64,000 nucleotides of DNA from Aphelenchoides besseyi (lineage: Eukaryota > Nematoda > Chromadorea > Rhabditida > Aphelenchoididae). How positions within the stretch are numbered: position 1 is the first letter of the stretch; every line of letters starts with the position of its first letter. Positions 1-64,000 of the stretch are shown here, piece by piece. A model generated the notes under the pieces. It saw only the letters and a program-made list of their open reading frames with translations. It was not told the DNA's origin and did no database searches. Where the stretch lies: contig JAMPIQ010000001.1 in NCBI GenBank assembly GCA_024699855.1, positions 8,184,001 through 8,248,000 on the forward strand. Reading direction: 5' to 3'. The position numbers and the translations under genes were made by a program.

Positions 1-321
1 ACATTCAACAAAGCACCTGCTGGTACGCGCACAATGAAAAACCAATTGATTGCGATGAAGGAATTCAATGATTATTTTCCCAAACCACCGATAAGCAACA
101 CCAAATCGTCTCGGAACATGAGCGGAAACGGTCGGCCACAAACAAAAAAGATCCGCAAAAGAAATTTGGCCGCAGAAATCAATCTTGCGCCAAAATCGAC
201 GATCATCAATATGAAAGGAAGAGGACTGTTGCGCAGGAAAGTTTTGAAACCGAAACAATCATCTCGAACTTTCAAATCGAAAGCGCTTTTGAGTTTTCGT
301 CCCAAAGTTTGGTTGTACTGA
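1..321 (+). CDS. Basic protein, 5' truncated by window edge
   Basis: The frame is open from base 1 to the TGA at 319-321; an internal ATG lies at 34 (95 residues from there). The visible part is rich in Lys, Arg and Ser with almost no acidic residues. Because the frame continues to the edge, this may be the C-terminal tail of a larger element gene rather than a complete small protein. No family is recognised. The next gene begins after a short gap with a canonical 37-nt intron-like segment (354-390) just before its ATG. Confidence 0.4.
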   Translation, partial: TFNKAPAGTRTMKNQLIAMKEFNDYFPKPPISNTKSSRNMSGNGRPQTKKIRKRNLAAEINLAPKSTIINMKGRGLLRRKVLKPKQSSRTFKSKALLSFRPKVWLY

Positions 322-391
322 TCCCTTTTTTTTGTATTCGTCAACGATTAAATGTGAGTTTAGAGTTTTGTTTATTTCAATTGGTTTTAGA

Positions 392-1228
392 ATGGAAAAT
401 TTTGTCGACTATTTTTGTTCTCTGGATACGTTGATTTCGTTGCGCAAACGATCGGATGCAGCCAATCGGCCGATCGACTACTCGAATCCTCTACCGACTC
501 GGCTGATCGAATACTCAACCCGTAACTTCAATTTTGATTTATTCGGTGGAAACAACGATCGCGCCCTCAGATTCCAGCAGTTCATCGTGGAATCACCGCT
601 CACAATCCAACCGTTTGAAGACCTTGGGGCTGATGAATTCGATCACATTGAAGATGGCGCTTGGGACAAGAGAACCATTTTTGTTTATTTTGGGAAACAA
701 AAGATTCCTCTGAAAATGCGAATCACGGAACTAATCGTTATTGCTCAACTCGTGAATCTACAGAACCTCAAAATTAACGCGCTCGACGTTCCGGAATTTG
801 CATTAGCGTGTCTATTCGAGCTCTATTTGGTTACTACTCTCGCTCATGTCGTACTACAAGGAAATATTCGAAGCGTCAATGATTTGCGAATGTGGACAGA
901 AATGATAGAGTGCTGCATTTTTACATTCGAAAATGTCACGTTCATCAGTCATTACGACACACTCAACACTTCAATTATTCCGGCCAGTGATCGCTACAAA
1001 ATCGTCATGACCGAACACACTCTCTGGAATTACGTGTCTTTCCATTATGCATTGGACGGAAACGAAGATCACTGGACAGCCGCTTCAAATCTCTACCGTG
1101 ATCCGTTCAAGCAGTTGTTTGCCGCAAACAACGGAACTGACGAGTTGAATGGTCGTCAAACAGCGACGGTTACCATTTCAACTATATTTTTTCCAAAAGT
1201 CAACAGTACAAATCACCAAATTCTATAG
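392..1228 (+). CDS. Unknown 278-aa protein of the Polinton element
   Basis: Uninterrupted frame of 278 codons. The start at 392 is chosen because it directly follows a good acceptor (TTGGTTTTAG ending at 390) of a 37-nt intron-like segment at 354-390, probably in the 5' UTR; the frame is open a little further upstream but without an ATG. It is a mixed-composition, probably globular protein with no signal peptide or evident membrane segment; a hydrophobic Leu/Ala-rich stretch lies mid-protein (about 950 nt region upstream half). I recognise no family. An AATAAA at 1254-1259, 26 nt after the stop, marks its 3' end. Its position beside the integrase suggests an element-specific accessory or structural role, which is inference. 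Confidence 0.6.
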   Translation: MENFVDYFCSLDTLISLRKRSDAANRPIDYSNPLPTRLIEYSTRNFNFDLFGGNNDRALRFQQFIVESPLTIQPFEDLGADEFDHIEDGAWDKRTIFVYFGKQKIPLKMRITELIVIAQLVNLQNLKINALDVPEFALACLFELYLVTTLAHVVLQGNIRSVNDLRMWTEMIECCIFTFENVTFISHYDTLNTSIIPASDRYKIVMTEHTLWNYVSFHYALDGNEDHWTAASNLYRDPFKQLFAANNGTDELNGRQTATVTISTIFFPKVNSTNHQIL

Positions 1229-1253
1229 TTGCGATTGTATTTTTTTGCGAATC

Positions 1254-1259
1254 AATAAA
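1254..1259 (+). terminator. AATAAA polyadenylation signal
   Basis: AATAAA in the context AATAAACTTTGG, 26 nt after the stop of the 278-aa ORF. The same AATAAACTTT context recurs at the protease end (6427) and after the last element ORF (6992), and similar AATAAACTT signals follow host genes (about 12180 and 54200). Confidence 0.6.
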
Positions 1260-1335
1260 CTTTGGCGTTAACATTTTTTTCCATTTTATCTTATAACCGA
1301 ATTTTGCGTTCGCATCGTAGAGTTGTGTTCCAATA

Positions 1336-2453
1336 ATGAGTGTCGATGAGAATGAGCGTAAACTCATACTCAATGCCTATCGATCGCTCGATTCCTCCGC
1401 CGCTTATTCCGCTGTTGACAATCTATGGCGAGTTTTAAGGCCAAAGAGAATTTCGCGCGCGAAAATCGTTCGAGTATTGGAAGAGGATCGAACTGCTTCA
1501 CTTCACAAGCCTCGACGCTATCGTTTCAAACGTTTGAAAACCAAACCAGCGGGCTTCTACACCGATGCTTGCATGGATTTGATGTTTATGCCCGAACTTG
1601 AGCATTGGAACAATGGCATGCGCTACGTATTGGTTTTAGTTAAAGGCTTGAGTCGACGAATATTTACACAACCTCTACAAACCAAAAAGCCCGAGGATGT
1701 TCTTGAGGCGTTAAAGAAAACTTTCGAAGAAGCCGACTACCTTTTCTGGTCGGTGTTTAGCGATTTGGGCAAAGAGTTCAAGAATCAAAAGGTCAAAGAG
1801 TTTTTGTCTTCACTTCAAATTACTCAAAAACTTGCTCACAACGCAGAGACCAAAGCAGCTTTGGCTGAACGGGCTATAAGAACATTGAAACAGTGGGAGA
1901 ATTTTGGTTTTCTTTTGTAATCCAAAAATTTAGACGTCTGTACAAATACATGAGTGAAAAGAACACTTATCGTTGGATCGATGCTCTCCATCCGCTAACT
2001 CTCGCTATTAATCGTTCGCCAAATCGCACTCTTGGCTTTCGGCCACTCGATGTGAATATCGCAAATTGGAAAAATGTGTGGGATCGTCTGTACGCTAATG
2101 ATCTGAACACGAAACCCTCGAAACTCAAAGTCGGTGATCATGTTCGAATTTCAAAGGCAAAAACTCAATTCTCCAAAGGCTATCACCCTGCGTGGACCGA
2201 TGAAGTATTTCAAATTTCTAAAAAAATACCAACAAATCCTACAACTTTCCGACTCAAAGATTATCATAACAATGAACCTTCGGGCCGATTTTACGCGCAT
2301 GAACTTTCAAAAACCACAATGGATACCACGTGGCGTATTGAACGAGTTTTGAAGACGCGCACTCGACGTGGGCGTCGACAGCTGTTTGTTGAATGGAAGA
2401 ATCACCCCGCTTCTGATAACTGTTGGATAAATGAAAGCGATTTGATTGATTAG
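1336..2453 (+). CDS. Polinton DDE integrase with C-terminal chromodomain
   Basis: Retroviral-type integrase of the Polinton class (relatives in C. elegans are annotated as transposon-derived protein F54H12.3). Exons 1336-1892 and 1934-2453, joined across a 41-nt intron (GTGGGA...TTTAG) give 358 residues; without splicing the frame stops at 1918-1920. The rve core shows the three acidic residues: Asp in CMDLM (about residue 79), Asp in FSDLGKEF and Glu in AALAERAIRTLK. The last 45 residues, starting near TTWRIERVLK and containing LFVEWKNH and CWINESDL, are a chromodomain, which in such elements is thought to steer insertion to chromatin. The next gene starts 24 nt downstream. The frame is intact. 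Confidence 0.9.
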
Positions 2454-2477
2454 TTTGTTATTGTCCTCCACAACGTC

Positions 2478-3955
2478 ATGTCGTTCGACCAGCGATTCAC
2501 AGTTATTTTACCGTCGAACACTTTTGGTTACACGAACCGCTCGAACAGTTTTCGCGTTCAACTCCTAAAAACTCTGCACTTTTACGATGGCAGTTGGCAA
2601 GTGGGTCTGCCTAACGTCTTTTACACCAAAAGTTGGACGACCATAGACTCCAAAACACCTCAATGGATAAAAATGAGGGATACTACGGGCAATATTGTAA
2701 CTCTTAAGGTCGATGCGGCAACATTTCATACAGTCGAACATATGGCTCAACACTTGACAAGCATTATGGCCGCCGTACAAACGCCGCGTATTCGACGTTC
2801 TGTCCGATTGACTGATGAACAAAATACGCAAATCGAAAAAGCTCAGCAAGAATGGAGTATCAATAAGTCAGCGTACGATCGTGAAGTGGAGGCTATACGC
2901 GAAAAACAAAGAGCCGTCGACGAAGTGAATGTAAAATTGGCTGAAAAGACGCGCAATCACGATGCGTTGGAGACCGATATAAAGTCACTCGAAAAGAACG
3001 ACGGCGACCTGGCAGTGCTCGAGGAAAAACGTCTTCAATTAGAGCAACTGAGCAACGAGATTGCCGCCGATGAGGAACATTTGAAAACACTGGTGGCAGC
3101 CGTGGCGTCCCAAGACGATCTTATCCAAATTGCCCGTGAAGATGCTACGAATAGTTTGAATGCTCTAAATGCACTGTATGCCAAGTACAACACGAACGAA
3201 GAGCAAATAAGTGCAGGCGTTCTCGACGCTCAAGCAGCTGAAGAAGAAGAAGCGGCGTTGGCGAACGAAAACAACATTGCAGCGAACGACCAAGAGCTGT
3301 TGTCAGCTGTTGTCAGCTGAAGAAACGAACAGGGAAGATGAAGAAATGGATACAACACCTACGACAGAAAAGCCACCGGCTCCCGAGAATATGAGCGAGT
3401 ACGATGAGCAAATTGCCATATTGAACGAGCTTAACAACGTTGAAGACATCCCGTTTACGGAAAAGATACCAGCCGGAAGTGGCTTTGTTTTCGACAATAT
3501 GCGAAGACGTTTTCGCTTATATTTAGACCCAAAAGTTGAATATGTTCAGTTGTCTGAACAGTTGGCATACACGTTGGGGTTCGAGAAGGATAGATTGTTG
3601 GTTCACGGCAGTTTTGCTCGTTATGATTGCGATCTAACAGGTGATAACAACGACTACTATTGAATGCAAGATTTTTTCAGGAGGCATTTCACATTTTGTC
3701 ATTTATGCTCCCGGCCTAATCGAGCCTTCTATTTTGGGCGACAAAATGGTTTCCGTTTTACAGGTAGTCAATGTTTCCGGAAATCAAGGCGAATCGGCGG
3801 AGTGCTATTTCGAACAACCAACTTTCTATCCGCTTGCCGTAAAAGAAATCAACACAATAGACATTGAGTTGCGCACGTTGGCCGGAAAACTGTTGCCCAT
3901 ACAATACGGACATACGATAGTGACTCTGATGTTCCGTCGTGCTCCAATTTTCTAA
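2478..3955 (+). pseudogene. Polinton minor capsid (penton-type) gene, frameshifted
   Basis: The N-terminal part carries the family pattern of Polinton minor capsid proteins (FTVILPSNTFG..., then GSWQVGLPNVFYTKSW) and the C-terminal part the matching end (HFVIYAPGLIEP, ... FYPLAVKEINTIDIELRT, LMFRRAPIF). Between them is an insertion of about 130 charged residues with strong coiled-coil character (residues about 115-245). A perfect 10-bp tandem duplication (CTGTTGTCAG at 3297-3306 and 3307-3316) shifts the frame by one and the first frame ends at 3318-3320; the second frame continues to 3640, where a canonical 40-nt intron (3641-3680) leads to the last exon. The break would separate the two conserved ends, so this copy probably makes no normal protein, unless the duplication is an assembly error. 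Confidence 0.75.
3297..3316 (+). repeat. 10-bp tandem duplication causing frameshift
   Basis: Two perfect adjacent copies of CTGTTGTCAG. A net +10 changes the reading frame by one exactly where the upstream minor capsid frame stops and the downstream frame takes over. It is far too short to be a spliceosomal intron. Confidence 0.85.
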
Positions 3956-4002
3956 CTCACATTCTTCTGTTCGCGTTCCATTGAACGGTTGTTGTATTTT
4001 CC

Positions 4003-4008
4003 AATAAA
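4003..4008 (+). terminator. AATAAA polyadenylation signal overlapping next start region
   Basis: AATAAA 48 nt after the minor capsid stop and only 2 nt before the ATG of the following small basic protein at 4011. The spacing implies that the cleavage site of the upstream transcript lies inside the next coding region. Confidence 0.45.
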
Positions 4009-4010
4009 TA

Positions 4011-4484
4011 ATGGTTCAAACATTGTTCGATCCGGATACCGTCGATTATGTTCGCTTTTTTCGCGAGTTTGATAACATGCAGCAAATAGGCGGCGGCTCG
4101 TTGACGCACGACTATTTTGCCGGACAACCGTTTATGCGCGGATTTGGCCGAACGGCGCAGAGCAGCGCCGGTTTTGCCGATCTGTTACAGGCACTTTGGC
4201 GACGGCTGATTCCGATGGCAAAAACGGCCGGCAAAGTCATTGGACGTGAAGGTCTGCACGTTGGTTCACGTATTCTCAACGATTTGGCCGAAGGTAAACC
4301 GCCCACAAATGTCATCGAAGAACACTCACGTGTCGGCTTATCGAACTTGGCGGATAGAGCGTCTCGTTCGCTCAAAGGTTCAGGACGAAAACGCCGTACC
4401 GCCATTTCATCTACACAACGTCTCCGTGGACGGTCGGTTCCGGCGAATATTGCGGCTAAACGGCGACGTGATATTTTTGTCTAA
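4011..4484 (+). CDS. Small basic core/minor capsid protein of the element
   Basis: 157 residues. The N-terminal half has a Gly-rich stretch and the segment RGFGRTAQSSAGFADLLQAL followed by a helical region (WRRLIPMAKTAGKVIGREGL, then HVGSRILNDLAEG) typical of the small Polinton protein that sits next to the major capsid gene and is compared with adenoviral core/cement proteins such as pX or pVI. The C-terminal half is strongly basic, including KGSGRKRRT and AAKRRRD, fitting DNA or capsid-interior binding. It stops 2 nt before the ATG of the major capsid gene, so expression of the two is probably linked. The family assignment rests on pattern and position. Confidence 0.7.
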   Translation: MVQTLFDPDTVDYVRFFREFDNMQQIGGGSLTHDYFAGQPFMRGFGRTAQSSAGFADLLQALWRRLIPMAKTAGKVIGREGLHVGSRILNDLAEGKPPTNVIEEHSRVGLSNLADRASRSLKGSGRKRRTAISSTQRLRGRSVPANIAAKRRRDIFV

Positions 4485-4486
4485 TC

Positions 4487-5836
4487 ATGTTGTTCAAAAC
4501 GATCGACGGCGATAGTCCCAAAACCATTACATCGGCTTTGAATCTATTTACCATACCCTCCACGGATGTCAGTTTTTCATCCGCCTTCTACCGCGAAATA
4601 CTTGCGACGAACAGCGTTGAACAGTTTCCGTTTCATTTCAAAGTTCTCAGCGGCAACAGTTACATTAGTCTTAACGACAGTTACTTTGTTACCGAATTCC
4701 GTATAACACGATCCGATGGCAAAACGTTGGAAGCCACCGACACACCTGCGGCTATTCAAGCGATAAGAAGCACTTTCATAAAAAACTGTCGAGTTTTGAT
4801 TGGCGGCCGTGAGGTCTATTCGGGAAACGGATTGAGTTCGTACAAATCGCATTTTGATCTGTTATTGTCGAATGGACACGAAGCCAAAACATATCCGCTC
4901 AGTGAGGTCGGCTATTTTCCGTACGCCGATGCGGAGAGCGAAACGGATTCGGGCCTTATTTCAAGCCGCAACATTTTTGCTTTAAGCAAACCGTGTCAAC
5001 TGATTAGCAAAGTACCTGCCGACGTGTTCAATCAGGATCTTTTGTTGGTAAACGGTGCCGAAATGGACATTTTCTTGAGACCGAACTCTGATGACTTTTG
5101 TATTTTTAATCCGGGCGCCGCCGCCGGCTCCACTTACAAGCTACAAATAACGAAATGTCGTTTGTATTGCAAATTTTTCAATCTCATAGACAACCTATCG
5201 TTGACGATGCATGCACAGCTGGAACAAACTCCGGCAAAATACCCGCTTCGTCGAACACAAATGAAGCATCTCATCATAACCGAGGGTCGAACAGATTTTC
5301 ACGCGAACATTTTCGGTGATCAATGTCCACGGCGTATCGTTTTGGCCATGGTTTCAACAGCGGCGTTCAATGGCGCACAGTCAATGAACCCGTTCAATTT
5401 CAAGCCGTACAACGTACGTGATATTACCATAACAACGGCCGGAATCGATTATCCATCGGTTTGTTCGAATTGGTCGTTTTTCGTAATTCTTTTTTTTTAG
5501 ATTCCATACGAAATGAATTACGATGATGGTCAACAATACGTGAGAGCTTATCACGACATGTTAATGGCCACTGGTTACGCGTTCAACAATTCTTCTAACG
5601 CCATTTCGCTTAAGCAATTTGAATCCGGTTGGAACATTTACTGTTTCGATTTAACGACCTCGTTGTCGAGCACCAGTGCTACTTTTGATTTGATTCGACA
5701 TTCGCCAACAAACCTACAAATGAAATTTCGAAAACCAATTCCTCAAGGAGGTGTGGTTCTCTTAATTTATGCCGAATACGACGCTATTCTAACTATTGAT
5801 AAGTTTCGGCAAGCGAGCTCGGACCTCATTATTTGA
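4487..5836 (+). CDS. Polinton major capsid protein (double jelly roll)
   Basis: Exons 4487-5458 and 5501-5836 around a 42-nt intron (5459-5500, GTTTGT...TTTTTAG, phase 0) give 435 residues. Relatives in animal genomes are annotated as F54H12.2-like. Recognisable parts are the N-terminal segment leading to PFHFKVLSGNSYISLNDSYF, the loop with RSTFIKNCRVLIGGREVYSG, and the C-terminal VLLIYAEYDAILTIDKFRQ, the usual end of these capsid proteins. Family knowledge: trimers of a double jelly-roll fold build icosahedral capsids. The frame is intact. The small basic protein ends 2 nt upstream and a membrane protein starts 4 nt downstream. Confidence 0.85.
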
Positions 5837-5840
5837 AAAA

Positions 5841-6104
5841 ATGGACGTTAACGACACCTTGCCGTTTTGCGATCCTTCTAATCTGATTACTCACGAAGGA
5901 ATTTTACGGTGTCTATTATACGTTTTGATTGGCGCTATTCTGTTGATTCTCGGAGTTTTGTGCCGATCGGCTTTGGAGGTGTTGTCTTCACATCTCAAGA
6001 ACTATGAACGAGATAACAATGGAAAGATTGTTGAGTCGTTTGCCGTCAACTCGCCATATCTTTCGGGGATGCCATCCGATAGACCAGATACCTCGAAGCC
6101 GTAG
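5841..6104 (+). CDS. Small single-pass membrane protein of the element
   Basis: 87 residues from an ATG 4 nt after the major capsid stop. A hydrophobic segment of about 21 residues (ILRCLLYVLIGAILLILGVL, residues about 20-40) is followed by a polar tail. The last third overlaps the protease start by 101 nt in another frame, so the tail sequence may be fixed by the overlap, or the true 3' end may be spliced differently. No family is recognised. Its place between capsid and protease genes suggests a virion or membrane-associated role, which is inference. Confidence 0.5.
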   Translation: MDVNDTLPFCDPSNLITHEGILRCLLYVLIGAILLILGVLCRSALEVLSSHLKNYERDNNGKIVESFAVNSPYLSGMPSDRPDTSKP

Positions 6105-6441
6105 TTACCCCCATATGTTCATTCTCAACCACGACCCACATCACATGCCTGGAAGTCATTGGTGTGCCGTTTACGTTTGTTCGCCGTCGACTGCCGAGTA
6201 TTTTGACAGTTTTGCGGACAAACCTCCAAAACCAATTTCCGAGTTTCTGAACAAGTTTTCTTCCGTTACAACCAACAAGTTTTGTTTTCAAAAAGCCACG
6301 AGCGAAGTTTGTGGTCATTATTGTCTATTTTTTTGTATTCTACGTTCGCTCGGAATCGCAATGAATGAAATTGTTCACTATTTACGAACTTTGCATAACT
6401 CTGATGTTAATGTTTTTCATTTGGTCAATAAACTTTTGTAA
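6004..6441 (+). CDS. Adenain-type cysteine protease of the element
   Basis: 145 residues, the usual compact size of Polinton proteases related to adenovirus maturation protease (family C5). The catalytic set is visible: His52 in PGSHWCAVY, Asp68 in AEYFDSFAD, Gln96 in FCFQKATSE and Cys103 in VCGHYC; the Gln-to-Cys spacing of seven residues equals that of adenain. Family role: cleavage of capsid and core precursors during maturation. The ATG at 6004 is supported by the conserved N-terminal pattern (HIFRGCHPIDQIPR). It overlaps the upstream membrane protein by 101 nt. An AATAAA lies inside its last codons (6427-6432). All key residues are intact. Confidence 0.88.
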   Translation: MNEITMERLLSRLPSTRHIFRGCHPIDQIPRSRSYPHMFILNHDPHHMPGSHWCAVYVCSPSTAEYFDSFADKPPKPISEFLNKFSSVTTNKFCFQKATSEVCGHYCLFFCILRSLGIAMNEIVHYLRTLHNSDVNVFHLVNKLL

Positions 6442-6511
6442 TTATGCTGACGTGTAACAAATTTGCATAATTTTAACGAAACGCCAAAAAAACCCCATTT
6501 TCACATCATTC

Positions 6512-6925
6512 GTGTTCAATTTGGTTGTGAAAAAAAGATGCAACAAACGTTCGTCCCGCTCGTCGGCTAACTCAAGGGGAACTGTGGTATTTGGGCTCAA
6601 TGCCCTCCGGAAACGGAATGCCGAGCATTTCATCGATAAGATTTTGTTGACCTTCTTAGAAGCTAATGAAAACATTTCTAGGTACAACCGTGTCCCTCTA
6701 ACATGTTTCCGTAAGACATTCAAAGAGGAGGATCTTGTCAGCGTCAAGAATTGTTCTGATGATCAAACCGATCATATCCTTTGGGCCATTATCGCTATTC
6801 TCGCTGTATTGCTCGTTTTCACAACAATCCAATGGTTCCGCTACTGGCGTCGATGCAACGGATTACGTGAGAAATTGGATGCCCTCGAGCCACCACCGAA
6901 ACCGAACGTCCAAAATGCCGAGTAA
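6512..6925 (+). CDS. Single-pass membrane protein, last ORF of the element
   Basis: 137 residues. A hydrophobic segment of about 20 residues (ILWAIIAILAVLLVFTTIQW, residues about 88-107) is followed by an Arg-rich stop-transfer (RYWRR) and a Pro-rich tail. There is no signal peptide, so topology is unclear; the layout resembles the end of a type I membrane or envelope-like protein. An acceptor-like TTTCTAG ends just before TACAACCG near 6681, so the first part could belong to a different exon structure. I do not recognise a family. AATAAA at 6992 follows. Element membership is inferred from strand, spacing and the shared 3' motif. Confidence 0.45.
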   Translation: MFNLVVKKRCNKRSSRSSANSRGTVVFGLNALRKRNAEHFIDKILLTFLEANENISRYNRVPLTCFRKTFKEEDLVSVKNCSDDQTDHILWAIIAILAVLLVFTTIQWFRYWRRCNGLREKLDALEPPPKPNVQNAE

Positions 6926-6991
6926 TTTTTTGTTGTTGTTTACGGCACCTGTTTTTTTTCTCTGCCGTCTGTTTGTTGTTCGTGTTTAGGA

Positions 6992-6997
6992 AATAAA
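6992..6997 (+). terminator. AATAAA polyadenylation signal
   Basis: AATAAA in the context AATAAACTTTGG, 66 nt after the last element ORF; same extended context as at 1254. Confidence 0.5.
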
Positions 6998-7474
6998 CTT
7001 TGGTGTCTGAAGAACAAATTTCAATAGTAAATTTGATCAACAGGCGTGCAAAAACCGGACTAAAGAGTTGTAGAAAGAAAACGCGACAATTCAGCACTGT
7101 AAGTTTCGCACTCCCATCAAATTTCGCGATCGAATGACACCGATTTTGTACTATTCAAAATTGTTTTTTCAATTGCAAGCGTTTGTTTCGATAAACAACT
7201 TAAACGATCACAAAAAACATCTGCTCACATGGGTTATGCTCCCGCGAAAATTTTCTTACGAAATGAACAACTGTTTTGAAGCTCAAAAATAATAGAAATT
7301 GACAGGTGGATGATTGATGAGTTTTTCGCGATTTCGGAATACTTTTTTTTACGAACACTACGTAATAAACTACGGTTACTGTATTCTTGTACCTTATTAG
7401 TGGGTGGTGTATGGTTACTGTATTGTTTAAAAAATCCTTATGTATGTCTATACTTGACAATTTTTGATGGATAT

Positions 7475-7516
7475 AAGCAAAAAGTGACAGGTATTAGCCA
7501 AAAGTGACAGGTTTAA
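7475..7516 (+). repeat. Two tandem 20-nt repeats
   Basis: AAAAGTGACAGGTATTAGCC is followed directly by AAAAGTGACAGGTTTAAGCG, differing at a few positions near the end. Confidence 0.7.
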
Positions 7517-7555
7517 GCGCAACAATGATTAATTGATTTTTCTTATGAGTACAAT

Positions 7556-7670
7556 GTTAGAGAGTACTGTTTTACACGCTAGTAAGAGAGTGCGCGAGAC
7601 AGAGAGAGCGAGAGAGTACTGTTTACATGCTAGTAAGAGAGAGAGAGAGAGGCGAGACAGCGCGAGAGTT
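7556..7670 (+). repeat. About 50-bp tandem repeat with GA-rich microsatellite
   Basis: Two adjacent diverged copies of a unit beginning GAGAGTACTGTTT, continuing ACACGCTAGTAAGAGAG or ACATGCTAGTAAGAGAG, and ending in a (GA)n/GCGAGACAG tract. Confidence 0.75.
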
Positions 7671-8973
7671 TTTCTTCTTATGAACACAACGTAACAGACT
7701 ACTACCAAGCAATGATTTCGCACCACATAGAAGATAATATAACTGTTTTTGTAGTTGCCTGATGATACCACCATGATTTTGAGCCTCATCTATATCGCTC
7801 GAAAGATTCAGTGCAATGCGCCCTAAAATAAAGTCGACTTAAGATAATACGGCAAATAAGAACCTGTGAAAATTCTGCTAACAGCCGAGAACTCGTCTGC
7901 GTACTCGTGCTCGTATTCAATTAGAGCCACACATTGTACAATTAGTAGTCGATTCCAAGTTTGAATCTCCTTCAACGTTAACTTGAAGGACGTTGCCCAG
8001 GTCCCAATCTCTTTGTCCTTTATTGCTGAGACAGAGAATTTCTTCTCGTTGCCACGGTAGTATAATACACCAAAATGATAGATCCGGTACAATTGAGACG
8101 CGCGCAGGTCTCATGAGATCAACTGAAGACTATTGGTTAGAAGGACCCGTGATAATAGAAAAACTAACCAAGTATTTGGAACACTCGAAAGCTGATATCG
8201 TCTTGTCGTCTGGACGGCGACACACATACTTGATCCTGTTTAAGCAAAATTGCTTTTGAGTAGATAGTTCATTTTTCTCCAGACATTTCGGTTCAAAAAT
8301 GTACCAGAGCACAATAAAAGCTCGACTGATCGGTTGGGTGAAAGTGGGATGAGTGAGTGACAAAAAAGGCAAATCGGCGTCCCCACCGCATATCACTTGG
8401 TGGGCGACGCGGGAAGAAATCGCGCAAACGCCCTTTTTGCCGCGTCCAAGCCGGAAAGGACCAACTGACCGGTGCGGATATTGACCACTGACGCGTTTGT
8501 CGAAAAAGCGTCAAAAGTTACTGACAAGAACTTGGCGTTTCATTTATTATGCATAAGTACAAGTCATCGATCAATCGTACTTATCTTTCTCCATTTCTCT
8601 GCTGTCTAGCAGGTATAGAAATACAAAGTCATTAACTTAGATGCCATACTTATGACAAACCCATAGATTTTGCTTCAAACGAAATCTAACGACTAAGAAA
8701 ATTCTTTGTTATCTCAACGTAATCATACTATCGTTTAATTTAAACGGAGTTTTTAAACGAACGTGCGTTTAATAAGAAAACTTAAGGTTTCTGTTAGGTT
8801 TTCAGTGAATACAATTTTGAGTCTTGTTGTCAATAAAGTGGACATAAAATTGATTCTTGTGTCTTGTGACGACTGTTATCTCTGGCTTCCAATTGCTTAT
8901 CCATGATATCTAACAAAAGTGTACTTATAGATGTTAATTATTATTAGTTGTTTTGACAGTCAATTTTAGGCCG

Positions 8974-9614
8974 ATGAGTTGTGAGTTTGTACGCGTGGAA
9001 TTGGGCAAAATGCGTCCTTATGTTCGACAGACGTTCTTCAATCTAAACATCGAGTTTTCTACAGACCGGTTAGCCACTTTATTTGATTCAATCGAAATTC
9101 CTGAAGAGAATTCGGAAAATCAACGAACTTTGCCGCGGGTAATATTTTCGTCTTTACTTTCCGAATTCGCCTTTTTAGATATTGGAAAAACACAAAGATC
9201 TCGAAGTGAAAGTCATCGAACGGGCGAGAGAAAACAACTACGTTGCTTGCGTAGATTGGAAGAACGAACTGTATCGTTTTCAACAAACATATGCGCCTCC
9301 AGCTCCAAATGAGGACGAAATAGAGCCGTTTGTTGAACATTTACTGCGAATAATTGTATTCGATTGTTTAGAATAAGAATCGAAGAACACGATGAGTTGG
9401 ACTCGAATGACGAGCTGGGGTACTATGAACAAAAAAAGGATAAGAACAACCAGGTAATTGATTGAAACTGATGCTAAAAAACGTGCAGTTTCAGACTGTT
9501 AACAAAAACATCAACGCTTCTAATATGTTCGTTTCTGGTGCTTATACCTTAATATTTGACTGTTTAGAAACTTACAACTCAGAGGGACCAAACAGAAAAA
9601 TCGTCAGATTATAA
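8974..9614 (+). CDS. Unknown small protein, multi-exon
   Basis: Start ATG at 8974 (MSCEFVRVELGK...). Proposed introns: about 9139-9178 (GTAATA...TTTTTAG), 9328-9371 (GTTTGT...TTTAG), 9453-9495 (GTAATT...TTTCAG) and about 9537-9566 (GTGCTT...TTTAG); the frame then ends at 9612-9614. The product is about 160 residues, charged, with an acidic middle (DELDSNDELGYY) and no membrane segment. The first half, including FNLNIEFSTDRLATLFDSIE, looks helical and globular. I do not recognise the family. The third and fourth introns are the least certain. Confidence 0.5.
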
Positions 9615-9932
9615 AGCAAATGAAAACCTCAACGTGAACACCGTCTTGCTAAACACCATTTTAATTCCCAAAACAGGTTTCTTTTCCAATTGTAGTTTTT
9701 GGCTCGCAAATAAACTTATGCCGATTTTTTCTTTGAATAATCGAGGGTTTTATCGAAATAACCATACGAACATCATTCCCACGAAAACGATTCCATCAAT
9801 TGCTCATTCAGTTGGTCTCAACGCGTTAATTTCTTTCGTTTGCTTTCTCATCGCTCTTTTTGGTATTTCAACCTCCACTTTATCCAACGCATTTGGTGGA
9901 CTTCCTTAAAACTTTCATCGAAATCTGCGAAA

Positions 9933-12108
9933 ATGAGTGTGGAAAGTTCGTGGAGAACGAAACCGCTAACTATGAAAGAAAACGTTAAGGAAAAGTGAGT
10001 TTCAGTTTTGATTGACATTTCAAGTTAACTATCGAGTTTTAGGTTACCCATAGAAGGAAAACGCAATGTCCTGATCACGGCCGCTCTTCCGTATGTCAAC
10101 AACGTCCCTCATTTGGGAAACATAATCGGATGTGTTCTCAGTAGCGATGTTTTCGCTCGGTATCGTTTATTTCTTCAGCATTGCATAATTTCGTATTTTT
10201 GTTAGTTTTTGTCGTATTCGTGGATATCAATCGCTACATATTTGTGGAACGGATGAATATGGAACGGCAACCGAAATGAAAGCGTTAAAAGAAGGCATGA
10301 CTCCCGAGGAGATCTGCTCGAAATTCTACGAACTGCACAAGGGAATTTACGAATGGTTTGGAATCGACTTTGATTATTTTGGACGTACAAGTACGGAGAA
10401 TCAAACTGAGTAAGAGGTTTCAATTGTGTTCATTGTGAAACTTATGTTTTAGGATTTGCCAAGACATCTTTAATAAATTGTATCAAAACGGTTTTACTTC
10501 TAAATCGTCGACTCCGCAATTACATTGCTCAAAGTGCGAGAAGTTCTTGGCGGATCGTTTTGTCTTTGGAACTTGCCCACATTGTGGATTCGAAGACGCA
10601 CGCGGTGATCAGTGTGATAAGTGTGCAAAGTTGTTGGATGGTGTTGATTTGATTAATCCGAAATGTCACATTTGTGGAACAACTCCAGGAGTCGAAACGT
10701 CTGAACACATTTATCTCGACTTGAGCAAACTTTCGGCTAGTTAAAATCCCTCGTTTATTATATTGTTTCGAATGGTTTAGCCAAAAGTGGAAGAATATCT
10801 TAACACGGTAATGGAAGTACCATCCAGTCATTGGTCGTCGAATGCGATTTCGATTGCACGCGGTTGGTTGAAGATTGGACTTGAGCCACGATGCATTACA
10901 CGCGATTTGAAATGGGGAACCAAAGTGCCATTACCGGGTTTTGAAAACAAAGTAAACGGAAAGGTTTTTGTTCACTTTTTGAATTGTTTAATTTAGGTCT
11001 TTTATGTTTGGTTTGATGCGCCCATTGGTTATCTTTCAATGACGAAAACATTGTTGGGTGACAACTGGACGAAATGGTGGAAGAATCCCGAGCAAGTTGA
11101 ACTATTTCAATTTCTTGGCAAGGATAATGTGGCTTTTCATTCGATTGTCTTTCCGGCTACACAAATGGGTGCCAACGATAACTTCACAATGATTCGTCAC
11201 TTATGTGCCACCGAGTATTTGAATTACGAGGATCAGAAGTTTAGTAAATCGCGTGGAACGGGCGTTTTTGGTGATTCGGTAGCTGAAACGGGAATTCCGG
11301 CGGATGTTTGGCGTTTTTATTTGATTTACATGCGACCAGAAAGTCAAGACACAAAGTTCTCGTGGGATGACTTTTTGAACAAAGTTAATTCCGAGGTAAT
11401 TGAAAGATTGTTTTGTAGTTATAATCACGGCTATTTGTTTAGCTATTGGCTAACTTGGGTAATTTTGTGCTTCGTGCAATAAAATTCATCAAGAGCACGT
11501 TCAACGGGATCGTTCCGAAGGTTGTGTTTAATGATGAAGATCTCGAACTTGTGAAATCAATAAATGAACTCATCAAGGAGTACACTAACAATATGGAGCA
11601 GGTCAATATGCGTGAAGCATTGCAAAATGTTCTTTCGATATCTCGTCTTGGCAACAAATACATGCAAGATAATAAACCGTGGGAGTTGGCTAAAAACGAG
11701 GAAACCGAGTAAGTTGAAAGGTTTGTGATACTGAAACGACATTTTTTAAAGAGAACGAGGTGGTAGTGTTGTTGCTTTATCTGCCAACATATCTATCTTG
11801 TTGGCCACTTTGCTGTATCCGTTTATGCCAACGGTCAGTAAAACGATTCGCTCTCAATGTAAACTCGAGTCTCCGTTCCTTCTTCCCGAACATTTTGTTC
11901 AATTTCTTCCCGATGGATGGGAAATTGGCGAGGTAAAAACAGGATGTTCGATCAATGTATAATTTTTGTTTAGCCAAAACCACTCTTCGAAAAGTTAGAT
12001 CCGAAAAAGATCGAAGAGTTCAAGAAACGATTCGGAGCTCAAGAAGCTCAACCGCCACAGATTTCAAAAAGAGCTGCAAAGAAGGCGGCCAAAGCTGCGA
12101 AAGCGTGA
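9933..12108 (+). CDS. MARS1: Methionyl-tRNA synthetase, cytosolic
   Basis: Charges tRNA-Met with methionine in the cytosol. Exons run from ATG 9933; introns at 9995-10042, 10160-10205, 10410-10452, about 10740-10787, 10952-10996, 11396-11442, 11709-11751 and 11933-11973. The class I motifs are clear: HIGH as [11 protein letters not shown], the CGTDEYGT block, a zinc-binding insert with paired CxxC (CSKCEKF, CPHCGF, CDKCAK, CHICG), VWFDAPIGY, and KMSKS as KFSKSRG. The protein lacks the N-terminal GST-like and C-terminal WHEP extensions of the vertebrate enzyme, ending instead in a Lys/Ala-rich tail. The fourth intron's acceptor is ambiguous: TTTAG at 10780 is canonical but breaks the frame, AAAAG at 10787 keeps it. 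Confidence 0.95.
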
Positions 12109-12415
12109 TTCCATTGATTGTTGTTAATTGAAATTAAAAATTCGGTTTATTCGTTGGCTTTAACTCATATTTCCAGTCAAATAAACTTGTTTGTTTTGAA
12201 GACTACCGATTGTTGTGTTCGATTGATAACCACTTCCAAGAAGACACTGGGATAGTGAACTCGTGATTTCGACGCGAAACTTCGACTTTGTGTTTCTGTT
12301 GCAGAAATTCACGGTTGTTTCTCTCTGACACAAAGTTTATTTGACGAGATTTATTCGCACAGTTAACTTTGTGACGTGCTTGATTATTAACAAATGTTCA
12401 GGTTTCAGATCGAAG

Positions 12416-14081
12416 ATGAAGAGCGAAAAGGGATCGAAATCCTCGAATCGTGAGAAGTCGAAAGGACGACGGGAAGAACGACTCGAGATGGTTCAATCGG
12501 ATCCAATTTTTCATGAGATGCCAAAACATGAAAAGAAGATCAAAGTTGATGCCCGCTTTAAAGCGATGTTTGAGGACGAAGAGTTTTCTTCGACTCGCGC
12601 CAAAATCGACAAACGTGGACGACCGGTGGAACGAAAAGCGTACGAGAAGTTGGACAACGTTTACGAATTGGATTCGGATGATGGGTAAGTGCTAGTAGTC
12701 ATATTTTTGAAGTCTGTCTTTTAGAGGGTCCACTGATGAAGAGAGTTCAAAGATCTGTGTCGAAAAGCCACTAGCTAAGTCTTTGGATTTGGCGAGAGGC
12801 GAAGGCAATTTGTCTTCCTCGTCTGAAGACTCGAGTGCTGATGAATCTGAGGAAGGAGAAAACGAAGATGATGAGTTTGGAATTCACGATCGTTGGGGAG
12901 CAATGGACCACGATGTGAAGCGTGTTGATTGGATTAGTCCAAGATTAGCTGTTTGCAATTTGGATTGGGAAAGAATGACGGCTGAAGACATTTTCATGGC
13001 ATTACAGTCGTTTAAACCAAAAACTGGTTCAATGCTATCAGTTGACGTTTATCTCTCGGATTTCGGTCGTGAACAGTTGGATTACGAGCAGAAAAATGGA
13101 CCAAAATTGCCGAGTAAACCGAAGAAAACCGAAGACTCTGATGAAGATAACGAGGAGTGAGTGTATAGTTTGTTTAATATTTTATTTTTCTTTCAGGTTA
13201 CCAACTGAATCGATTCGAGCTTATCAAATGGACAGATGTCGAATGTACTACGCAGTCGTGACTTGTGATTCGGACAAAACTGCGAATGCAATTTACGAAG
13301 CTTGTGATGGCTTTGAGTAAGTAGTCATTTTAATTACTTTTTTGCTTATATCAGTGACTTTGTTTCAAATCAAGTTATTTTTGATTCTATTTTTAGATAC
13401 ATGAACAGCGGGATTGCTTTGGATTTGCGGTTTATTCCGGACGATATGGAGTTTGATGTAAGTTTGAAGTTTCATTATCAAATCGTCATATTGTTTAGAA
13501 AGATCGTCTTCGTGATTCTTGTGCACCAAACACCGTGAATTCAAAACATTACACTCCAAAACATTTTCGCTCTGCGATTGTTAAAACTGCTGCAAAATTG
13601 GAATGGGACGACGGAGATTTTCATAGGCAACGAAAGATTCAGAAGGCATTCGATGAAGATGCCGACTTGGATGAGTTCAGGTAAATTGAACCATACACAT
13701 TTTGATTGTCTTTCTAGCAATTTAATTGGCTCCGGTTCTGAAGGCGAAGAAGACGAGTCAAATACGAATGCCGCACAGGAGCTGTTTTCGGCTGCTGGCA
13801 TCATGCCCATTGTCGATGAATACAAATCCCAGTCGAAATCCACAACCAAAACGAAGAAACCAAAAGCCAAAACATCTCAATTGGCAAAAGCAAAACAACA
13901 AAAACGAAAGAAGTTGTCTGAAGCAACGGCCAAATTGACGGCGGACATGGACGACAAACGATTTTCGGCACTCTACACGAACAGCGCATTTGCAATCGAC
14001 AAAACGAACCCCCATTACAAAAACACGGTTCTTGCCGATCAACAAGTGGCTGAAAAGCGACGACGCAAAGCCCAGGATTAG
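12416..14081 (+). CDS. ESF1: ESF1 homologue, pre-rRNA processing factor
   Basis: Nucleolar protein of the small-subunit processome, needed for early 18S rRNA maturation (family knowledge). Six exons from ATG 12416 with introns 12685-12724, 13157-13196, 13317-13396, 13458-13498 and 13681-13717, all in phase. The N-terminus has the typical segment SDPIFHEMPKHEKKIKVDAR and DKRGRPVER; acidic Ser/Glu/Asp tracts follow; the conserved core includes WGAMDHDVKRVDWISPRLAV and RMYYAVVTCDSD; the C-terminal NUC153 motif is DDKRFSALYTNSAFAIDKTN, before a basic tail. About 430 residues, shorter than the vertebrate protein mainly in the charged linkers. Preceded by 307 bp without features apart from the synthetase 3' end. 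Confidence 0.9.
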
Positions 14082-14575
14082 TCCGATTCCACCAGTGGTT
14101 GTTATGGTTATACTTGTTTGTTGATTTTCTTTCATAAATTTTACTCTCAACTCCTTCTACTTGTTTCTATATAGAGAATGAAGTTCAAATTATTTTGGCA
14201 TTCCACTTGCCGTCTGAAGCGGAATCGACAACGATGCCGATTTATCTGGATCTTGATGTGATCAAGTGATTAAAAAGCAAATCAACGACTTGCTTTTAAA
14301 TTTCGAGTGGGCGGTTTAGATTCCCTGTTTGTTTAACTGCCCTTCAGATTTATGCTTTTGCGCTTTTTCGAGCGTCAACTACAACAAAATTAATGGTTCT
14401 TTTTCAGTCATTGTACTTTTACCATAGTTTCTATAGTGTTATTTAAGCCGTGAATGGTTGATAAAGTTGACGGATTAAACAACTCGTGGATCAATTGATG
14501 CGAAAGGTTTTGCCACGTATGGCACGTTGTTTCTGACGATCCGTCGGAACAGCAAAGTCGGAATTCACGCACGGA
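14082..14575. other. Intergenic stretch
   Basis: 494 bp between ESF1 and UXS1. No frame with coding character; only likely 3' UTR of ESF1 and promoter/5' UTR of UXS1. Confidence 0.6.
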
Positions 14576-16202
<1,627 letters not shown>

Positions 16203-16495
16203 TACACTCTGCACCTTTCGCCATAGCTCATGAGTATGCTCTTTAATTTTAGTCATAGTTTGTATTAAATTCGGGTGTTCTCATGATGACGAATAGAATT
16301 ATAATAAACCAGATTTCCTATTCTTTTTGAACTGCTGAATAGTATTATAAGTTCCATTCAATGCAACAAACTTGGTAAACAAAAACAAACGTTCTGCCAA
16401 TTCGCAGCAAAACACACGAATTCGAGCGCTAAATTTTCGTCTTTTGGTTTTTTTGACCAAAATTTCTCCGAACATTTCGCAATTTTTGTACGCGA

Positions 16496-17083
16496 ATGGA
16501 TCAACTGAATACCTCGGATATTGCAGACAGATCCAATGGTGGTGAGCGAAAGGGTTCGCTGATTGCCAATTTAATAGTTCGAAATGTTTGTAAGTCTTTT
16601 ACATCGAGTTTACATCTGTTTTGTTTGTTTTCAGACAAGAAAGCCTTTGCGGATCCTCCTGCTGAATGTATTCGTTACAAGTGTGAACTGGACACAGAAC
16701 TTCCGTCCGGATTAAATCAAAATGAAATGCAGGAACGTTTCGATACGATCAGCGAGATATTAAAAAAAGATCCTGCTAAAGGCAACGATTTTGATCAATA
16801 TCAGATGCCGAGACGTCGAGAGATCTCCGATTTGCCAATGGTACAAGAAGGTGATCGTGCACAACGAGTTGCGATTTGGACGGCGTTGCACGCAAATGAG
16901 GAGAAATTCTTCTACCGTCCACGTGGATTATCGAATCCATTGAAGCAAATGAACCTTATCACCGACAACATGGAATACGCAAAAGAAAACACAATTGGCG
17001 GTGAGAAACGAATCGACAAAGAAGATGAGGTCCAAAGTCCGAAAACGGGCGGACATCGATGGTTCTCGAAGTTCTACGTTTGA
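16496..17083 (+). CDS. Unknown protein, two exons
   Basis: Exons 16496-16589 and 16635-17083 joined across a 45-nt intron give about 180 residues. The product is hydrophilic with no membrane segment or signal peptide. The second exon has runs such as FFYRPRGLSNPLKQMNLI and ends in HRWFSKFYV. I do not recognise a family; it may be lineage-specific. AATAAA follows near 17113, before the XPC gene that begins 138 bp downstream on the same strand. Confidence 0.65.
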   Translation: MDQLNTSDIADRSNGGERKGSLIANLIVRNVCKSFTSSLHLFCLFSDKKAFADPPAECIRYKCELDTELPSGLNQNEMQERFDTISEILKKDPAKGNDFDQYQMPRRREISDLPMVQEGDRAQRVAIWTALHANEEKFFYRPRGLSNPLKQMNLITDNMEYAKENTIGGEKRIDKEDEVQSPKTGGHRWFSKFYV

Positions 17084-17220
17084 GTGCGTTCCAGTCACCT
17101 ATTTGTATTTCGAATAAAAATCTGATCTCTTCTATGCATTTGGTTATATTTTGAGGTTGTGTCCGCTTTTATCGAGATAACTCGACTGTTGTGAAGTGTT
17201 CATTCTGATTCAGATTCAAA

Positions 17221-20093
17221 ATGGAAGTTGACAACTTTCGACCACGTCGTTCAAGTCGCTTGCAAATAAACAAATTGGAGAATCAGCCTGTGGTGGAGAA
17301 GAAGCCAAAAGTCACTAAACCGAAGGCTGAACCGAAATCGAAGGTTGAAACAAAATCGAAGACCGAACCAAAGGCCATCAAACGTCCATCGCCAGTTAGC
17401 AAAAAAGCGCCAACAAAGAAGAAGGTTCGAGTTACAAAGGTTGTTCAACAGATGGAATGATGATCTTATTTTTGTTTTAGAAAATCAAAGAGGAGGATAA
17501 CGAAGAAAACCTCGCACCTAACGAACATGAGGATTTGGAAATCGATTTGCCAGAGTTGGATGTACCACGCGAATGGTCCAATTTGTTGCAACGACCCGAA
17601 ACACCTACTTCGCCCAAAGCACCAAGCGTATGTTTAATGTCTAAGATCTATAGTTAAATCAATTTAGGTTATCGGGAGTGTTGCAAAAACGGATGAAATG
17701 AGCGACATTGATGAAGAAGACTCGGACGAAGCAGAAGACTGGGAAGACGTATATGTTACTGATATTGCGATTTTATAACATTGAATTTAAGGTTGAATCT
17801 GCACATCAACCACCCGTCAGGCCAACCGTGGAAGTTCACGTTGAGATTGAAGATAAAAAGAAAATCGAGAAGGAAAAAGAAAAGCAGGAAATAAAGAAGT
17901 TGATAGAAGCAGCAAAGTATCGAGCAAAAAGAGATTTAAACGAAGATTTGCACAAGGTTTGTACGAAGATCCAGAAGTGTTAGTTGCCCTTTTCAGCTTA
18001 ACTACTTGGGTTTTGTTTCACATGCGCACTTCTTGATGAAATGTTGTAAGGAACTGGTCAAGAAAAAAGAAGTTGATTTGCACTCTTTGCTCGACTGTGA
18101 TCTTTCTTCGGCTTCAATGACATCGCTTGAGGATCCGTTGCGCGGATTTCGATCTCAATTTGTATGGGAAGACAAGCTCGAAACAAGTGATTATTTGGAC
18201 AAAAAGACGGTTGTTGAACGTCTTTTGTACATGATCAAACACAAGCAGGTCGAAACTAACAAAGACATGACTTTAGTAAGTTGATTGTGAGAGTGTTCAG
18301 ACTCGTTCGATTCGTTCAGATGATTGCGATTCTGTTTTTGACTTACGAAATTGATTGTCGTTTGTGTGTTGGATTCACAGCTGAACCCGAACTGATGCCG
18401 TTAAAACCGTCGACTGCAAATCCAAAAGAAAAAGCGAAGAAAGTGACGAAGAAATCCAAAAGTGAAACTGGAAAAGGCAAATCAGTTCCCACTCAAGTTC
18501 TCAACTATTGGGCTGAATTCTACGATGAAGAGAATGAAATTTGGATTCGTAAGTTGAATGCTTTTAATCGGTTGGTCACAGTTCGGTTTAAAGCGGTTCA
18601 TCCATCGAATGAAGAAATTTGTTCGCATGAAGAGGTTGAGAGTTATTCGAAGTTCGTGTATGCCGTTGCTGTTGACAATTGTACGTTTTGAGAGATTTAT
18701 TTTCACAGCTAACTCTTTCAATTTAGGCTTTGGAACTCGAGATGTCACTGGTCGTTATGTCGAGGATTACACATCAGTAAACTTTCGAAAAGGTCGACTC
18801 TCTGATGTATGGATTATGAGCGTCATGTCGCTACCGTTTCTTGCGGCAAACAAAAAACGATCACTTGTTGAAGATCAAAAAATCCGAAGCTATTTGTTCA
18901 GTAAGCCGTTGCCGACAAAGATGTGCGAATACAAGAATCATCCGTTGTACGTTTTGGAGAAAGATCTTCTGAAATTCGAGGTTTGTATGTCACAAAATAT
19001 GTTGTTTATGTTCGTTTAGGCCATCTATCCACCGGACACAAAGTCACTTGGAACATGTGGAAAACACGACGTCTATCCGCGAGCAAATGTCGTTACACTT
19101 CAAGGCGAATTGAATTGGATTCGACAGGCACGATCCGTCAAAGTGAATTTATTCGAAACGTATTGTGCTGAATGTTTAATTATAGGAAGGAGAAGAACCA
19201 TACAAGGTTGTTAAAGCTCGACCCAAATTGTCGATTCCTGCGGAAGAACGTGTTCCGTTGTTTTTGAACGTCTACGGTCAGTTACAAGCATTTAAGATAA
19301 TACGCTGAATAAATGAACTTATTAAAAGCGTATTCGATCATTTCAGGACCGTGGCAAACTGAAGTCTACAAACGTCCAAAAGTCGTCAACGTATGTTATC
19401 ATTGAAAGGTGAAAGAAAAGTTTTTGTTTAGGGCAAGATTCCGAGAAACGAATACGGAAACGTTTACATGTAAGGACTGACAAATGAAAGTCGTATAAAG
19501 TTGTTGTTTCGGACACAAGCGAAACCTTCCACTTATTGTTATGGAAAATAAGTTCTGTAGCATTTTTGAAGGTTATGTGTAAAATGTCGGAAATAAGCAA
19601 ACAAACTTATACGACTTTCTAATCAGTCACCACTTAGGTACCAACCAAATATGGTGAGTAGTTTTGAGAACGATTGTAATTTGCTTTTGATTTTAGGTAC
19701 CGGAAGAATGCGTTCATTTGAAAGAAAAAGGAGTTCTTGCAATGGCCAAATCACTTGATTTAGAAGCCGTTCCTGCAGTCACTGGCTGGGAATTCAGTGG
19801 TGGTCGAAATCATCCATTGGTGAGAGTCGTTTTGTGTTGAACTTATGCATCTTGATTAACAGATTGAAGGCTGTGTGGTATTGGAAAAAGATGCAGAAGT
19901 TCTGCGCGCAGCTTGTCGTGAATGGGCGGATATTCGAAAACAAAAGAAAATTCAGGTAGAATTGAAGTGCATCGACGTTCACTGATCACTTGTTTAGGCT
20001 ACCGAAGACAAAGTGCTGCAGTTGTGGAAACGATTTGTTAGAGGCAAACAATTGCTTGTGAAAATGAAGAAGCGTTACAATGTCGAAGAGTAA
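17221..20093 (+). CDS. XPC: XPC/Rad4 DNA damage recognition protein
   Basis: Recognises helix-distorting lesions and starts global-genome nucleotide excision repair in the nucleus. The first exon is very basic (KPKAEPKSKVETKSKTEPK). After acidic linkers, a transglutaminase-like core is recognised (LNYLGFVSHAHFLMKCC; ILFLTYEIDCRLCVGF; VLNYWAEFYDEENEIWI), then the beta-hairpin domains BHD1-3: YKNHPLYVLEKDLLKFE, GKIPRNEYGNVYMYQPNMVP, VTGWEFSGGRNHPLIEG and the end LLVKMKKRYNVEE. About 14 introns; those checked keep phase, for example 18276-18320, whose TTCAG at 18320 gives the family-like reading. The intron at about 19470-19636 holds an inverted-repeat element. The vertebrate C-terminal TFIIH-binding tail is mostly missing. 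Confidence 0.9.
19475..19628. mobile_element. MITE-like inverted-repeat element in an XPC intron
   Basis: About 154 bp. The left end (GACTGACAAATGAAAGTCGT...) and the reverse complement of the right end (GACTGATTAGAAAGTCGTAT...) match over about 40 bp with small indels, including shared AAAGTCGTATAA and TTTC(C)GGAC/TTTCCGAC blocks. It fills most of an intron that would otherwise be of usual 40-50 nt size. Terminal inverted repeats with no coding content fit a miniature inverted-repeat transposable element; a target-site duplication is not clear. Confidence 0.7.
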
Positions 20094-20368
20094 CCAATTC
20101 GCTTTAACACTCCAAAGAGAACCGTTGAACTGTTAAATCGCAAAACTCACGAATCTCGTTTTTGTTTTTTACTTTAATTCTATTGTTACATTAACCATCT
20201 TGTTTCTATGGTATAAACGATCGCAGCACAGTTTTCGAATTCGTGTTTCTATTATAGAAATTGCGTGGTGACCTCCGATCGCAGTTCCCGAAATCGTTCG
20301 AAACAGCAATCCGCACGAAGAAGACGAAGGAGACGAACACGAGTGGCGATTTCTCTTCAATTTTCGCT

Positions 20369-20564
20369 ATGGAAACTCCCGAACCATCCGAAGTTCTCGT
20401 GTCGCTTTTGAAGTCGTGGGTTAATTTAGTTCAAAACGTTCTGAACTCCGAGCCGATCTCTTTGGAACAACGTTATTACTCGAAGCATAAAAGGTGAGAA
20501 CAAACAGAACTATTGTTTAATGAGTACGCATTACAGAAGCCTTAAATTATACAACACGACATGA
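20369..20564 (+). CDS. Candidate microprotein, two exons
   Basis: ATG at 20369 opens METPEPSEVLVSLLKSWVNL..., and a good donor (AAAAG|GTGAGA) with acceptor ATTACAG at 20536 gives a second short exon ending TGA at 20562-20564, about 52 residues in total. An amphipathic helix is likely in the middle. It would be convergent with ADRM1, whose stop is only 10 bp away. No family recognised, and the upstream frame is open to a TTG only, so this could also be a non-coding 5' exon. Confidence 0.3.
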
Positions 20565-20573
20565 GAGTTTTTA

Positions 20574-21961
20574 TCAGTCTAAATCCATGGAATCGTCGTC
20601 TTTTTGAGTTTTCGCCGCGCCTTCAGTCGACTCTTCATTAGCCGCTTCAGCGTTGATTTCCTTGTCAACTGAAATTTTCGTTAAATAAAACAAATGAGCT
20701 TATTTGTACCGTTCTTTCCCTGCAAACTATTGGTCAACTCTTTGGAGAACTTGACGAAATCTAAATTTGAGTATAAACACGAGGATAGAACGCCGTTTAC
20801 CTCCGCTGTCAGCCGCTTGAATCACTCGTTCCGGCAAATTGAAATGACGCAAAGCGGGACCCAATTGTCCGGATTGAAGAGCGTAGCTGAAGAAATCGGC
20901 TGCTTGTTGAAATTGCGGTGAACCGATGGTGTGATTGAGTTCCTGTCCGTCGCTTGTAGACGGCAGATGTGGAGTCAACACTTGACTGTTTGCGTTGACC
21001 ACGTTTTCGACATTTGCACGAGTCAAGACTTTGCTTAAATCAACGACGGCGCGTTTCGATGATTGACCGGATGTCGAACTTGGCAACGACGAAATGATTT
21101 GGTTCAACATGTTTGCGTCGAACTTGTTTGCGGCATTGCCCGTTCCAGAAGCTTCTTTGCGGGTTTTCGGAGTATCTGGTGCCGGTGAGTTCGACCTGAA
21201 ACACTGGTTGCTATTCGCTGTATACTATAACCAACCGCGCGGTATTCAACGACAATTGAGGCAACAAATCGCTGTTACCACCATTCATCAATGAAAACAA
21301 CTGCATCAATTGGTTTTGATCCATGTTGCCCAATGCTCCAATATCTTCGGATCCGATAGCCGAATTCAAGGCGGCCATAGTTCCCGCATTGCCTCCAGAA
21401 CGCTCACCGCCAGCACGAGTACGTGTAGACGGAGGATTGTTTAAAAGATCGTTGACCTTAAGATTAACAATATTAATAAACGTGCTGTTCCGTATTACCT
21501 TCTTGCAGTATTCGTCGTCTTTATCTTGACGTGGTTCTTGCAACCAGAAAAGTTTGTGATCATCGGTACTTTTGAACTTAAGCATGTAAACACGACCATC
21601 TTGACATTCTTTGATGCGAATGAATTCCGTATCACCGGGAAAGATGATCAAGTCCTAGACTGAAGGGCTTACGATGCTTATTCAGAAATAAAAATTACCA
21701 TGTCAGTCGTGTTCTTGTCGCGATTTTTCCAGCAAAAGTGCATGAGTTGATCATTGCTTTGCTTGATGAAAACCAATCCTCTCGCTTTCTCAGCTACAGC
21801 TTTTCGCTTTTCCGGTGTGGATCCCGGTTCAAGGATCGTACGACCAGCCTGAACAACTTTCATTTTGAGATGTTTCGAGATTAGAAATCAACCTTGAACT
21901 CGAGCAAATTTCCCGAACTGGCACCTTGCGAACGTGACGTATTGGCAAACAAGATCGACAT
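20574..21961 (-). CDS. ADRM1: Proteasomal ubiquitin receptor ADRM1/Rpn13
   Basis: Ubiquitin receptor of the 26S proteasome regulatory particle that also activates the deubiquitinase UCH37. Start ATG at 21961 ([20 protein letters not shown]). The N-terminal PRU domain is clear: [70 protein letters not shown] Gly/Asn/Ser linker follows, then the C-terminal DEUBAD domain ([50 protein letters not shown]). The last two exons restore the usual acidic end (DDDSMDLD) with introns at about 20769-20809 and 20669-20709. Stop at 20574-20576. Oriented opposite to its neighbours. Confidence 0.93.
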
Positions 21962-22226
21962 TTTTCTTGAGGTTGGTGGAGTGAAGATATCTGAAATACG
22001 AACAGGTTATCTCATAAACCTTCCACCAAATAAGCCGACTGAACGAGAATGAGTTGCGAGAAGAAAAATGCTGACAATATCGGAGATGGTTCCAGCACTA
22101 AGATTCGAGCAGAAAAATCAATAGTCGCAAGTCAACTGCAAACTGCGTTCTCTTGCCGTCGTGGACCATCCAATACTCAAGGCGCTTCGAACGGCCGTTG
22201 ACTTAGTGTCTGTCGATTCGGCAACA

Positions 22227-24524
22227 ATGGATATGGACGTGTTGGACGATAGTGACGTTCGCACTTATGATGCGTGGGTTAATTCGATTCACAACGACGA
22301 ACATGGCTTCGTCGATGGTTGGAATCAATTTGATAGCAATTTGGGCAGCACGGTAAGTCACGAAGATCTATTTTGTGGACCACCGCTTTTAGGATGATTT
22401 CAATTTTGATAACGCGGACTTCGAACACTTGACAACAAACGATTTGAGTTTGGGTGCTGACGATTTTGTTCAAAAATATTCGCCCGAGTCTTCGGATTCT
22501 GGAAACTACTCGCCCACAAGTTCATTGGCTGACGTACGTTCTCTTCGTTCATTTTTCTATTCGTTTTCAGAATTTTAATGCCGCTGAAACGTGGAACGCA
22601 ACTTCGAATTCGATTGTTCACAACGAATTCACGAATCAATCGTACACACAAGAAAAAGTTCCTCTTCAATCTTTTAATGAAGTTCAAAAAATCGTGACCA
22701 CCAACAACAATTACTCAGCGGTAACAAATCAATTCGAAGTCGCAAAACGACCCACAAATGTAAGGCCGCCGAAAAGAAGTTGGTTGTTATCTTTTTTCTT
22801 CAGGAATGTTACTACGCTGCTTCTACTCCAGCGACTTGTGCTTCGGTGGTATTTGCTCGTCCGATGGAAACACTAACGCTGGTGCCAACCATTGCAACGA
22901 ACGCTCAGACCTTTGTTATTGCTTCTACGTCCGCTGTAAAAATGGAGCCGATTTTAACTCCAATCAAACAACTACAACCGGTCACTATGACATCGACTGT
23001 GAATGTAAACCAGCACAAAAAACCCGCAACGACGGTCGAAGACGTAAGACAACTCGTTGACTATTGGAGATATTCTGAACGTTGTTTTAGGACTACTCGA
23101 AGAAGTTAGAAGATCGTCGTCTTCGTAATCGAGCTGCCGCACAAGCAAGTCGAACGCGTAAACGTTTGGTGAGTCCTCAGCCTTGCGATCCTTCTATTCG
23201 ATCTGTATTGCAGCAAATGGACGAAATGAAAGAAAAACTCTTAGAAGTTGAAAGTGAACGCGATAAATTGCGTCTAGAAAACGAAGCGCTCCGAAAAAGA
23301 GTTGAGGAGTTAGAACAAGAAGTAAATAATTTTAACATAATGGACTTTACTAGTTATGTATTTAGAAGTTGAGTTGTGGAGGCCCATCGAGATCGAAGAA
23401 GTCGCGAGCTGTTGCTGGAGCGTGTTTAGCAATGTGTGCACTGGTTTTCACGTTTTACGGATCGGTTCCTGAGAAGTGAGTTAAAACAATTGGAATATCT
23501 CAAAAACGTTTGTATTCTAGTTACTTGTCAGATTCAACGGAGTTACAGTTCTCTCAACAAGGAGTGATTGAAAAGTCACCCGAGTTGATGTTTCTCAAAA
23601 GACATGGACGATCGTTGGCGTCAGTCTCGGATTATGAAGGAGTAAGTGATAACAATTGTACATCCTAGTTTTTTCCCTTAGGTTCCCAATGACTATCGAA
23701 CGCCAACAAACAGTTCTCATCACGCGTGCCCAACGTCTTTGAATATGACTGAAAAAATGAGGTCGGTTAGTGTTGCCATAAGCTCACAAGATTGTTTTTG
23801 CAGATTAAACGACGACATCAGCAGTTGGATCAATCGACACGAACAAATGAATTTGGTGGAAATTCGAAAAGGATTGTCGCCATTTTTGATCTACAACAGT
23901 CCGAATGCCGTGAATTTCAATCGATCGGCCGTGCAGAAAGTCGAGTTGTTATCCAACTCCACCGAATTGGTTCAAATTACAAATGAAGAGCGTCGAAATC
24001 GCAGAATTGCGCGTCGGAATTCGTTGATTGCAAATCGTCAGTTGGCGCGTGAAAACCTGAGCAAGAAGCCAGTGATTGAAGAAAAAACGAAAATTGACAA
24101 ACGGTAATTGCTAGCTTCTTAGATTTGTCAATGATTGTAATCACAGGAACACAACTGCATTGGTTAACGGCAGCGACTATCAACTTTTGGTTCGATCTCA
24201 ATTCGAAAACGACTTGATGGAACAGCTAGCATCCACAATCCAACAACACAATGACACTCTTTATGTTGTGACGATGAAAGTGAGTTTAAAAGCGAACTTC
24301 CAAGCAACAGTTCGAGTGTTTAGGAATACTTTCTGCTTCCTACTTTGCATCGAAACATAACCAACTCGCCCAAGCTCTCCATCGTTTTCCCGGCTCTAAT
24401 CGATCCAACGAACAATTCGAATCAAATCAAAATGATGCGCATTGATTGTCAGATCGTTGGAACCGAACTTCTCGACGTCCCGCAAATCTTGGCATCGGTT
24501 CTAAATCAATCGACAGCTAATTAA
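22227..24524 (+). CDS. ATF6: ATF6-type ER membrane bZIP factor
   Basis: Unfolded-protein-response sensor: an ER type II membrane protein that is cut in the Golgi to release a bZIP activator. First in-frame ATG at 22227 (MDMDVLDDSD), with an acidic N-terminal activation region (DDFNFDNADFEHL). The bZIP basic region is RRLRNRAAAQASRTRKR, the leucine zipper QQMDEMKEKLLEVESERDKL and onward. After a Ser/Lys stretch comes one transmembrane segment (AVAGACLAMCALVFTFYGSV) and a luminal domain ending with LYVVTMKEYFLLP, KLSIVFPALIDP and MMRIDCQIVGTELL, a pattern typical of ATF6 rather than CREB3 proteins. About ten short introns. Confidence 0.85.
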
Positions 24525-24983
24525 TCTTTAAACCATTTGCAATATTTATCCATGGGTCCCACTTGTTGTCTTACTTCCATTCGCCTTGTCAGCTTTATTT
24601 TGGTTTGGTCTTGGGAATCAGTTCTATGGTTACCTCTTAACGGTTGTGTTCATCTAGTCCAAATCAATTTCAGTGAAAATAACTTTATTTATTCGATTAA
24701 TAAATCAAACATTTTTGGTTGGCTTATCAACGCACATACCTTAGAAGCAACAGAAGAGTTAGAGCTGATTGACAGGTGTTGAAGTCGTACGGCAAACTCG
24801 CCAGTTATGCACAATCGTCGAGTGAAAGAAGAGAAAACAGAAACTCGATCGCTGCAGCTCTTTCATGACATCGCTTGCAGATCGATTGATTACGCGGCAA
24901 TTGGCGACATTCCGTTCAACTGAAAACTTTTCATTTGCAATTGTTTATTTTCAGTGCAATGTTTGACCGATTATAAGTCTACA
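24525..24983. other. Intergenic stretch
   Basis: 459 bp between ATF6 and TBC1D13; AATAAA near 24700 probably ends ATF6. No supported gene. Confidence 0.5.
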
Positions 24984-26742
24984 ATGTCTTCAAAGTACAT
25001 AGAACGGTTGGTTTTATTTTGTGAAATTAATTTTGTCGTTTAGAATAACTCACATCGAGAATCTGCTGCTGATTCAGAATTTGGTAATTGACGCAAGTGC
25101 ACTCAGAGATGCGTGTATTTTCGGTAAGCTATTTAGTCCGCCATATCTGAATATCGATGTACAGGAATTCCTGAACAACTACGACCACTGTGTTGGCGTC
25201 TCTTTCTGAATTACCTGCCAACTTCACGCACCGAATGGCCAACGGTTTTGGAGAAAAGACGAAGAGATTACTTCGAGTTGGTGGAGAATCTGACTGCCGA
25301 CGATTTCAAAGTCTCCAACCACGATCTGACGGATAACAAAAGCGAGGAAGCTGGCGATCACGTTCGTTTTTTGTTTGATTCTCAGCAATTTTGGGTTTCA
25401 GCCGCTTTCTGACGAGACGCAAAGCGAGTGGAATCGCTACTTCAAAGACAATGAAATCCTAATTCAAATCGACAAAGATGTTCGTCGAATGCGTCCAGAG
25501 ATCGACTTCTTCCAACGACAAACCAACTACCCGCTCAGGTTGGAACTATCGAGATTGTTTTCATTGAATCTGGTTTTCCAGGAATTACAGTCGATTATCT
25601 AAACGCATAAACTCAGAAGATTTGTCCGCCGAAACAACCGAAAAAGTATGTCAATTTGATGGTCACTGTTCAGTTGTTTTAGGCGTCTTCTTCCACAAAA
25701 TTCAATTCTTCAAATTTGTTTGATTCTCACGAACGATCGAATTCCGAAGCCTCGTCAACTGACGATCGCGAATTTCACTGGCAGGTTGTTGAGCGAATAT
25801 TGTACGTCTACGCAAAAATGAATCCCGGAATCAAATACGTGCAGGTGACATTAACTTCTTGCGTTTTGATGTAACCAATCTCTTTAGGGAATGAACGAAA
25901 TTATAGGAGTAAGCCTTGTAGTTGTGTTTACATTTTTGATGTAAAATTTAGCCCATCTACTACGTACTTGGTTCCGATCCAGTGAGTAAAAGCAACACGA
26001 ATCCAACCGTTGATTGAGTTTAGGACCACGAGTGGGCAAAATTCGCTGAACCGGACGCGTTTTATTGCTTTCAAAATTTGTGCTCAGAGGTTCGTTTACC
26101 TGAAGAAAAACGGTGCAATAGTGTCGCGTTTAAGATCAAAGATAATTTCATGAAAGAGCTGGACACTTCGAATTGTGGAATCGAATCGACTTTGACGACC
26201 TTTTACCAGCGATTTGCGTTAACTGATCCTCAGCTTTACGATCACATGGCAAAACTCTCGATCAAACCACAGTTCTACGCGTTCCGATGGCTTTCGTTAC
26301 TTCTTTCTCAGTAGGTTCTTTTGTTGGATTGAAATCGATTTTCGGCTTCAGAGAATTTTCGTTGCCCGACACGATCTTCTTATGGGATACGATTCTCGCA
26401 AGCTACAATCGAATCGAAATGACCGAATTTATATGCCTTGCAATGTTGGTTAACATTCGCGACGAGTTGTTTGCCGGCGATTTCGCCGAAGACGTTCGAC
26501 TTCTACAACACTATCCGGTAGCCGATGTGAGCAATTTGGTGAGCAAAGCGTGGGAGTTGAAGATGTCCGAGCTGGAGAAATCGAGTCAAGGAGGCTCGGT
26601 GAAAGCAAGTGGAAGTCAATTTTGGAAAGGAGAACGATTCTCAGCGTTTGTTAACGGAGCAAAAGAGAGATTCACCAACTACGCGAATAATGCACGAAGA
26701 AATTGGAATAAAAGCGACGGCAACATTATCTATAATCCATAA
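24984..26742 (+). CDS. TBC1D13: TBC domain Rab GTPase-activating protein, TBC1D13 type
   Basis: Rab GAP. ATG at 24984 (MSSKYIER) is joined to ITHIENLLLIQ by an intron ending at TTTAG 25043. The TBC domain shows the G-x-P-x-x-LR-W-like start (FGIPEQLRPLCWRLFLNYLP), the arginine-finger motif IQIDKDVRRMRPEIDFFQ and the glutamine-finger motif KYVQGMNEIIGPIYYVLG. Later blocks FYAFRWLSLLLSQEFSLPDT and IFLWDTILA match the family's C-terminal half. Order and the split between arginine and glutamine fingers by a Ser-rich insert fit TBC1D13. The end is a Lys/Asn-rich tail. Several introns, two of them in the 25,840-26,020 region around very small exons. Confidence 0.85.
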
Positions 26743-27133
26743 TTGCAATGAGCATTTCGTTCTTCTCAAGGTGCTTATTCGTTTTCTGTCTTTACGTCTT
26801 GCCGTTTCATTTATGTAAATAACTTCAAGTCAGCAAACTACGCATCACTTAAAATAAATTCATAACTTTATTCATAAACTCATGTATCATTTCTTAATGA
26901 AGTAAAAGATTTATTCGTCTTAAATGCAATTTGATTACACAAGAAACCCTGAAGTTTAGAAAGCGTGGCAGATATATTCGTAAGTGTTTGTTTACCATTG
27001 AATTCGTAGATAATGGAGGTTCGTTAAATAACTGAAGACAATTTGGACATGAAATGGATATGGCATCACATATTGTTGCGGTTTTGATAAGTGAAGGAAG
27101 ACAACAAAGTTATGGCAGTGAAGAGAAACAAAC
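26743..27133. other. Convergent intergenic stretch
   Basis: 391 bp between the 3' ends of TBC1D13 (+) and the AJM-1-like gene (-). AATAAA occurs near 26850; no gene seen. Confidence 0.5.
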
Positions 27134-30100
27134 TCAAACATCGGTCGGAACTAAAGCGCCATAGCGATCGAAGGATCGATTAAAAGCCGGTGTTTGTTTG
27201 AGTGGTTTGTTGATGCTGGAGTAACGAGGATCGGAGCTTGGTTCAGGTGGTGGAGTTTCGGGACACTGTTCGATATCAGCAATGATGCTTACGCTCAAAA
27301 TAAATTTGTCTTTTGGATTGTAACGTTGACACAATTGAATCAAACTCGGTTCCTTCCGTTGATCAATTAGAACTTGAACCGGATAGTAAAAGAGAAGTTG
27401 GTTCGGATCTTCGGTTTGTAACAACGCAGTCCAACCGTATTCCAGATACTGTTGAGCAGAATGGGCAGAACTAAAATATTAAATTAGTTACATAGACAGA
27501 ATTGTTTTACATCAATCGAATATTGACCGAACCCCGACCTTCGCGTCTATATCCGTCTCGTGCAACTTTCGACATGTGATATTGAGTTGTTGGATCTTTG
27601 CGTACCTGAACAATAACAACATATTCATAGTGGTTAATAAAGAAGCTTACTTTCATGATAACTTCTTTGCACAGTGTGTTGATGCGTGCAAACGAGCAAC
27701 GATCTTTGTGTCGATGCCAGTCATTGGTGCGACAACGTCGAGAACAGTAGTACGTATAACAATGCTTACAACTAACGTAGTATTGTCGAGCCTCAGCAAT
27801 GGCACGAGACTTCTGACAGTTGGTACATCTCACTATTAACGGTTCATTCTACAAAGGTTCTTTTACTTTCTTGATTATACCCGACTACCTTCAGCAGTTC
27901 TTCGGCCAAATACGGTTCTTGAATTACACGATCCATCAGATTTCCATTCGTTGTATAAATTCCAGGACCATCGATGTTGTGTGGAGGCGGTGGAGAAGTT
28001 TGATTGTCGCTAAAATATTACTGTCTAAACTTTCGAGTTTTAGTTGATTACCTTGGATCAAGTGGAATATTTGAAGGATTTGTTTCTTGAAAGATTGCAT
28101 CAAGAACTTCCTCGATCGTCACTCGACCGCCATAACGACTGGTTTTCGGTTGTTGATGTCCGATATCGGCCACTTCGACAACTCGTGAAGCCCGATCTCG
28201 TGGTAGATTCCAGTCGCTTGGCACAGTGGAGACCGTATAGCCGGGTAGAAGTTTGTCGGAGATGAACGTTCGAACATCTCGTTTCGAATACTCTTCTCGC
28301 GCATACTCTTTACTGTATTTGCTATCGACAATCGTTGCCGTTGGCACCGGTCCGAGATCAACCTTTAAATTGTTAGTTATTTAGCAGCCATTTAAAGCGT
28401 CAGTTAAACATAAAAAGCGGTGATTTCAGTGCGTTGGAAAGCACAAGTTCTCTCTCTGTTTTTAAAAGAAACAACAGCGTTATATCTTCCACAAGAACAC
28501 AAACCCATCGATTAAAAATTCTCTTTACTCACAACTTTGATATCACGAATTTAAAGTTAACGGTCAAATGCATACTTTGGAAAAAACGAAGTAGTTGTCA
28601 GAATGTTTGTTCTTTTAAGTACATGAACTCTAAGCGAAATTGAGCCTTAACACAGAGGTTACGAGTTTCGTTTGGGCATTCAAAATATTTGACATAAAAT
28701 TCACAGACACACGATAGAAGGGAGAAGAAACTGAAAGGTTACAAGAAAACGGGTAACTCATCGAACTGACAATAAAAAAACTTCACAGGAAAAGCGGCAG
28801 TATCAACGTATGGACAGTTGAAGAGGCAGAAATACGATCCGTGAATTCGCACGATCACAAGACGCACACTTTTGTGTGTTCCTGAGGAAGGACAACACCA
28901 CCGACCTGATGCAACGATGAACGTGATCGACGCATATCCTCAATTTCGTCTTTGTATTTGTCGAACATGCCCGCTGGGAATGAAATACCACCAACCGGTG
29001 AACCCAAATCGACCGGTTGTTGTGCATCGATTAACGCACTACCACTGGCCCTACGTTGACGATCTGCGGGCGGATAATAGGGAGGTGATGTCTCGTATTG
29101 TTGTCGTGAATACGGTCGACTTCCATAACCAGAAGATCGATAGTCAGTTGTTTGACTCAAATTCGTCGGTGGAGCCGGGCGAGACCATTCGGGGACTGTT
29201 GATTGCAAGTGTTCCGTTGATTTTCGATAACGTTGTTCGTGTTCAGTCACAATCGGCGCTGCCGGAGTCGGATAGATTCTGTCGGCCGTCTTTTGTAGCT
29301 CGTTTTCTGGAGCTGCTGTTTCGTCTCGTAGTCTATAACGAAAGAATTAAGGTTCGTAAACCATCAAAACTCACTGTTTGTCCATCAAATAATCGGCACT
29401 TTTTGAACGAGAATGTTGAGCTTCGCTTTCCGGTTCGTTCACATCTCGACGACTTTGACGGTTCGCTGTGTAGCCGAGAACTGATTTAGAACGATAGACA
29501 TCATCTTCCGGTTGCTGAAATTTACGATTAAATCTCAATGAATTAATTCATTAAGAGCAAAGAAGCCGAAAGGAAGTCGAAAGTTGGAAAGCAAAAGCGA
29601 ATGTAAAGTTCGAGGTTAACTGCACGGGACAAAAGAAGGTGAAAACAAAGAAATAAAGAAACTAAACACAACCAAACACAAAGGTCAGTCGTGCTCACCG
29701 AAGGTCGTAGATCGATATCCGTTTCGAGCAGACCACCAGTTGTTGGTGTTTGGAGTAAAGTTGGTTGACTGAGGCGTGGACGATAATTGGCAAGATTACG
29801 TTTCGCTTTTTCGAGCAGATACTCGTACTCCTAAATGGCAAATGTGGACAAGAAAGAAGACAAGGGACATCAGTTTGTGGCAACGAGATGATGCGTGTGT
29901 TTTAAGCTTTCTAGCGGATAATTACAATTACAACTGTTCCCGGGTTTTGCCAAACACTAGTGACTAGAACGAACTCACCTGATCGTATGGACTTTTACCA
30001 TAAGCGTATGATGGCGGATTATCGTAATTGAGTCGAGAACCACTCAATTCCCCGCTATGAAACTGTTGAAGCAACGGACCACGATAATCGGTAGTTGATG

Positions 30101-33100
30101 GTTGAGTATCACTGGCAAAATATTCGCGTCTTGCTTTTTCCTTTTCCATGTTTGCCTTATACTTTGATGTACGATTCGATCCGCTGCGACGAAAATCATT
30201 GTCGTCTTGACTGGCGTTATGAGCATACAAACGCTCTCTTGGCGGTCCATCGTGTGAATCGGGAAGAATCGAAAGCGTACTATCAGGGAAACGATCGTTG
30301 CTAGTCCATAGGGTTTTGTCGACTCGCTCAAAAACTTGACGTTCCACTTTAGTCGATACTTCCGGTAATCCGATGGTCGAGAGTTTTTCGGTCGAATAAT
30401 ATGGTTTGCGGGTTAAACGTTCCAACGTTTCTTTTGATGTCAAATCTGTAAATAGATAATAGACGAATAAAATCGTAATTATGAATTTTATTTGCTTATT
30501 TAGATAGAAATCAACTACTAACCATCAATCTTACCTTTTTTGCGTTCCAATTCTTCTTCGTGTAATCTCAATAATCGCAAACGCTCATTGGTCCATTTTT
30601 CTTTTTCGGACAATGTTTTGGCAATATCTTGTAGGTGATCCATCGACTTCCTGTTCTCTTTCTGTCTGGCTCTTTCACGCTCGTTGGCCAATTCACGATC
30701 ACGTGCACGTTCCATAGCCTTTCGTTTTTCTACAGCTTCCAATTCGGCTAAACGACGTTCTTCTTCTTGACTAAAAAATTCTCATTGATCTCAAATAAGT
30801 TTATTGAGATTACCGTTCCAATTCTCGTTGTTGTTGTTTCATTTTTTCGCGATCTTGATATTCTGAAAACAAGAGATCAATAAGAAGTTCTCAAAATACC
30901 AGTTGAGAAAGTGCACGGATTTCTACATTGAATGGAACTAGCGCAGCAAACTTCTTTTTAACATCAACTTACCTTTGGTTGATCGTTCCAGTTGCAAAAG
31001 TTCCATTTCTCTTCGTTTGTCCATTTTTCGTTGTGCTTCTCGTTCTTGAGCTGCTTGATCCAATCCAGCTAAGCGGTTAAGTTCTCGCTGTTCCTCGAGT
31101 TTACGGTCTTCTTCTTTCTGTCTGGCCAACATTCTTTCTCGATTCAACCTTATTTCTTCTTCTTTTCTCTGTCGTTCCTTCATTTCGTCTTCTGTAAAAG
31201 AAGTTGTTAAGATATAAATGAAAACACAACTATTACCAATACGCTCTTGGTTCCGACGTCTCTGAGCTTCTCGTGCTGCATTCAAGATTTCTTCTTCACG
31301 TCGCTAAAATATATGTAAAGTTTAAGAGCTGAATGCAATTGAAGTGACTGTTTGTAAAAACGCCGTTAAAGTGATTTAGAACGGTAAGCAAAAAAGATCG
31401 CAGCTTCTGAGAACTCAAGAATTTATATTTAGAACAAATAAGATTGTTTTTGCCCTTAAATTAACGATGAATCCTTTAAACCCACTATTGTTTAGTCTTA
31501 TCTCAATGGTTCTTTAAAATTTCATAAATAGTAGGTCAATGAACCAGTAAGTATTGTACAACCTGATTCGTTGGTTGCAAAGCAAATTGTGTGAGCAATA
31601 GTTATGAAAACATCTTTAACGACATTCCGACAAACACTCAAATCTCCACATTGATTTACCTCGTCCTCTTTGCGTTTTTCTTCTCGACGCAAAGTTTCCA
31701 ATTTTTCGAACTCCAATCCTAAATGACACAAAGTTGACAGACTATGGCACTAATCACTCACTTTCTTGTTCCCTTCTCAATCGTTCTAGTCGATCGGCAT
31801 CCTGCAGAGAAGTTATTAAACAGGTTTAATATTAACGGTACCTCTAATTCTTTTTCCCGACGAGCACGTTCACGAGCTTCGGCCATCAAACGTTCTCTTT
31901 CCAACAACTCACGATCTCGGCGCTAAAACATACGTTCTATTTAAAGCAACATAGTTTTCAAAAAAGTATCAAAAGCGAATTGAAAGATACTATTCGAATA
32001 ACTCAATGAATTTAATGGTTACCTCTTGTTCTTGTCTTAACAATTCTTCTCGTCTTTCTAATGCTCGTTGTCTCTCGTGTTCTTCAGCTTGTTTCCGAGC
32101 TTGTTCCAAAGCGATGCTTTCCAATCTTTTGATTTCCAATTGCTCTTGTCGTAGTTGCTGAATTCAGTTATTGACATTTAAACTAAGCGTTTTACGGTCT
32201 TTACCTCCGCTTCTGCTCGTTCTTTTGCAAGTTTCTCTGCGGCCTGTCGAGCGGCTTCTTCCTCCTTCAATTTGCGAGCACGTTCTTCACGTTTAATACG
32301 TTCGATTCTCTCGATCTCCTGAAAAATAACCGCAATAAACGACCAGAACAGTTTTCACAAACCAATCTTTCGATCTCAATTCTCTCTTTCTCGATCCGTT
32401 CATTCTACAATTAGTAGGAGATTAAACTAATTTATGTGCTTGTAAACTTTTAGCTATAGTTCAATAACTACAAATAACCAGAATCTCTTCCATTTGTAAG
32501 CATTAATTATGGAAGTTTGTTCAAGAACTTCGACCATTTCACTTGCCTCTAATCGTTGTTTTTCCAGTTCTTCCAAACGACGACGTTCGGCTTCGATCTT
32601 CTGTCGTTCCAACTCTTCCAATCGTAACTGTTCGCGTCTGAGTCCTACAAAATTGTTATCAGATATTCAATTCGATGAGATTCCACGTAAAATCATTTAA
32701 GTATTAGAATGATGACACAAAAAACTTTCGTAATAACCACTGGCTTTCGCGTCAATGGCCATCAGATTTGTCTCGATAACTTACTTTCTTTTTCACGTTC
32801 TTCAAATTCCCGTCTTTTTGCGATTTCGGCTTCTTCTAATCGTTTTCTTTCCTCCTCCATTCGATCCCATTCATCTCTGCGTCGACGTTCCTCTTCTTCA
32901 CGCAATTGCCGGTTTCGTGCAATTCGATTCTTTTCATCAGCTTCTCTACAATAAAAAGTCCATTAATACTCCGACAATGTAAAGTTCGAAATAAAGATTT
33001 GAGTTTGTACATTGTTGTGTTAGTGATGTTCAACGAACGATCTGAATGCGATAGAAAGGTTTAGATTACCTCAATAAAATCTCATTTTCGAATTGCCTTT

Positions 33101-36100
33101 CAATCTTCTCACGTTCAATTCGAAGACTTTCCAGACGAGCAGCTTCTTGTTGTTCTAATTCTCTACGCAAGTCGTCAATTCGGCGACGTCGATCTTCTTC
33201 TTCTTTCCGTCTTTTCTCCTGAAATTTCAAGCTGTTAAAAACTCAACTTTTGAAACTAACCTGTGATTCACGTATTCTTTTCTCTTCTTCTTCCACATGC
33301 CGACTATATTTGTATCTAAACTCCTCGGTAATTTCGTCTCTGGGATCCGGCAACTGTCGCAAATGGTCGATTGGACTCGAACGACTCAAAGGTGCAGGTC
33401 CACCCAGTCCACTTAGAGCTTCAGTTGAACGTGTAACCAGCGTTCGTGTCATTATCTAAAGATTAAAAACTGACGAATCGAAAGTGAATATTTTTCTACT
33501 TCACGACGATAATACTCTTCCTGCTGTGGGGCATTGCTAATTGGATCATAATTGGTGGTCTTATAGGTGGTTGTTGCTTGGTATGGCAGTGATGTGGTCG
33601 GCATACTGCCAGCCATTGAAGAGGAATAAGAAGCTCCGAACGGATCGGATGAGCGTTGAATTTGCACCGGTATCTCGCGAATTGGATAATTCGATCGATT
33701 ACGTTCCGTCATATACTCATCAGTACCGTCGCGAAAGCCCTGAAATGAAAGAAATGGTTTAATTAAAATCGATGAAGAGTCTTAAAAATATAAGTGGGAG
33801 CGGACAAGACAGAAAATTCAATCGAATGTCAATCGTAGAAATCGGGTCAAAAGTGCGTTTCTTTTGATGATTGAACGAAACCGGCGCCGTATTTTCCAAC
33901 CGGTTGTCGTAAAGACCTCAACAGTTTTTAAGGGAAACGTGTTGTATGAATCAAACTCGCTTAGCAGTAGTACAGTGTTGAGTGAGTGGTGGATCTTTGA
34001 CCCAAAAACTGTTTGATGAGTCCCAGGAATACGGGGCATCGCACCGTCAAGCCTCCGGCCCCGCCACTGTACAATTGAAAGAGCGGTGATGAAAAAGAAG
34101 AACGATGACTAGACAACACGGCAAAAAACAAACGAAGCCAATGGGGCAATGTGATTGCTCAGTTTGTGGCTGATGAGTCAACCGAAACGGAGGTGTAAAA
34201 GAGATTCTGCGGGGTCTCGAAAATTTGTTAATGAGAAAACTTGTTAAATGAAGTAACAAGAAAGCATAGCAGCAGCGTCTTAAACACTATAGTGCACTTA
34301 GAATATCGTACGGAAAGTGAAATGGCTACAAAACGCAAACAGTAAAGTCGATCGCAAATGACCACGCCAAAGGCCGCGCGACTTCGATTTCTGCCGTTGC
34401 AATCGACCTTAAGGTAGTAAACAAACATAACCTCTGACGCTCGACTTCTTACGCAAATACCGCGAGTTTCTATCTCTCTTCAGAAGACACGAGTCTTCTG
34501 ACCGTTTCGACCTCCGCATCAGTCCACTCGTTTCCGCTCCCACGACATCCACTTTTTGTGAGCGATCGACAAGTCACGAACTTCGGAAAAGAGACCTGTG
34601 GAATGCGTCGAGAGGGAATTGGACTCATACAGAACTGACTCATCTTTTCATGGTTTCAGATATCTAGTTGACGGTTAAGAGATTTAAAGCAAACAATGGG
34701 AAGAGGAACATGAATACATTTTGTTCAATTCTCAATTGAATTGATAGAAAAAGTGCATGACATTGAAACTGTAGGCTCTTATAAGTTTCTGGCAAATTGA
34801 AATCGTACGCGCGGTTTCTACGTTCCGACAAGCTGCTTCAACAGCGGGGTCTTGAATCTCGCATTGCGAGAGCGAGCGTCTTCGCATTCAAGGTGAGCGG
34901 TTCCTATTTGCCCTTGAGCGCTCGGAAAATTAGCAACCAACTCGGGGGGACTTTCCCAGTCGTTGTGGCGGCTTCGGAAAACCAATCGGCAGTCGTGTTG
35001 ATTCCCGTCGAGCAAAAAGACGCGTGGTCGAAATTCCAATCAGAAGAACAAGCTTTTTGATTGGCGCGTTCAAAGTCGTTGTCTTTCTTCCCGCAATAAA
35101 ACGCGTGCAAACAAAAACAACAACCATCACATTCCAACAACGTACCCGAATTTCGGATGGCAGTGGTGGCGGCGCGTGAGACGGCGGTAAATCTTCCGAC
35201 ATTCCTGAAAATAAACACGTAAATAAAAGACACAAACTGACGAGTAAGCAGCTCGATTTGCTTCGCACGCAAATTCCCGTCGGTGGCGGAGAGAGTCACA
35301 AATTGACGGGTGTGGCCGTAGCTGTTGGCTATTGTGTTGTTCATCGTGCACCTGCGGCAACAATTTCTTTTTGGGGGGTTTGCGCGGCGGCGGAAATTCA
35401 CGACCCCCCAAAAGGTGGACGATCGTCGCCATCCCTCGGACGAAATGGTCGCTGGTACGATTCAAACACCGAGTATTACGCGCTTTCGCTCCGCCCGACG
35501 GCTCTTTTTCACGACCCCAAGCGAACAATAACGAGAGTGCAAAACTGACCACTCGACTACCTACCGAACGTTTGATGTCGACTCATGGATTTCTCGGGCA
35601 CAAACGAGCTTTGATATGTGGTGATTGTTGAGTCGATGAGTCGTGGCATTTCTGCCGTTGTTTTGGTATTTTCTTTGTCCGCATCAACAGACGTTGTCTC
35701 ACCGAAGGCATTGCTTTTGAGTTTACTTTTTGTCCAAATCAACGGAGAATTATAGCCATGAGCTAGCGCACTGATTGTTGCCAGACGTTCGGGATTAGTG
35801 GCAGATGCACGTGATGGATTGGTTCCGGGAACAGAATTCGGTGAAATGGCATCAGAAGGCGAACTACCGGCAGCACTATCCGAACTAACCGGCGCAGCTA
35901 AATTAGTTGGCCGAGAGTCGTTAGTAAACGTTGGCGGCGCTGGCAAGGCTTCATCATCGTCCGAATCGCCACTGAACTTTGCTATTAAAGAAAACGGTTG
36001 AAGTAAACTCACGTTGCTTTTGGCGCGTTCTGTGGCTTTGCTGTTTGATGTAACATGGAGTTTTCGTCGTGTGGATTCGAACAAATCGAATGGTCGAGGA

Positions 36101-39100
36101 GTGAGTCTCGACTTCGGTCCAAGTTTATCGACATGGATGCAACGCTTGAATCTCGTCCGTCGTCCCTGCAAACGAATGGCATTGAGAGTGGAAAAGTGGG
36201 ATTTTGAACGCGGCAATCGATTCGATCAACCGTGATGCACGGCGTCTTTTAAGTCGCCGGACGAGTTTTAGCGACCGTTGAGTCGAACGAGCCGAAGATT
36301 CTAATCGAACGAGCGGATCTCGACAGCTCACGGGATTTCGTTTACCAAATCCTCGGGCCTCGGCAGTAATTAACGATTGCACGTGCAGCGAAAGTCGGAA
36401 AGCGGATTTGAAACGTCGAAGCGCGTCAGTTGAACGGATTAAACGGTCAAACCCCCACGTGAAAACAAAATTCTGTTTTCCGGGTTCACAAAAGGAAACC
36501 AAAGACGCAAAAAGAAAAATGATAAACGCATTCTTGCACGTCGAATCGTAAACCGTCGCCTTTTGGGTTTGCAATCGCCGCAAAATTCCGCGCCATGAAA
36601 GAACGGGAAACGTCGATTGCTCGTTGGACGGCCAAACCCAACAACAAGTTTTGTGGATGCTCGTCGCCAATGTCCTTGAGCAATGGAGAAAGGTAAAGGT
36701 CGACGATACCCCATTGCGCTGCTTCTCTCCATCTTATCATCGACAGTGGCGCTCATTTTCTTTAAAAACAAACAAGCCCGCGTGCTTCGAATTCCCACGC
36801 CGTAAATGGGACTTACATCGGAGTGAATGTCGCGAAATGGTCGTTGTTGTGGACAAGAAGCTCTGTTTGGTCACGATCAGCGTCGATGGTCATCTGCAAT
36901 CAAATTCACTCATGAATAAAACAGTCAAAGGTTGGCGTGTGCGGAAGCACAACGAAGATCAATGGAGGTGACTGGTCGGACGATTTTCGTGATTCATCGT
37001 TTGGAATGAAATGCGCCAAGTTTCTCGTCACGATGACAAAAATCGTCCGGACGCGCGTTTTATGATCAGTCGGTGGTCCGAAATACGAAGCTCATTTTCA
37101 CACTCACTTTCGGCAGATCGACGAGCGGTTTAGTTTCAGCAACATGAACAACAGTAAGCGGCGACGATGAGGTAGTTGTCGTAACACTTTCCGATTTGGT
37201 TGTTGTGTAACGTGTATCTTCGGTAGTAAGATCGCGATTTTCGTCTGTTGACGGCGTACTCAATTCGACGATTCTTGGCGGTGAATCGATTGATGGATTT
37301 GATTCCTGTGCCAATAAAATCGCGTGAATTCGATTATCCACTTCTGCGGCGTCTGTTGAAGCAGCACGATTGGAACCGAACTGATGAGATGAAGCACTGG
37401 ATTGCGTTCGTAGGTCGTCGCTATCTTCCTGGAAATTAGTTTAAAAGAAAATGAAATCGATTGATGGCCTTTTTTGTTCGTCAAACCACGTTCGCTCTCG
37501 AGTGACCACACGGTCAAAAGAGATCGAAAGCGAATGCCGTTTGTGACCGCGGTTTTTTAGAGAAAGGTCACGGCAAAAGGTCATTCGGATTGTGTTCGAG
37601 AGCACAAAAATTGGACACAGTTCTTGGAAATAGCGATTACCTCGGTAATTGAATCGAGGAACATCGGAACATCGGGAGTGAACATAAATTCGTTGTGCAT
37701 GCCGCTGTCACGTTCAACTCCAAAGGTTCGAATTTCAATTATTGGATCGTGAATTGGCGGTGGAGGCGGTTGATTGGTCGGACGAGTGACCGGAATTATG
37801 TTGTCCGTTTGCAAGAGATGTCCAACATTTCTCATTGGATTAGGCGATGGAGGTCCCGACGATGACGAAGTGTCTGAGGCTTCAGGATCGGGGGAAGTTG
37901 GCTCTTCATTTGCCAACGACTTTTCGGTTTTTCGTTCTTCTTCCATCTGATCGATAGATCGTGGCCGAAGGCCCGCCAATGACCTCCAAACGATGGCAAG
38001 CGCCTAAAAATCCCAATAAAAATTATTTGTATTGTATGTCAAATCACGAGTGTTTGTTCATTGATGGGATCCTGGCGCAGATGAGCAACTGCACCTCATT
38101 GCCGCAGGTAAAAAACGCTCGTTTTCACGGCTCTCGTGAACGAAGAGAACTTTATCGCAAAACAAATAAAGAAAAAGAAAAAACAAGTGCGAGAAGCGTA
38201 CAAACACGCGCACATCCATAAGATTCGTCAATCTTCGATTTATTGACGTATGTTTTAATCATGAAAGTGAAAGTTTTCGCTCGTAAGAAAGACAGGTCGA
38301 TTAATTGTTTTGCTTACTAATCGACAACACAAACCCATTAGCTCGCGAATTCAGCACGACGACTCGCGACAAGATCTAACAGACAGATAGATTGACATAA
38401 TAACTCCGGTAAACAGATTCCGCTCTCTCGACCCTTCACCTCAGTTCGTACCGTCCGATTTCCCGCAAGATCGCCGCTTTCTTGTTGACCAAAAAAGGTG
38501 AGTTGACCGCCAACTCAGGCCACAGCTCTTCAAATTGTTTGCAAACTCGCCCCCTTCTTTTCGCACTACATTGCAAATTGACCACAACCATTCACTTAGA
38601 ACGTGGAAATGTTTTCAAACCCATACAACCGATCTTCGTAACAAACTTGCTCTGAAAACTATTCGTTTTCAAGACACCAACTTATCAATTCCTTTTCTGT
38701 CGTGAAGCAAAACCGATCCTCAGATTCAACGGCCGCAATCGACAGCAAACGCGTTTTGTTCGTCCTCTACTACGACGATCATGATTCAGCGGCCTCACAA
38801 ATGCCTCCGGCAGCCTCGTTTCCGCTTCGCAAAGACGACGACCTTAAGGTTGCGATCGGACGAAAATTTGCACCTTACGATTCTTTCTCGACTACAAAAA
38901 CTTTGATAATGAGCATTTTAGCAGTTGAAATGCGGGAAATACCCTCAAATGTGTGATTTGCATTCGCTCTGCTGCATCACGGGAAGTGAGCATGAAACCA
39001 GGACAACAAACAGGTGGCCAAATAAAGTCGACTCGTTTCTTACGCTCCTTGCGAAAAACTCTCCCATTCTCCTTGTGGTCGTATAAATTCACTTCTTCAA

Positions 39101-39432
39101 TTCGACCCCATGATTTTGCCAATTAGTTTGCAATTACCGGCGATTAAAACTGAACGCAAAAGTAATTTCGCTCAATCGTTTCTTCATTCAAACGTTGCAA
39201 CCGTAGAATTAGCTCTTGTATTTGCCTCCTTCCAACCTCCTAATTGTAATGCAAGATAAGGCAATGAACTCACCAGAAAAAAAGAAACAATCGTATCCAG
39301 GAATTGTTGAGATCCGTTCGAAATCACATTCTCTGTGCTTTGTCGATCATTTGACTGTGTTTTACGAACGTTGTTAGACCGAAATCCGAACCAACGCGGA
39401 CGCATCTCCAGAGTGTTGTCGACCCTTGTCAT
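27134..39432 (-). CDS. AJM-1-like apical junction protein with MYND-like finger
   Basis: One 12-kb gene of many exons, stop at 27134-27136. The N-terminal exon (ATG 39432) joins the exon at 37641-38006 to form a hydrophobic segment ([19 protein letters not shown]). Low-complexity Ser/Pro/Thr exons follow (37120-37425, 35560-36180, 35146-35205). From 33760 ([15 protein letters not shown]) to 30500 many short exons encode an unbroken Glu/Arg/Lys-rich coiled coil; 28850-30440 is a Ser/Tyr/Pro-rich linker. The C-terminus carries a MYND-like zinc finger ([30 protein letters not shown]) followed by [20 protein letters not shown] and a conserved tail. This order fits AJM-1, the coiled-coil protein of nematode epithelial junctions; I recall the C-terminal match without being able to check it. 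An internal ATG at 36134 could start a second isoform. Confidence 0.65.
30500..33452 (-). other. Coiled-coil coding exons of the AJM-1-like gene
   Basis: About twelve exons, each 80-240 nt, all read on - as charged heptad-rich sequence (for example [20 protein letters not shown] and [20 protein letters not shown]) with introns of 40 to 300 nt between. On + the same DNA gives artificial Ser/Arg-rich frames. No stop interrupts the minus reading. Confidence 0.75.
36134..36174 (-). promoter_or_regulatory. Candidate alternative start exon of the AJM-1-like gene
   Basis: Minus-strand frame DDGRDSSV...[11 protein letters not shown]... has an ATG at 36134 and reads on across a 41-nt intron (GTGAGT...TTCAG) into [13 protein letters not shown]. 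The upstream exon at 37.1-37.4 kb ends in phase 0, which does not fit the phase needed here, so this exon may be a separate first exon with its own promoter in the 36.2-37.0 kb stretch. Confidence 0.35.
38007..39289. other. Large intron of the AJM-1-like gene
   Basis: About 1.3 kb between the first two exons. Frames seen in it lack splice support and coding character; nothing else recognised. Confidence 0.5.
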
Positions 39433-39956
39433 TGTCTGAAATCGAGCCAAAAGGTTATCAGTGAAGAACAAAAACACATGAATCGCACATTCACTATTCT
39501 TGTTTTCCTTTCATAGCAAAACAGTTTTGCAACAGAAAAAGAAAAACAAAAGTCGAGAATCAGCGACTTCACGAATCGAACACTCCCACCATACGGTAAA
39601 TCCAAGGAACAAAAAGGAACAACTTAAACAAACGAGACTCGATTACGTGGTATCGAATTCCGTAGAGCCGTCATCTGATTATCTTCAGCATTTTGGTCAA
39701 GGTCATTTTGACGTTGACAGTTCGATTTCTCCTTCCGCCCAAGGTTGAAAGCTCACACAATTTTGCCGTTGAGAATTTGCGAGTTGTCCGTTTCAACTCA
39801 TTTGTTTCGTGCAAATTACGACCGTAAAACGAACGCGCCATAGATTCTCGTTTGTTTTGAGGTCAAATGGTTTGGGAATCCGTTCGTACAAATCTCCAAT
39901 TGAACTCATAATTTTATTCATACCAACAAATTTCATACAAGTAATCAACAAAGTTA
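39433..39956. other. Intergenic stretch
   Basis: 524 bp between CPSF2 (3' end, -) and the AJM-1-like start (-). AATTTTATTCA on + near 39910 could reflect a minus-strand AATAAA (TTTATT) for CPSF2. No gene seen. Confidence 0.45.
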
Positions 39957-42884
39957 TTAAACGATGGCAAACTGTGAGTAGAGTGCTTCTCGGATCTGAT
40001 AGTATTCATCGCACACTGGGCCCTCAATGTAAAACTTCCCACCATCGGCTCGACTGATACTCAATGTGTCGTTGATGTACAAAACCCCAGAACTGAACTC
40101 CGCTGTATATCCGAGTTTCATTAGCACCATTTTTAGGTCCGTGAGTTTCGGATCATTAACGAAAACTGCTTCGTGCGGTGGAATGTTGTTCGATGGCAAG
40201 ACTTCCAAATACAACTCTTCTGCTTGGTCTACAGTGTTCATACGAACTGGTTTTGGAGTAAATTCGGTTCCATCATCCATGTCCATTGCTAGTTCATCAG
40301 AATTCGTAGCCGAAGTTCCGTTCGTACGTTTTTCCTTCTCATTCTCTCGATTTGTTTCTGCATCCATGGCTTCGCCATCAGTAAAATCGGCGGCCGCGTT
40401 TTCGATTTCAGCATATTCGATTCCACTTCGAATCTTCTTCTTACGTATACGTGCATCAACCCAACTCAATTCGACATCTCGCACCTGAAAAGAAAGTCAA
40501 AATTGATGTTGTTGTCAAACGAAAACACACATTTTGGAAAATCAGTGACGACATAAGCGGATCGCTCAATGTTACTTGGTAGATATGAGACTCTACCGTC
40601 ACGTCTATCACTTCGCCCAGACGTGGAGTGAAAACTTTTTCCTGAATTGAGCTATAGATTAAAATGAAACCAATCAGCTTACTTGAAAGTTTTTTTCTCG
40701 ACAATAATTAGCGAGAGCTCGAGTTGACTGTTCACCTCCGTGTACCAAGATCAATTGTTTGGGTTTCATATTGCCAATGATTTTCTTTATTGATTCAGAG
40801 TCGGCACGACCTTCGAAGTCAATGAACTCAATTTTACACAAAATCTTTAAACCTTGTTGTAACTTGAATATAAAACTCGAAAACAAACCTCAATCTTCTC
40901 GACATAACTCACGCACTTGGTCGGCCATTCTTCATAAGTGTCCTCATACTCGTTTTCTTGGTCTTTCTTCTCGTCTTCTTCCATTACTTCATCCTTTATG
41001 GTTTGGGATTCATTTCTTTCACGCTTCTGGTTCGGTCGTTGATTTTTGTTTTGCTGATTGCTTTCAGCTAATGTGTAGTCTTCGGGCTTAATAACCTGTC
41101 CATAGTCATCCCACTGAATACAAAAATAAGTTGATGAAGTCAAGCAAACAAGATACCTTGGATCTCTCTTCGATATACGGGAACATCGGAAAGTGTTTTT
41201 TCGTTTGTTTGAAATAAGACATTTTCTGCGACTGTTCAAAACGTGTCATTAAATCATAACCCAATTCGTTTTTGATTCCCGTGTCCGAGTTGCGCAGCAA
41301 ACGACTTCGATTCAGTCCCGGCAATGATTCTTCATCGCTGTCGTCCGATGAATCGTCCTGTTCTATTCGCATGTTTCTTCGAACATTTTCCAATCTAAAA
41401 GACCAGAACTTAACAAGAAAAAAGCAGGTTACCTTAAGCGTGCTTCAGCCTCAGCTTCTTGTCTTTTTCTACTCCTGTACGCTTCCAATTCAACGCCATC
41501 CAATCGAATTCGTCGCTTCACAGCCAAAGTTACGACATTCGAAACCGGTCGTTTTTGTTCACGAGCTTCGGCCATTCGAATTAGTTTCGAACTGAGACTT
41601 CGTTCACTCGATCGTCCTAAAAAACTCATATGCTTGAATATTAATCGCTTCCATCTACCAGTTACAATCACAATGTTCTTCGAATCAGTACACCAGTCAA
41701 GAAACAGTTCACGTGAGTATCCCGACTCCATGTCTATTCCACTGACCAAAACGACTTTTGGCGATCGAACGGCATTCAATTCAGTCAACGAATGACAACA
41801 ACGAAGATATCGAAATTGAAAGGGATTAGCTTTTCCCTGCTCACAAGATTGAAGAATCTTTTCGGACATCCATTCAACTTGTGATTTTGCTGCTTCAATT
41901 ACACTCGATGCAACATTGTTCAACATCACCAAATTATAAGCCATAAGACCAGATTCTCGACTGAAATCAAAACATTAAACAGTTAGTGTTATCTGTAGAC
42001 CTCTGCCATAGTTGGTCCAACAAATGTGCTAATTCTAATACTCTTCCTGCCGTATCAATTACAATCATCGAATCACCACCTTCACGTAAAGTCGTGATCA
42101 ATTTGGACAACAGAAGTTCATCTCGAGTTTTTCGTTTTTGTTGATTTGCGCTAAAAGCGTCGGTAATAAAAAGGTTCGGCCGACTAATAGCTAAAACTTG
42201 AAATTATAGAAGCTTAATTAGGACGTAACTGACAGTCAAATGCACAACCGTTCAAATGTCTTTCTTTGCGATGATTGAAATCCACAGCATAAACAATCTC
42301 TTCTTCGCCCATTTTTGTTATCCGCCAAATAGCACCACCAATCATGTGACCAGCGGGAAGAGGCATAATTTGCAGTCCACTATCACCTTTTAGATTAACC
42401 TAAGTAAGCAAATACAACTGAAATTCCGAATACCACTCACCAACTGGTTGTATTTTACGGGCTGAACATTGTCAAACGCAGCATCAATGTCCGAGATCTC
42501 AAAGTGCGAAAACTCCTCAACGTTCTTATGTCCAATTAACCAATCTTTCAAGAACAATTGGCCCATTTTATATACGGGAACTGTGGCATAGATCGGGCAT
42601 TTTAAACCGCACTTCCCGACCAAATGCGGCAACGCTCCAATGTGTGGTATATCGGCGTATGAGATCAGAACGGCGCTAATTTGAGGAATTCGACGTTTCA
42701 ACGCTTCGATATATCCCATCTCAAAACGCTCGTCCCAGCCACAATCCAATAGAATGAAGACCTGATCGACCTGAGTATCGGTTTGAAAAGTCATAAGAGT
42801 TAAACAAACTTGTAACAAATAGCAAAGTGGATCACCATCGCTTTGAACGCCCGATATTGCTTCCAGTTTGATAATCGACGACAT
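39957..42884 (-). CDS. CPSF2: Cleavage and polyadenylation factor CPSF2 (CPSF100)
   Basis: Subunit of the pre-mRNA 3' cleavage complex that pairs with the endonuclease CPSF73. Start ATG at 42884 ([20 protein letters not shown]). A metallo-beta-lactamase fold is recognised ([50 protein letters not shown]), but the zinc-binding HxHxDH of CPSF73 is replaced by YADIPH, as expected for the catalytically inactive CPSF100. The beta-CASP region includes [19 protein letters not shown] and the C-terminus has [30 protein letters not shown] and the end [14 protein letters not shown]. An acidic Lys/Glu linker lies near 40960-41070. About ten introns. Confidence 0.93.
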
Positions 42885-43049
42885 TTTGCACGATCAACGT
42901 ACAAAACGTGGAGTAATTTCATCGATCAGAAATACCAACTGAGTTGAAACAAAACGCCAAGTTGAGCAAATTGAGTCTGATGGCGAAAAGCGCGCTAAAT
43001 TTTGGCGGGCCGCGTGCTTCAGCGAGAATTTGAGTTCCGAGTTGTCCAA
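42885..43049. promoter_or_regulatory. Divergent promoter between CPSF2 and EXOSC1
   Basis: Only 165 bp separate the two start codons, which face away from each other, so both promoters must overlap here. Both genes act in RNA 3'-end processing or decay, so co-regulation is plausible. No specific factor site is recognised. Confidence 0.55.
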
Positions 43050-43747
43050 ATGACGCTGAACATATCACGACAACAAGCACGTTTCTGCGTTCCCGGTGAA
43101 AGCTTGTACGCGATATCCGATGGCTTCATTGCTGGTTTCGGAACATACGAGATGCACGCGACGATTTACAGCGCACTTGCCGGAGTCGTTCAAGTCACAA
43201 CAACAAGTCAAGCAGTGAGTTTGTTCTTGTTTTCTTCACTCCTTAAATTCAGAGTGGAGACGATCAGCGAGTAGTGAGTGTTAGTGGTCGTTTCGACGAG
43301 AAAAAATACGTTTTGCCGACCAACGGCGGCATCGTGACGGCGAGAGTGAGTTTCAAGGTTTGGATTTGGATTCATTTTTAATTTTAGGTCGAGTCGTTGT
43401 GTTTACGTTACGCGAAATGTTCGATCATTTGTATTGGACATACGCACTTGATGGACGAGTTCTCGGCAACACTACGAAAGGAAGACGCTCGCGAGTTGGA
43501 CAAAGACAATGTCGAACTGTACAAGTGCGTTCAACCCGGCGATTTGATTTTGGCTCGAGTTATCGGAGTGGGTGACACTCAGACATCGTTTCTGTTAAGC
43601 ATAGCCGAAAATGAACTCGGAGTGACATTTGCAATCGGCCAAAATGGCGAGAAAATGGTTCCCGATACTCTTGCCGCCGTTAAAGATCGAAATTCTGAAT
43701 ATCGCGAACCGCGTAAAGTCGCTCGAGTGCCCGATCTCAACAATTGA
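43050..43747 (+). CDS. EXOSC1: Exosome cap subunit CSL4
   Basis: Non-catalytic cap subunit of the RNA exosome. ATG at 43050 (MTLNISRQQARFCVPGESLY). Introns about 43217-43252 and 43350-43388 keep the frame. The N-terminal domain shows FCVPGESLYAISDGFIAGFG TYEM-type sequence and the S1-like RNA-binding part has KCVQPGDLILARVIGVGD followed by SFLLSIAENELGV. About 200 residues, the usual length for CSL4. Confidence 0.88.
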
Positions 43748-43967
43748 ATAAAAACTTTTAAAATCATTATTTTTATTTTCTTCGCAATCTCTGGGTCCCT
43801 ATCTTGCCCGTTAATATTTTGTATTGTGCTCATTTCTAGTCTCCAAACAATTTGTTTTCAGTCGGATAGGCGTTGTATGGACGGTAGCAATAGAGGTCAT
43901 ATGTAGGCGAAAAGTTCTTAATGCGTGATTCATTTTCTAGCTCTTTTCTCCAGCAAACTTCGCTTTA

Positions 43968-45506
43968 ATGACCCAAGACTTAATGCCTCCATATGGTTCA
44001 TCTTTACCGTTACAATCCACTCTTTCCGCAATTCCAACGCCACCGATGAATGGAATTGACGAGCAAAAAGATTTGGAAATCATTCACTCCGATCACCTAG
44101 AGGACGAGATTTCTCCAACGAACACAAAACCGCTTTTACAACGCGAGTTGGAACTCAAACAAGAAAACAGAAAAATAGGTTCGTTGAGAAGAATAGTCCT
44201 AATACCAATTGGTATTCTAGACCAATCTTTGAGCTCAGATAGTGACAAATCGGAAGAAGAGGACAATTCGGAGTTTGAACAACTGAATGCTTACGCCAAA
44301 ATACTCAACTCGAAATCAGATGCTGATCGTCCGGCTAACTGGCGATCTATGGTTCTCTTTTCCGGTCGTATTCTGCCGAGTGAACTGCCCGAAAATTGTC
44401 CGCGTCCACAACTTTCAAATGGAGCTTTAGCCCCCGAAGTACAATCATTGGTGCAGAATTTGATGCTTCCAGATGGAACGTTGCGTAAACCCGATTCTAT
44501 TCATTTTGCAACAAGCACTACGGTAAGCAAACTTTTAAACCACAATAACCGTAGATTTAGACTTTTGCGGCAATTAATCAGCTCTCTGCCTTAGAAAAAG
44601 AAACTCGCGGTTACGTTCTTTCCAATGGTCTAACCTGGGTACGACATAAAACGCCTAGTGCAGAGAAGGTAAGAACAAAGTTCTCAAGTTTGCAATTGAT
44701 TTCATTTCAGACTCAACCATCTGCTGTTCCATGGAAACGTAAAAACGCAAATTTGTCGCTTGTTATCGCCGGTGAAAAACGAATTTACTGTAGAAATGTG
44801 TACCAACGATGTTTAACGATCATTGTAATTTAGCCGGCACTTCGAATGAGTGTTATGCGTTTGCTCAAACTGGTGAATGTGCCGCTGGCGTGTTTTGTTT
44901 CTATGATCACAATGGAAAATCCGACCATCGCACGGTTGCTTTGTGCAAAAGGTCTGCAGCAATCAATCGACCATCATTCGTGTTTCAGGCAAATGATGGG
45001 ACTTTGTCGTAACAGTTCGAATTGTTCATTCGGACGACACGCACTAGCTCAACATCAGATGCCTGTCTGCGACTATTATCTTCGAATTCAGTGTGCGGAA
45101 GAGGATTGCTGTTATTTGCATATAAAACATCAGGACAATCTTGAGTATTGTTCGAAATTTCAGACGGGAATCTGCAAGTTGGGGTTACGAGTGGGTGGAA
45201 TGTTTTCTGAATTGTGGGCGCAGCTTCGATTTTAGTGTCCAAAACCGCATCGGTACAACGTCTCGCGAATTCATCAAAAGTGCTCTTCTCAATCAAAAGA
45301 AATAGAAGCGAACGGGTTGGTTTTTGAAGTTGGAATTTGCAAACGAACTGTAGATCGAAACTTTTGCTTTTTAAATTCAAAAACATCTTTTTCTATTTGT
45401 TTCTTAAACTTTTCAAAGCAGCACATCGACAACCAACGAGCCATCGCACAACACCGCCGAAACCGAACAATCGACAGAACCTCAACTTGCTACGTGGTTT
45501 TTCTAA
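43968..45506 (+). CDS. CCCH zinc-finger protein, ZC3H3-like
   Basis: ATG at 43968 opens a Pro/Ser/Asp-rich region without a known domain (to about 44770). The C-terminal part has a tandem array of CCCH fingers: ECYAFAQTGECAAGVFCFYD with a His next, CRNSSNCSFGRH, VCDYYLRIQCAEEDCCYLH and YCSKFQTGICKLGLRCPKPH. The array order and spacing resemble ZC3H3/Smicl, an mRNA polyadenylation and export factor that binds CPSF; that link is interesting beside CPSF2 but the orthology is only likely. Introns at about 44177-44219, 44524-44559, 44791-44833, 44952-44987, 45191-45235 and 45310-45417 are in phase. The end is a Thr/Ser/Glu tail stopping at 45504-45506. Confidence 0.7.
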
Positions 45507-45731
45507 CAAGCATTCAGGCTTTCTACTTATTGTCTTCATACCGGTTCCTTCAAACAGGTGGGTCTATCGCAACTCGAAATGAACAAAAGAAATCTATTGT
45601 CGATAATGTAAATAATAGTATGAAGAATAAACATCTATGAGTAAATTGTCCCCCTTCTTCTCAAATGGTTTGCAACCATTGACTATTTTGTGTATGTGAA
45701 TTTCCATTGGAATTGACAGCAAGTGTTGAAG

Positions 45732-47374
45732 ATGTCCGTGAAAACAGACGGTGAAGAAGCGAATACTCGTGGACGACCTCGCAGATCTGCTGCAGCCGGA
45801 TCGAAAACATGGGCTGCATTGAGTAAGAGCTTGAATTTGTTTTCCATTGACAGATGTGTTTTCAGTGCCAAAACACAAACAAGACGATGAGGAAAACGAC
45901 GAACCGGGTTAGTTTACGACTAACTTCTTTTGTTTTTAAACGCAGTTTAGCGACTCCAAAATTAGCACCACGCAAAAAGGCGAGAATCGAATCGACCACT
46001 CCAAAGCCGGTCGTCGGATCTGAAACAAAGCCAGTTGAGAGAGTAGCTGCTCGACCACCGGCTTCAACTGTGGCAAAATCATCACCGGCTGTGACGCGAA
46101 TTCAGAATTCAAACGGAAACAACGGTGCTGCGGCCATTGGAAAAGAGCAGCTGGCCAACATTGAGGTTGAAATGATCGTTGAAGGATTGAACGAATTCAA
46201 TTTTAGAGAGAAATGGCTAAAACGTACAGCAACGAAGAAGATGACGACGAGGAATTTGCGCTTGAAGACGAAGATGAACCATCTGATGACGACGACGATT
46301 ACAGTGAATCGGGCAGAAAACCAGCAAAACGTCCAGCTTCAAAAACTCCACGTTCAAGCGGTGGGAAAGCGCAATCAACAGCTAAATCTCAAGCAGCTGC
46401 AGCGTTCTCTCATCAGTATCCAATGAAGAACATGCTTCCACGCACTTCTGTGGTCCAAAAAACAAGCACCTACGTTCAACCACGAGTTCAGCCTATTCGT
46501 CCAATTGGAATTCAAAGATTGAGATACGCAGCTCCGGGCTATTCGGCAACAGTCAACGAAAACCGGCCGATGTTCGTGTTACGGTAACAAAAAGATACGT
46601 GGTCATTAATTTGCATTTACGTTTAGACAACCGGGAAAAATTGCTGAAACAAAAACATCCGGATCAGCAAACGTTGGATCGACTCCATTGACGATCAGTT
46701 CGACGTCCGTTCAGAATTCGAAAGAAATCGATGAGATCAACAAGAAGTTTGGAGAACGTTTGGTTTCTGGCGACAAGGTTCAAAAGTTCAACAATCTAAT
46801 CAATGGATTACATGAAGAAATGAAGTTGATGGCAGAAGATCGTCTTAGGATGGTGAGTTGTTTTTTAGTTAGCTTCGACACTTTCTGTTGTTTAGGTGCA
46901 AAACCACGAAGAAACAGTCGAACAAATGGGTTTAGCACATTCGGCGGCTTTGGACATCAAGGCTTCTCGGTATGTAATTACAAGTTAATCTACTTAATCC
47001 GTACGACAAATTTCAGAATTCGACAACTGGAGAATTATGTCGGGCGATTACAAAACAAGATCTCGCAATTGAACGCTCAATTACAATGTGCACTTTCTGA
47101 ACATGAATCGTCGAAAGACGATGGAAATACGTTGAATGATGATCAGGTTCCGAAGACGATCAAATCAAACAAACCATCGGCAGTCTTAACGAAAGCGAAA
47201 TACGATAATTCTGACGAGCCTATGGACAGCGCTGAAGCAGCAGCAGAACGGGAAGAATTGGGCGAATTTGTAGGTTTCTTTCGTCGTCTTAATGTAACCA
47301 CTTTTACGTTGTAGGATTCGGTTGAGAACAGCGCTTCCGGATCACCACAAGAAATGAACCAAGAATCTGCTTGA
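45732..47374 (+). CDS. Unknown AT-hook and coiled-coil protein
   Basis: ATG at 45732. The N-terminus has an AT-hook-like core (TRGRPRRSAAAG), suggesting minor-groove DNA binding. An acidic tract (SNEEDDDEEFALEDEDEPSD) precedes a basic Pro/Ser/Gln-rich middle, then a helical region (LVSGDKVQKFNNLINGLHEE and RIRQLENYVGRLQNKISQLN) that should form a coiled coil. Introns include about 46169-46210, which bridges two frames in phase, and those at 46587-46625, 46853-46895, 46971-47017 and 47269-47313. No family recognised; probably nuclear. Confidence 0.6.
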
Positions 47375-47500
47375 CCTCACGACTGCATTTAATTTCCAAT
47401 CCATAACCGACTATCCCTTTAATGTTTGTCTTGAACTTTTGTTTAAAGCCGTATTCTTATTTTGAATAACTGTTTATCTCTGTTAAAACAATCTCCTTTA

Positions 47501-48082
47501 TTATTGAGTGTCTTCAATTGCAAATGTGAACTTAAAGACAATAAACGGAAATTGCACGTCAGTTGAGACGAATCGAAGACCACCATCTTGAACAACAACT
47601 TCAGACAAAACAATTCCTCAGATAATACGGTACTAGCGAGAAAACATCTTGTACTAACGCTCTTTGTTCTTTAAAACTCACGTCACGATTTACCTGAGCA
47701 AACGGATGGTGAAGCAATTGAGAGTCTACAATGCAAATTCGGAGGGTCGTTCGACGAGCATAAAGGAGATTTATGTGCATGAGGTACGTAGTTAAAAACA
47801 CAGCGGATTTAAGGGGTGACGATGCCAAATTATACTCTTGCCGGTGTCCATACGAAAGACGTAAAAATGCCAAAAGACTCGAAAGAGAAAAGATGGACCT
47901 CAGGCAAAGGTGTGAATCGGGGCGATTATGAACGAAAATCTTTTACCTTTGAGTTATGGTTATCGTCCTTTTTGTCGTCGATTGGTCTGCATTCATCCAA
48001 ATTTGGCTTGTTCCTTTCAATTCAGCCCATGAACTTCCGAACATTTCATGGCCGTTTGAACTCACAAGTATCCTTTTGTCGC
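47501..48082 (-). CDS. Unrecognised minus-strand gene, 3' exons
   Basis: Four minus-strand exons join with matching phase: about 47947-48082 (…GSSWAELKGTSQIWMNADQS…), 47788-47877 (…YGHRQEYNLASSPLKSAVFL…), 47694-47725 and 47501-47617, the last encoding VVVQDGGLRFVSTDVQFPFI and ending TAA at 47501-47503. The last exon reads like a beta-rich domain. A charged minus-strand frame at 48150-48300 (…LRSNKPTVSENVIRREKASD…) may be an upstream exon, but I could not join it in phase. No family is recognised. Confidence 0.4.
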
Positions 48083-48365
48083 TTTGTATTTCTCATTCAG
48101 TTTTATGGTTTGTGTTTCTTTTCCGAATGAACTTCTTGAGTACATATTTTTCTTGTTGGAATGCCGCGAAGAGCTCATCGCTTGCTTTCTCCCTTCTAAT
48201 CACATTCTCTGAAACAGTCGGTTTGTTCGACCTCAACTTTGCCTCCACATTATCTTCTGGAAGACGACGCTTAACGGTCTGTCGAAGAAGAGTAATTACC
48301 GCGCAGGCACGGAATTTGTCAAAATGAACCGTCGGACTTAAGCGACAACAACGCTCGTCCAACAA

Positions 48366-48935
48366 TGAACACCACTTTTAATGAGACTAAGCTTCAGTTC
48401 GCGGTTATTCACGTTTCGAGAAAAGACACGAAAAACTATGCTCTCTATTTGGCACGTTCTTCTCACTGTTTCATAATGAGCACGTCACTCGCATCAAGTG
48501 GACGTCACGTAATTTCTTGTTGTTCGTTTTAATTGCTCAATCTTCTCGACTCGCTGATTCTCCACTATGTTTGTTTTAACGAACAGCCTAATTTACATGT
48601 CCCTCCACCGTATAATGCGATAAGCTACGGTAATAAACTCGACACAATTAGAAGCTTCTTATCCTCACGTTCAAGTTCGAAACGTTTGTTTTACAGAAGT
48701 TTTCTTGAGTTTTGTTTCTATTTCACGATGTTTGTATTGAACTTTCAATCCGATTAATCTTCGAACTCATGTCGAAGCCCATTGTAACCCGATTTTTGAT
48801 AGATGACTAAAAGTTGAAAGTTTTTGAACGTAGAATCGAAATTTTCGAATTGTTTTTGAACAAATCTTTCCACTCATAGATTTTCGTTGTTATCCGGTTG
48901 TCGTGGTGGCGCGTCGAATTTAAACTAGTCAGTCA
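48366..48935. other. Intergenic stretch
   Basis: 570 bp, AT-rich, no convincing coding frame; probably promoter of the minus-strand gene and of the secreted-protein gene. Confidence 0.4.
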
Positions 48936-49503
48936 ATGCGGTACTATGTCGTATTCGGTCTACGTTCGATTCACCTGCTCATTGTGCTAATTTCCATTTG
49001 CCATGCTTCAGATGGTCAAAATGAACACAACGACCGTCACAGTCACCGGCCTCGGTTCGTGTAGTCCTTAATCGTTTGACCAGTTTTTAGGCGCCATTTC
49101 TCTTCCCACTTCAAGTAATCGACAACATTTGTCGACAACTTCGAACTCCGCTCGTTATTGTTCAGTGGTCGGTCATACGCAGAACTTCAGCGTCGATACG
49201 TTGACATATCAACACGTAATCGATAGAAGAAAGGGGTTCAGAAATCGTGGATCTTTGGGTCCTACAGTTCTGTCGGCGCCGTCGTTCGAGCAAGAGGATT
49301 ACCGCACACGACCGTCCATACCGGCCATTCAAATTGGCAAAAGTTTCGATTTGGATCGTGCAAAAAACAAACTTGCCGCTTCCGATTCGAATGGACTTAT
49401 AAAAGTGAGTAGAAAATTTGAGATGATTAGTTGTTGTGCGTAAAGGACAACTAATTAGTTCGACGAAAAGAAGCCGAAGAATTCGGCCCATCTGCGAAAA
49501 TAA
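48936..49503 (+). CDS. Predicted small secreted protein
   Basis: ATG at 48936 opens a signal-peptide-like N-terminus: a short basic start, then SIHLLIVLISICHASDG with a hydrophobic core. Exon 1 (48936-49054), exon 2 (about 49116-49404) and exon 3 (49459-49503) give about 150 residues. The mature part is hydrophilic and rich in Ser, Arg and Asp, with few Cys. The exon 1-2 junction needs a TTCAAG acceptor at 49115; the stronger TTTTTAG at 49090 breaks the frame. No family recognised; a secreted peptide precursor is possible. Confidence 0.45.
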
Positions 49504-50533
49504 GAAATTGGCACATTTAACAATTAAGCCAATGAGCAACAAAAGGTGAAGGACGAAGGGATTTGGGGTCTAATTTTCACGTTCTCGAAGACCCGTTGAT
49601 GCAACCGAGTTCACAAAAGAGGCCCAAACTCTGTTGATGTCTAGCAGTCAAACAACGAACGTTGTCGTAATGGAAAGCCGATTCCAGAGCGTGGGCAGGA
49701 TCTCTCGGTTTTTCTCATTCTGAAACTGAGGGTGGAGTGAGTCTTTGTTAATTGCATGCTCTCGGCGAGTTAATCGCAATGTAAGTTTTCGGCAGGCAGT
49801 CCGACCTATCTTATTATCACCTTGTTTGTTTCTTTGAGTATTCGGTGTTGTTTTATCGCAACGACACCCTCGTTTTTTCACCTTCACATTCCGTTTACAA
49901 ACAAATTCGACATATTGGGTTACTTCCAGACAGCTTTTAATTTCTTTATTCTGCGTATCGGTTTTCTTGAACTTCTGCTTTTTGTAATATTTTTGTTTAG
50001 TTCAAAAACGTTGTTTTGAACATTCGATCTGATGATATCAAAGGATCAAATTCCGACTTAAGAAGATGTTTGCGGTGAATAGAAGACCGAAAGTTTCCTT
50101 GTGACTTATGGTCCCTCATTAAGTTCATATTGGCGAGATTCGCCATTTGACATTCACATCTACCCCACTCAAGGGATATAACGTCACGTCGTAAACGAGC
50201 ATTTAGACTTCGAAACGGCACGTTTTGATCGCGGTCAGAAGGTGAAGTCAATTTGCTCGAATGTGATCGTTAATAATAACGCGAATTCCGGTATTCTTAT
50301 TTGCTCTGTAGTTTTTAGCACTCGGTTTGTAAATTGACGGGTCATGGCATCGATAAGGGAAAGAAGAGGATCGTCAATACAAGAGGTGACCATCAAAACT
50401 TTCGAAGAAAAATATTTCATTACAAACTTGATGTTGAAATACGTTTTTGTAGATAAGTGCTGACGTATGTCGATTAGCAGGTAGCAGGCAAAGATACAAG
50501 AACCTGTTAACTGCACGAAAACGACTCGGACAG
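49504..50533. other. Intergenic stretch
   Basis: About 1 kb with no supported gene; likely promoter of the potassium channel gene. ORFs seen here are short and without splice context. Confidence 0.45.
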
Positions 50534-53500
50534 ATGCCTCCAGCGTTCACACAAATCGATTATTCGCACGATTCATTTGAGAGCAGCAAATGTGAAGTGA
50601 AAACATCAATGTAATAATTCGATTATTTAGCTGGAAAAGCTCCAAATGGTCCAGTGATGATTACGGTTGAAGACACCGCTTCGATGGGTCAAGCGCGAGT
50701 AACTTCTTGTAACGAATCTCAACGTTCGTCTTTGGATGATCGAAACCAAATGGTCACAATTGCTTCCGGTGAAAATGGCGGTCTACTCGGTTCGCCTTCT
50801 AACGCTCATGTCGAACTGAATCGTAACAACAGTCGGTAAGGAAAATAACCGTTTCCATTTTTTCCAATCATTATTCTTTGGCTATGGAGTTCCTATTGAT
50901 GGAAATGCAGTCAAAATGGTTTACAATATGCGATCACAACGATTGAAATCAAGAGTTAGCATTTCGGATCGATGCTTGGTAAGCTACTGAACAATAAGGA
51001 GATTATAACAGTAGTTCAGTTTCTTGCTTTTATTGGTTGTATGTTAAGTGTCTTGGATTTGGAGTTGAGATATCAGAACGCGTTTGGGATTGTGGCGAAG
51101 GTAAGTAGACTTCTTGTTTACTTCTTCTCTTCGATAGTTTGATTGCGCGAACGGGAACGAACGAGATTCTCTGAAGCATTCTCATCAGCCTCAAATAGTT
51201 CAAGTGAAAACTGTACCGTAATCGGTGACAAAGTTCGAGACAGTTTCGACGGGTAGAATCTAAGAAAATTGATGCAAACTAAAAAGAAAGCAAACAGTTA
51301 CATTTTTGGACGTAATGAATGCAAGGATCGACCTTAAACCCGGAGTTGTATTATAGTAATCAGAAGGAACATACCGATGAACGTAAAGATACTGAAGATC
51401 CGTTTGACAGGCAAGAAAACGTTGAGAACGAAGAATCTTCACGACATTGTAAACGGACAACTCGTTGCCGGCATTCAACACACGCATACAACATTCGAGA
51501 GCAACGATCGTTCCGGTTCTACCAACTCCCGCCGAACAATGAACAACTGATGGTGAGAAGGTCTGAGTGCGAAAAATGAGTCGAAGTGCACCGGTAGATG
51601 TCAACGGAACACCTTAAAAACTCAAAGTGAATTAACGAATTCTTATTGCACTTATCTTGTCCGGCCACTCAGACCAAAGAACGTGATTGACCGTGTGTTT
51701 TCTAACGCCTCCATCGCTTCCAATACCCGAAACAATCAGTTTCGTGTATTTGAGATCTTTTCCAACGATTTCAACGCCCGTGTTTTGAATACTCAAATTG
51801 GCGACGTTCATCTGCAAAGTGATGAGTAATTGTTATAAGGCACGTTCAACTCGCCGTTTGTCCCTGCTTTTCTGGCCAATACTGTTCGCATTTCTTCTTT
51901 CCATTTTCCACCACACTGCAAAGCATAATAATCGCCGACGATTTCTCCTGCCAAATCATTCGCCAAAAATCTTCGACAGTTTCTTTAGTCGGACCTTGAG
52001 TGCAAATCACTTGTTTGTCCATGTCCGGAAGTCCTTTGATCAAATTGGCGTGAATATAATCAGAAGTAGTACCCGGTGGCCAAACTAACTTCACTCGATT
52101 ATCTTCAACACAAATGATATCTAAGCGAAGATACTTGTTGAGAATACAGTTTCGTTTCCCACCTTTGTATCGATTCTTTTCCGGATGTTTGTCGAAAGAC
52201 GCATGATTGAGTTGATTTGCTGTGGGACAACTGACCTGAAAACCAAAGTTTAAAACATTTTGGATGTCTACCTTCAAGTCGTTAAACTCCTGAACCAGTG
52301 CATCCACTCCTAATCAATTGTTCGAAGTGACTCCAGTAATTATAATTACCTTTGGCTATGCAAACAGTTGCGAAGCGACGCATCACGATTTTGGTCCGTT
52401 CAGAGGGAGCTGAATCAATTGGTGTAACCGGCGGTGCAGAAACTGAATGAGCTTAGACAAAATAGACTATTAATTCTACTCACTTGTTTTCTTTTGTATG
52501 TTCAGAACAGTGCGAGAATGCACTCCACCGTGTTCTAGCGAAACACCAGCTTTTTTCACTGCTTCCAAAGCGTTGATCGACTTCTTACGATTCATCTTTC
52601 TCGACTCCAGAAATATGTTAACCTGTTTGCTGAAAAGTTCGTCTGATCAAATGAACAATGATAACTGAAGTTTTAATGAAAACTTTGCATAGGCCCACAA
52701 ATGAAATTGTAATCAACAAACTGATTATAGGATCATCCAATTTCACTGAGTCTACGAACATTAGTTATGTTTTCCACTTTCGGATTACTGATCGAGATCG
52801 TTCATTTTCATGTAAACGAGTTGCTGGTAAGTCACTGGACACGTAAATGGTCACTGGACACGTAAATGACAATAGACGTTTTCAATTTAGTTAGATCTTG
52901 TTGATTGTGGAGCAGACGATTGGAGGGTTGTGTTTACGTGGAGAAGAACGTGGCACTTTTTACTGGAGTTTGTAATATGCGCCATCTCACCGCTTCCCGG
53001 AACTTCGACAGTCTCTTGGACGTTTGTCGATGCCAAAAATCGAGGTCACATGAGTTCAATGGCATCGATCTTGCGACCTGTTCCAACAGACGTGGTGTTG
53101 TCGTTGTTGATGATCGGAAGAATTTATTTGTTTTGTCGTTTTATTGTTCTTCACAGTAATCATTTTAAAGTAAGTACAAAGAGTAGTTCGATATAACGTT
53201 TGTTTTTAGGACGCATCAACACGAACTTTAGCGGCATTAAATCGAATTCAAGTAAACTTCACGTTCGTGATGAAAACGGTTCTTGATCAACGTCCGATGC
53301 TTTTTCTGAGCATTTTTCTTCTTGGCTTCTGGTTGATATCAGCGTGGACCTTCGTACAAAGTGAACGTGAAGGTCGTGATGAGGAGTGGTCGGTTCTCTA
53401 CTCAAACGCTTTCTGGTTCATTGCCGCAGTAAGTTCGTGTATTCGGAGTGTTCTTCAAGGGTTTCAGACCTTCAACGGTAATGGTTACGGAGATGTTGTT

Positions 53501-54146
53501 CCAAAAACAATAGCTGGACGTCTGATCGGCATTATTGTTGGAGTTATTGGCTGCATTGTGTCTTCCATTTTAATTGCCGTCATTTCTCGATCCATTGTTT
53601 TGACAACCGGTATGTTAACGTTCTTCCTTTCTACAGTTTCACTGGTTGTTAGGCCAATTACGAGTCAATAACTTCATTTGCGAAACGCGGTTAAGTCAAG
53701 AACTGAAACATGCAGCCGCTCGTGTTCTGCAGAAGACGTGGAAAATCTATCGATGTCAACACGAAAGTAACGCTCCTGATCATTTGCTACGAAAACATCA
53801 ACGTAAATTCTTGAACGCAATCTACGAGTGAGTGATTGGAATGTGAATTCGAAATTTCGTTCGATTTCAGTTTCCGTCACGTAAAAAACAAAATGCGAGC
53901 ATTCAGCGAGAACAACGATGGCTCTTTTCAGCAGTTGAGTCGTGTAAGTTGGACTTTAGGTTTCGAATTAATTCGATTCTAGTTGATGTCTGAGATGAAA
54001 AGCTCGATGGATAAGATGACAGTTGCGCAAGAGGAAATGAGAGCTCAGATTGAGGTTCTACAACGGGCAATGCGCAACCATCGAACCTACTCAACACCTC
54101 AGAATTTGCCAACGAATTTCACCGATCCAAACGATTGCGATTGTTA
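50534..54146 (+). CDS. Small-conductance Ca2+-activated K+ channel (SK/KCNN type)
   Basis: ATG at 50534 (MPPAFTQIDYSHDSFESSK). A first membrane segment (FLAFIGCMLSVLDLEL) lies at about 51015-51095. After a 1.8-kb intron containing a phosphatase gene on the other strand, the family sequence resumes with VDCGADDWRVVFTWRR, S3 (FLLEFVICAISPLPG), S4 region (DVVLSLLMIGRIYLFCRFIV), S5 (LFLSIFLLGFWLISAWTF), pore and S6 (IGIIVGVIGCIVSSILIAVI). The calmodulin-binding region is well kept (LSQELKHAAARVLQKTWKIY). A coiled coil closes the protein. Two oddities: no S2 exon was found, and the filter reads GNGYGD where SK channels have SIGYGD. The junction between the N-terminal exon and S1 is unresolved. Confidence 0.8.
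51260..52595 (-). CDS. Protein tyrosine phosphatase nested in the channel intron
   Basis: Classical PTP on the strand opposite to the host channel. ATG at 52595 (MNRKKSINALEAVKKAGVSL). The catalytic domain shows NRYKGGKRNCILNKYLRLDI-type start, DYIHANLIKGLPDMDKQVIC, TQGPTKETVEDFWRMIWQEK, YWPEKQG, the WPD loop in VLWSEWPDKG and the signature VVHCSAGVGRTGT with the nucleophilic Cys, ending QYLYVHR and a short last exon with stop at 51260-51262. All catalytic residues are present. It resembles the many small PTPs of nematodes. One junction (near 51853-51811) does not fit a GT-AG intron; a GC donor (ACG|GCGAGT) would keep the frame. Confidence 0.82.
52831..52868 (+). repeat. Two tandem 19-bp repeats
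   Basis: Perfect adjacent copies of GTCACTGGACACGTAAATG inside the large channel intron, just upstream of the exon that starts near 52888. Confidence 0.85.
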
Positions 54147-54259
54147 ACAGAAAACGTGTTTGTACATAAAATCGTTGTAATTTTTGTTACAGAAACGAAA
54201 TAAACTTTTATTGTTTCTATTAGAAAAGCACCGGTTTATTTGTAGGCATTTGTTTACAA
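54147..54259. other. Convergent 3' ends of the channel and TSC1 genes
   Basis: Only 113 bp separate the two stop codons. AATAAA in AATAAACTTTTATT near 54200 serves the channel gene; TTTATT on + in the same stretch can serve TSC1 on -, so the 3' UTRs probably overlap. Confidence 0.55.
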
Positions 54260-57200
54260 TCAGAAGTGATTGTTCCAAAGATCGCGAGCGTTTGAAGGCG
54301 CAAACGAAGGGCCAACAGATGACTTTGATTCGTCAGATTCGGATTTGTTTTCTTCTCCACGATGACTTCCGTTGATGATTGTGGACAGAGTTTCGTGTTC
54401 GGTGGTCAATGACGGTCGTCTTTGTCGAATTTCGCGTTTGGTATCGGCATCAAGACTCGATGGTGCGTACATTTCGTTCGCGTGTTTGAACGCGATACCG
54501 CCGTTCTGTCTTTCAATTAACGGATTCTCATTCGACGCGTCACCAAACAAATCAGAGATGTGTTTGTTTATCGTTTCGCTGCTCATTTCTTCCATACTGA
54601 AATCGTTTCGTTAACGAGTTCTAACAAAAGAAACTAACTGAAACACGCCCGTGAACGATGGATTTTTGGTTCGACTCGTTGATTTAGCATTTGAACTTTG
54701 CATCAATCCATAAAGATAAGCGATGTGCGCTTCTTGTTTGTCACAAACTGACAAAAGTGCATCGTATTTGTGATCCAAAGCTTCAATTTGTGATGCATGA
54801 ACCTGTAAACTAAACCGTAAGAGTTTACAGCCTTCTTACTCAAACCTTTGCAGTACGAGTTAACGCAAGTTCCAGTTCGATTCGTCGTTGTATTTCAGCT
54901 GAGCAGTTGTTTTCGGCATATTGGCATTGATCTCTCTTCTTCGCCAACTCATCTGTTGTGCGTTTCAATTGCAATCGCAGAACTTGAAGTCGATCTTCTG
55001 TTGGTGTTATCAAGTCGTGGTCACGCATAGTTCCGCTGGTTAACAACGCGTCTTGTTCCACCAACAACGTTTGACACCGATCACGAAGACGTTGATTTTC
55101 GGTTTGAGTGGCCGCCAAATCTTCTCGTAAACGTTGCAACTCAGAAGTTTGCATATCGGACAACTGACGAGTAACTTTTTCTTTTTCGTTGTTTGCCCAT
55201 AACGATTCCAACTGTCGGCGTTGGGAATTGAAATTGTGTTCGAGAGCAGCAGAATTGTGTCTTAACGTTTCTGCTTCCTGTCGGCACGATACGATGGTCG
55301 CTTCAGCGGATTCAAGTTGAGTCATAAAGTATTGTTCTCGCTCGTGCAAAGTTGTACGCAATTTGATGTTTTCGTTCTTGATTTGCAGAATCAATTCGTT
55401 GTGTTTGACGAGATCGGCACGCAGTTGACGGTTTTCGCTTTGCAAACGTTCGTTTTCGGTCGTTAAAACCGCTTGTTTTCGCAGTCGGTCAAATAGATGG
55501 TGATTTCGCTGGGCATGAAGAAGTCGACAACTACGTTCGAACATCAGATGGTGATTAACCAGACGAAGTCGAGACTCCAGAAGATCACGCTTAAAAATTC
55601 CCAGTTCAAGTACGCGAGACGTATGTTTTTTTACCTGACTTTCGACGTTTAATCGATGCAGAGTGTCATGAAGGTCGTCATAAATACGTCCCGGTAATCG
55701 ATCAGCCAAACCCAACAGTTTCAAGATGTCGTGATAATTCTCTGTTTCGATCATATAATTTTGTCTCAACACTTCGGTTTGCTTCTTCAACTCTTCATTC
55801 GATTGTTTAGCGAACCGAGATCGTCCGTAATCAAGAAGAAGGTTTGAAACGGACGGAGGAATACGAAGTGTCGATGTCGCTGTCAAATCGAGAGCATTTT
55901 GATCGAAAGCAGGCAATGAAACTGATCGTCTTCTAAAACAATTTTTGATAGAAAGCGTATAAAGAACATACAATGAGGGTTTTTGAGTTGGTCTATTGCT
56001 TTCCGCTAAAACGGGGTTCTAAAACAGGTACGTAAACTCGATTCGAAATGACTACCAACCATTCTGAAGGCACGTTCAGCCTTCGATGTGCAACAACTCT
56101 TCGATTCGCGCGCCGTTTTGAGATTCGATTGTCGTCCAAAAATACGAGCTGCGTTTTGTCCAGAATTTGCGTTCAAGAAGTAGGTTTGATGCAAAGAATT
56201 CGAAGAGTTCGTATTCATTGTTAAACTGTCGTTGAGAAGATTCTCCAAATTGATTGTGTCGATCATTGATACTTCGGGAATACCAAACTCCTCGTTGAGT
56301 TCATTTCTTGGAGTATTCAAGTTACAGAAATTGGTGAGACGAGAAGGACCTTAACAATCCGAATTAAGAAAGTCAACGGTTTCTTGTACCAAAGGCACGC
56401 AATCCCCGTGTGAACATCGAAAACGTGTTTTCATCAATAGAATGAATGCACTCTTTGTTGGCTTTTGTTTTTATTGAAACATCTGAAATCGGAAGGTTTC
56501 CACTGTGCTTGCAGTTCCTCTTACCACCGACTTTCTCGTTTATTTGCCGATCAAAATAGGAAGACGGGAAACATGTTGCTCCGTGATTCGAATCGTTGAA
56601 AGTCGAGACCTTTTGGCAGAGTGCAAAGAACTCATCGGGACCATGCTCAGTCCAACGTTCAGCGCTGATTTCACGTTCCCGATTCTCGAGAAGCGCATTT
56701 GGGTGGAATCTTACCGACAAAATTAAGGGCTCCAGGACACCGATAAAAAAATCCGTGTAACCACTACTTTGTGCGAACTTCCTAAGCTTATCAGCCTGTC
56801 AGTTTGACGAAGAGAAAACTTACTGCAAATGAGTAATGACATTGCACGGATAAATGCCGTAAATCACATTGAAGAACATCCCCAACGAATATTGTAGCGC
56901 ATCGATTTGCATCAAAACTATGATGTTCGACATAATGAAAGGATTGTCGATGTGTTGATCGTGGTTGTATTGCAATTGTTTCCACTTCTCCAACGATGAT
57001 TTCCGCTTCTGATGATAAACTTTGCAGCTGTCAATGAACGAACGCAAAAGATCACGAACTGTCGCATCAGAGCACGTCGGGCAGTGAGGCAACAATGAAG
57101 CAATAAGCAACAAAGCCGAGTTCACGATCTCCAAATTTTTACTCAACTAAATCGCACGACATACAGAAGTTGAACAGAAATAAACAAACTTTAATGAGAT

Positions 57201-57686
57201 CCAGAATTCGTGTAAAAATCTCGTGTGCCGGCAACTTGGACAACCAACTCGGAGCTCGTTGAACAATTCGACCCAAAAGAACGATCGTACCTTCTGGATT
57301 CCTTTGTAAACACTCGGACATGTGGTCGAGTAAAATCTGGGAACACAAAGCTTCTGATTGCGACGAGTCGATTTACCTTATCGTGAGGTTCATTGACGTG
57401 GCATAGCAGCTCTAATGCTCGCACTGATTGATAGGATACAAAATATTTCACCAATTCACCGATACCGCATCCTTAAATACAGCTATTGAATGAATAAAAT
57501 TCAACCATACCTTCGCCAATCCACTGCTTTAGTTGCAGGCTCGCTTCATCACACAGTTTTGAGTCCAGAGCTTCGCAGAGTCTACAAAGAAAGGTAGGTT
57601 TTTGACGTCCAAAATGTTTTATACCGAATTTGTTTGGCGATAGTTTCCGGTTTCACTGTGAGTTTGCGTTTATTCAAAATCTGCAT
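54260..57686 (-). CDS. TSC1: Hamartin (TSC1)
   Basis: TSC1 stabilises TSC2 in the complex that turns off Rheb and so restrains mTORC1. Start ATG at 57686 (MQILNKRKLTVKPETIAKQI). The helical N-terminal core includes ILLDHMSECLQRNPEGTIVL and ends with the family-typical FFNVIYGIYPCNVITHL; later VRFHPNALLENREREISAER with W matches the conserved VRFHP segment. The C-terminal half (54840-55973) is one long coiled-coil exon with SRLRLVNHHLMFERSCRLLH, matching the hamartin coiled-coil start. The last exon ends at 54260. About ten introns. Family knowledge: C. elegans lacks TSC1 and TSC2, so retention here is notable. No catalytic residues are expected. Confidence 0.8.
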
Positions 57687-59335
57687 TTTGTTGACGACTG
57701 ACAGCACTGAAATTGAAATTTTCGTTCAAAATATTTTCGATTACCTACGCACAGCTTGTCGATGTTGAATTTTAGAATTGCTAAGACATTGGATTCTGGT
57801 CGAAGTCGTTACCGTCTGCAAGAAAGATAAACAACTCGCATTCTACGGAGCAATCGAAGAAATGTGGTGGTTGATTGGAAGAAATGAAAAATCTGCAACA
57901 GTTCGCTTGTCGGCCGCCACTCGCAGCACAACACACGTTTAACTGACTCGCATTTTGTGGGTTTCCGTGTTGGCTTTTGTTTTCGATTTCAATGGTTTGA
58001 AGAGTGGAATATCGATTCTGATTGCTTCAAATGATGCAACGACATTCGAAAGAAATTCCAGCGATTTCAAGTCCAGGAACCATTCGTTTAATGGTCGTTT
58101 ATTTGCCGGTTTTTTGGTTTTAGCTCCAAAACTTTTTTGTAAAGAAATTTGCGTACTCTTTTCATATTCTTGTCGTAATTACTGAGAGCCGGAGATCTCG
58201 TTTGACAGCGAGCTGTGGCGGATAGGCAAATTTCATCACGTAAAAGAACACCGTGACGGCCAAAAGAAGTTCGAATTCATGAGTCCAACAAGGTCGCCTT
58301 CGAATAACTTTTGCGTGGCCATTAGATTCGGTCGTCCGCTTTTATGCTCGGCGGTCTCCGACTCTTTTACACTACTCATTCAGTTGTCCTTCGCCCGTTG
58401 GCTGTGAGCGCTCGGACATTGTGACTGAAGCAGCAGCTTTTTCGCATCCTTTCGGCCATCCGTTTGATGCCAAACGTGCTATTTTTATACTCTCACGTTG
58501 AGCTGCGGGACTTATACTCCGTGGTCTTATCGCCTTCAGTTTTTCCTCGTCTTAATCATCTGGCAACCGCAACCTTTTTTCTTTCATGCGCTTTTAAACC
58601 AACACAGGTGACTTAAAAAAACCGAAATTGAGTGCTCTCCACTTCCGATGCTTGCTTTTTACACAGTGGAACACTCGGAGTTGCTCAAACGCTAATGCAA
58701 TTAGCAGAAATGTCGACCACTTTTATTAAAAGTTTGCAATTAGAAAGGAGAGCGTTTTCTTGCGACTGTTTGTGTTGTTGGATGACAGAATTTCATGCTA
58801 CGGCTTTTCGTGACCGGTCTCGTTTCCGTTTGAGGTGGAGGTCTTTTCCGTTCTTCAGATTTTTGCCACAAGTGAAATTGTCACGTTCGTCAATGTTGTT
58901 TGCGTGTTCTTGTAATTGACTTAATGAATGCCCTAGATCTTCGTAAGTATTGCGGTTTGGCCAACATTTCGGTTTTTCGTCGGAGATTAATCGTGCCATT
59001 TGTCTCCATAATCAGCAGTTTAATCCACGTACATGTTCCAGCTCAAACTCCACGTGATAGTCCGTAGAAGTGTGCGAGTTCTCGAATTTCGTTCCTGAAC
59101 CCGACATTCACTTTTATTCACTAATTCGATTCTTGTCGTCAATTTTGCAACAAACGTTCCAGTTCTCCTGTTAATCTACGATGTCTTAAGTTATTCTGCA
59201 GAATCACGTGGAGTTGGAAATCTGGCGGTTTGTTTTCGGTTGGTAATTTGCTTTGTCAATGCAAACTTGATCGTATTCCAGAATCCCGTGCTTCTGATTG
59301 GTTGTTTTACGCACTTATTCTGATACACTTGCGCG
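57687..59335. other. Divergent intergenic stretch
   Basis: About 1.65 kb between the TSC1 start (-) and the deacetylase start (+). No coding frame with splice support and no repeat noticed; presumably promoters and 5' UTRs of both genes. Confidence 0.5.
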
Positions 59336-62269
59336 ATGACCGATCGTCCAACCGGTTCCTCGGAATCGAACGAAGACGAAGGCGGATTCGAACGAAATCT
59401 TGCAATTCTGCAAGAGGTAAGAGACTTAAACTGTTATTTTCCACAATCATTTTGTAGATGTATCAACGAAAAAACGCCGACCTACTAAGTCAATTGCAAC
59501 AATGCTCGCAGTTTTCGGCCCAAGATTATCTGCAAACTCTTCAGCTATTTGGCAATTTGCCGTTAAATCGAGCAGAAAGCTCTTCATCGAGTGCTCTGAA
59601 TCAGCCGGTTGGGTCAGCTCCTTCTAGTGGGTTCAATTTTCGACCATTAACCGGCCAAAAGTCGGTGGACGTCGAAATGGCATCGATGATTGACATCGGC
59701 GCTAATAGAGACGCAAATCAGCAGCCATCGAGTAGCAATTTAACTCCTCGAAATCGTCGAACTTTTTCGGGTTCTGGTCAAACGATTTCACAACACACGA
59801 GAGATCGTCTAAAAACAATGATTGCAACTAAAAAACAAAAACAACGTCTTCATAGCGCCGGTTCTATTGGATCGCAGAATTCTCTTACCACATCCTCCAA
59901 TAGTCCAACAACCAATTGGCTTCAAAATCCACCAGCAGTTAAATCGGGTTCTGATGCGAACTTAATAGCCCCACTAGTTAGTGCCCAATTGTCAACGTTG
60001 CCACCACAATCGGCCGGTCCCAGTAGTGTTTCCGCAGCTATGACACCGAACTTCGATATTTCTTCTTTTCAATTACCAACAAGTGCGTCAATAAATCAGA
60101 ATGCCGCTCCTCAGCTTAGCGAATTTCAACTTCGCAAAGTGAATAGTGAGCCAAATCTGAAGATGCGACTAAGAGCTCGGTTATTGAACAAAGGCTCAAG
60201 TCCCGTTACGCATTCAACTCATCCTTACAACAATTTACCAGCATCTCATGGTGCGCATCATCGTCCATTACAACGGTTTGTTTATATTTATAAACGTGGA
60301 TTTATTTTGTTTTAGATGTGAAAGTGATTCCGCACCTCTGGAAATGCTACTTGGCAATCAGCTAACTGATAATCGTTCAACTCTTCCGCATGCTCAATCT
60401 TCGTCGTTATTACAAATGCCCACAAATATGGTCATACCGTCTCCTTCACTACCCAACTTATCAAATGGTATGGAGCAGTTGCAATTGGATTGGAGTAATC
60501 TATTGATGCAAACACCATTTGCGAGCTTTCTATCAATGCCCTCGTTGTTGCGAAATGCTCTTTTGCCTCAATCCTCGTCTATTATGGAACCACAATTGGA
60601 AACAGCTGGAGGTAAGAATGAAATTGTAATGTTTATACTCTTCGTTTAGGAAATCGTTTTGAATCAAATCGTGGAAACACGAATCAACTACCAATCGGTG
60701 GATATCCGAGTTTACTAAAACAACAACTTAGAGATCTTGTATTACGACGAAAATCGTTGGTACGTGAAGAGCCTGAAGAAGAACAAATGTTGGAAGCGTT
60801 TTCACAACGCTTTCAAAACCTTTCGAACGCTCAAAACAATCAATTGAAAACTGGTAAGTCATAGCAATTTAAGACTTAAAGAAATTTAATTTCCAGGTCT
60901 CGCTTATGATGCGATGATGTCTGTAAGTTGACATTTTTATTGTTCTTAAACTTTCAAAATACTCAGAAACATCAATGTTTGTGTGGAGAAAACCAGAATC
61001 ACGTTGAACATGGCGGTCGAGTTCATTCGATTTGGGCACGACTTCAAGAACGTGGTTTCGTTGACAGCTGTGAACGAAGTGCAATGCGAAAGGCATCCTT
61101 GGACTTGCTTCGTCTCGTTCATACACCAACTTATGTCACGTTCTTTGCGGTCTCTCCAACTGCTTGTTTAAAATTAGAGGCATCGGAAATGCCGTTAAAG
61201 AGTTTTGTTCAAGTAACTATTCAATTCATCCATCATTCCTCATCACTTACATTTTTAGTTGTCGTGCGGTGGAATTGGCGTTGACTCGGACACTTATTTC
61301 AACGATGCAAATACTCAGTTAGCTATTCGAATGGCTGTTGGATCGTTGGTTGAATTGGCATCGCAAGTGATTGAAGGAAAAATGAAGAATGGTTTTGCTT
61401 GTATTCGTCCTCCTGGTCATCACGCTGAACGAGAACAAGCTATGGGTTTTTGTTTTTTCAACAATGTTGCAATTGCCGCTCGTTACTTGCAAAAAACGTA
61501 TCCGAATCAATGCAAACGAATCGCAATTGTTGATTGGGATGTTCATCATGGCAATGGAACTCAATTGTGCTTCGAAGCGGATCCATCAGTCCTTTACATT
61601 TCTATGCATCGACACGATAACGGAAACTTTTTCCCTGGAACCGGTGCCGTGACAGAAATGGGCGTAGCTGAAGGACGGGGTTTCACTGTCAACATTCCAT
61701 TCAGCGGCGATACTATGGGCGATGCTGAGTATTTAGCTGCGTGGCGAGTTTTAGTCCTTCCATTATTGGATGCATTTTGTCCAGATTTTATTTTGGTTTC
61801 ATCGGGTTTCGATGCGGCAAAAGGACATGCCTTGGCACTCGGAGGGTAAACGAACTTGGACTTGTTATTAACTGATAGTTCATTTTCAGTTATGAGGTTT
61901 CCCCAAAACTTTTCGGCTATTTTACTCGTACTCTTCTGTCATACGCCGATGGAAAAGTGGTTTTAGCGTTGGAAGGTGGTTACGATCTACCATCGATTTG
62001 TGATTCAGCCGAAGCGTGTGTTAGGGTACGTTGTTTTCGAAATAACATCAACTGTATGTTTCTAGGCGTTGTGTGATAACGGCGGGGAGTTAACGTCCTT
62101 GTCTAAAGAATCCTTGGAGAAGATTCCGAATCAGGCAGCGCAAGACACAATTCAGAAAGTAATAGCCGTTCATAAGAAGACATGGCCGGTTTTGACGGGA
62201 ATACAAGGAATTAATACCAATGAAATGTATTGGCAAACATCTCAACGATTCCCCTCTTTGACTGTTTAA
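59336..62269 (+). CDS. Class IIa histone deacetylase (HDAC4/5/7/9 type)
   Basis: Signal-responsive nuclear co-repressor (hda-4 is the C. elegans member). ATG at 59336, first intron 59417-59457. The N-terminal regulatory part is Gln/Ser-rich with the 14-3-3 motif LRKVNSEPNLKMRLRARLL, equivalent to the LRKTxSEPNLKLRSRL site of HDAC4. The deacetylase domain contains HQCLCGENQNHVEHGGRVHS, FACIRPPGHHAEREQAMGFC, the zinc-site IVDWDVHHGNGTQ, FILVSSGFDAAKGH and LALEGGYDL. In that last motif a Tyr stands where vertebrate class IIa enzymes have His, so the ancestral catalytic residue is present. C-terminus: MYWQTSQRFPSLTV. Further introns at about 60276-60315, 60612-60649 and others are in phase. Confidence 0.9.
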
Positions 62270-62872
62270 CTCGAGTTGCTGTTTTCGGTTCACTTAGTAA
62301 CTTTGGAACACTCATTTTTGCACGAAAAAGGTTTTTTCCCAACAAACTGAACGGTTCTAAACATTTCTTAGTTGTCTTATCATTCTTTTTGTAGTCATCT
62401 TTTCTACCAAAATTGTCTAATAAGCGTAATAGTATTCGGCCAGTGACCGTGTTCTTTGTAAATATTCAACATTGCTTTCACTACTGCCATTACGTTCATT
62501 TCAATGTATTTTTATTCTTAAAACTTCCACATATCCAACGCTTTTTGCTGTCATTTAGTTGAGCAAAAAGCTGACGAATGGACAGTTTTTTTTCAATTAG
62601 GTGTTTTTGTTTTCGTGTATTTAGAGACAGGACTCTTACATTTACATATTTCTAATCATCAATATCTAGAGAGTAATTCTTTGAGCAAATTTCTATTTTG
62701 TGTAAATAGTCGTTGAGAAATAAACAAATTGAATACTACGAACTTGTTTGACATCGTAAATGCGTGATGAAAGCGATGACAAGCTACTTCTTGTCCTATC
62801 TTAGCATTCTTTGGAACTGTTTACTTCAGGTTTCAGGATGTTTTCTTGATCGAATTCGCCGGAAAACCAATA
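62270..62872. other. Intergenic stretch
   Basis: About 600 bp; AATAAA near 62720 could end a long 3' UTR of the deacetylase. No gene seen. Confidence 0.5.
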
Positions 62873-64000
62873 TGCCTGATGTTGAGAAGCTCGACAGTAC
62901 AGAAGTCGAAGTAATTTAGCAAGTTTTTTGTACTATAATCTCTGTGATTACTTTAGAGAACAACTTCGTCAGCTGCCACCAACTCCAATGGAGTTTTAAG
63001 TATCGATACGAATGGAAATGCTCAGGCTGCTACAAATGTCGACAATTTAACTCCACTGGCAGTTGATGGAGAACAAAACGAAAAGAAAACATCACAAGTC
63101 GCCACCGATGCAAACACTTCAGAAGCCTCCAAACCGAATTCAACAACAAAAGTAATTCAAAGGAAGTGACTACTCGAATTGTTTATATTTAGCTGGAATT
63201 GCGTTCAAAAGAAGAGCTAATTCAACTGATCAAAAGACAACTTACTTTATTGAAAGAAGCACGCAAAACATCGGCTCAATACAAAGAAGAGGTAAGTGAA
63301 GATGGTAAATGCGGCAATCGATGGCTCCAAATTTAGGCTTCAACATTGAAAGAACAAGTTGCAGCATTCGAATCGAAACTTCAGAAAAACTCAGCTGTAA
63401 GCAATCACGAATATCGAAGTCACAGGATGACATTTTTCAGTCGCTCAATGATGTGGCCATTCAAAAGCTCGAGCTTTCCGATTACAAAAAATCGATGGAA
63501 ACCCTACGAAAGAAATTGGAATCTACAGATAAAATCATCGCGGAAAAAGACGAATCACAACGAGAATTGGGCCGAAAACTGCACAGTTTGACCGAAAGAA
63601 ACATCGAATTGGAAGAACTTGTGGAACGAGAAGCCAAAGAGAAAGAGGCAACAAACAAAAAAATGAATGGTAATTTTCAGTTGATTATACGCTCACATTT
63701 CTCTAGATCTCGAACAAACCATCGCCAAAATGCAATGTGATTTCGACAACGAGAAAAGCGAATTCGAAGAGAGGATTACGATGATCTTGAAGGAGACCGA
63801 TGATATGCGAGAGACAATCAAACGACAGAAAAAGGAATTGAACGCAATACGTAACGAGGACAACGATCAAAAAAACGAACTCAATCGCTTCGTCAAATCC
63901 AACGAACAAATTCAGCGCAAATACGATGAACTGTTTGCCGAATTCACTGCCTACAAAGTCCGTGATGTTCGAATAGAAAGTGTATAATCGAGGGCATTTT
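62873..64000 (+). CDS. Golgin-like coiled-coil protein (GCC2-type), 3' truncated by window edge
   Basis: ATG at 62873 (MPDVEKLDSTEVE) and introns near 62912-62956, 63152-63194, 63291-63336 and others lead through a Ser/Thr/Asn-rich start into a region reading LELRSKEELIQLIKRQLTLL KEARKT, then long charged coiled coil (LRKKLESTDKIIAEKDESQR). The last visible exon ends in AEFTAYKV, followed by a donor-like CC|GTGATG near 63961, so the gene continues to the right. The KEELI-QLIKRQL and EF-x-YKVR patterns recall GCC2/GCC185, a trans-Golgi tethering golgin, but the GRIP domain would lie outside the window. Confidence 0.5.

What the first reader, a model, noticed from the sequence alone, without database searches (positions are those of the whole stretch)
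1..6998. Nematode-embedded Polinton/Maverick with capsid, protease and membrane genes
Seen: integrase, minor and major capsid, small core protein and adenain-type protease on one strand within 6.5 kb, with two ORFs for single-pass membrane proteins and one unknown 278-aa protein. Known: Polintons encode virion proteins, and nematode Mavericks have been linked to horizontal gene transfer. Inference: this is a recent or selectively retained virus-like insertion, because most frames are intact. The three unknown ORFs are the best candidates for undescribed virion or envelope functions.
Basis: partly seen in the sequence, partly recalled or inferred. Interest (0 to 1): 0.75.

Follow-up and report, generated by a model that had tools for sequence, protein, structure and literature searches.

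The report
Intron-bearing nematode Polinton, non-autonomous copy
A nematode chromosome carries a virus-like jumping element whose shell and insertion genes appear to have picked up short host-style introns; this copy kept its ends and shell genes but lost its own DNA polymerase and packaging motor.

Summary
It has inverted ends AGTAGT…ACTACT and a perfect 6-bp target duplication, ACCAAG. The host is a nematode (57 cuticle-collagen matches).

The main correction: three "gaps" between frames are not decay. They are 40–42-nt GT–AG introns (by sequence; no RNA seen) in integrase (1893–1933), penton-like minor capsid (3641–3680) and major capsid (5459–5500). Sister copies share them; other Polinton lineages in this genome lack them at the same sites, so they look gained.

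This copy cannot act alone. It has no polymerase B or packaging ATPase, and a short tandem duplication shifts its penton frame. A module with a kinase-like gene and Helitron-linked sequence fills the replication side. A sister copy at C3:2.00–2.02 Mb has both missing genes.

The 278-aa gene is lineage-specific: no relative was found among 5.8 billion proteins (word-limited search). Its fold is unsolved.

Known kind; the intron gain and the helper-dependent mosaic sublineage make it a new variant.

The parts
1..321 (+). 3' end of a basic, low-complexity protein gene of about 370 aa that starts left of the window (ATG at C1:8183212)
   Evidence: open frame runs on from L009:9188-10000; the L009 part is 97-99% identical in DNA in three sister copies; no family hit for the L009 part
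392..1228 (+). 278-aa unknown, lineage-specific gene
   Evidence: intact and 99% and 96% identical in copies C1:3911311 and C3:2013867, 98% but in two pieces at C3:8930335, 49% in C3:6535380, 39-41% (and a 52% piece) at C3:5.295 Mb; no relative in a word-limited search of 5.8e9 proteins
1336..1892 (+). integrase exon 1 (rve core)
   Evidence: Pfam rve 4.9e-8
1893..1933 (+). 41-nt GT-AG intron (by sequence) in the integrase gene
   Evidence: same site in 5 of 5 copies, 37-42 nt, interior diverged in L027; read through without insert in L055, L056, L057; L058 frame-shifted nearby, no insert seen
1934..2453 (+). integrase exon 2 (with chromodomain-like C terminus)
   Evidence: Pfam Chromo 2.1e-5, just under cut-off
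2478..3640 (+). penton-like minor capsid gene, first exon, frame-shifted by a short tandem duplication
   Evidence: two units in window, L004 and L007, one unit in L002, unit not found in L003 and L008
3641..3680 (+). 40-nt GT-AG intron (by sequence) in the penton-like gene
   Evidence: 40 nt in 5 of 5 copies read; absent in the one second-lineage homologue read, L008, at the same codon
3681..3955 (+). penton-like minor capsid gene, last exon
   Evidence: 48% identical to L008
4011..4484 (+). core-like (virion-internal) protein, 157 aa, named by position
   Evidence: dN/dS 0.12 against L003 copy, 11 changes; no family hit
4487..5458 (+). major capsid protein exon 1
   Evidence: 27 relatives; double jelly roll by model of relative P0001
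5459..5500 (+). 42-nt GT-AG intron (by sequence) in the major capsid gene
   Evidence: 39-43 nt with GT-AG in 6 of 7 copies, the seventh (L053) has an altered acceptor; absent in 7 of 7 copies of the other two lineages
5501..5836 (+). major capsid protein exon 2
   Evidence: continues exon 1 in register with intronless relatives
5841..6104 (+). 87-aa single-pass membrane protein, overlaps the protease start
   Evidence: open, no indels, in window, L002, L004, L005 and L007 copies; indels in L003
6004..6441 (+). adenain-like cysteine protease
   Evidence: Peptidase_C48 E 0.0058 below cut-off, S273R E 0.019; candidate His/Asp/Cys present
6533..6925 (+). open frame with one membrane helix, no ATG in frame; gene structure unclear
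   Evidence: frames, alignment with sister copies
7675..7703 (-). right terminal inverted repeat (outermost 29 bp); element ends at 7703
   Evidence: matches left end at C1:8174802
7704..7709 (+). 6-bp target-site duplication ACCAAG (other copy at C1:8174796-8174801)

Best explanation
The window starts inside a 16.9-kb Polinton/Maverick copy in a nematode chromosome. Shown: it inserted as a unit with inverted AGTAGT ends and a 6-bp target duplication; its right half carries integrase, penton-like, core-like, double-jelly-roll major capsid, membrane and protease genes on one strand. Shown: three of these genes hold 40-42-nt GT-AG gaps at sites where other Polinton lineages are continuous. Inferred: these are spliceosomal introns gained within this lineage and removed by the host. 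Shown: polymerase and ATPase genes are absent from this copy but present in a sister copy. Inferred: the copy was mobilised in trans by a sister's PolB while supplying, or borrowing, integrase. It belongs to a sublineage in which a module with a kinase-like gene and Helitron-linked sequence replaced the ATPase region. At least two copies of that sublineage sit at separate insertion sites although both lack an ATPase and share a broken penton frame, so its spread inside this genome probably did not need its own virions.
For: Ends and duplication; 4 of 4 copies with both ends read show a perfect 6-bp duplication (window ACCAAG, C3:2.0M GCTGCA, C3:6.5M GCTTTG, C1:3.9M GTCTCG). Families and fold. 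Introns: same position in copies; lengths not multiples of three in 2 of 6 canonical capsid, 5 of 5 penton and 4 of 5 integrase introns; absent in other lineages. The capsid intron sequence (25 bases, up to 3 mismatches) occurs at 7 places in the whole genome, the 7 capsid copies. Constraint on exons: dN/dS 0.07-0.31 for the major capsid between the window and five other copies. Missing replication genes: best E 6.8-9.8 in this copy, while the same ATPase query finds another lineage's ATPase at 2e-57 and the same polymerase query the decayed polymerase of the C1:3.9M copy at 5e-135. Shared module and junction. Penton duplication shared by 3 copies.
Against: No RNA data, so splicing is inferred. 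In the C3:2.0M copy the integrase and capsid introns happen to be multiples of three (42 and 39 nt), and its integrase frame reads through. One of seven capsid copies has an altered acceptor. Penton intron absence was tested in one copy only. dN/dS between the window and the two closest sisters is 1.1-1.3 for integrase exon 1 on 10-11 changes, and exon 2 has 3 amino-acid changes and no silent ones, against ongoing constraint on this copy. Penton and core identities rest on position and a homologue, not on a fold. The shared penton duplication could also have spread by gene conversion: the same copies are mosaic (capsid dS 0.04 to one sister, 0.11 to another). The left end of the C3:8.9M copy is truncated, so its insertion was not checked.
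Confidence: 0.85

Rival explanations
1. The three short gaps are small insertions or decay in a dead element, copied to all sisters from a dead master, not introns.
For: The window copy has other lesions (penton duplication, lost replication genes); no transcripts examined; one capsid copy has lost the acceptor.
Against: All three begin GT and end AG at exact homologous codon junctions, are 37-43 nt, and several are out of frame while flanking exons stay open and mostly constrained. The L027 integrase intron keeps both borders with an unrelated interior.
Confidence: 0.12
2. The introns are ancestral and were lost from the other lineages.
Against: Capsid: 7 of 7 copies in two other lineages and 9 of 9 database proteins that reach the site in alignment A2 are continuous; integrase: 3 of 4 copies clean, the fourth frame-shifted nearby but without an insert. 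Vertebrate Mavericks are reported intronless (PMC8097293, passage).
Confidence: 0.1
3. A recent, autonomous virus-like insertion.
For: Capsid, integrase and protease frames open; perfect 6-bp duplication.
Against: No polymerase or ATPase in this copy, broken penton frame, Tc1-like insertion with 191-bp perfect repeats inside it.
Confidence: 0.03

Closest known systems
Polinton/Maverick elements (vertebrate Mavericks as described in PMC8097293, passages read)
   Same: (AGT)2//(ACT)2 ends, 6-bp duplication, integrase, protease, two capsid genes; polymerase and ATPase in sister copies
   Different: that paper reports no introns in the genes of intact vertebrate elements, in agreement with Kapitonov and Jurka 2006 (as it says); here three genes have introns by sequence, and there are extra genes between the small conserved ORF and integrase
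Nematode Mavericks with fusogen and wosp/krma cargo (Widen and colleagues; known here only from the meeting report PMC10680173, one passage)
   Same: nematode host, capsids, integrase; a kinase-like gene sits in the left module of this copy (likeness to krma is recalled, not tested)
   Different: no fusogen found (search uninformative); 12 of the 16 matches of one kinase-like exon lie away from the three Polinton copies that carry the module; wosp not tested
Polintons with jelly-roll capsids (PMC4028283, passages read)
   Same: double-jelly-roll major capsid and a minor capsid gene near it
   Different: the penton-like protein here carries a long coiled-coil-like insert (my reading of the sequence); its fold was not tested

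Membership tests
Polinton/Maverick | RVE-type integrase | tested here: met
   Pfam rve E 4.9e-8 over cut-off; chromodomain-like C terminus just under cut-off
Polinton/Maverick | terminal inverted repeats | tested here: met
   outer 29 bp plus an inner stretch of about 104 bp in this copy; 1067 bp at 98.8% in the C3:6.5M copy; only 29 bp aligned in the C3:2.0M and C1:3.9M copies
Polinton/Maverick | 6-bp target-site duplication | tested here: met
   4 of 4 copies with both ends read
Polinton/Maverick | family-B DNA polymerase in the element | tested here: not met
   absent from this copy; matches in sister copies at C3:2005234, C3:6541781, C1:3922709. The copy is filed as a deletion derivative of a Polinton lineage, not as a complete member
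Polinton/Maverick | A32/FtsK-like packaging ATPase in the element | tested here: not met
   absent from this copy; present in sister copy, L042:1401-2063 (Pox_A32 E 3e-4, 20.8 bits against a cut-off of 22.8; 43% identical to L020, which is over the cut-off)
Polinton/Maverick | double-jelly-roll major capsid protein | tested here: met
   model of the 428-aa relative P0001, about 50% identical; PBCV-1, Sputnik, mavirus capsids. The window protein itself was not folded
Polinton/Maverick | single-jelly-roll penton protein | tested here: inconclusive
   position upstream of the major capsid gene and homologue in L008; fold not modelled
Polinton/Maverick | adenain-type protease | tested here: met
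   weak family and PDB matches below usual cut-offs, candidate catalytic His, Asp and Cys present
Nematode Maverick with fusogen | fusogen gene | tested here: inconclusive
   PF03273 found nothing in this genome nor in the controls, so absence is not shown
Nematode Maverick with krma cargo | krma kinase gene | tested here: inconclusive
   exon-like pieces at C1:8178.6-8179.8 kb; no Pfam match over cut-off for the four pieces scanned; likeness recalled

The most novel reading that the evidence does not exclude
A DNA virus-like element lineage gained three spliceosomal introns in its integrase and two capsid genes while living in nematode germlines, and uses them as a host-splicing gate: without splicing no integrase or shell is made. 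A sublineage then gave up virion genes (ATPase lost, penton broken) and spreads only inside the genome with sister copies as helpers, a virus turning into a pure transposon.
Probability: 0.25. Interest if true: 0.75.

Novelty: new variant of a known kind. Interest (0 to 1): 0.47.

Why it matters
Polintons are thought to sit between transposons and DNA viruses. Introns gained in capsid and integrase genes would mark a long life under a host spliceosome, and intron gains are hard to catch: here presence and absence occur side by side in one genome. The helper-dependent mosaic sublineage makes it testable whether Polintons move inside a genome without making particles.

Tried and rejected
Fusogen search by PF03273: nothing, and controls silent, so uninformative. 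Homologues of the 278-aa protein: 306 candidates from the single sequence, none at E 0.01 or better; 2804 from the alignment, none at E 0.1 or better; PHROGs, NCBIfam and PDB sequences nothing; Pfam nothing for the window protein, and for the L027 relative only Fox-1_C at E 0.004, under its cut-off, which I take as chance; single-sequence model pLDDT 32, not used. IMG/VR scan with P0001: no relative. A tblastn for relatives of the 370-aa gene printed nothing, not even itself, so I treat it as failed and use the DNA matches. The first idea, that the left module was a simple cargo insertion, was dropped after the same module was found next to Helitron-type helicase genes. In one search I set aside three rows whose alignments hold frame-breaking gaps or stops (integrase exon 2 against L027, membrane ORF against L003, protease against L018; dN/dS 1.0-1.3). 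Papers: Widen 2023 and Jeong 2023 are not held. Searches for Polinton with introns or intron gain (listings only) showed no paper on such introns; the library holds open-licence papers only, so 'not in print' is not claimed. Host species not determined.
Full report
WHAT IS THERE. The window is C1:8184001–8248000 of a 47.4-Mb genome in 31 contigs. The host is a nematode: 57 matches to the cuticle-collagen N-domain, none in the 14 control genomes. The finding's ORFs are present. The window edge cuts the element. I read 10 kb to the left (L009) and found the other end.

ENDS. The inverted end motif (AGTAGTCTGT…) stands at C1:8174802 and at window 7703. ACCAAG stands directly outside both ends. 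Length is 16,902 bp, including a Tc1-like element with 191-bp perfect inverted repeats (L009:7685–9202; HTH_Tnp_Tc3_2 E 8e-5, below cut-off). Four of four copies with both ends read have a perfect 6-bp duplication, each with its own letters, so each is a separate insertion. The C3:6.53–6.55 Mb copy has inverted repeats of 1067 bp at 98.8%; in the C3:2.0M and C1:3.9M copies only the outer 29 bp aligned. The end motif and 6-bp duplication agree with those given for vertebrate Mavericks (PMC8097293, passage).

GENES. Order on one strand in this copy: left end; module X; a 121-aa small ORF (L009:7309–7674); Tc1-like element; a gene of about 370 aa that crosses the window edge; the 278-aa gene; integrase; penton-like; core-like; major capsid; membrane ORF; protease; a second membrane frame; right end. 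Integrase and chromodomain. Protease. The major capsid has no Pfam match but 27 relatives. The relative P0001 was folded with an alignment of 12 rows (pLDDT 79.3, pTM 0.81) and matches PBCV-1, Sputnik and mavirus capsids. Among viral models the first hit by E-value is a Cotesia bracovirus protein at 21% identity, though with a TM-score of only 0.38; an adomavirus protein (rank 3) and a MELD virus protein (rank 6) follow.

COPIES AND LINEAGES. The capsid search gave 19 matches (a lower bound, as the tool says): 8 matches from 7 copies of the window's lineage (89–100% identity), 8 from 4 copies of a second lineage (40–51%), 3 from 3 copies of a third (30–32%). In the second lineage at C2:1.98M the order ATPase, small ORF, integrase, penton, major capsid is the same, but the small ORF and integrase are only about 0.5 kb apart, there and at C2:2.02M. 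The 278-aa and 370-aa genes therefore have no room there: they look like additions of the window's lineage. In the window's lineage the 278-aa gene is in this place in the copies at C1:3.9M (99%), C3:2.0M (96%), C3:8.9M (98%, in two pieces) and C3:6.5M (49%); pieces at 39–52% lie at C3:5.295M beside a small ORF.

INTRONS. Integrase 1893–1933, penton-like 3641–3680, major capsid 5459–5500. (i) All start GT and end AG. (ii) In copies: integrase 5 of 5 (41, 41, 42, 41, 37 nt); penton 5 of 5 copies read (all 40 nt); major capsid 6 of 7 (42, 39, 41, 43, 42, 42 nt), the seventh having an altered acceptor. (iii) The two capsid exons, aligned as separate rows, meet in register with intronless relatives: P0001 and eight further proteins. 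(iv) Other lineages are continuous at the same sites: major capsid 7 of 7 copies, penton 1 of 1, integrase 3 of 4, with the fourth frame-shifted nearby but without an insert. (v) The first 25 bases of the capsid intron, with up to 3 mismatches, occur at 7 places in the genome, all in this capsid gene; the reversed pattern occurs nowhere. (vi) The L027 integrase intron shares both borders but not the interior. The simplest reading is gain in this lineage. Against: no RNA was examined, and in the C3:2.0M copy two of the introns are multiples of three, its integrase frame reading through. That host genes use introns of similar size is my reading of the neighbouring methionyl-tRNA synthetase frames and general knowledge of nematodes, not a measured distribution.

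WHAT IS BROKEN. Polymerase and ATPase are absent from this copy: tblastn with the L011 and L013 polymerase frames and the L042 ATPase gave nothing better than E 6.8 in the two parts of the copy. The penton frame is shifted by a tandem duplication of a short unit, shared with the copies at C1:3.9M and C3:8.9M; the C3:2.0M copy has one unit and the C3:6.5M copy no exact unit. Near the second membrane frame, an ATG-led frame in the window ends at a stop that the two alignable sister copies lack; whether it belongs to the same gene is unknown. None of the copies is singled out as intact.

MODULE X AND MOSAICISM. L009:1906–7200 is about 96% identical in the copies at C1:3.91–3.92M and C3:8.92–8.93M, and all three pass from X into the small ORF at the same point, L009:7213. 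In the C3:2.0M copy the same side carries polymerase, ATPase and a further unknown gene region. In the C1:3.9M copy a decayed polymerase is still left of X, and no ATPase was found in the pieces searched (L019, L032, L046). The C3:8.9M copy is truncated at its left end. X also occurs at C2:4.80M and C2:17.3M beside helicase genes of Helitron type (PIF1 E 2.5e-55 for L041; L040 90% identical to it in DNA; the name Helitron is recalled). X's right 450 bp is a repeat with at least 18 further places (40 of 188 candidates scored). X holds exon-like pieces of a gene that I read as a nematode kinase-like gene, like the krma cargo named in PMC10680173 (passage). This likeness is recalled; Pfam gave no match over cut-off for the four pieces scanned. 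One piece has 16 matches in the genome. Mosaicism: against the C3:6.5M copy, dS is 0.09 in capsid exon 1, 0.21 in exon 2 and 0.87 in protease, while the 278-aa proteins are only 49% alike.

SELECTION. Window against the C3:2.0M copy: dN/dS 0.25 (278-aa, 21 changes), 0.24 (integrase exon 1, 13), 0.45 (integrase exon 2, 5), 0.25 (penton part, 10), 0.50 (core, 5), 0.31 (capsid exon 1, 19), 0.27 (capsid exon 2, 2), 0 (membrane ORF, 2 silent), 0.52 (protease, 3). Against the two sisters of the same sublineage: 0.84 for the 278-aa gene (4 changes each), 1.1–1.3 for integrase exon 1 (10–11), integrase exon 2 three amino-acid changes and no silent one, but 0.16–0.25 for the penton part, 0.33 for core, 0.16 for capsid exon 1, 0.18 for exon 2 and 0.63 for the membrane ORF (3 changes). 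Small numbers. The left genes fit relaxation in the ATPase-less sublineage; penton, core and capsid do not, which I put down to mosaicism. Past constraint on the lineage is the safer statement.

HOW IT MOST LIKELY WORKS. Established for the family (recalled knowledge): protein-primed copying by PolB, integration by the RVE integrase at 6-bp staggered cuts, shells from double-jelly-roll and penton proteins matured by the protease. Inferred here: transcripts of integrase and both capsid genes need host splicing; this copy moves only with replication proteins from sister copies; the presence of the sublineage at separate sites (window and C1:3.9M have different duplications) with the ATPase gone and the same penton break suggests movement inside the genome without own virions. 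Gene conversion between copies is the alternative.

PAPERS. PMC8097293, PMC4028283, PMC11118728, PMC11071308, PMC10680173: passages only. Widen 2023 and Jeong 2023: not held; the first is known here only through PMC10680173, the second only as a reference entry in PMC11071308.

Noticed in passing
L009:7685-9202 (C1:8181685-8183202): Tc1-like element with 191-bp perfectly complementary inverted repeats, inserted between the small ORF and the 370-aa gene; probably very recent.
   Followed up: partly
L041:2-2627 and L040:2-1680: Helitron-type replication/helicase frames (PIF1 E 2.5e-55 in L041) directly beside module X; X and the Polinton left end may have been captured by or fused with a Helitron.
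   Followed up: partly
L042:3407-4408 (C3:2.011 Mb): Unknown gene region between ATPase and the small ORF in a sister copy, with intron-like breaks and no Pfam family over cut-off; possible cargo.
   Followed up: no
L009:4635-5807: Kinase-like exon pieces (likeness recalled); one piece has 16 matches in the genome.
   Followed up: partly
window:7571-7660: Purine-rich GAGA-type simple repeat just inside the right terminus, seen also in two sister copies.
   Followed up: no
window:10781-11709: Methionyl-tRNA synthetase gene pieces of the host (tRNA-synt_1g E 2.5e-39 for 11039-11482), about 3 kb beyond the element.
   Followed up: no
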